DNA of 64,000 nucleotides from Thunnus maccoyii. Lineage: Eukaryota > Chordata > Actinopteri > Scombriformes > Scombridae. Positions 1 to 64,000 of this stretch are shown here, one piece after another (position 1 is the stretch's first letter; the number at the start of each line of letters is the position of its first letter). Where the stretch lies: assembly GCF_910596095.1 (NCBI RefSeq), contig NC_056554.1:5456001-5520000 (forward strand), given 5' to 3'. The notes below the pieces were generated by a model. The model was not told where the DNA came from. It did no database searches and saw only the letters and a list, made by a program, of their open reading frames with translations. A program made the translations under genes and the position numbers.

Positions 1-3000
1 CCAACCAACTGTCTAATATGAGGAAAAAGAAGAAAGAAACCCTCTGCTGTTGTTCCACGTTGTATGATGACAAGTTGTAATTAGCTGTCCCTTGAAGACA
101 TGACACCCGTACAATGGAGGAGATGCAATCACTGAGGACGATTTGCATCTCACTTTAAATTTTCCTTCTTTCCATCTTGTCTCTCGCTTACATTTTTTCC
201 TTCTCCCACTTGTTATTTCGAAGAATCTCGTACAGTAGATCATTAACCCAATGCTGCATTGTACACCCCCCTTCACCCTCCTCCTCCTCTGCCATTACCT
301 CTCTCCTTCTGTTCTTTCTCTATAATGTTGTATGTCCTTTACCCAAATTGCTTTGCTTCACTCTCTGCTTTACCCTCTATATGTATGCATCCCCACTCGC
401 CTCCTTCACTTTGTACATCTATAATGCTGTCTATGAATGTCCTTTTGCATGCACTGATTTTCCTCTACCTCTCCTTCTTTACAGTATGTATGCAACTCCT
501 TCTTTCTATATACATATATAATGCTGTATATGTCCTTTTACCCATAATGCTTTCTATTTCTGTGTTCCTCCTCCTCGCTGGTTGGAAGGGGGTTAGAGGC
601 GGACTGTCACAACTCATTTATCACATTAAATATCAGCCCTCCAGCACTTTCTCTCTCCCTCTCTTTCTCATTCCCCCGTTCAGCCGTCTCTCTCCTCTCT
701 CACTTTTTCCCTCCGCTCCCTTTTCTTCACCTCCTACCATTTACATCTCTCCTTCTCACTTGTCCTCTCTCACTTTTTTATCACTTGTTTCCCCCCCTCT
801 TTCCTTTACACTCCCTCTCTCATTCCCTCACACTTCTCCCTCAGAGCCCTCCAGCACTTTTCTGAAGGTTCCCATCTCTCTCACTTTCTTTTTGAAACAA
901 CTACCATATGCCTGTGCACCCCACCTCCCGCTTCCCCACCATGACCCTTGGTCCCTATCGCTCACGTTTTACCCTCCCTTTCATATACACAGACATGCAC
1001 TTTCCCCCTATCATGTCAGATTTGGTGTGATTTGCAGAGGTACAATATGCCTGATAATACAAAAGAACCCAGTCTTGCAAAAAGATTTCCGTACCAATCA
1101 CAACAATGGCTTCTGACAGTGCAGCACATTAATATTCTGAAGATAAAGGAGATGAGCGAGGATACATGGTGAAAAGGGAATCAGATGCAGATGGAGCTCT
1201 GCAGCATGCATACCTAGGATAATTCAGCACTGAACCAAAAGAAAAACAATAGGGGCCCTTAATTTGCTCCCTGAGGAACACCCAAATCAACAGGATTAAT
1301 GAAGTAAGATAAACAAACCAAACAACATAACAATGATTGGCTATGAAAAGCTGAAAAGTGCAATTATATCGAATTAGTTGCAAAGCCATGCATCTTTGCT
1401 ATATAAAGAGGCATGTAGATAGATGTTTTGCAGTTGTACAACAAAGATAAAGGCCTTTAAATGCAAAAATTATGAAAAGGCACCACAAGAATTCATATTT
1501 TCACCAGCCGGCAATCCCATTACCTCAAATTTGAATTTGATGCAGAAATGTACTAATTACGTGATTCTCTGAATGGTTACTGGAAAACTACATCTGTACT
1601 GTACATCTGAGGTGAATGGGAAACTCCAACTATTACCAAGCTATATAAAGTCAATACATTTTTTCCAGTAGAATTAGGATCTGGTTGGTTAATTTGGCTT
1701 CTTTCGATGTGTGTTTTGATGACACTTTTGAAAATGATGACATTAAAGCTTAAAGGGCCTGAAAATCTATTTTCTCAATCAGCCTCTTACTGTGCCGTCC
1801 ATGATGAACTCACAGTTTTCAGTCAAAGTTAGTTGGCCATTTCTGGGGAGGGGTCACTTGAGGGCAGCGGAAACCAGACATATACATAACACTGACACAT
1901 TATCATCTTACAGTTGCTCATTTACACATTCAGCTAGACACAAGCATTCGTTTGGAGTTGTTTTCTGGGCAATACGTCCAATGTTTGTATTCTTTGAGCT
2001 CTGTTTTTGGTCTATCCTAAGAGAATATCTGGCTCTTAAGCTGCTAAATGTTCACCAGCTAGTCGCTAACATTGCCTGTTTGTCACTTGGTGATTGGTAG
2101 GTAACATACAATGGGTTCTTAGAGAAAACAGCTGCCTGCTGCTGCTGGAAACAATGGTGAACCAAAATATTAGAGTTGCGAGCTGTAACACCAAAATAAT
2201 GAGCTGAAAGATGCTACAAAGGCTGCAGAATCAGGTGATAATTCACCGAGCGACCACTTTCACATAAAAGTAGTCATGTGATCCATTGTACATACAGTAA
2301 AAGAATAGTGATTATGGCCATCTTAAGAGGTGTGTGATGCTTATTTTGTCAAGATTTTATAACAAAAGGAGTGAAGTTACGATACAGTATGTATATGCAA
2401 GCGATTGTAGAAAGCACATGACGTTGATGTAGAGGTAATTAAGGTGGATAATTTATAATCAGAATGATATTTTAGAAAAACTGCCATTATAAACAAAAGA
2501 TATTTCTAGGCAGTATAGATTTTTGCTTTAATTTCCTGTGTGCACCTTAATTTGATGAAACTTGCATCTGTTTAATGCTAATTACTGGAATGTAAAGTGT
2601 GGATTTATACCATCTTAAAAAGCATGAAAAGCCTTTTCTCAGATATACATGGGTGTAAAGAGAGTTTAGCTGGGTTTAAACTACCCCGCAAGCTCAGTAG
2701 CCTGAGGGCAAGCAAATCCTTTCCTCCACCAACTCAGATATGCTAGCTGGAGGTATTCCCTCAACCGCCTCAGTAAACCACAAACATAATACAAACTGAA
2801 TACTCCTGAGTGGAGGCTACGCAATCTGCAGAGAAAACACCCATGCAAAGCTGAGGACTGAAAACACTGACTCATTTAAACATGTGCTCATCGCCTTCTG
2901 ATTTCCATATTACCCAGTTAACACTTGTCAACATGAGTGCATGTGCCTGTGAGTCTGTCTGTGTGTTTAAAGAAGGAAATCTGCGAGCAGACAGCAGTCA

Positions 3001-6000
3001 GAGCAAAGCAGAGTGTATGCAAGGGAGCTTGTATTCTTTCATTATGTGGGTTATGCTGCAGAGACAAATTTAGAGTGTGTCCTGATTTCCTTGAGTCACT
3101 GATCCCCAAGATACCACCGGGAGACTCCGAGCACCCTGTCCACACAAAGACCACGGTCACAAAAAGCTGTGACCATGACCACATACACATGGACTCTCAC
3201 ACACAAACAAAAGCATGCAGTACAAATGACCTAACCTTCACCACATGGGCTAACCATTTCCTGTCAACACACACACAAACACAACCACTCTAAACCCCAA
3301 ACATATAATCGACACGTAGAGGCGGTTTCCTGAACATGGATTACACCACAACTCGGACTAAAGCGTCAAACCAGCGGAGCATCTCCATCTCCATTGGGAA
3401 CGGGTCTCAGTTCAGTCTAGGATTAAGTACAGCCCTAGTCAAAGTTTGGAAAGGGATTAGGATTAATCTGGGGGCCGAGGACAACAGCCCCTGCAGACAC
3501 TGTGACACCAACCTCGGCTTGTCAAAGCAGACACAAAGCCAAAGGCGAGCATGCACTGCCTCGCCGGGTGACTCACCAAAAGCATGGCCACACGCCGCCA
3601 TAGTGTGAACCACCACAGAAATTTAGCCCAAGAGCACCTCTCGCACCATGCAATGGTGTTTTAATAGCAAGGTAATGAACCGTCAATTTGTTGCTGAAAA
3701 TTACTGAAAGGGTATATGCATGCAAAGATGTTTGGAGCTATTTTTAGTAAGTGTGCAGCTCATATGCCCTGTAATTCTTAATTTGCCACACACCCTGCTG
3801 TTAGGTGGCGAATGTCAAAGCTTGCTTTTCAGCATTTAACTACAAGCTTGCTTAGCTTCTCTCTGTGCGGGACAGGAGACAAGGTTGGAAGTGATGCCAT
3901 AGAGACTTCTGGGAAAGGTTCACTGGTGGCATTCAAGCTTACTGAATCAAACGCTATTAAATAAAATGCCATTTGTATGGATTGTTATGTATCGATCTAA
4001 TTATCTTTGTGTCTGGCCCCCTCCCCTGTACTCCTCTGTACCCCTCCAACAAAGTCCCCCTGCCTTGATCTCCCTCACTCCTCTCCAGCCAATCCCGCGC
4101 TTCAGCTGGATCACAGACTTGCATCACCATAGCAACAGCTGACGTGTAAAGTAACTGCCCAAAAAAAGTTTTCTGTACAAGCGTGTCTGTGAGCGCACAC
4201 GCGTATGAGCATCTGGGTGTCTGATGAAACCCTCCCTTGTGTTCGGTACACCCATTTTTCTGAAAAAACATTTTTCAATGACCTCATCCTCCCTCCACCT
4301 ATCCAATTAATAGACAGGCGGCCGCACTGGTCTCATTATTTCTCCACCTCCCCCAACTCTCTTCACTGTTAGTCAATCCGCTCCAAATTGATTTTGTTAT
4401 CTGTCTAATTCCATATCGCCGCTGCGTGTGGCCGATGTGTTGGTGTTATAGAGGGGCTGCCTGACAATGAGATGCAGGAATAGGAGAACAAAGAGATGGC
4501 GAGGTCCACAGACAGCGCTGTGAAGTGTGATGGAGGAGGATGACATCATTGTTTCAGGAGAAAGTTGCAGCCATAGGAGTCATGCGGCACTGACTCACCC
4601 TCTCCCCGTTTGCTGTATATGACTGTAAATACATCAAGCAGTCAGTCTGTCAGTCAGTCTATGCAGTGACGGATGGACTGATCTGTGTGTGTGTGCATGA
4701 GAGCACTGGAGCTTTATTATTGGAGTCTTTTTAAGTTCCTTTTTCATTCAGAAAACTTCAACAAAACATAAACTATGCTGTTTGTTATAGCTCCTAAAAA
4801 GATGACTTGAAGACATGAGCAGCACTATGAACTGTGTATGTATACATGCACTACTTTATGTATGCATGTAACCTACATACATTTTTATGTATGCATGGTG
4901 CACTTTATACTGTACATAATGTATGTAGGAATGCAAGTAACGTTTATTTTCCCAATGAATTGATCAATCATTTAGTGAATGAGCCCAAAGTGGCATCTTC
5001 AAACTGCTAACTTTGTCCAACAGTTCAAAACTCAAAGATATAAATATATAGATAGAGAAGCAATGAATCTTCAGATTTGAGAAGCTGAAAACAGCAAATC
5101 TTTGGCGATCTTTGTTTTTCATCACAAAGCATCAAAACAACGAATTGATTATCAAAATTTCAATCACGTAATGTTCCATCAATACACTAACTAATCAACT
5201 GATCATTTCAGCTCTCAACTGTATCCATGTACTTTACGAGTGTTTCTCCATCGATTTATCTGGCTGTGGGAACTCTACCACCTGTGCCTGCTTTCTCTCA
5301 ACAACATGGCCGCCTAGCAGGATGGCCATAATAACCCATCACCATGGTGATGGCGCTATAGGAACCGATGAGAGACATAGATGGAGAGAGGCAGAGAGTG
5401 AAAGGAGGCGACCCACTGAGCCTGCTGACACCATGTCACTCAAACACAAAGGTGACTCCTGGAGGTGGGGACGGAGCACGGGGAAGATTAGGGTAGAGGG
5501 GAGAAAGAACCAGGAGGAGAAAGAGACAGAGACTCCTTCTTTTGTTTGCCGCATTGTCTGCCTGCTCGCTCCCTTCCTCTGTCATCTTACCTTGCTGTCC
5601 TCCCCCTTACTAGCAGTCAGCGACCTCTCTCTTTCTTCCTCTCTTTTGTGGCCTTGCCCTCTTCTCATTCCCTATTCACTTCCTTTTGTCTGGGAGGCAT
5701 CTACTTAGAAATGATCACTCCTCCTTCTTCCCTTCACCTAACATTTTATTCCCTTCCTGGGCGCCGTCTACCTTTTCCACCTCCGACTGTACGCTACTTC
5801 ACTTTCCCTCCATCAGTCCTCCCTCTCATTTCTTCTCTCCATTACTATCAAAATGGTTGCTGTGGAAACAGGTTTATTTGGAAATGGCGGGAGGGGAAAT
5901 GATTCCTTCCTATAGTGTGTATGAGAGTGTACAATGCACACATCATGCACACTGTTTTATCAAAATTAGTGTGCACACATTATTTTCTATCAATGTATGT

Positions 6001-7129
6001 GTATCAGCTTGTGTGTGCAGCCATAGTGTGTGTGTGTGTGTGTGCCACCCTTGCATTCTCTGGGGCTCCACTCATACACGCATTTCACATCTGAAGAGCT
6101 TTATTTGTACCAAACCTCTGTTACAGACATTGTTACCATGGCTACAGCCAGTGAGGACCACTGACACAATGATAGACACAGTGGCCATGGCAACCCCAGG
6201 ATCAGTGGTGGGTAATATGATAATTCATGGACGAGGCATCTGACACATTACGGGCACATGAATATGCTCAAGCGCTGGAAAGCCGGCCCGTCGCTGGTAA
6301 TCCACGAGCCTTTGTGCGGCCAACATGCCGAGCGGCTGACAAAGAATACTCCGCAGTAACCAAGGGTGACCAGAACTAACAATAGCTGTCCTCTGGATAA
6401 GCTTGAACAAGGGGATACATATCAAGCTGCTAGTCTGCAGTAGTGCGCCGTGAAGCTTGTAGTGCAGGGGTCGCCACTGAATTCGCCTGGCACAATCGAT
6501 ATCATAATAAATCAATACTTCACAGCAGTGGTTCCCCATTGATTTTGGGCAGCGACCCATTCCTGAAGCCGCTCCGCCTCCAAAAGCCACGTGATCTTGC
6601 AAGTAAACATCCGCACCATCAAGTGTGACAGCTTTCAGATGGTTCTGCCAGTCCACCTCACATTACAGTACAGCACAGTGATGGAATCCAGCAGGACTAT
6701 TTTACAAGCAGCGTCCCATCAATAAATCACCTCCTCCCAAGGTCTGCTTTAATTCAATCCAGTGCAATCTAATTTTATTGCTATGTACTGTAGCTTCTCG
6801 CAATGTCATCTGTCACAAACCGTCCAATAAAAGCTCGGGGCCTTGACCTCCTTGAGTGAAGTAATATTCATGCACAGCCCCTCGCCAATATCACCACCAG
6901 TGTATATTGTACTGACGCTGTGAAGGCGAGGCTTCTTTGTTGGTAGCAAACAAAAGACTAGAAAGTGAGTTGTGTGACTGTGAAGACTTTTGATATCATT
7001 AGAAAAAATCGTCTAATATATTAGGAACTCAAAACCAGTTGTAAACTCTGACTTCCAACTGGTGATCATCCTAAAACCCACAACAATAAATAGATAATAA
7101 ATCTTTTCAGAAAAACAAAGATTTCTGCT
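1..7129. other. Non-coding DNA, no supported gene
   Basis: Open frames here have no splice-consistent or protein-like content. Notable composition: a pyrimidine-rich stretch at about 250-900 and a tail of ctcc-rich DNA at 5520-5850. A gaacatggattacaccacaa segment at 3335-3480 resembles an old dispersed repeat. This could be intergenic or part of a large intron. Confidence 0.6.
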
Positions 7130-7600
7130 TTTTTTGTGTCCAATTGTGGCCAAAAGTATGTCCATATACCTTTGTGTACTTTCTTCAAGGTTGTTTGTAA
7201 TGTTTTTGCTAGAGCCCATAGCTGCAATTCAGGGAAATCTTAATGCTACAGCATGAAATAATACTTAAGACAGTAGTGTACTTCCAATTTTGCTGTTCCA
7301 AAATGAAAATGCCCCCGTGTACAAAGTCAAGTCCATAACAAAAATGTTTCTCCCAGTTTTGTGCAAAAGTACTTGACTGGCATGCACAGAGCTCTGACCT
7401 CAACCCCATACAACACTTTTGGGATGAACTGGAATGCCAAATGTGAGCCAGGCCTTATCTCCCACATCAGTGACCGACCTTGAGGCCGAACGGGAACAAA
7501 TCCCTGCAGCCAGGTTCCAACATCTTCTGGAGGGCCTTCCCAGAAGTGTGGAGGCAGAAGATAAATACCCGTTCTCCACACACTTTAGGACATGTAGTGT
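7130..7600 (+). pseudogene. Decayed Tc1/mariner-type transposase remnant
   Basis: The plus strand, read with stops and shifts, gives NENAPVYK, then VLDWHAQSSDLNPIQHFWDE, matching the DDE transposase region of Tc1-like elements (consensus DNAP.H and DWPAQSPDLNPIEHLWDEL). The left edge holds gtggccaaaagtatgtcca, typical of the element end. The right side runs to the usual ...GLPRSVEA region. Several stops and small deletions make it inactive. Confidence 0.8.
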
Positions 7601-7979
7601 TTCTTTAATCAACTTGAGAACAAACACATGTAAACTAGGTAAATCTTGAACTAAGAACATGATTAAACTGAGTTAAGGTAAGCATAAACCCGAGGGTATA
7701 GTTAAGTGGGCAGAGGCAGTCTTTGACTAAGTAAAGCATCTGCACAACATTGTTTTAATGACTGGACTTCCAAGCCACCGATGATTAGTACTACTAAGAG
7801 ATGGCTCACTCATTATTTGTAGTCCGCAACAATTTAGCCTGCAGGCTGTTATATTACATGACGAGGAGACGGCGAGCGCTGCGTTGCAGTGGTAACCGAT
7901 TTAGTTGGACGGCTGACCCTAATGTTGTTATCGTAAAGGGAAGATGGATGGAGCAAGTCGAATCTCTCTCTAGCTCTGT

Positions 7980-7985
<6 letters not shown>

Positions 7986-8014
<29 letters not shown>
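7986..8014. repeat. (CT)n microsatellite
   Basis: About 29 bp of CT, in a larger pyrimidine/purine-biased block to 8.7 kb. Confidence 0.9.
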
Positions 8015-8017
<3 letters not shown>

Positions 8018-11000
8018 CCTGTCCCTGTTGAGGAGCAGAAACTGGGAGAGCAAAGAAATGAAGTGACATCATCAGCGTCAGCCACATTCCTGCGGAGGGA
8101 GGGGGGTGAGGAGGAGTGGGGGAAAAGAGAGAGAAGAGAAGGAGGAGGGGAGAATGTCCCAAAACTTTTGAGGTTACAGGACCGACATCCCCCCTCCCTC
8201 CCCCCTTCCCCTTACGCGCACACACACAAACCCATCCATTCTCCCTCCTTTTAGCTTGTGTGTGTGCATGTTTTCCAGTGGTTGGTTGTGTGTGCGTGTG
8301 TGTATGTGTGCGTCTATGTTACAGTACATGGGCTCCTCTTCCTCATCATGTGCTCCCTGTTTTAATTCATGTGCTTCTTCTCCTGCACCCCCCCCCCCCC
8401 CCCTCCCCCCCACGCCCTCCTCCTCCTCCCTCCACCCCCCCCTCAACGACTCATACCACCCCTTCCCTCCCCTCTCTTCTCTTTCTCTCTCCACCGACCA
8501 GAGGAATGCAAGAACCACATCTGGAACTTATTAGAGAGCAGGAGAGAGAAAGGGGTAGATGGAAAGAGAAGGAGAAGTGGTGGATGGGGGTGGGGGGGGA
8601 GGAGGTTTAGAGGGGGCAGAAGAAGAAGAAAAAAGAGGCAGATTGAAAAAAAAGAAGTCCTGGAGGGGACAGATAGAGAGAAAGAATGAACTTTAGTAAG
8701 CAGAAAAAGGGCTGGTGCTGGGAGAGAAAGCCGCAGAAGCGAAAAAGAAAGTTAACAGCAACACCGATTAATGCCAATTAACCTCAGCGGGGACTAGGCA
8801 GGGGAAGAGCTGGGCTGGCACCTCAGATGTGGGTTCAATCACTCCCGATTCCAGCGCAAATGTAGCCTTTGAACCGGCCTCGACCATATTCTGTCTGAAT
8901 GAGCAGCTTCACTGTCCCCACTGAGGGAGCAGTCAAGCCTGAGTAATAGTCCCTTTCTCTGCGCCGCTGGCCTCCCGACCACTCCTCCTCCTTCGTCCTC
9001 GTCCCTCTCTCTGCTCTCCCCCGGTTCGCTTTTCTTTTCATCCAGCACACCCTCCTCCCACACTATAATACTGCCTCCCCCCCCCACCTCACCACCTCTA
9101 AAACAAACAAAAAAAAAAAAGTCTAATCACTCTCGATCAGGCTTCACCCACCTGCCCGCGAGACTACCCCTCTTTGTTCCCCCTCCTTTTCACCCCAAAC
9201 AAGTTTTTCTGTAAACCCCCCTCCTCCATCACCCCGAATTGGTCCTCCCTGCAGAATGTGGCCGTGTAGTTTTGGAAAACAAGGCCAATAGATTCAGTCA
9301 GATGTGATAAAGTGTTCCTCTCTTGCTCGGGGGACTCTGCATAAAGAAACATTTTTAAGGGGATGTTTTTTTTTTCCTCTTTCTTTTTATAACTTCGATG
9401 CCCCCGGCCTGTCAAACACAATCAGATTATGGGGCCTTTAAATCCTGGGGCTTCACAGAAACATTCACATAGCTGTTGAGGATGCTCAAAGGAAATGTGT
9501 ACACTTTTGATTGAATTTATCTCCGACCACAAGTTTGATAATGAATTATCCAACTAAATACTTCTGTACCCTATCGGCTTTTTACTGGATCATCCGAAAG
9601 CAGGCACGCAAGCTGCTTCTTCTTCCCAAGCACCACTTCAAAAAGCATTACAGGACACTTGTGTCCAGAGGAATGCCCTTAAACAAACATATCAACTGAG
9701 AGAAGCAATCAACATGTCACACATTGACAAACACCCACCGGGATAGAAATGCCAAGAATTTGTTGATTGAATGGAACCCAATGGAGAACAACAGGCGTGG
9801 ATGTACATTATAACATCACAGGCTTCATTCCCAGATTGAGCTTTACAACTGGTTCAGTGATTGCATTCAGTGGCTGATGTCAATTAGAGATGCTTTTGGG
9901 TAAATAGGCTTCATTCAGATCCCATAAAAACCATGACCCGAATTCACATATTAACGGTAGGATGCTTCGGAGCTACATATCGCTCACTGGGATCGAAATT
10001 AAAAACAGACTTCTGCCTCGCTACATATGTCACTCCAGATCTACACTCTGAGTCGGAAAGGGTTCGGTAAAGCACCGCAAAATGGTTCGTTAGGCTCGTG
10101 CCATGGTAGGACGCTTTCAGAGAGGTTTGCAGCGCTATAAATAGTTTTGTGTATGTGGTCATCCACAAGATCCCCATTGGAGGATCTTGACAAGTCTGTA
10201 GGTGATTCGCTTTTTTGTCTTCACTTCACCAGCCATGATTGCCAATACTGCACACATTTAATCTCATAGTCATTATCTGAGCAGAAACAAGTTCTCCTCA
10301 GTGCAGTTTTAGTGGTTATTACAGCCCGCTGTGTCCCCATCCTTTTTTAACCAACTTTTGAATTTCTCCAAATCTGAATGAGCCTAATGAGACAGAGGTC
10401 TGGCTATGCGAGATTAGCTCAGACTAACTACTCTATTCTTTTATTTATTGTGAGGGACATAAAACACATCACTTTCTGTGTGATAAAGGACACCCCACCC
10501 CCCCACCCCCCCGGCAAAAGAAAAGGATTGCACACACTGGCAGTATCTTGTGTCACTGTATATGAATCAGTGATAGAGGTGGAAAAATTGGAATTTATTT
10601 AGATAAAAATGTCACAGATTATTACTGGAAAGAATGCATAAAATGTTGTTAAATCAGCGTCTCTAAGAGTGTTTTAGTGCCGTACTTGATTCTTTATGAT
10701 GCTGTCCTAATCATTCATTTTTATTTGAACTATTATAATGCACTTTGAGTCATTAACATTACACATATAACAGTTGAACCGCTACATCCCTGACTAAACA
10801 ACCCTCGAGGAACCCTTCTTTTTCTGGGTGTAAAAGCCCCCTGAATGTCTCTGACTCTTCCAGCATTTGAATATTTTCTTTGCTGAGCACAACACAGGAA
10901 TCCGTCTGAGGTCTATGATTCACGGCTCCACTGTGTGATTCAGAGCTTGAGCGTACAGTACGGGCAGCAGCGGCAGCAGCAACAGCAGCAGCAGCAGCTC

Positions 11001-11829
11001 GTGGCTTCGGTCCGCACAAAAGGACACAGGCTGACAAATGGTACACCTGCACTGGAGTCTTTGTCGGAGTCAGCATTTCAGACCACCGTCTGGGCTAAAG
11101 GTGCAGTGCTGCAAGTCCAACCTCAAGGCTCTCCTACTCATTAGGAAGTTAAAGGAGTGTGTTTGCAATGATTGATTATGCAGTAACATTTAACAGCTGC
11201 GTTAATGGTGGCACTTGCTTGGGACTTATTACCAGGTTGGTATGTAGATACAAGGCCAGGATACTAAATCAATCACTCCACTGGTGATGTTGCTAGTAGA
11301 GATATAGTTCTGGTCGCAGCTGTATCACTGATCACTGAGTAACATAAAAACATTGTGATGCACCAAAGCTTTAATTAGCTGCTTGGCTAATAACCATCCA
11401 ATCATTAGCACTAGTAGGCAATTACCTGTGTGCAAATTGCAGGCTGTGAAATACTGTTTTACTTGTCTAATGAAGATATAAAAGTCTGGGTGCTTTTAAG
11501 GAAAAATGCTTCCAAATCTACAGTATTTGTTTTCTTTTTTGAAGTGGTATTCATTTCAGCTCTCTCTGGATGTGAAGAATTGTGTCTACTCCTCTTGTGT
11601 TTTCAAACCCAAAAACCACAGTGCAACATTTGAGACCTACATGTTTTACACCATTGACTGAGCAACACACAGCCCTATTTACAGCCTGCTAAACTTGTCT
11701 TCGGGAGAGCCTTGCAGAGCAAATATCTGTGTCTGGGGGAGCCCAACGTGGAGTAATAATGGATTACACCGTTGAAACAGTGCAACAACAGACAATAGGA
11801 CACAAGGCTTCACACATGTAAATTAGTTT

Positions 11830-11890
<61 letters not shown>

Positions 11891-11910
11891 CTGCGTGTGT
11901 GTGTGTGTGC
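11830..11910. repeat. (GT)n microsatellite
   Basis: About 80 bp of GT with a few C interruptions; a second GT tract lies at 12037-12072. Confidence 0.95.
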
Positions 11911-12035
11911 TTATGCACATCTGTAAGAACATGTGTTACTGAGCTAGTCATGTGGACTGAACTGTTTATGAGTGGACAAACAGGGCAACAGCATGTGACA
12001 GTAACAAGGGGTCTCGATGGAGAGAACGGGGAGGG

Positions 12036-12067
<32 letters not shown>

Positions 12068-13174
12068 GTGTGCTGCGACGGTTGCCAGACTGTGTCATAT
12101 GTGGATTCACGGACAGCCTGATGTGTCGATGAAAAGGTACCTGCTTCTTACTGTATGTAAAAGTCGATGTCGTGTGCTGGTGTGAACCCTCAGCAACACA
12201 CACTGGGTGGATGCTGAGCACAGCGCACCAGGCTGAGTGATACAAAGCCTGGCAGACACGGTGACATCATCCCTTTCCATACCTTCCCTTCCCCGAACAC
12301 GCCCCCTACCTATGATGGAGTGGTCGGCTGGCCGGCCAGCAGCCAGCCACGCACGCTCCCGGTCAGCCAAGGTAGACAATAGGAAAAAAAAAAGAAAAAA
12401 AAAGGGAGGTTTGCTGTGGCTGCGCGGCCACGACGACACACAGATATGCCTTGATCAAACAGGTAGCTTAGAGAAATTACAACCATCCTCTCCTCCTCAT
12501 CCAGCCTCCTGTCTCCTAGCAACTCTGCTACAGTTGTGATTATCATAAGCCAATAGCCTACCTGGCACCCCACAGGTATGGAGGGGGAACAGATGCATGG
12601 CGATGCTGCTGCACACGCCTCATTGTGCTGTTGAAATGCACGGAGGAAGGCAACAGAAAGGGGGTGAAGATGGGCTTTGGTGTCAGGCACACAGGTAGGA
12701 AACCAGGACAGGAGCAGCACTGGGGTGGTGTATGGTGAGGGGGGGGGGGAGATGGGGAGAGAAGGCAATATAAGCTGCCTTTCACTACAGGATCACTACA
12801 GGGGTTGGTAGCAGAGGTCTCACTGACTGACAAGCCATTCAGATGCGATAGCAGTGTGGGAGTGCTGCTGGCATGTAGAGCAGCGCTGGTCAATCACTGT
12901 CATTCCCGTCACGTCCTCAGCGCCTCACCACGGCCCGTCTGAATTACGGCACCGGGGGTTTGTCACATGCAAAAGGTCATTTAGGCCGGTGGGCGCGCGT
13001 GCACCAGTCATGTTCAAGTTGGACGCACACGCGCGCGCGTGTAATCGGGCGCCTGTAATCGCACGCGTACAGAGGCGCGCGACAATGATCATAAAAAGTG
13101 TGGTGATCCATTGCTGCGGTGCGGACACGCAGTCACACACACGCGCGCGCGCTCACACGTAGCTGCACGTGCAC

Positions 13175-13292
13175 GCACACACACACACACACACACACAT
13201 CTAAGGTGATCCATTGCTGCGGTTCATATGGCAATGAAATCATGTTAAACGGCTCTCTCTTTTTCTTTCTCCAACACACACACACACAGAAA

Positions 13293-13388
<96 letters not shown>
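13175..13388. repeat. (CA)n microsatellites
   Basis: Two CA tracts, 13175-13199 and 13274-13388, separated by unique sequence. They are preceded by alternating CG runs (gcgcgcgc) near 13030-13150. Confidence 0.95.
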
Positions 13389-13389
<1 letters not shown>

Positions 13390-14703
13390 CAGAATGAATA
13401 CCAGCGGAGAGCTCTGTCTGTTTTTTAAGCCTCAGTTGCTTCACATCATAATCTGTTTAACCATTACTCGCCGTCTCTTCTGCGCTAAAAAGAGAGAGAA
13501 TTGCAGTCTTACCAGTTTGAAAACTCAACACCAAACTCAGGAGCAGCAGCCTCTGCATGGTTCAGCCGACCAATAAGTCCGTTATTGGCTCAAACCTCCG
13601 TGAGGACAGCATCAAAAAGCGGGAGTTTACTGACTTTAATGATAATTATAATAAGAACAATAATCCTCGTGCGTCGTCCCTGCTCGTTTGTCCCCTGGCT
13701 CGGGTTGGAGTCGTTGGGCTTTTACACCATTTCACTGCTTTTTTCACCTCTCTCCTCTCCTTTGCTCTTCAGCGACAGTCCGTTTTCCACTCCACACTGA
13801 GGAGTCAAGCAAGCAGTAAGGACAGACGCAGCTTCCGGCCATAGTCTTCAAAATAAAAGCCAGTTGAATTCCACACGTGACCAAAGAACATTAATTAAAC
13901 TCAGACTCTCTTTATCGTCAATCACCTATATACAAGTATACATCTGAGATGACCCTATGGTGAAATAAAGAGGTAGACAGTGCCACATGACATAAAACGT
14001 AAGAGCATAAATTGAAGAATCTGTGCATAACAATAGTAAAGAGACGACCTCCCACCACCACCACTACCAAAGAAAAGTTATGTGGCACTACTTGACAAAT
14101 TGAGCTGTTTAACAAAACACTACAGTATTCATTTTCACTTTCACAGATGTTCTTCGACTGTTTCCTGTGAGCTCTAGTTGTTTGGCTATGGTCAGATTTT
14201 ATCCTGCAAACTGTTCTTCAGAAGTATAATGAGCGTCACCCAGAAACTCCATTGGATTTACTTTGGCGTTGTCCTTATTCAGAACCTTTTTGGAAAGTAA
14301 CTACACGATTCATAATTGATTACTGACTACATTAAGCATCTTTGAGTATATTAAAAAGCACTCTATAAATAAAAATCAAATGTATTTATTATTTATGTAT
14401 TATACGTATCTTTTTGGTTTCATCAATCTTGCAAATAAAAAATAAATATGTATATAATTGATGTAATATTTTATTGGCCAAATACCACAAATCCAAATAG
14501 CCCAAATCAAAACCTTTATGTTTATTATGTATTAATAGGACAAACAAACAGTATATTGACACACTGTCATTTACAAACAATAAGAAAGCTATAAGACAGC
14601 TAAAATACTTAAATAATGTTCGGTCAATGTGGCCACGCTGTATTTCCGGCTTTGTACTCGCTATAATCTCTCTGACTTGACGTCAGATTCTCATTAACGG
14701 TGC

Positions 14704-14705
<2 letters not shown>

Positions 14706-14778
<73 letters not shown>
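14706..14778. repeat. (TC)n microsatellite
   Basis: About 73 bp of uninterrupted TC. Confidence 0.95.
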
Positions 14779-14780
<2 letters not shown>

Positions 14781-14997
14781 GTCAGCAGCACCACAGCACT
14801 GCCCCCTTTTTTCTCTCCTTCTGGATCTTGCATAGGCCAACACCGCCAAAAACTACATTATGAAATACAAAAAAATAATAATAAATAGGCTTAGAGAGGC
14901 ATAATCATTTTGACACATTTGCTGTAGTCGGGACCGCTTGGTTTCTGCTGTTCGCAGCGTGGTATTAGGTAATGATGTCATTTTACATACCTTAATC

Positions 14998-15290
14998 CGA
15001 TGGTTCTCAAAGTGGGGTCCGAGGACCCCCAGGGTCGTTGAGGAGGTCCCAGGAGGTCCCTCGCAAAAAGGGGAATAATTTATCTTCACTATAATTCCAT
15101 CCATAAGTAACACAGTGACAGCATATATGATTATTTTGGTCATTGGTTTCATACACTTTCAGTGATAAGACATCTAAAAGCAAAAATCTAATCAGATGGG
15201 GAATCCTGGGACAAAATCTTATCCAATAGGGGTCTGTAGTCTAATGTGTGTCAGTTTAGGGGCCCTTGATGTGAAAAAGTTTGCCTTAAT
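14998..15290. repeat. hAT-like dispersed remnant
   Basis: Starts with gatggttctcaaagtggggt, the usual end of hAT-derived repeats, and finishes near gaaaaagtttg, a partial inverse of it. The interior has the 'gaggtccc' style motifs of such elements. Confidence 0.45.
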
Positions 15291-15779
15291 TTACCTCTAC
15301 TCCTATATCCACCTAATTGTATCATTCATAGTCAAGAATGATGCAGATGTCATGCCACACAACAAATACAAATAGGCATATACTTACAAGAATATCCAAG
15401 AAATATTATAGAAATATCACATATATCAGAAGATAACATGCCAGAGGTGAGTTGTTGCTGAACAGACACACATCAGGGAGGATACAACAGAACTGTACTT
15501 ACACATAATGTCAGTAATATTATGTTTCACTGAGCTAAGGTAGAATAAAATCAATGTTATTAAAATATTAGGACATACTGTGTACTGTGAGGATTTAGGG
15601 AGTTACTGTAAAAATATTCACACAGTATTACTTCCTATGTTGACTATTTAGTGGGATAAAGCAGTGATGTCATTATGATGAAATAGCCTGAAAAGACGAT
15701 GAATAAACAGATCATGTCCTCATTCCTGTCACATAATGTAGGCTAGACACTTTGGTGATGGTTGTCCGTGATACTGTAG

Positions 15780-15990
15780 CTGTCACAGCTCAGTGGGTCT
15801 GCACAGGGAGCTGTGAGCCGCTTCCTCCCGTTTCAGTCCGTGAGGAGAGTGACTTCCACTGATGCTGGAGCGCCCCCTCGCGTCCGCGCCCCCCCTCCCC
15901 TCCTCCCGCTGACCGACCCTGCATGCGCTCCGAGCACAACTGGAGCAGGGATCCCAAAATATCTGCGCGAGCACGCTCATGCACGTTTCA
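15780..15990. promoter_or_regulatory. GC/CpG-rich patch, possible promoter
   Basis: About 200 bp much richer in GC and CpG than its AT-rich surroundings (gcgccccctcgcgtccgcgc). No linked exon is seen on either strand, so direction and gene are unknown. It may also be a regulatory CpG patch without transcription. Confidence 0.25.
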
Positions 15991-16902
15991 CTGGCAGTGT
16001 TATTGGCGGGATTCAGATGTAATCCTGATGATGAGAGATGTGAGCCATTCTAACCTGAGATACCTACCTTTTATTTGCAAAATAGACTTTATATCCACCC
16101 ATACTGGCTGACAAAAACCTCTGGGAGAGGCGATCACACAGAACACGAGTTATAATTCATATCAACGTACAGGCTATTATGAATAATACGTGTATGAATA
16201 ACCTAAAGGGTGGTAAGGGAAAAATGTAGAGCATAAATGCTTTATAATTAGTGGTTGTCTGCATTGTAGTTATATTACATTGGTCGTAATTATGCTGTCA
16301 CCGTGTCAGAAAGGATTTTTGTACAAGATATCAAATGCAAAATCATTGTGTTCAACTGTTATTGCACTGTATTCAACCTTACCCCTGTTACTGCTGTTAG
16401 ATTTTAAAATTTCAAGAGAGATTTAGCTGAAAGAGCAAAATTAATATAAAAATGTCAATGCAACGGACTCCAGGAACGTAAAGTATGAAAATAAGTGAAG
16501 TAAAACACTTATTATAACATCAAACATTGAGGACAAGATGTAAAGCAATGTCGTTTTTATGTGTCTCAGTAAGAAGATGGTTTCAGTAAAGAACAAGCAG
16601 GCTGATAGGACTCAAGCTATTTATTTATTATTCTGTACTGAACAAACACTTCCTAATCGATTCTGCTTTGTTTTTTGTTGTTTTTTTTCATAATCAGTTT
16701 AAATTAACCAGAAGAAGGCAGACAACTGAAAACCTGCGTACAAGAACGGTGATGGGACCGCGCCTCAGTTTATTCACCATAACCTATACATTACAGTAAA
16801 TATCCATCATGTCTGCTTCATATACCGACACCAAAAACATCCTCCTTTGTTCCCAAATATTAAAAATGACCGCAGGTCTGCCATGTGGCTCACAGAGTGA
16901 CT

Positions 16903-16976
16903 CATCTCTGCCGGGACTCGAACCCGGAGCCTCTGGATTAGAAGTCCAGCGCGCTATTCCATTGCGCCACAGAGAC
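16903..16976 (-). tRNA. tRNA-Arg (anticodon TCT)
   Basis: The minus strand folds into a full 74-nt cloverleaf. Acceptor stem GTCTCTG pairs with CAGAGAT (first pair G-U), followed by discriminator G. The D arm is GCGC...GCGC around a loop with GG. The anticodon arm CTGGA-CTTCTAA-TCCAG gives anticodon TCT. A 5-base variable loop and T arm CCGGG-TTCGAGT-CCCGG follow. There is no intron. A-box and B-box (GGTTCGAGTCC) promoter elements are internal. Confidence 0.95.
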
Positions 16977-17966
16977 TGCGCCAGGATAACCAGGGCCTAT
17001 CACCGTTTACATACTTCACATCCTCTCATATCGCTGCTCCCTGCATCCTTGCAGCATCAGGACCACTGTGCGCCGACATGTTGGCTCCGCCGCAGCCGGC
17101 CAGCAGAGGGCGCTGCTGCTTCTCTATGAGGTGGGAGGTCCCTTGAAGCTGATCAAGTTATCTGGCATTAGACCGGAAGTTAATAATTACAGTGTGAGAA
17201 AATAAAAAGACCTACACGCTGGATATAGCGCAAAACATGTGTAGTGCCTGTATTTTGAAACTCCCTTATCCGGAAGCTTGTTTTATTCCATATAGTTTAA
17301 CGCTCACAGCTTAAATACGCAGAGCCAAAATGGTGCCTGTGGGATCTCTGTATTCCCGTTTTCACACTGAAATATTATTTATCATGGTATGTGTGGGTTT
17401 ATTTAATGCATTCAGTAGTAAAGATGGAACACGGCTGCTGCATTAAGACTGCCAGTGTCGCCAATACCGTGTGGTTATTTATGTATGGCCATTCAGAATC
17501 AAATGACAGTGAAATTGGCTTTAACGTGTTTCCAGTGAGCGATCATATAGACCAGGGTGTAAAAATACCCACATTCAGTATAGTCTGAGTAAAACAGTTT
17601 TTAATTGTAAAATATAGTTTTAACGGTTGTATTCATTTTTTGGCCTTCGTTTTCCTTTCATGTCTATTCAGTGAAGGTCCCATATGTGAATGATGCAGAT
17701 CTCTCTCTGTATGGAGTAACGCTGGTGGGGTTACACCAAGATTGCATCAGAAACACAATTGAGAACCTCCTTCTGATTTTCACGTGGTGACACCTTAAAG
17801 ATCCCCTCCAGACATGTTTGAAGATGTGAATAAATTACTTTGAATAATAATTATTGTGTGATATGCTTTTTCCACAAAAAAGTTAAATTATTTTGTTAAA
17901 ATTCTTAAAATGACGTCTACACTTTCTCCCTGATTAAAAATCCAGAATCTATAAATATGCAAGTAT

Positions 17967-18271
17967 TAGAGATGAACTAATCCGACTTTTTCAGTCCTGA
18001 TACCGCTACTGATACCTAGGTTTAGGGTATTAGCAATTAGCAGTATGCATCACTGTGTGGAAGAGACTGGGATCATTCTTTCAAGTGTAGGGCAAAATTA
18101 GGCTCGACTTAAATATTGCTTTCATAACTTTGTAAAACAATATGTAAATAAATACATAGATATAAATGTACTAAATTGTTATTTATTTAAATAATGGTAT
18201 CCGATACCAGATCAGCCCATTGTCACTGATACATGATCCAGCTATTTGATATCAGTATCGGTGCATCTCTA
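17967..18271. mobile_element. hAT-like non-autonomous element (MITE)
   Basis: The ends are tagagatg and catctcta, flanked by gcaagtat and gtaaatat, a 6/8 match expected of an 8-bp hAT target duplication. The interior has repeated gatacc/ggtatc motifs, as in common vertebrate tagagatgcaccgat elements. No coding capacity. Confidence 0.65.
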
Positions 18272-20934
18272 GTAAATATTGTTCATTTCAGAAGTTGAAC
18301 TGCTGGGCACAAGATCCTATTTCACTGTAAAGTCCATTCTCAGTGTTTGTGCACTGGGGGCTTCAAGTTTCCACACTACACTAATTAGTTGTGATGTCAC
18401 AAATCATGCTCATAGGCCCGCCCCTTAAACCTGGATTTTGAGTGAGCTCAGAGAAACTTTCCACTTTGAGCAGATGAATGTGAAAACAGAATTTTAGTGT
18501 CAAACTCTGCACATAAATCATTCTGCACAGCGAAGCTCAAACACTATAGTTTTCTTCTTGTAGTAACAAGAAGAAAAACATTTTTGAGTGGTGGGGAACT
18601 TTAATTAATATCATATCATTCATTCTGCAGTGTCTTTATACACTGTTCATTTCAGGGACACCCAAGTACAGCATGCAGCTGGGTTTGTGGAGATCTTTGT
18701 TACTGAATGGCAGCCACAACCAATTCTTTCTTATAGTTTTCTTGGTATTTAATGTGTCTAATGCCATGAATTGGATTATACCACTTTTCACCAATGTGTC
18801 AGTTAAATGCGCACTAGTCCAGTAATTTTGGACACTAAATATCCAAAACCACAGACACGTACCTCAATAAGCTTGACATTCAAGCATTAAGACTTGGATT
18901 GATGATGTCATCAGGTCAGACAACATGGGCTCAGAGATTTATGTTTGAAAATTACATCAAAATGGGATTTATATTAGGCTACTGTAACATTTTGTATCTA
19001 TTTTGTTTCACTTTAACCCAACAGAAAAAAAGATATGTGGTAATAGGAAGCATCTAAGCCATTTTCAGAAATGCAGTAGTAGCAGCTCTTAGAAAAGCTG
19101 TTAAAGCCACAAAATGTAGCAATTTTAAAATGATTTCAAAAACTTCCCTTTCCTGCTAAAGATACTGAAGAAATGCTTGTTCCCTTCTGCAAGTTTCACT
19201 CAAACTGAGGAGAAGTGAGAACTTTTATCATAAAATGAAACATTTCTTCCGAACAGCAGATGCAGTGAAGTTCCCCAGCAGTTCTTGTTACTCTATTTTT
19301 GCTGATCATGCAAAGCTTTTTTAATATCTATATGTCCAGTAAGTCTAGGTGTACTTGGCCAGAAATGGTTTACAGGGTGATCAGGACCAGTATTATTCTC
19401 CATTCATAAATTATATATTCATATGCGACTCTGACACAGAGGATGCAAAGTCGGGTCAACAGCTTTTCAAAGGAAATGACAAAGAGATAACACTCATTGC
19501 TGTCTTCATAACTTGCAAAAGTGGATGTTGTGAAATGTTTTGCTTCTAAATTCTGGTTAATAATGTGAGGTTCTTATTTAGTAATGAATGCTTCTGAGTG
19601 CACTCATTATTTATTCAGCCTGGCCCATGTAGTTGTAATGATGTAGTTTGGGGATTTTTTAAAAAGATCATAAAACATATTTTTGTCTGCTATTTTGCCT
19701 GTATAAATCTTGATAAGATGACTGTGTCTCAATGTTCAGGATTTGGTCCAAAGTGTCTCTTGTGCCAAGTATAACTGTAAAAGAGAGGATAACAGAATTA
19801 CAAAAAATGAGGAGTAAAAGATCATCTACAATCCAAATGGGCTGTTACTCAAAGGAGTTATGAATTTATCGACCCCAGATTCTTTTAGAAAAATCAACTC
19901 TTCAATGCAGATTAACTGCAATGGTGAGGAAAACACTGATATGTAATGTTTAAGAACAGACTAATATCAGAATGATGTATCGATCTAAGAAACTAAAAAA
20001 ATAAACTGTCCCTTCTGATTCATTGTAAGCACTGTTGCCAACATTCACTTTCAATATTGTTTTAGAAATTATGAACCATTGAGAGTAGTACTTCAATGTT
20101 GAGGTCAGTGGAAAATAGGCAGTTATAATCAGAAAACCAGCTGATGGTAAGTGTGCAGACTTACAGTAAACTAGCTGTTTCATAAGAAATACCAGATTTA
20201 CTCAGTGGAAAATAACAAAATTACACAACAAATGTAATGTTTAGAGTTTTGAAATATAATATTAAAAATGGCACATCTGCATTTGTTTCTCTACATAAAT
20301 GACATTGTCAAATATTTATTGAAACAGTTGATACAAAAACTGATACATCATTGATACAGCAGTATAGATGAGCATTTTTACATGATTCCTTTATTTAACA
20401 TTCATTCATCATAAAAAAATAAAAAAGAAAGGGATGTAACATACATAAAGAAGAAAGGAAGCTCTGCCACTATCTTGTTCAGAGGAAGTTCGAGTTGATG
20501 CCTCCCCTATTTTGCCAAGTAGATAAGCTTGACTACACAATATGCCAAGTCAATGAAATTACTGTCATAGCTCAATACACAAGAAAAAAAATATTTTTAG
20601 ACGCCTACTCATTCCATTTCCCGGCTTCCACAAACACTGTACATTCATGTGATCTCTTGAGAGCAAATGTTGATACCCTCCAGGTGTTTTTTAGCTCTAC
20701 AAACATCTCATAGCTGCTCTGAAAGCGGAAAATGCCTCAAAGGTGACTAAGTGAGACCTGGAGCTGTTGATGGTAGACTTGATAAAATACGCAATACACT
20801 TTATGGTCAGAGCTATAGCAACATTAACTTCCTCTATCGAAACCACAACAGCTATATATTCAGAAGTTGGCCAGGCTGGTTTAACATTCAACATTTTTTA
20901 GGCTGGTTGATGCTGGTTGAACAGCAAGCAGCAA

Positions 20935-21210
20935 AGTAACTAAGTACTAAGTTGAGCTACTTGTACTTTACCTGAGCATTTCCATTTGATGCTACTTTAT
21001 ACTTCCACTTCACTACATTTCAGAGGGAAATATTGTGCTTTCTACTCCACTACATTTATTTAACAGCTTTAGTCACTTTTCAGATGAAGATTAGACACAA
21101 TGGATAATATAACAAGCTTTTAAAATACAACACATTGTCAAAGATGAAACCAGTAGTTTCGAACCTTTTTGGCTTTTGATGTCTTGAATCTATAACTTAT
21201 TAAAAATGTG
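20935..21210. repeat. Fish 'tacttgtactttact'-family repeat
   Basis: Contains cttgtactttacctgagcat, ctactccactacatttattt and ttcgaacctttttggctttt. Non-coding, widely dispersed in teleosts. Confidence 0.5.
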
Positions 21211-22374
21211 GTTGTAATCACTGAGGTCTACCTCAGTCAGTGAGATCCTGTAGGGCAGTTTGTCCGTCCGAGAACTGTTTATATAAATCTCAATTGTTCC
21301 ATTGTACAACAGTGCCAGGTGTTTCCCTGACCTTTGTCCGGCCAGTAATTTAGCAATCAGGCAACAATGGTGCAGTGAATTCTCTTTGGACCATATGGAC
21401 ATGCAGTCCTCTCAGGCCATGTCTTTGTATGTGTTGTGTTCTTCATAAAAGAGGTGGCCACTAAAATGAACCACAGAAGGTGACTGGCCATGAACCAGAT
21501 AGCAGTGAAGCAGGATTACAAGTGCAATAGGATTGGTGTGAGCAGCAAAAGCAAGTGGCACAGTGCAGTTTTGCTGTCAGGCATGACATTAGAATGCCGA
21601 CCAAAGGTTATGGTTATGCAGGTGATTCTTATGTATCTATCATCCTCAACTGTCTGTAGGATGTATAAGCATCTTCCCTTTGTTGATTGAATACTTGGCC
21701 ATCTGACGAGACACATTCATTAAATCTTACTGTATATAATCAGAACCTTTGCTTTTTGTATACAGTGAACTAGCAGGCTGTAACTTGGTGGCAGTTGCAC
21801 ACAGGTTATTCTATTTATTCTATTATCTATCAAAAAAAACAACAATTCATCAGTTTCACAGTTTAAGTCATTAAGACTATAGTTGACAAATGTTGATATT
21901 CCAGGGACAAGAGATGCAACTGATGATTATTATCATCAGTTAAAATGTGATTTATTTTTTTGATTAATTATTTGGGCTTATTTAGTGCAACAGAGATGCT
22001 TATTTCTCTTACAAAAGTTTCCAGAGCCCAAGATCTTCAGAACATCAGTACAACATCCAAAGATACATTCACAGTGATAGAAAATAGAAAAACTGCAAAT
22101 TCTCACATTTGAGATGCTGGGGTTTAAAAGGGCAGGTTTAGATTTCAGTACATGTTCAGCACTGCTGGAGACACATTAGTGTATCACACTGTTGTCTCTC
22201 GATTCATTATTACCGAACTCCCCATGACCGCCCATGTCTCTGCTGTTTGTGCCTGAAGCACAGCAGCGCAGTAGTAAGGCTTATTTAGTTTTTAAAAAAT
22301 GCTTATTGCTCTGATTTTAAAAATGTGGTCATTAATGGCTGTAACTGTACGCAATAAAGGATAGAGAATGAGGA

Positions 22375-22380
22375 TTTATT
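22375..22380 (-). terminator. Candidate poly(A) signal for the IL-13Ra2-like gene
   Basis: AATAAA on the minus strand, about 590 nt past the stop codon. It is the first canonical hexamer I noticed downstream. It is a six-base match only, so support is weak. Confidence 0.3.
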
Positions 22381-22876
22381 TGTTGGTCGGGAAAAGCTTT
22401 ACCCTTAACCAATCTCTGAAAAAAACAAAATGAATGCTTAAATTTTGTTAACAAAATTATTACAATGAGCTGTCCATTCATGTAAATGACAGACGTTTTT
22501 TTGTAGAACTGGTAATGGTAGAATTATTGTGCAGATCTAAACAGAGGTAAATATAATGTAACTGACTACACTGAATTCAGATTGGTGGCGTATGACAAGT
22601 TCCATGTAATTCAGTGTAACATACTCCGACATAACCGTGTGAATAACAGTGAGTACATCTCATCATCAGTTTTTGAGCATATAAGGAGTAGCCGCCACTG
22701 TCTTGTTGAGAGGAAGTTTGAGTTCACACTTCCCCTGACGCACATGACTACTGAATATGCAAAGTCATTAAAAAAAATGGGGTACAATATCTATTTCTAA
22801 TTTTGAGAAGCAGAGGGGCCCTTTTGTAAAAAAAAATATCCTTCTAAGAATCTCCTACATTCAGCAGTTAAAAAAT

Positions 22877-22929
22877 AAAGTCTCCATAATTCTTGTTGAG
22901 CAAGTTCTACAAGAATTATGGGAGACTTT
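22877..22929 (-). other. Stem-loop in the 3' UTR of the IL-13Ra2-like gene
   Basis: The arms aagtctccataattcttgt and acaagaattatgggagactt are complementary over about 19 pairs with one bulged base, around a 13-base loop. It begins about 40 nt after the stop codon, so it should be in the mRNA. It may be an mRNA stability element or a relic of a small inverted-repeat transposon. Confidence 0.6.
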
Positions 22930-22970
22930 GAGTTGTTGATGATTCAGGTTGTCGCCACTGCAGAGATGTG

Positions 22971-34954
<11,984 letters not shown>

Positions 34955-35075
34955 CCTGACGATCCTTTGAGTTGTATCCCTTCAGATGATTTTACCATGG
35001 AAGATAAAATGTTTTCCTTTGATAATTCCCGTTCCTGACGACGACAGTCTGCTGTGTAGCTTGCTGCTGCCACGG

Positions 35076-35083
35076 TTTATAAA
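35076..35083 (-). promoter_or_regulatory. TATA box of the IL-13Ra2-like gene (unit 1)
   Basis: TTTATAAA lies 122 bp upstream of the start codon at 34954 and reads the same on both strands. A GGGAATTATC element resembling an NF-kB half-site lies between it and the ATG (around 35021-35030). This suggests an inducible TATA promoter with a short 5' UTR. The start site is inferred. Confidence 0.5.
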
Positions 35084-36339
35084 AAAGGAAGAAACTCAGT
35101 ATGTCTGTTTCTCAACTCGACTTTCGATTCCAGCTTTATAGAGGAGATCATGCAAAAGAGTTGGAGACTGGGCGGAGATATTCCTCTTTTTTATTTGATG
35201 CGGACACGCGCGCGCAGGCACGCGCAAGACACGCATGTCACAAGCATACTCACTGTCTAAGGCAATTTACATTATGCCCATTAGGACTGCTATATCTAAA
35301 ACGGTGAGCACAGCATAAGGTTATTACTACTGCATATACAATAGTAGCCTGTGCTACAAAAGCAGCGCCAAACTGCGGTTAACTGACGCTTTATATTGTT
35401 TGTACAGTGTCTGTAACGTCCATTTTAGCAGCAGGCTCATAGGAAATCAAACTCATATGTCAGTGATCCAAGCTGCGACACGACCTCGAACAACAAAATC
35501 CAGGACTGATAATACCAAGTCCATCATTTCCTATGAAACCAGTATCTTTAAAAGAATGAACCACTCATTTGAAACTAGTGGCACGCAATCACAAACAAAG
35601 ACTTTCACTTTATCTTTTTAAATTCTCTTTAAATTAAAGCAGTATAATGTGTCAACCATCACCCAGAAAATGGTGCTGGTGAATCCAACAAAGCAACTTA
35701 AGACAAAAAAGCTTCCCTTAAGTTTAAGGAAGGAAGAGGGTATGACTAATGGTGATGTAGCATTGTGGATTTGGGTGTGTGGGCCAATGAGATAGCAGAC
35801 GTAAGGTTACACCATAATACTTCATTTTTGGAGTCCGCAAATTTCATGGTAATTTCCTGGAATGAAGGTTCTCATCAGTGAGTAGTTTCCAACTAGCTTC
35901 TAACTTCTGCCAAGCAGACCACCATATGGAAGTGAGTTGTTACAGCTTAATTTCCAAGTAGTTTCAGCCCAACTTCTGCCGGATAAAAAGTAAAGTAGGA
36001 ACTATTTACATTCTCACTAATTTCTGTATAATTTCAGCAGATCAGTACAACTTTGTAACAAATTTCATGACTGTCATTTTTTTATTGTTCTTCTCAATGT
36101 GTTGTGTATGAGAGCCTATCTGTGGATGCATTAAGTGTCGCCTATGGTTGACCTGATAACGGATGTTACCATCTTGCGACAGTCTTTCATTCGCTCTCCA
36201 ACAATCTGTGATAAAAAAATAAAAAAAAAACTATTAAAAACAAAATACTGAAAACTAAACTGAAGCTAAACTAAACTGGACATTAAATTCAAAAATAGTA
36301 TAGAAATAACAATAAGATTGAAAAGAGAAAACTATGATA

Positions 36340-36340
<1 letters not shown>

Positions 36341-36423
<83 letters not shown>
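36341..36423. repeat. (GT)n microsatellite upstream of unit 1 exon 1
   Basis: About 83 bp, with counterpart 43218-43296 in unit 2. Shorter GT tracts occur at 37405-37435 and 44275-44308. Confidence 0.95.
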
Positions 36424-36426
<3 letters not shown>

Positions 36427-37400
36427 AATATATGCTTGCTTTATGTCTAATGATCACCAAATCACAGACGTCAAGTAAATGTAACCTGTGTGTAACCTTC
36501 CCCTTGAGGTGGGGAATCTATGCTGCTGATTCTGGGTATAGTATCTACTGTATCTAAATCTAGGCCTCTCTAAATTATCTTAGACCCAAGATCTTACAGT
36601 TCAGTCAGATTACATGTCCACTTCAGTTGTCTAGGTTCAGTAAATTCACTGGGTTCGGTAGGGAGATTGGTGGTAGCAGACTCTACAAAGAGAGAAGACC
36701 TCCAACTCACACAAAACACACACAACCGCTGACTCAGGAAAAATAATAGAAAATATATTTATAAAGGCATTCTGTCTTGTTTCATTTTCCTGTTCGATTC
36801 TTTTTATACATTCAAAGAATCTTTTTAGAAAAAACAAAATTTCTTTGTTTGATGCAAATCTTCAACTCAGTCATATTTGGTCTTGAGTTCCTTCGCTTCA
36901 AATGTTCCTTTAATGTTGTTTGTCAACCTTGAGTTTCTTTATGACATCAGTTGCAGTCAGTTTTTAGTCTGTCTTGGGCCCAAGATGAAAAAAAATCATC
37001 TGAGATCTCTTATTATCACACAGTCTGAATTTCTTTGTTTCATTGTCCATCACATTGGAATTACTAATTGCTGATGTGATTCACTAGGAGAGGCTTGTTT
37101 TTCTCGGCCAGCAGCTGAGTTCACAGGAATCTGCCAAATTTTCAGCTTTTGTTTTAGCTTATTCGTAACAATTCACTATTTGCTGAGCTAGCGTGCTGTG
37201 GTTGTGTAAAACACAGTGGTGGTGGATGAAAGACTGTGGTCAGAGCAGATTGAAATACAGCATCACTTTTCTACACGTTATGCTTTTCAAACAGGTGTAT
37301 TGATAAAGTATTGGCTTTTTACTCTCTAAGATTTTATTGGAGTTACAGTAACAAACGCTCGTGTTATCTTCACTTCACCTGTGCTCTGCTGTTCATTGAC

Positions 37401-37438
<38 letters not shown>

Positions 37439-37851
37439 CTGTAGTGTGAGAATAAATTACACCAAAACTTTAAAAAGTACCAATAAATTAAATCAAATCA
37501 AGTTTATTTATAAAGCACATTTAAACTTTCCAGAGTTGACCAAAGTGCTGTACAATAAAATAACAAAAAGTTTTGCTCTCCTAAAATGGCTGCTTTGTAT
37601 GTTGTCCAAATTTTTAAGTTTTGGATTGTGTCACACCCCACATTACACAAATACATAAACAAACACACACACATCTCCATATTAGACAACTGCAAAAGTT
37701 AAGTTGCTCTCTGTCCAAGAAAGGACAGAGAGCAACTTCTTTTATAACTCTTAGCCTGAATGGGGAAGTGGGACGTATTTCAACAGAATGTTTCCTACAT
37801 AGGACACTTGCTACTAAATAAGCACTGGTCAGTCTACTTGTTGCATACTAC

Positions 37852-40073
37852 CTGTTACATCACTGATCCTGAAGGTGTTCCTGACAAGCTTGTTGTTCAG
37901 TGTTCCATTAAACACCATCATGATGGCATGTATAGGCTTCATCTGCAGATCACAACCAGTCCTGTTTCCATCTGTGTAAGTGTACGATGGGCACTCTTGT
38001 AATTGTATGTCTTCATCCCCTCCAGACTCATCTACTAACCTTGGAAAGATAAAGAAAAAGGTGATTGACTTTAACGCTGCACAATATTCCTGAAGTCATC
38101 AAAGGACTAAGTTGATAAACTGGTGAAATAATAATATGAACAAAGATTTACAGGAGCCTAAATTTACAACAGGTAAAAACAGGCAACATCAAAAACGGAC
38201 ATAGAATTCATATGCCAATTATCATTAAAAGAACCTAAATACGGATAAAACACTGTTCATTTAAGTAAAATAGTTGGACATTTTTATAAATGCACGTAAT
38301 CACTCTGCTCTGTCCATAGCTTAGCTTAGTTTGAGGTTTAAAGGATAAGTTCACAATTTTTCAAGTCTTAAAATTGTCTTAAATCAATAATGGTGCCCAT
38401 ATGAACATTGGACAGGTTTTGCTCTCAGTAATCATTCCTCCTGTTTATACTGACCATTAGAAGATCCCTTCATAATGCACTTACAATATAAGTGATGGGT
38501 GCAAAATCCACAGTCCTCCTTCTGTGCACAAACGGTTTTAAAAGTTTCTCTGAAGTCAATAAGAAGCTTCTGAGCAGTCTGAGTTAGTCAAATCAAGTGG
38601 ATTAAAAGTTACAGTCTTTTTGGTAACAAAATTCCCTCTTTGTGTTTCCTCGGACAGTGTTTCCCTGTTGAGCTGCGATGGAAGGATGGTAACAAAAAGA
38701 AGGAATTTGTTTGCCCCTCCAAGAATTACAATCACTCCACCGTAGCCCCACCAAGATGTCTGACATATAAACTCCTCTCTGATTTGCTTCATTGATTGGC
38801 TATTTCTCTTATTATCTAGTTAATCTGGTCCAGCAAATGCCTCCAGTTACCATAGTGACTTTCTCTGCACTGGAATCACCTGCTTGAGTTCACTTTGCTT
38901 ATGTCACATGACATATATTTAGTTTTTTTTGTTGTTTTTTTTTTTAGCTTTTTTTCTCTCTGAGCTGTTTCTCTGTTACTCTGGCTACACTTTCTCATTC
39001 CGTTTTCTGAGTTTACCACAGTAATCAAGCAAATGCCTGTCTTCTGTCTGCACTTGACTCTATCTATCCTCAAAGTGCTGAATATTAATATTCTGTACTT
39101 GATAGTATATAAATATAAAATAAATAATATTATCATTACCTGCTTGCTATGCTTGCTTATTCATGTAAATACAACAAACTCCATAGCCCCACCAACACAA
39201 GCCCTAACTCACCCCTGTAAGAAAAAATCTATTGCACTGCCTGCGTTCCATACAAGCACAGCTTAAAGTGAAAGTGTCACCCGCCCTAAAAAGCTGGGCC
39301 ATTAAACATGAGGTATTTGGCCTTAATTGAACCCTATCTCATTACTTCCACTTGGGTTTAGTCTGGCACTTATGTGATGAAACCAAGATGAGTCATCGTT
39401 TATCAAGAAATACTGCAATACATCTTTCTCACATATACTGTGTAACAATGAGCTTAATTTAATTAAGCAATAGCAAAACAATGGAGGCTGTGCTTAACGG
39501 ACATGCATCACTGAAGTGGCAACAATGACGGCAAAGTGTAATATTGCGATTATACAACAGCGACCAACAAAATAAAAAATATAAACAAAATATACTCATA
39601 TTGTGGGACAATTCGCTCTAGAAATGAAAAAAAACTGTTTCCTAGTGTTATCCCCGTTTCCATGGAAATACATGTCAGTGGCCAAACCTTATATACTACT
39701 CCAGCACGTCGGCAGACCCTTAGTAGTGGAACAGCAGTCCCTGTGGAGTGAGTCAGCCAGCCAACTTGAGCTAATGCTTTCTAGAGATCGTGGGATTTCC
39801 TAAACAGAATAAATACCACATATATAAACACAATACTGCTGTGCTAGCTCAGTCTTGTTGTAACTAAGATATCCACTGAATTTTTTTTTTTTTCCATGGA
39901 CAGATTTAGCTACTACATCTGCAAACTTCACAGACATTTTTAAGCTAGGATCAACATGTCACTGACTCACCGGCACAGCTGATGAAGGATGCCAGCTGAA
40001 ATATACTCTCAACTGGAGAAAATGGTTAAGTCTTGTTGTGTATGGGAGCCACAGGTAACGATAAAGACTGGAG

Positions 40074-40147
<74 letters not shown>

Positions 40148-42246
40148 GTGTGTGTGTGTGTGTGTGCGTGTAACTCGTCATGCTGATTTGACCACGTTCT
40201 AAATATCTAGTTGACCAATCAGATTGCTTGGTCAGAACTACCTGTTGTGTAATTAATTACTCTGAGACCACGTTGGATTACTGCTTCCCTTTGTCATTTG
40301 GTTGTATTAAAAAAAAAAAGAAAAAAAACAAACAAACAAATAAAGAAAATACATACTGATAGAAAAAACTGAAATCTGGAGCATGACTGGCTAGTTGCCA
40401 GGAGCAGTTAGTTTTACTGGAGGAGCGGATGCTGCAGTCCACATTCCTCACCAGCTCTGGGAACAGAAACACACACACACACACAAACACACAGCGACAC
40501 ACACACACACACACACACACACATCTTAATGGATAAACAGATAGATATTAATCCAGTCCATTTATGGTTAAAAAAAAAAAAAACCTTAGCCCACATTTAT
40601 TAAAAGAATGACACTTTTTGTTTACTCAAGAGCTTCCAAAATTTGATATCAGATTTTCTTAAGGGCAATAGCAAGCAAAATGAGCTACCTTGGTAAGTGA
40701 TGTTGTGGTCAGCCCACTCACTTTCTCTACCATCACCACAGCGAGCCTGAACAGAAAAATGCAGAAATCCTCCATTCATCACAAGGTGATATCGCTTTTG
40801 GTTGTCTTTCACCTGAAATCATCAAATACAGAAAAACAAACAAAACAAAAAAAACTGAGTGAACAACCAAAGCATAATCAGTAGTATTAACATAGAGACA
40901 ACCATATGCAATTTTGAATGTTGGTTTTGGTCTGTTTAGATGAGTTGTTGGTAGTAATAAAATGATCAGATGTAAAATCATATGTATGAAAAGAAGCTGG
41001 ACTCACACATATTTGTCATTGCTCATAGAGGTCAAGCCAGTCTTAATGGTAAGGTAGTTCATGCAGGTGATTTATTACTTGAATTGTGTATTGAAATTTA
41101 ATACACAGGGGCTTTAAATGTACAAATTGAAATAAGTACAACTCTAAGTACACTTCTGAGGTACTTGTACTTTACTCAAGTTCCCCAATTCAGATTAAAA
41201 GGGCATTCATCAGACGTATAATATAGGCTACAGCATACATTGCTGTTTAACAGAATCGCATTTATATGCATACGTACCATGCTTGTTTGTCTCTCAGTTT
41301 CATCCTTTGGGGAGGCAGTCACTGCATAATTCAGTGTGCAGTTTGGCAAATTCTGTGGTGGTGCCCAGGACAGCTGTTGTTCAAAATCATTAATCCACAG
41401 TACTGACAAATTGTATGGTTTTGAGACGTCGCCTTAAGTAGAGAGAAAGAGAAAAGACAGAAATCTGGTAACATAGGACTTCAGTGCACCTTTAAATTAG
41501 CAGTTTGATCTGTGAACACTGTTTGTGTATTCTTTTCATTCAGCCTGCTCATGTACAGTCACTAAAAAGTGCTTCTTTTGGATCATTTGCACATCTGGAG
41601 GAGCGGCTCCTGTTCAGCGACATGTCTGAACTTCCAAATAATCTTATCGCATGCTATAAAAACACTGCTGGCAAACCAAGTTTGGAGCCAGTCACTAGGA
41701 GAGAAAATATAAACAGCTACATTCATACCTGAAGTCACAGATCATGCTTATGTTGTGAACAATAACCACTGGCTACAAATCATTATACTAAGTTCCTTAT
41801 ATCTCCGGATCAGGTATGAGAAGTGTGTCACGTGAATTTAGTATATCCTGACGTAGTAATAGCAAGTCCACCTTAAACTGAACTATAGGCTATACTGTAC
41901 ATATTTTGATAGGTATAATATTTCAAATGGTACATGTTAAAGCCTGTTCAGACATCCTACTCGTGTTCTTTAATGTAACAAAACACATTTCTATCATCTC
42001 TTTTAAGTTTACTACGTTAGTTGGTGTCTGGCTCAACGGTGACGACTACTAGGTGTGACGTCATTACTGGAAAACACCGTTAAATCGGATATAGTCTGTG
42101 ACAAAACTGAAAAATTCGTTATGGAAGCAGCTCAGTGACAGCAAGGTGGAAAAATGAAACACAGCTATGTATATTTTCTTACCTGTTAGGGATTCAACGG
42201 CCACAGAGAGGGAAACTAAGACGAACAAATTCAAACATTGAAACAT
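37852..42246 (-). CDS. il13ra2: Second copy of exons 1-5 of the IL-13Ra2-like gene (signal peptide, D1, D2; no D3 or membrane exons)
   Basis: Exons: 42246-42183, 41432-41278, 40812-40689, 40456-40357, 38039-37852 (631 nt, about 210 aa). Frames are open, splice sites intact, and lengths equal the downstream copy except exon 3, which is 6 nt longer. No counterpart of exons 6-10 exists between here and the next gene copy: homology stops at 37573, inside intron 5. Exon 1 is identical to the other copy. Exons 2, 3 and 5 carry clustered replacements: residues 66-72 NIVYGEG become ETERQTS, RQF becomes KRYHL, and sequon NLT becomes NLP. Exon 5 ends in phase 1, so it could splice in frame to the downstream exon 6, or to downstream exon 2. 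Reading through its donor adds GSMQQVD and then a stop, which would give a secreted D1-D2 protein. It could also be a decaying pseudogene, but intact frames and replacement-biased change argue against that. Confidence 0.7.
38340..38745. repeat. Fish dispersed DNA-transposon fragment in intron 4 (unit 2)
   Basis: Duplicate of the fragment at 30385-30790, with only scattered substitutions. Confidence 0.45.
39880..39998 (-). mobile_element. Unit-2-specific T-rich insertion, possibly a short retroposed fragment
   Basis: Unit 1 reads directly from atatccactgaa to atatactctc near 32040. Unit 2 has about 118 extra bases starting with 13 T, that is, a 3' poly(A) on the minus strand. Short ctgaa repeats flank it. 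It arose after the duplication, or was lost from unit 1. Confidence 0.5.
40076..40171. repeat. (GT)n microsatellite in intron 4 (unit 2)
   Basis: About 96 bp; the unit 1 counterpart at 32115-32157 is about 43 bp. Confidence 0.95.
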
Positions 42247-42346
42247 CCTGATCCTGATGATTTTACCATGGAAGATAAAATGTTTTCCTTTGATAATTCC
42301 CGTTCCTGACGACGACAGTCTGCTGTGTAGCCTGCTGCTGCCACGG

Positions 42347-42354
42347 TTTATAAA
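42347..42354 (-). promoter_or_regulatory. TATA box of the duplicated exon 1-5 cassette (unit 2)
   Basis: The same TTTATAAA in the same context as unit 1, about 100 bp upstream of the ATG at 42246. The 5' leader is about 20 bp shorter than in unit 1. It shows that the upstream cassette kept its own promoter. Confidence 0.5.
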
Positions 42355-43215
42355 AAAGGAAGAAACTCAGTATGTTTGTGTCTCAACTCGACTTTCGATT
42401 CCAGCTTTATAGAGGAGATCATGCAAAAGAGTTGGAGACTGGGCGGAGATATTCCTCTTTTTTATTTGATGCGGACACGCGCGCGCAGGCACGCGCAAGA
42501 CACGCATGTCACAAGCATACTCACTGTCTAAGGCAATTTACATTATGCCCATTAGGACTGCTATATCTAAAACGGTGAGCACAGCATAAGGTTATTACTA
42601 CTGCATATACAATAGTAGCCTGTGCTACAAAAGCAGCGCCAAACTGCGGTTAACTGACGCTTTATATTGTTTGTACAGTGTCTGTAACGTCCATTTTAGC
42701 AGCAGGCTCATAGGAAATCAAACTCATATGTCAGTGATCCAAGCTGCGACACGACCTCTAACAACAAAATCCAGGACTGATAATACCAAGTCCATCATTT
42801 CCTATGAAACCAGTATCTTTAAAAGAATGAACCACTCATTTGAAACTAGTGGCACGCAATCACAAACAAAGACTTTCACTTTATCTTTTTAAATTCTCTA
42901 TTAAAGCAGTATAATGTGTCAACCATCACCCAGAAAATGGTGCTGGTGAATCCAACAAAGCAACTTAAGACAAAAAAGCTTCCCTTAAGTTTAAGGAAGG
43001 AAGAGGGTATGACTAATGGTGATGTAGCATTGTGGATTTGGGTGTGTGGGCCAATGAGATAGCAGACGTAAGGTTACACCATAATACTTCATTTTTGGAG
43101 TTCGCAAATTTCATGGTAATTTCCTGGAATCTAGGTTCTCATTAGTGAGTATTTTCCAACTAGCTTCTAACTTCTCTAGAAATAACAATAAGATTGAAAA
43201 GAGAAAACTATAATA

Positions 43216-43298
<83 letters not shown>

Positions 43299-44272
43299 AA
43301 TATATGCTTGCTTTATGTCTAATGATCACCAAATCACAGACGTCAAGTAAATGTAACCTGTGTGTAACCTTCCCCTTGAGGTGGGGAATCTATGCTGCTG
43401 ATTCTGGGTATAGTATCTACTGTATCTAAATCTAGGCCTCTCTAAATTATCTTAGACCCAAGATCTTACAGTTCAGTCAGATTACATGTCCACTTCAGTT
43501 GTCTAGGTTCAGTAAATTCACTAGGTTCGGTAGGGAGATTGGTGGTAGCAGACTCTACAAAGAGAGAAGACCTCCAACTCACACAAAACACACACAACCG
43601 CTGACTCAGGGAAAATAATAGAAAATATATTTATAAAGGCATTCTGTCTTGTTTCATTTTCCTGTTCGATTCTTTTTATACATTCAAAGAATCTTTTTAG
43701 AAAAAACAAAATTTCTTTGTTTGATGCAAATCTTCAACTCAGTCATATTTGGTCTTGAGTTCCTTCGCTTCAAATGTTCCTTTAATGTTGTTTGTCAACC
43801 TTGAGTTTCTTTATGACATCAGTTGTGGTCAGTTTTTAGTCTGTCTTGGGCCCAAGATGAAAAAAAATCATCTGAGATCTCTTATTATCACACAGTCTGA
43901 ATTTCTTTGTTTCATTGTCCATCACATTGGAATTACTAATTGCTGATGTGATTCACTAGGAGAGGCTTGTTTTTCTCGGCCAGCAGCTGAGTTCACAGGA
44001 ATCTGCCAAATTTTCAGCTTTTGTTTTAGCTTATTCGTAACAATTCACTATTTGCTGAGCTAGCGTGCTGTGGTTGTGTAAAACATAGTGGCGGTGGATG
44101 AAAGACTGTGGTCAGAGCAGATTGAAATACAGCATCACTTTTCTACATGTTATGCTTTTCGAACAGGTGTATTGATAAAGTATTGGCTTTTTACTCTCTA
44201 AGATTTTATTGCAGTTAGAGTAACAAACGCTCGTGTTATCTTCACTTCACCTGTGCTCTGCTGTTCACTGAC

Positions 44273-44311
<39 letters not shown>

Positions 44312-44394
44312 GAGAAGCTCAGCTCTAACACAGAGAGCAGAGGAGAGGCTGCAGTGTGAGAATAAATTACACCAAAAGTTTAAAAAGTACCAAT

Positions 44395-44770
44395 AAATCA
44401 AATCAAATCAAGTTTATTTATAAAGCACATTTAAACCTTCCAGAGTTGACCAAAGTGCTGTACAATAAAATAACAAAAATAAAATAAAATAACATAATAT
44501 GCTAAGCATACACAAATAAATAAGTAATAGTGAAACAGACAGATATAAGGACACTCAAAAACCCTTAAAAATGTTTATAGGGGGGGGACACTTAATTGAG
44601 AATGGTAAACTGTTCCAAAGTTTAGGGTCGGCTATTACAAAAGCACGATTGCCCTTACCCCTCAGCCTCCATCGAGGGACAGCCAGGAGCAGCTGGTCTG
44701 AGAGATCTGGGGTTGGAAAGGGGGCAGAGGAGCTCAGAGATGTACTGGGGCAACAGAGCCAGGATATTTG
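44395..44770. repeat. Fish dispersed repeat at the right edge of the duplication
   Basis: Contains caagtttatttataaagcac, aaagtgctgtacaataaaat and gccaggagcagctggtctga, hallmarks of a common teleost repeat. Only its first part is present at 37490-37569, where the duplication junction cut it. Confidence 0.6.
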
Positions 44771-44774
44771 ACCT

Positions 44775-44925
44775 TATAATTCATTATAAAATGCCTTATA
44801 ATGTGTTATGATTATTGTTATAAAGTATTATGAATATTTATGAGTGCTTATAACTATAATTATACAGTGATATAAGCAGATTATAACATATTATAAGTAT
44901 ATTTATAATGCATTATAGACATGGG
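44775..44925. repeat. AT-rich ttataa/cattata fish repeat
   Basis: Dense repeats of ttataa and attat on both strands, as in small AT-rich teleost inverted-repeat elements. No coding potential. Confidence 0.45.
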
Positions 44926-44929
44926 CGTC

Positions 44930-45126
44930 ATAGAAAATGTTACCGTTTATTTTACTATTTTGATTTATTTATTTATTGAATGGGACAGTGTGCAGTTTGA
45001 AACATTAAAGATGCACTGCACCAGAGTTAGCTTGAAGCTAATTTGCATCTGTAGTCCCCGACAAAAAACATACAACAGCACAACAACAAACAGTAAAAAG
45101 CAAAAAAAAAAAAAAAAAAAAAAAAA
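44930..45126 (+). repeat. LINE/SINE-like tail ending in poly(A)
   Basis: Has gggacagtg, ccagagttagcttgaagcta and atctgtagtcccc, a familiar dispersed fish sequence, and ends in 26 A. The poly(A) indicates retroposition on the plus strand. Confidence 0.45.
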
Positions 45127-45479
45127 GTCATTGTGAGGGTTGTTTAATTCTGTGTGGGTGCAGATTTAATTCTTGTAATTTTAATGTGATGGACAATGAA
45201 ACAAGGGAATTCAGGCTGTGATAACTGCTTTGCACACTTGTGTGCAGGCTGGTTTTTTTGTTTGTTTGTTTGTTTTGTTTGTTTGTTTGTTTCTTGAGGG
45301 ACGATGCTATCTTTGAGTGAGCTGTTTCGTCTGCCATCCAGATTGTCATCGCTGTTCGTGGATGCCCTCATCTTGGCGGGATGCTGATATGTGGATGTTG
45401 CACTGTTCCAAAGGGGCAGTAGAAACCAAATCAAAGTGAACCTAACTAAGGAGAATTCTATTTTATTTTTATTTTTCCT

Positions 45480-46495
45480 GAGATCTCTGATCATTTTTTG
45501 GCAGATTCCTGTAAACTCAGCTGCTGGCTGAGACAAACAAGCCTCTCTCAGTGAATCACATCAGCAATTAGTAATTCCAATGTGATGGACAATGAAACAA
45601 AGAAATTCAGACTGTGTGATAACAAGAGATCTCAGATCATTTTTTTTCATCTTGGGCCCAGGACAGACTAAAAACTGACTGCAACTGATCAAGGTTGACA
45701 AACAACATTAAGGAACATTTGAAGCGAAGGAACTCAAGACCAAATATGACTGATAACCTTAAGGGAACTTAAGGGAAAGTTCAAGGGGAAAACAGACTAT
45801 CGAGAACTGATAACTGATAATAAGTGCATTTTGGTCCAACAGAGGATATATTTAATTTGTGTATGAAGCACTGAGAGTTGAACACTTCCTAATTTCTAAT
45901 TTACTGCAATTTTGGTTGTACATTCATTTGTGTTTAATTTTATTTCTGTGGTGTAACTGAGTTGAAGATTTGCATCAAACAAAGAAATTTTGTTTTTTTT
46001 TTAAAAAGATTCTTTGAATGTATAAAAAGAATCGAACAGGAAAATGAAACAGGACAGAATGCCTTTATAAATATATTTTCTATTATTTTTCCTGAGTCAG
46101 CGGTCATGTGTGTTTTGTGAGTTCTTTTTTTTTTGTCTTCTCTCTTTGTAGAGTCTGCTACCACCAGTCTCCTTCCCGAACCTAGTGAATTCACTAAACC
46201 CAGACAATTGAGTGAACCTGTAGACATAAAGCAAGCATATATTTAAACACACACACAGGCTATTATAGTTTTCTCTTTTGAATCAGCCTAAGTGTTTTTT
46301 CTATACAATTTTTTTTAATTTCATGTCCAATTTAGTTAAGCCTCACTTTAGTTTTCAGCAGTTTGTTCTTATTAGTTTTGTTTTTATCACAGATTGTTGG
46401 AGAATGTATCAAAGACTGTTGCAAAATGGTAACATCCATTATCAAGTCAACCATAGGCAACACTTTGTGCATCCACAGACAGGGTCTCATACACA
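45480..46495. repeat. Inverted, diverged third copy of upstream DNA
   Basis: This stretch is the reverse complement of about 36110-37135 in unit 1, with many substitutions and a few small gaps. Examples are ggacaatgaaacaaagaaat, tgaagcgaaggaactcaaga and agattctttgaatgtataaa. It also matches unit 2 where that copy is not deleted. A further fragment of the same sequence lies at 45170-45225. Confidence 0.8.
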
Positions 46496-46979
46496 ACACA
46501 TTGAGAGAGCCTGGCGTTCTTATAAGGAGAACATCTAATGCTTCAGGGGGAACTGAACACCCACAACTCTTAACATGAACCTCAGATTCATCGAGTGGAA
46601 CTACTGGTTGGCCAGAAAACACTGTGATGGAGTGGTTGGACGCCTTTTTAAAGACAGCAGAGCGTAATTTAAGGGGTAAAAGTAATACATGTAATAAAAG
46701 TAATTCATGTCAGAACCCCCCCTTTAATTTATTTCTTAACATATTGTCTCAAAATATAAAAAGTGACATTTAACTTGTTGAGTGGTGTGAAGACATTATT
46801 ATCAGGCCTCAATTAGAAAGCAAGGAGTGACATTTTTAAATGGGCATTCATAACTTGACTCTTGATTATGAAGTTGTATTTGTTGGTAATTAGCAATTTA
46901 TGGTGGCTACAATAAAAGGACATTTAGGAAATTTGGACTGATCTGCTGAAATTATACAGAATTGGTGAGAATGTAAATG

Positions 46980-47290
46980 GTAAAAAAATAATCCCATGCA
47001 AATAAGAATATATATTTTTGTTATGATAGAATGAGCCCTTTATATCTACATATGGAGCGGGTCTTCTTCCATGGAGCCCACCATGTTGCACTGCCATGTT
47101 TCTACAGTAGCCCAGAACAGACAAACCAAACACTGGATCTGGAGAGGGCCTTTCACAATTTCCACAAGTTTCATGCCCACCGTAGGTTCTCCCTCACGCT
47201 TGGAGGCAGAGGGGAGGGTTATTCAGCTTGTTGGAATCTGCAACCTCACCACTAGATGTCACTAAATCCTACACACTGGTCCTTAAAGAA
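46980..47290 (+). repeat. Common fish dispersed repeat
   Basis: Contains tttctacagtagcccagaac, caaaccaaacactggatct and atcctacacactggtcctta, which I recognise as widespread in teleost genomes near genes. Confidence 0.55.
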
Positions 47291-48479
47291 TAAAGATAGC
47301 TGGTGTATCAATGTCAGGTGATGTACCAGGAAGGGACATGGTTTTTAAACAGAGCAAGAGAGAGGCGGCATAATGAACTCATGTATGTTTGCTTTTGAAC
47401 TGGAAAATAAATCAACCTAAACATGAATCTTGCCTGAACAATGGATTTCTTAATTGCCTGAACACAACCTAACAGAGAAAATCTTTTCAACAAATAGCCA
47501 CTACAGACAGACACCAAAGTTGTAATCAGTTTAATGTAAGCTACACAATTCTATATCACTGTTCTCTTTCCAAAAGAGCATGAGCTGTGTACAAAGGTTG
47601 AAAACACTTCTGAACACCACAGGGTCCCATTTTTAAGAGACGTTTCAGATTAACTCTTTAAAGAAAATGATTATTTCCATCCAAAATATGCAAGTTTGTC
47701 TGTCTACAGTAAATGTGGCAGTCAGTACCTACCAGTGTCTGCCAACAGAGTGCATGCAAATTTCCTGACTGACAACAAAGTGTAATTCCTCTTGGCATGC
47801 ACTAATAATGGGTGAACAGCAGAAGTGAAGATGTTAGGAGTTTTGTTCTATGATTAGATACTCAAAATTTCACCATTGCCATACCTCTTTATCAAATTTT
47901 ACATAAGAGATGAAGTCTCTTGCAGCGTCTTTTCGATGGGATAAAAGGTCTCCCAACACTGACCCTGTGCTTCCTGCCATGCAGTCACACCATCAGTAGT
48001 AGTATCCTTAGAAGACAGTGTTTGTATTCATGCAAACAAGAGCAAACAAGCTGTTTTCCTCATGTGTGGAGTTCAGGAGAGCCAAGGCAGCTCTTGGCCT
48101 CCTGTAAAGTCTTGGGTTCATTTCAAGTGATAAGAAGCATGTGCTTTCCCACCACTTCATTATTGCTTCCTGCCTATTGTTTAGCTGCCATGATGACAGT
48201 CATCCTTGTTTTTTGTTTTTTTGGGGGGGTTTTTGCACTTCTGAGCTCTTTCATTTGCATGGCAGATTTCCACTAGTACAGTTCCCAGTAGATACAGCTT
48301 CTGCTGGACCATTTATGCAGTCAGCCAAACACACCCTGCCCTCATCCTCATCTTCCTCCATAGTCCTCAACAGGAAGCTATCAGCACAAGGCAGCCATGA
48401 CAAAGTGTCTTGTCCTGTTTGTATTTCCGGGTCCCAGAGCTTGGCGGCTTTTTTAAGGTAGTTCCAACGATACAGGGCA
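47291..48479. other. 3' flank of the IL-13Ra1-like gene, no other gene seen
   Basis: Open frames on the plus strand at 47920-48460 lack protein-like features or splice support. Part of this may be a long 3' UTR of the receptor on the minus strand. Confidence 0.5.
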
Positions 48480-48485
48480 TTTAAT
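48480..48485 (-). terminator. Candidate variant poly(A) signal for the IL-13Ra1-like gene
   Basis: ATTAAA on the minus strand, about 340 nt past the stop codon. Weak support; the 3' UTR may extend further into 47-48 kb. Confidence 0.2.
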
Positions 48486-48822
48486 CCAGTCCCAACACAG
48501 GAACATACCTCTGCATTGCCTTAGAGAGAAACTTAATAGCAGCTGAAAATCTTGTTTTTGCGGATCTCTGGTGGTTCAAGTTCTCATCTAGCTGCTGAGA
48601 TGGAGATGTAGAATTGTACTCGGGTGTGTATAGCGCATGTGCAACAGAGTGCACTCCTAACCACACCTGTCAGATGTGCAACAGACTTGAAACTTTCAAC
48701 CTATAGAGTTCAGTCAAACAAAGCTTTCCAGCCTGGTGTTGTTACTCAGTAAATGTTCCAGATGAATTTGTCCGGAGTAGAAGTCCAGCAGCACTGCAGG
48801 CATTGCTGTCTACGTGTATATG

Positions 48823-51800
48823 TCAGGAATTTTGCTGGAGGACACTGTTTTCAGGCACAAGGGTAATTTTACAGGGTTCAATGGGTTCTGGCACCGGTGT
48901 GTACAGATTCCCCGGTGGAGTCTGAAAAACAGAACAGTGTGATGAGTGTTTCTGGAGACAAAGAGAGCATGTGAGAAGAGCATAGATATTTTAATTTTTT
49001 CCTGAAATATACCTTGAGTTCTTTGTTTCCGTTCATCATCATTTCCTTGAATATTGCTGAAGGATCTGGTATGATGGGGCAAATAATGGCTCTGTGCCTG
49101 GAAACAGACATATTACACCGAGCATGTCAGTGACAGAAAGCAACAGGTGGTACACAATGTTTCCACCATCAAAATGTAATGTTGTAATGTTAGAATATCA
49201 AGCAGATGTTTTTTCTTCAAGTAAAACTTGAAAAATCAAGTCTGTGTCTTTATTACAAAGAAATGACTGTGATGCACTTTGGCTGATGTTTTCAAGCATC
49301 AAATCCAGAGTTCATACTAGTCCTGGGAGAAGGAAATCTGAGTGTGTAACACGTGAGCTCTGGCTTCCAGTGATCTGCTCCTTCGTAATGAACATTCCTT
49401 TCCAATGACACTTTTCTATTTATTGTAGCTGTGCTTGCATGTGTACTTGAGGGGTGGGGTAGGTTTGTTGACCTCTTTCCACCCACACACAAGCTATGCT
49501 AGTGCCACCAGGTTTCCTCATGTTAAAGGGCTTTTTGTGCACAACTAATTTCCTGACAATACTATCATTAGTTTTCTTTAAGAAACATTTGTCACAAACA
49601 CATAGATAAACAGGGCTGATTACATAAGCTGTGCTTCTTGGGTGGTGTGATCAAAGGCACCAGATCAACTTTTATACAAAGTTTAGGTGTTGCAGTAATT
49701 TCCGTGACATGTTTTCATTGTTGCCAGTCTCCAATACTGTTTCACAAAGGTATGCTTCACAACATCCATGCTTGAGATAGACTGCACAATTTGGTGTAAA
49801 GCAATTTAGGCACCCAGAGATTTACTTTGTACTGTCTGCAGACACTTTGAGACAGAACTCTTTTACTTAGGTCTACTTAGGCCTACAGTTCTTTTTCCGA
49901 AACGTACCTCCTGAAGCAGTAACAGGACAAAATGACGCAGATGGACAGAATGACAGGGATGACAATGGCTACCACAGTCAGTGTCCCATCAGGAGGCTCA
50001 TTAGTACCTGCAATGAACAACAAACAAGTGTTCCTCAGCTTTTCCAAAGTCAAATTCAAGCTTTTTCAGGTCAGACATTGGTCATACATTGGTCAGGTCA
50101 TACACCAAAATGCAAACCTAAAAAACATCCCCAACACACCAGTTTAGAGTCATCCTGCTTGATCAAATCAAATTGTGGTGTTCCATGTGATCATTGATAG
50201 GAAATATTTGCAGCGCACAAGGAAGTGAAGAAACCACTGCAATAGTTGCAATCTGAAAAGTCAACATGATTTGTTTTCCTCATAAAAAAACATAAATTAA
50301 TAACTTTAATGATGTTTCCTCGTTCCCAGAGTGAATCTCACACTGTTTAAATCTGTGTGTAAGAGTCAATGTAAATATTATATTAATATCAAAGACCAAA
50401 ACACCGGATTTGCTGATGATAGGATCTGCTCTGCAAAATAGATCCTATGCATTATTAGTGGTCATTGCTGTGTGCCAAGTTGTCTTTTTTGATACTACCA
50501 CTGGGGGGCGCCAACATATTCAAATTGTACACATGGTGCCTTAAATGAAAGTGAAAGTGTCTGATCCGTGCCATAGGTTGGAGTTCATATTCAATCTAAG
50601 ACATTTGGCCATCTTGTATGTGCAAGGACACATTTTGTGTTTTAAAACTCATCAGGAATCTAAGTTGTCCACAATTATAGACATTAAGACTTAATAAGGA
50701 AATAAAAATATATATTGTAAAGCATTCTGTCCAGCAGTTTTCTCATGTTGAGAGTTGAGTTAAAGTCTCCTCTGTAAACCTCTGTAGCAAATCTTAAAGC
50801 AACCTAATATTTCAACAGTTGTCTGGAATCATCCCATTTTAGATGGCTTGTTCTGCCTTGTTTGAATGTATAAAAAAAAATAAAGTAAAACTCTGTTACT
50901 TTGCTTTAGTGCACTTAATAAACACACTAAAACACACAATAAAATGATTATAAGTAAAATTGGTTAGACAGTTACCATAAGTTACAACTTCAGTGAAGTC
51001 ACTTCTTATTGCAGTGCAATAGATACTGTTCATGGTCCTGGATTTGAACTCATAGCGGCATCTTTTATCGTAGGCCACCATGAAATGCTTATCTTGTGTA
51101 GTGATGTTCTTGCATTCCTGAAAAAAATTGAGCACACAGTGTTTTGTTAGGGATATAGCCATTCATTAAATAAAGATGAAGTTGCCTCAATTTAAATGTC
51201 TCGACCTGAGCACAACATTTGCAACTGACTCAGACTCAATGTTCAAATTTTAAAACATGTCGGTGTAGCAAAGACAAACCTCATTATATAAAAGAGGAAC
51301 AACTTTGAATTTTTAGGATGAACAGTTATATTTGTCAACTTACCATGGGCTCACTGCATCGTCCGTAGCAGACCTCGTATATCCAGTGACAAGTCTTTCC
51401 GATCTCTGGAGGTGTCCAGCTTAGTTTGAGCTTATCTCCTTCTTTTGTGACACTCATATTTCGCAAAGGTAGCACTGAGGAGATTGTAAAAGAACAAACA
51501 AACAAAAAAAAATCCAATATTTTTTCAATTGTACTTGACAGCAAAAGTATAAAAACAAGACTCAATCACTGGATATGAAAGTATTCTTTAAAAGCAAATG
51601 TTTTATATTTCTTTTCACAATTTGTATGACATCAATATTAAACTATTAAGAAATAACACCAACCAAATGAAGGTTTAAAGGTGCTCCTTCCAGCTTCAGT
51701 TTCCACACACATGCAGATATCTTTCTCGTAAATGGCACCTTTCAGGTTACAATTGCCCCTCTTCTCATCACTGTAAAACTTGTCACACGATTTTAAAGGT

Positions 51801-54800
51801 TTTCCCACTTCAGAATTTCCACAAATCCTGTCATGATAAAACAGGGGAGTGGGGAGTTAGCGACACATGGTTTATACAGAGTATTTCACCCAAACGCTCC
51901 TCTTTGCTCTGTCCTCACTGTTGATGCTGCAATTCCTTCAGTCGCCACTAGATGTCCATAACGCTGACAGATTATCTTCAAACCAATATAATCCCTGTGC
52001 ACTGATAAATGAGTAAACTCCACCAGCCCTGAGTGATGCATGAAAATCCACATGTACATCAGTGCGATCATTTTCACCCTGCGCTGCTGATGGCCAGTTG
52101 AGCACTTTGAGGAAGAGATCTCAACATTCTGGCACTTAATTCCTGTTTTTTTCCTGACATTTATCTGTTGACCTAAAGGCTGAATTGCTAGATGTTATGA
52201 ACAAAGAAGAGTGATAGTGTGTAAAATATCTTCCTGTAAAAATGACACTTTAGAGGAACTATAGAGGCTACGCAAACCCACATGGCTTGCATAATGTTGA
52301 ATTTTGCAACCTTATATTCAAATATATAGGAAGAAAAATTTAACAACAGGAAGAACTCCTCCCCACTATTTCCTCATAGTTGTTTTTCTGCAAGAGCTGC
52401 ATAACAGAGCCTAGGTTGTCCTGACATTTACCATCACTTGACTAAGGAGAAAAAATAAAAACAAACTGCCGTTGCATGATTTCACGGTTGTTGAGTCAGT
52501 TCCACTGAACCAATTACAATGCAAGTTAAATGCTCCTAAATGTACAATGACATGACATGAAAACAATTCCCTCAGATAAAATTTCAACGACCATCATTAA
52601 AAGTTAACTGTGCATGTTTTGATATATATATATCCTCTACTTTGGCTGTTGCCTGTAATTCTCACCTATAGGAGAGCTTCAGCTTAAGAGATGAATTTAC
52701 TGGGATCCAGGAACAGTTCATTTCATTGGGGTAGGTGAGACATTTGAAATCCTTCACCACTTCAGCTGTGTAATACAAAAACAAAGGTGTCTTAATCTTA
52801 ATATAAGACCTCAGTTAGTTACATCATTGTCATTGCAGCTTTCTGGTTCTTACCTTGAGGCTTAGGGGCCTTAGTGGTTATGGTCACAGGTGTGCTCCCA
52901 TTCCTGTCAGAGGGATTTTTGCTGACAGTACGAATGGTATACTTGCAACCGTCAGAATCCATGTCTTCTGTCATACAAGTGCATCTGATATTTGTCAAGG
53001 TTGTGCGTCTAGGCTAAAGGAAAAAAACAACATGGGCTTTAATGACAACTATGCCAACACATATCCAAACATTTTGTCTTCTGCATCCAACCACCTAAGG
53101 TTGGAAGTGCATTGTAAAAAAAAAATGAAATAAGTCAAAAATGTTCAAATCCAACACAAAAGGGCTTTCATTTTCAGCATGAAACTCAACCAGCAGAGAT
53201 GTAAGATTTTTTTTGTACTTTTTTCTGTGTTTTAGGACATTAGACATATTAAATTATTGTTATTTTTGTGTTGTTGTTGCTGATTCTCAAATCATGGATA
53301 CCAGAGATTCCTTTAATGGATGACCAAGGAAGATTTTCCTTGTTCCTTGCTCCTTGTCCAATTTCTTATCCTTAGCATTTTGTGCTGCACTTCCATAAAA
53401 TTGAGGGACTTGTGAGACAGAAAGAATGGTAAAAAAATTGAGGCTGAGATATACCAAAAATCACCCCACACTTCCCATAATGCAACCTCATAGTACTCAA
53501 AAAAAAAGTGTAGTCTGATGATATCATCAGATTTTCAGTATGAGCCCTCCCTCCTGAGCCACAAAGCATGTTACACAACAGTTTCCCTCATGATGAGTAA
53601 ATTCAACTTGACATATAAGGCAGTTGAAGTGAAACCAATGAGCTGCCTGGAATCAATCTAAAAGAACTGTGTTTTACTGTTTGGCTGTAATGTAATTTAA
53701 AGTATGTGATCTGTAGCTAATGGGCTACATCTGTGTTTCAGTGAGGTGGATCTAATTCTCCATCGTTTTATTGCTGCAACCCGGGGACACCAAGACCCCC
53801 CCCACCCACACCAAAGAGACACAACTCATCATTTTTCCTACATTCGTGTCCTTCAAGGACTGTACTTCATATTCAATGTCACAGTTGTCCAGCAGACCGG
53901 TGGGCTTCAGCCAGGACACGTTGACAGTAAACGGGTCCAGCCATTCATATGACAGCTCTGTCGGTGGAGGAAGGCGATCTGTTGGACGAGAATTTAAAAA
54001 AGAGGAATTACCCTCACCTGTTCACAACTAATGATGCTGTTATAGGCTCAAAGGATCACAACACTAGCCCCAGCAATCAATTCAATTCAATTTCAATTTC
54101 AATTTTTACATTTATTATTCACAGATGCCACTGGTTTTCTCATAATAACAGTAAAAACCTGCAGATAATTCCAGATAAGTACCCAGAACTCATTTCTGCC
54201 TCAGGCCCATTAGGTTAATCTGGCAATGACGATGATATAAGGATGATGATATAAGGAAATAAGATTTTCATATAGACCCGTTTTGCATCGTAAAAGAAAA
54301 TTCACTTCCTCTTACGTTTGAACTAATTAGTCATGGTGCAACACACTGCGGTTAAGTGGGCTGAAATATGACATAACTCCTTTAACGTAACGTGCAATCA
54401 AGGTTGTTTATTGGTAGTGAGCTGAGCAAACATGAGTTTGAGAAAAACATTTCCCCACAGCTGTTTTTCTAAAAATCCCAAAAGATGAATTATATTCCTG
54501 GAAGAATGTCTATGTGCTCAAATAACAAATAAGTTGTCTCAGAGATGTTTCAGTTTAAGAGAAAGCCAAGTAAAATCACCCATAAACTAAATGAGATTTA
54601 TGGGAAATGACAGAGGATTCCTACTCTAACTGTCCTTGTCAATACCCACCTAAGGGTAGCTACGTAAAGTATGAGTTGATATTTCATATGTGTCATGAAT
54701 CGTTCCTGATCTCCCTGTATTTATACTTCATTTATACATCTACTCGTTTGTTTTCAAGGTTTCTAATTCTCCTGTTATTTCAGATCCTGCCACTCCCTCA

Positions 54801-56474
54801 AGCCATGCTATCACCTTATTCCCTTCACCTAGTTTTTCCTGCCAATTTCCCCAACTGCAGCTCATTCCTTCATTAGTTCGTCAGCACATATATCAGTAAA
54901 TCTCCACTAGTTCCTTGCCAGATTGTCCTCTGCGTTGTGCTAACCTTTCCAGCACTTCCTACCTGATTCCTGAACCTTTCTGTCTGAATTTCAACCTGAT
55001 TCCCTGGGCCTTGATTCTCTGCCGGTTAAATTTGTCTTCTCTGATTGATCTCCTGTTTCTGACCCTTGCCTGTTTACTGGAATAAACCTTATGAACTTTT
55101 ATTTCTTACCTGACTGTTTTCTGTGTGGTGCTTTTGGGTTCTTACCTGTTCTGAGTCAGTGAGCGTTACAATATGGATATAGAAAAGGACAGAATGGGAA
55201 TTCAGTGGGATTTTAGCATGTGGGCAAACTTTGCATGTGAAGTCAAATATGATGAAAAGTTTGTTCTGTTCAATATATTTTGAGACTGACAGTGAATGTA
55301 TTTTGATAAAGTGAATCCACAGTTTTCAGCAAACCTCTTCCTGACGGATTAAATATAGATTACTGAGTTTGCAGGTGCCTTTACCTTGTAGCATTTTCTC
55401 AAACTGTAGAATGATTTTATTTTGGAATCAAATTCAATTTCCTGTAGGCCTAAAACCACTTTTGCAAATTGTGTTTTGACACCATATTGAAAGATTTTCG
55501 ACAAATATAACATATTCTATTAATATATCATTACGTTACATAAACTAAAATTATTACATTACTCAGAGCTTGTACCGTCATTGCACAGTAAGGGCGCAAC
55601 CAAATCTATACGAGTGGTATAACCATTATTACAGAGTGAACATGTAGAAGTTTATTGAGCAGCAGAATTAATATTTGTTGTTCAAACTCGACAGAGAGAA
55701 ATTAGAAATATGTAGATATAAGTGATAATTATAGTTGAACAAACGGAAGAGATAGGAGGGAATCCTATAGAAAAATCACTGGGCTAATGATCAACCGACT
55801 ATGCTTCGGCTTTGACTTTATGGTTTTTCCAAACCTCCAAGTTTCAATGTGTGTGAACATTTTCACCATTCTCCGTGACAGAGCTTTTTCATGATGCCAT
55901 GTGCGTCATTACAGCCAGTGTTACACCGTATTTGGTGACACATCAGATTCTGCTACCTGCAGTGTTGTAATAAGTATCCTTTACTTAGGAAACCAAGTAA
56001 AATAAAAGTAAAGTAAGTAAAAGTATCAATACCGCAATGTAAAAATACTTCATTACAAGTAAAAATCCTCCATTTAAAATCCTACTTAAAATACTGGTAA
56101 TTTAGCTGGTAACACTAGCGTACTTTTACGTAAGTAGGATTTTAAATGCAGGATTTTTACTTGTAATGAAGTGTTTTAACATTGTGGTATTGACACTTTT
56201 ATTTAAGTAAAGTATACTTCCAACACTGCAGGTCACAAAATCTACGGGGTCACCAAATACAGTGTAACACCGACTAAATGAACTTTGGTATCATAAACGA
56301 GCTGTGTTGTCGCCTACAAACCCTCACCAGGCTCTTAATATACAAGATAATACCTGTCTAATGTAAGCTGTTATTACAACGGGTGGTGAAGTTTGTCTTA
56401 CCTGCCTCACAGTGGAATACCAATGTCACGGCGCTGCATGTTAGAAAAACAAACAGCTCCTGAGGTAAAGTCAT
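48823..56474 (-). CDS. il13ra1: IL-13 receptor alpha-1-like class I cytokine receptor, complete, 10 exons
   Basis: Coding exons, 5' to 3' on the minus strand: 56474-56402, 53978-53842, 53013-52854, 52765-52666, 51827-51664, 51474-51344, 51117-50976, 50007-49908, 49097-49013, 48921-48823. GT/AG borders and phases agree; 1191 nt, 396 aa (human about 427). Signal peptide begins MTLPQELFVFLTCSAV. D1 about 25-123 (VNVSWLKPTG), D2 about 124-211 (MNCSWIP plus four or more cysteines), D3 about 212-302 (LKLSWTPPEIGKTC), membrane helix about 312-334, tail of 62 residues. Box 1 and following residues PIIPDPSAIFKEM (343-355) closely match what I recall of mammalian IL-13Ra1 (PPIPDPGKIFKEM). The tail ends with CKITLVPENSVLQQNS. 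The chain pairs with IL-4Ra for IL-4/IL-13 signalling through JAKs bound at box 1. Oddity: the WSXWS site at the end of D3 reads SDFTE. Exon phases are identical to the alpha-2-like neighbour, so the two are ancient tandem paralogues. Confidence 0.85.
54600..55175 (+). repeat. LINE-like 3' tail in intron 1 of the IL-13Ra1-like gene
   Basis: Pyrimidine-rich, cct-repeated text with ggaataaacctt, tggtgcttttgggttc and gtgagcgttacaat resembles the 3' end of fish non-LTR elements. No reverse transcriptase frame is present. Confidence 0.4.
55917..56271. repeat. Long inverted repeat (about 355 bp palindrome) in intron 1
   Basis: The outer arms cagtgttacaccgtatttgg and ccaaatacagtgtaacaccg are complementary, and the inner arms continue through acctgcagtgttg / caacactgcaggt and a run of agtaaa / tttact motifs. 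Fold-back pairing spans nearly the whole element with a short centre near 56095-56130. This fits a hairpin MITE nested in, or extended by, another. Confidence 0.75.
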
Positions 56475-56900
56475 GTTGTCCTCAGGAATCTGAGCGCTTA
56501 TTCCAGTTGATCCGGCAGCGCGTCAGCTCCCACGATCCTCTCGTAGCTTCTCCAAGTAAAGAAAAAGAAATCTTGTCTGATAAGAGTTCAAAATCTGGTT
56601 GATGTTCGGGCGATGAATAGTCCAATATCAAAAAGAAGAAGAAGAAATATTAATCAGGATCACACGACAGGGGACACAAAGTCACCAGGATCACCCTCGA
56701 CGTGTCGGTGGCTCTATCGGGAATAGCGGGGCGGAGCCGGTGTGGAAGGAGCGTCGGAGCTGGGATGACTCAATGGGAGGTAGTTTCACTCTGACGGGCG
56801 CTGTCTCAACAGCTGCACGTCCATCCCACCACTGTATAAAACACTTTGAGCGCTCAGGAGTTAAAAACCAAACCATACTGCCCTTGTGGCTCCCTTAATG
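56475..56900 (-). promoter_or_regulatory. Probable promoter region of the IL-13Ra1-like gene
   Basis: GC-rich DNA just upstream of the start codon with CpGs and a GC-box-like ggggcggagc near 56728-56737. There is no TATA box on the gene strand close to the ATG; a TATAAAA at about 56834 is on the plus strand. The start site cannot be placed. Confidence 0.4.
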
Positions 56901-57239
56901 AAGGCGGATCGCGCATGCGTGTGATCTTAAGTGCAATGTCCCAGATCACAAGTGTTCATCCATCCCTCCAGGAAGTCGTCAGGCTCTAAATGAGTCTGTG
57001 AATCATTAAACTGATTATCCGAATGGTAATGGATTTATGCAGCAACAAACAACAGAGAGTGGGCAAGATGATAACTCATGTCCAGGAAAAACACGCAGAG
57101 GAGACAGACTGTACATTTCACTCAGCTGTGCGGGGAAAGTTTTCTGTATGCATGACTGGAGCTCAACACAGCACCTTTTTCAAAGAGTATAACAGTGTAG
57201 TCAAAAATATATGGAACCCCCAGTGACGGATGTAACTTA

Positions 57240-57500
57240 AGTGCATATCCTCAAGCACTTTAGTGCAATTTTGAGCTACTTGTGCTTTTAGTATTTCTAT
57301 TACCCTTTCAGAGAGAATAATTGCACTTTTTTACTACACAATATTTACCTGGCTGCTATAGCTGCAAGTTCTTTTATAGGTTCAGATTTTACATACAAAA
57401 TATATGATCAATTTATAAAATATGAGGCATTGGTACAGATTAAACTTACCAACAGTATATAAAATAGTCAAAATTAACTCAACCAGCTACAGCATTAAAA
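57240..57500. repeat. Fish 'tacttgtactttact'-family repeat
   Basis: Shares ttgagctacttgtgctttta, catacaaaatatatgatca and acagtatataaaatagtcaa with 33185-33400 (intron 2, unit 1); the first part also resembles 20940-21090. It is an old, degenerate non-coding repeat. Confidence 0.5.
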
Positions 57501-57547
57501 TACTAATTTCATACATTTATGCATCGTTTATGATAATCCAACACTGT

Positions 57548-57566
57548 CACACACACACACACACAC

Positions 57567-57627
<61 letters not shown>
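57548..57627. repeat. (CA)n-(TA)n microsatellite
   Basis: About 20 bp of CA followed by about 45 bp of TA; another GT tract lies at 57845-57866. Confidence 0.95.
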
Positions 57628-57630
<3 letters not shown>

Positions 57631-59523
57631 TACTGCAAGTACATTTTGCAGATAATACAATGCAGTAGATTAGCAGGTTAAATTGCATCTTTTTTTTTAA
57701 AGCAGCAGTTACTTAGTTGCCATTAATTGTAGCACATAACCTTATTTGGCACATAAAACAAAACCTTATTTACATATAACACTATTCTAATATTCATTTT
57801 AACAAATGTTTTTATAATTTCTTTGTATAACAAGTGGGGGAGGTATGTGTGTGTGTGTGTGTGTGTAAGACAAGGTTCAAGAGGCAAGGACTTGTTTATG
57901 TTGGCTTAACTGACTTCCATGACAACATGCCAACATCTGTTGAAGATCTTGTCAAAGCTCTACAACAGCCACTGAATGGATCATGTTCTCAGCTACTGTC
58001 AAGAATAAACTCAATTTTAATATCTTTCCCAGGTTTTATTGGAAAAAGGCTTCACAAAGTAAGTTTGACAAGCTGCTGCACTTCAGTATACAATGCAATT
58101 AAAAAAAAATCTCTCTGCTAGGACAGATTTGGACTGAACAAGAGTCCAACATGTTACAAATATAAATACATACATACAGTACGTACAAACATACATGGAT
58201 ACAGAATTAAATTTACAGCATGACAAATTATGTACATCTGCTTAAATATTATTTAATCTATCTGCTAATTTCAGTGTAGCACTTGTGAAATACTGTGAAT
58301 AACCAGCATGTGATGGTTCTTATTACTTGAGATAAGGGAGTCTTTTCAGAAGGCAGAGCACAAAGGCACTGGATCTTTACTCACATGAGAGGAACTCTTC
58401 ACATGCTGACTTTACTGAAGTAAATATGATCACGCTGCTGTGAAAAATTTGTCCGGTCCTCAAATCCTTTTACTGACTTGAGAGAACACAGTTTCAATGA
58501 TTGTTATAAAGCTCTGATAGAATTTGAAATTATTTCTGATGTGACATTATTTATTACCTCATATGCAATCTAGGACATTGTTATCACCGATATATTTTCT
58601 ACATTTATGATGAAATTTAGCTATTTTTAAACTAAGCAAACCCTTCAGAGGAGCAGCTCTGTCACGCAGCTTAAACACAACGTTGAGGTCTGTCTTTTCT
58701 TTACTTTGGAGCAGACTGGAAAGGCTTTTACGTTTGTCATTAAACAAACAAGGTGGTAACTTTGGCCCAGCGCTCACTATGAGCTGCTGCTCTTTAGACG
58801 TGACTTATCTGTTTATCACATTCTGTCAACCTGCTTGGAATGCACCTCTGGCTTATAAACACTAACCTTCGGCTTGACAGAGTATCTCAGTGCTTTCACT
58901 TTGGGCGCCTGTTACAACAGAATCAGTTGAGTTGGGAGACCCTGTTTACGTGAATTGAAAGCCTGGCTTAACAAAATACTGTGGTACAATGAAAAGATGC
59001 TACAGTCTTCTAAAAGTTGACTCAAGTAGTAAAAAAAAAAAAAAAAAAAAAATCATTTTGGAGAGAGTGTGGTGTCCTGCATAGATCTGAAGGGCAACAT
59101 TGCAGAGAGAGGATGGAAAAATTGATTTAATACAGTATCTCCCTCTAAAGAAACAACAGTCAGTCCTGCAGTTTGTCGCCAAGGCAGAAAAAAAAAGTGC
59201 AATGCAACCTAGCATGACTCAGCGAAACACCTAAACCTGACATGCTGACATTTAGTTGGTGTTGCTGTGATACATTCCTCAGAAATACTGCTGCTGTGGT
59301 TTGAATATTACATCTCCACCATCTAGTGTGCATCCAGCAGAGATGCTTAAGTTTGCCAAATGGCATCTGGAAGGGCAGGGGAGGGAGGGGGGGTTGGCAA
59401 GCATAGCTGGGCAGACATAACAGAGCCGCCCTGTTATCATCCAGTTCAGACCCTTAACGGAAAGGTGAAAGCGTATACATCAGGGCGGGAGGTGGCAGTG
59501 GAAGGAGGCTGGCGGGACGGAGG
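57628..59523. other. Non-coding DNA upstream of the receptor genes
   Basis: No exon supported. The last several hundred bases, up to 59523, would be 3' UTR of the minus-strand gene ending at 59524, if that exon is real. An AATAAA on the minus strand lies near 58550, and an A-run occupies about 59030-59052. Confidence 0.5.
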
Positions 59524-59613
59524 TCAGCCCAGGTTGGTGGAGGTGCCACTGATGGCACGAAACACATGGAGGGAGTTTTGTAACAGCGAGCGCATCATAT
59601 CCTCCTGGTAGAT
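59524..59613 (-). CDS. Apparent terminal coding exon of an unidentified gene (29 aa plus stop)
   Basis: On the minus strand, a pyrimidine/T-rich tract ending in CCCAAG is followed by an open frame: IYQEDMMRSLLQNSLHVF, then RAISGTSTNLG and TGA. The phase-0 start after the acceptor, the amphipathic helix-like composition and a non-coding-looking GC-rich stretch after the stop fit a last exon plus 3' UTR. The rest of the gene would lie at higher coordinates, mostly outside the window; I found no convincing second exon up to 64000. I do not recognise the protein. A chance open frame is possible. Confidence 0.45.
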   Translation of the reverse strand: MYQEDMMRSLLQNSLHVFRAISGTSTNLG

Positions 59614-62128
59614 CTTGGGTCAAAACAAAACAAAGACAGGATGAGTGTCAGTTCTCACATACGAGTACAGCTAACACACAAAATCCCTGATGCCAAACTC
59701 AAACCGGCAATATTTTTGTTCACACGCATTGAATTACATGTGCTGACAGGAGGTGACAAACTATGAGATGCAGCTTTAAGTAAGAGAAGTGAAGAGTGAA
59801 AAAAAAAAAAAGTGATTTACACAATGAGGTACATGAAACAGAGCTATGAAATGGCTCCACTCATTAACTGTGTACTATATGCATGCAGTATTTTTAGGTC
59901 CTGTATGTCAAGCCACTGACCTTGTTCCGCATGTTATTTTGTTTTCTGAACTCTTATCAAGATTTCTCAGATATCAGATTATTTCTGTGGTTTGCACAAA
60001 CTCTTTCTTTACTCTTTCAGCCACTGTGGCAGCCTGATAATCACACCCAATTCCTATCTTGTTTCACTGTATTCATTTGATTATCATTCTGTTTGAGTAG
60101 GAGATGTGTGTGGCGAGTCGGAGGTTTGGAACCAGGCTTCCACTGTGAGCTAGTTGTGTTTATACTATCACTTACTAAACACGTGTATTTATTTCAGGCA
60201 AACAGCTGTTGCAGCGCCAGAGAAGTATAACCAAAAGTGTCCTTGCAGCAGAATAGAAGGATCTATTAGACACTGTGTTTAGAGCAGTAAATGTAAACAG
60301 GGTGATACAGGGTGAATTACATTTGTGCATATTATTTCATTTAATTGATTTTCTTTTTGCTGCACATCTGCAAAAAAATGACTTTGACTCGTGTGGGGCA
60401 GGATGGATTGTGAAACTATGTGCATTCTTCTAGATACAAATGACAAATCCTAGAGGGAACTAAGCAGTCTGATGGATGCCAACACTTGATGATTTAACAG
60501 CTTTCGCAATACAGCATTCCACAAATTATAAATCATAATGTTGTCTGAAGAGGTGATCAGGTTCAACAGTCAGGCGGTTGAACAAAAATTACCAAAACAT
60601 TTGCACATTTATTGTAATCACCTACATCTTCACAAAGGCATAACTCATACCAACAGCAAACAGATGCACATTGAAGAAATAAGACTGGTGTTCTTGCAAA
60701 TTATTTTGCAACAAATCCCTTTACGAAGCCAAAACCAACAATTTATTAGTGCATCTCGCAGTACTTTCTGATTCCCGGAGCCTGTCTGTGGCACTCAGCT
60801 CCAAGCTCATTTGTTACTCCTTAATATGTAAATCAGGTCACAAATATATAATCTGACTTTGAAAAAAAAAAAGCTAAATAATTTTCTAAAACAGCCTTGT
60901 TCCTAAGTTTTTAGCAAACATTACTCAAACAGGAGGCTGGAGTGTATTTTTTGTGGGGGTGGGGACTATTTTTTAGTGGCAGACTTGGTGAGCCAGTGAG
61001 AAAGGAACACTTTAAGTATACATGTAAATAAACTGCAGTAGCCATGAAGGAACATGTCACAATACTTGTTTGTAGTATCAATTTATTGTTTTGGTCTTTG
61101 AATGGCCTATGCTGACAAGAAACAATATAGAATATAACCAGACTCACCCTTTGATAATAAACATCACAGGTTTTGTATTTATTTATCATTAGTGATGCTG
61201 ACCACATATGTCATGCAGAACTCTGTTTTATACAACAGTGTTGATATGTAGTGATATCTGATTTTTTAACAGCATGAAAAATCACTTTGTTTCCAGGGGA
61301 ACAGGCATTCATCCACTCAGTTTCTGTTCTTACTAGCGTGGACCTGCCCCCTGCAGTAATCAGACCTCATCAAAATGAGGCCAAACATTCTGTTACGTAA
61401 TGAGGCACTAGACCAGTGTAGAAATGCTTTGCTTATCATCTTGTTATTAGACTAATCATTAAGTGTTTATATGCAGTCCTGTATCCCAGCTGAGGATATC
61501 CTTGAATACATGATTACACTGTTTCATTTCATCTCATCATCATGTGTGGATGATCCCACTTTAGTTTAGAGCTGACTTGTGGTCGAACAGTAGCATCCTG
61601 CAGTTAATGTGCTGCAGATTTGAGCACATCAATACATAATCTGTCTGACCTAACCGGTAATTACATTATTTTACTTTCAGAGGACAGAATCCTGTTTCTT
61701 CTTTGCTCTAAAGATGACAGGTTTAGCTTCTGCAGCCACAAGTACATGACTTAAGACTTTTGTGTTTGTTCGCCACAGTGTCCTGTTTTGTTTTGGATTG
61801 CGCGAGGTATCAGGAGTAGGGCTGTGGTTCCACTACCAGGATGCAGTTTTTACATGTGTGGACATGCAAATGGTTCAACCCTAACCAGGTCACTGTGTGT
61901 ATGTAAACATATTTGATTAGTGGCTTCTCTCATTTGCATTGTTTTCAACACCATCTATGGCGCCAATGTTTGTCATTATCTGTAAATCTGTAAATACCTG
62001 TTGATGTCTAGTAGTGAACCAACACATTTGTCAAAGGAGGAAATCAATGAATGCCAAATGTCTGCCCTTCCTGCCAAAACCACTTCAAACTTTGAACGCC
62101 TTGTTAAGATCTTTCCATTTGAATGACT
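59614..62128. other. Probable last intron of the minus-strand gene
   Basis: AT-rich DNA without a convincing exon on either strand. The same is true of 63228-64000. Confidence 0.4.
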
Positions 62129-63227
62129 TTAACACTAGCACTGCCACAGGGTAAAATTTACCCGTGTCGGTTTTTCAATTGTATGTTACTTTCCCTAAAA
62201 TAATGTTGGGCAACATCCCCTATTGTTAAAATAGTGAAGACAAGTCCAGATTAAAATTATTAAAATTTATCCTCATATGAAATGCTTTTATTTCTGCGGG
62301 GCTCATGTGAACAGTTGCTTGGCATTTGTCAGAGTTTGCGATCTGGCAACTACGTCAAGTCATAAATGATAAAAAGAGCAGAGGAAAATGACCAGCAATA
62401 AAAACCTTTGCCAAGTGCCTGAAGTGCAGGAAAGCTGCACCTCAAACAGAGTGTGTTTGAGGGACACGTATAATCAGATGTTGTTCAAATGATTTATTCT
62501 ACTCACAAACATTCATTGTGTGTAAAACTTATTTTTAGTTAATTGATTATTCATTCATTTTTGTTTTACTGTGTTACCGTTTATTGTTTATAAGCTATTT
62601 AGCCTAATTTCCCATTGCCTTACTCTGTTTTCCTGAATGGAACATCACAAGATAAATATATATTTGCATTATGTTATATGTTATGTTATTTGTTTTGTTT
62701 GTGTTTTGTTTTATTTGTTTCTTGGTGATGTTGTCTTATTCACACATTGTTGAAATACCTAAATTAATAATTCAGTAGGTGAAATTGTACGCATGATGTT
62801 GTTGTGGATTTTGTTGCGACATTAAATCACCCATAAGTTTGGTGGTTGTTTATTGTTACTATTATGGCTCATTATTGTCCATTTGGGGTATTAAGGCTAC
62901 TTTGGTAATTTAAATAACATGGGTTATCTCATTATGTGATGAATGTCATTTTATAGCCTAATAATATCATGCCACCTAAATATGTAAATATTTCCTTTTA
63001 ATACCCATTTTCAGTATCATTTTAGATTAATTTACACTGACGGTCGTGCAAAACAACTAACAAGCAACTAATTTTGTGATTTTAGACATTCCTTTGTGAA
63101 GACAATCCCTTAATACAATGACAGAGAACAGTTTTTAGCATTAGAAATGTGGTAGCCAGGCAAACAGCTCCATTTTACCCATTGGCAGTTTTAGGTATGT
63201 AGCGACTGCTGGCGGTTCTAGTATTAA
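62129..63227. mobile_element. piggyBac-like non-autonomous element
   Basis: The ends read TTAACACTAGCACTGCC and, reverse-complemented, TTAATACTAGAACCGCC, with TTAA at both outer edges as expected of piggyBac target sites. Subterminal actgccacagggtaaaat and actgccaatgggtaaaat (inverted on the right) support a pair of ends. There is no transposase frame in the roughly 1.1 kb interior. Confidence 0.6.
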
Positions 63228-64000
63228 TTTGACATTTCATTGCGGCGTTTACCTGTTTTATTCTCTCCTGTTTATAATTAAGGTCTGTCTAATTTAACAC
63301 CCATTTATAAAGGTATCTTGTTTTATTTTTTGTGTCCAGATGAATGTATTTTGCATCTAAACCATAAAACATATAATTAATCATTCCAAAAAGGACAAAG
63401 AGACAAACTGAGCTTTCACACATCTTATGTTCACATTACCTGTTTTTTCCTTAAAGCTAAAGGCCAGCATATTGGAGAGAAAAAGTCAGACCAGTTAGTT
63501 TGATAAAATCAGAGCAGCTGAAGTAATATCACATTTCAGGAAGGCAGGAATAAAACACTGAAACTCAACCACGAAACACCAGAGCTTGGGATAGTTGTGC
63601 TGCAATACAGCAATGGGAAATTCCTTTGATGGGAAAAGAACATAAAGCACTACACTAGTGTAACAGAAATAGAACTTCTCCGCATCTGGAGCTGGCAGTT
63701 TAACAGCTCTTCACAAATACAAGAGAAGCATGTTGTCTATATGCATTTTTTCGATTTTTGATAGCAAGGCAAGGCCAAAGTCTTAATCGAATCAAGGCCA
63801 TGTTTAAAACTTAACCAGCAGTGTCGATGTGGTGAGAATAGCTCTTTCTGTGCCAGTAAAACTGATCACACAGGTTTACTGCTTGTGCTTTTTATAGCCC
63901 CACCACCTCGTTCTGATCATTGGCACTGTGAGCTTTTCATAAACGCAAACAACAAAAGCAAAACACACAAAGGTAATTATTACCTAACCTATGAGGCAGC

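Follow-up and report, generated by a model that had tools for sequence, protein, structure and literature searches.

Within a 64-kb window of the Thunnus maccoyii genome (C22:5456001-5520000, the whole stretch of DNA analysed here), a cytokine-receptor gene carries two nearly identical sets of 5' exons that differ sharply over a short stretch of one exon. The locus raises the question of what made this stretch differ, and whether the two sets could serve as alternative ligand-binding heads of a single receptor.

The window contains a head-to-tail duplication made up of unit A at 29617-37567 and its counterpart, unit B, at 37568-44479, each with five minus-strand exons that have GT-AG splice sites and encode a signal peptide and the domains D1 and D2. 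Cassette B comprises exon 1 (42183-42246, signal peptide), exon 2 (41278-41432, first half of D1), exon 3 (40689-40812, second half of D1), exon 4 (40357-40456) and exon 5 (37852-38039); the corresponding exons of cassette A are located at 34891-34954, 33986-34140, 32733-32850, 32343-32442 and 29901-30088. Exons 6-10, encoding D3, membrane span and tail, are present downstream of unit A only, on the same strand: exon 6 (29378-29505, first half of D3), exon 7 (24567-24690, second half of D3, with EWSDK), exon 8 (24248-24341, membrane span), exon 9 (24089-24164, box1-like IFPKVPEP) and exon 10 (22971-23066, tail and stop). The reading frames are open in both cassettes with identical phases (1-0-1-2-1), and exon 6 can be joined in frame to either one, yielding products of 380 and 382 aa; both heads retain all seven cysteines and are free of stop codons and frameshifts. 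A search of the genome (782 Mb, 54 contigs) for exons 6-10, in which only the best candidates were scored, gave no second copy, all five of the matches listed being in the A/B gene. Two complete 5' modules and one common in-frame 3' part, the arrangement by which alternative 5' cassettes are recognized, are therefore both found in this gene.

The units are further distinguished by large indels, of which two are A-only (33206-33892 and 35908-36298) and one is B-only (39876-39995); the 687-bp A-only segment stops some 90 bp short of the exon-2 end that diverges. The sequence at 45497-46506 recurs as inverted repeat copies, 87-96% complementary, at 36092-37138 and 43582-44010, within or beside the duplicated units, and probably represents a transposable element. 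A tRNA-Arg gene with anticodon TCT is located at 16903-16976 (minus strand).

In the non-coding DNA of the tandem unit, 102 of 5914 sites differ (1.7%). A divergence of this size with large indels could be heterozygosity, in which case A and B would be alleles of one cassette put in tandem by the assembly and the difference in exon 2 a contact-strand polymorphism. The assembly itself argues against such a false duplication, which we consider quite improbable: the A/B junction is continuous sequence, the absence of any N across the surrounding 224 kb rejects a gap-related misassembly, and all five self-matches with a length of 500 bp or more and an identity of 92% or higher in these 224 kb are pieces of the A/B duplication, with none elsewhere.

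The A/B gene encodes an alpha chain of the class I cytokine receptors and was examined for features of the IL-3/5/13/GM-CSF branch. D2 of A contains the four-cysteine CxW module (C120, C130-S-W132, C162, C175), and the IL6Ra-bind domain (PF09240) is matched by A with 27.6 bits and by B with 24.7 bits, both above the cut-off of 24.3. D1 aligns with human D1 domains; its fn3 match (A residues 25-85, E 6e-5, 23.5 bits; B 21.2 bits) is under the 25-bit cut-off in both heads, and matches to CRLF2-type D1 and tissue factor are below their own cut-offs. The WSXWS motif of D3 is only partial, as EWSDK; accepted members of this class I receptor branch also carry degenerate forms. The single membrane span, a hydrophobic stretch in exon 8, and the box1-like motif of exon 9 were read by eye from the translation. 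With IL-13Ra1, IL-13Ra2, IL-5Ra and GM-CSFRa the gene shares a putative N-terminal FnIII domain followed by a two-domain cytokine module, a membrane span and a short box1-like tail; it differs from them in the duplication of exons 1-5 before one tail, the degenerate WS motif and low identity.

Directly upstream, at 48823-56474 (minus strand), lies gene N, likewise a complete class I cytokine-receptor gene, with 10 exons and 396 aa, so that two related receptors stand in tandem. N aligns with A along its full length, with 25% identity in the ectodomain, and its tail carries the motif IIPDPSAIFKEM, which we take to resemble the tail of human IL13RA1. The human gene order is IL13RA1-DOCK11, and two of ten genome matches to DOCK_C-D_N are located at C22:5571838-5575512, 52-56 kb beyond the window end, as expected if the locus common to the A/B gene and N lies in an IL13RA1-DOCK11 neighbourhood. 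Because N aligns over its full length and has an IL13RA1-like tail and a DOCK-type neighbourhood, the A/B gene is, judged by sequence, a tandem paralogue of this IL13RA1-like gene. It was not filed as an IL13RA1 orthologue itself, since the tail of N is more IL13RA1-like and the best PDB matches are others, namely gamma-c for A alone (E 0.011), GM-CSFRa for the A + B profile (E 8e-5) and gamma-c for the A + B + N profile (E 7e-7). IL-13Ra1 was absent from the PDB matches of A, A + B, N and A + B + N, those of N alone being weak and fibronectin-like. For zebrafish and mammals, IL-13Ra1 and IL-13Ra2 are entered as 1:1 genes in a published listing (PMC1963337).

Comparison of the cassettes exon by exon gave 0 differences in 64 positions for exon 1, 19 in 155 for exon 2, 5 in 118 plus a 6-bp in-frame indel for exon 3, 2 in 100 for exon 4, and 7 in 188, all replacements, for exon 5; the sum is 33 by DNA alignment and 34 by codon alignment, where exon 3 counts 6 instead of 5. 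The differences of exon 2 are confined to its 3' end (41278-41346 in B, minus strand), where 18 of them occupy the final 65 nt (41278-41342) and the other is at 41346; from 41347 to the 5' end the exon is identical. A preliminary description of the locus had correctly recorded the identity of exon 1 and of the first half of exon 2, and also the total of about 19 substitutions, which it had assigned entirely to the last 65 nt; the 19th lies just beyond, one base past the range given there (41278-41345). Its count of 12 altered codons with 11 replacements, seven of them in a row, is reproduced by the codon alignment: residues 66-72 read NIVYGEG in A (33989-34009, minus strand) and ETERQTS in B (41281-41301, minus strand), with 14 of 21 nt differing. 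Further replacements are found at 56, 58 and 60, within the predicted strand C codons 56-60 (41317-41331 in B, minus strand). For the adjoining intron, the 5-bp indel was described correctly, and the roughly three changes reduce to two substitutions in 93 aligned columns (41180-41277).

That the coding DNA diverges faster than the neighbouring intron, as had been claimed, is confirmed for the exon-2 tail against both this intron piece (Fisher P = 2e-6) and the whole of intron 2, with 5 differences in 448 (Fisher P = 1.5e-13). Relative to the unit background of 1.7%, 18 differences in 65 nt correspond to a binomial P of 4e-17, or 3e-13 when multiplied by the number of positions, and the next-densest 65-column window contains 8 differences. 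As the exons minus the exon-2 tail show no significant rise over non-coding DNA (15 of 560, P = 0.13), the excess is confined to one short stretch. Lesser clusters, mostly of replacements and including adjacent double changes and the in-frame 6-bp indel, were seen in B exon 3 (40724-40796) and B exon 5 (37863-38017); outside the block, 14 of 19 exon differences are within 6 nt of another, compared to 42 of 102 in non-coding DNA. A glycosylation sequon in A, N49-L-T, is lost from B via T51P.

The replacement of amino acids in 11 of 12 codons had been taken as a signature of diversifying selection. This argument was rejected by simulation, since random change often yields a fraction of at least 11 in 12, namely in 20% of random-hit and 45% of block-replacement simulations (P = 0.20 and 0.45). 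The codon-based rates that had been proposed as a check gave a dN of 0.0635 and a dS of 0.0311 for the whole head, based on 34 differences in 208 aligned codons after removal of the two inserted ones; the N:S of 17:3 outside the block is compatible with neutrality (P = 0.17), with an omega of 0.5 or below being rejected there (P = 0.009 for 0.5, P = 0.0003 for 0.3). The sole positive sign of selection is a depletion of synonymous changes in the block, with 1.0 synonymous difference seen and 3.6-3.7 expected under random replacement (P ~0.011, regardless of which copy is taken as replaced). As a test chosen post hoc and based on seven codons this constitutes mild evidence, and to that extent the earlier claim retains support; selection on the divergent strand is not yet proven.

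Conversion from an unseen third copy, the other origin suggested before, found no counterpart in the assembly. Protein searches of the genome for a third cassette placed all eight matches in A or B, a DNA search with 212 nt returned A and B as its only two matches, and 27-mers with up to 3 mismatches, run against the whole assembly for a donor, gave one match each, in the cassette itself; a donor could still reside on another haplotype. When a local template for the block was sought on both strands of the two exon 1-4 regions, nothing scored better than shuffled blocks.

The searches for a template also bear on a single mutational accident, i.e. a block replacement or multi-base error in one exon 2 that arose without selection while one cassette was redundant and drifting. 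Both the replacement fraction and the N:S outside the block fit such an event. It would, however, have occurred with no template nearby or genome-wide, with fewer synonymous changes in the block than predicted (P ~0.011) and in a head that shows neither stop nor frameshift and retains its cysteines, and the changes in strand C and those in the block seem to have arisen in different copies; we regard it as rather unlikely.

Alternatively, the heads could be old, with the block representing old divergence that was spared or protected by selection while gene conversion between A and B levelled the rest. The identity of the block, 7 of 21 nt, is at the level of chance (P = 0.27 for that or more). 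In addition, the non-coding differences are clustered (variance/mean of 1.95 over 59 windows, each of 100 columns; P = 0.0002 by permutation), an identical run of 237 columns adjoins the last exon-2 difference, and the longest identical run extends over 378 columns (permutation P = 0.04). The clustering and the 237-column run leave room for A-B conversion that spared the exon-2 stretch; but intron 2 shows no clear increase in differences next to the block (2 of 93 and the indel), and the clusters are also explicable by rate differences along the unit, so that on balance we find this history unlikely.

As to which copy changed, the cassettes were compared to four outgroups, N and human IL-13Ra1, IL-13Ra2 and IL-5Ra. 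In the block, B is closer to them, mostly at residues 70 and 71 (BLOSUM sums of -36 for A and +21 for B), and in the other columns A is closer, chiefly at 58 and 56 (-31 for A, -57 for B). The outgroups are remote, N and A sharing 25% identity in the ectodomain, and the polarity of these changes is accordingly weak; permuted B block residues attain the score of B in 17% of cases (P = 0.17). The assignment therefore serves just as a lead, according to which both heads may have changed, each at other positions. A simple decay of cassette B was rejected, given its intact frame and cysteines and that A, not B, looks derived in the block.

The altered residues were placed in the receptor by a low-identity alignment of A, B, N and human IL-13Ra1, IL-13Ra2 and IL-5Ra. 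In this alignment, residues 56, 58 and 60 are every second residue of the predicted strand C and residues 66-72 form the following strand, where they align with the ligand-contacting strands of the IL-13Ra1/IL-13Ra2/IL-5Ra/GM-CSFRa branch. The 'D1 loop' of the preliminary description is supported, by alignment, as to D1, and alternate residues of strand C with the next edge strand describe the predicted location better than a loop. In human IL-13Ra1 the hot spots are W65 and K76-I78, and in human IL-5Ra DDYE. For related complexes, a structural account reports that this domain pairs its D strand with the beta2 strand of the cytokine in a common sheet, that the site in IL-3Ra involves the C, D and E strands with the DE and EF loops, and that the domain's share of the interface is 47% for IL-13Ra1, 34% for IL-13Ra2 and 64% for IL-5Ra (PMC5785977). 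The alignment equates the strands described there with residues 56-72 of the A/B gene, so that the altered residues (56, 58, 60 and 66-72) are predicted to lie in the cytokine-contact part of D1.

Taken together, we favour one gene with two alternative ligand-binding heads on one stem, heads whose contact strand would have functionally diverged by selection, and give this reading slightly less than an even chance. The head-to-tail duplication would have produced two 5' cassettes, both complete with an upstream region, a signal-peptide exon, D1 and D2, and both served by one common group of exons that encode D3, membrane span and tail. In transcripts from cassette B, exon 5B would be joined directly to exon 6 and cassette A left out, such that the choice of upstream region would select the head, and one locus would give rise to two receptors with different heads and the same signalling stem. 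Since the alignment places the divergent stretch in the portion of D1 whose edge pairs with the cytokine, a difference between the heads in the affinity for cytokines or in their choice is expected. On this reading, selection for this difference most likely drove or preserved the replacements, and apart from the divergent strand the duplication would be young or kept alike.

Alternative 5' cassettes on shared 3' exons are established for UGT1A and the clustered protocadherins, which resemble the A/B gene in having several upstream modules, a common downstream part and in-frame joining; the A/B gene, a candidate for this type, differs in being a cytokine receptor and in having just two cassettes, both of five exons. 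In the primate L/M opsins, also tandem duplicates, one exon is kept distinct by selection, the remainder being homogenized by conversion. They share with the A/B gene one exon in which the coding sequence has diverged more than the introns, whereas seven consecutive codons at chance identity are particular to the latter. No report of a duplicated receptor head of such kind was found among titles of the open-licence literature, which does not prove its absence in print.

From its neighbourhood and branch, the A/B receptor may sense an IL-4/13-type ligand. Accounts of these ligands in fish describe fast-evolving IL-4/13 genes (PMC4905449) and, in sea bass, two tandem IL-4/13A isoforms alongside one IL-4/13B (PMC5440397). 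More tentatively, and with some doubt, the cytokine-pairing strand could be undergoing diversification, with the remainder of the duplicated 7-8 kb staying near-identical and the choice of an IL-4/13-type ligand being made by promoter. If true, a head duplicated and altered at the ligand-pairing strand, on a stem that is not, would provide a matched system in which receptor-ligand co-evolution could be tested, the heads being set apart by a single clean exchange of about ten residues.

Two other outcomes of transcription from cassette B are conceivable. Splicing of exon 5B to exon 2A, which is in frame, would yield a protein with five FnIII domains, and read-through of exon 5B would add 7 codons before a stop and yield a soluble D1-D2 protein. 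AATAAA sequences are located past exon 5B at 37508 and 37338.
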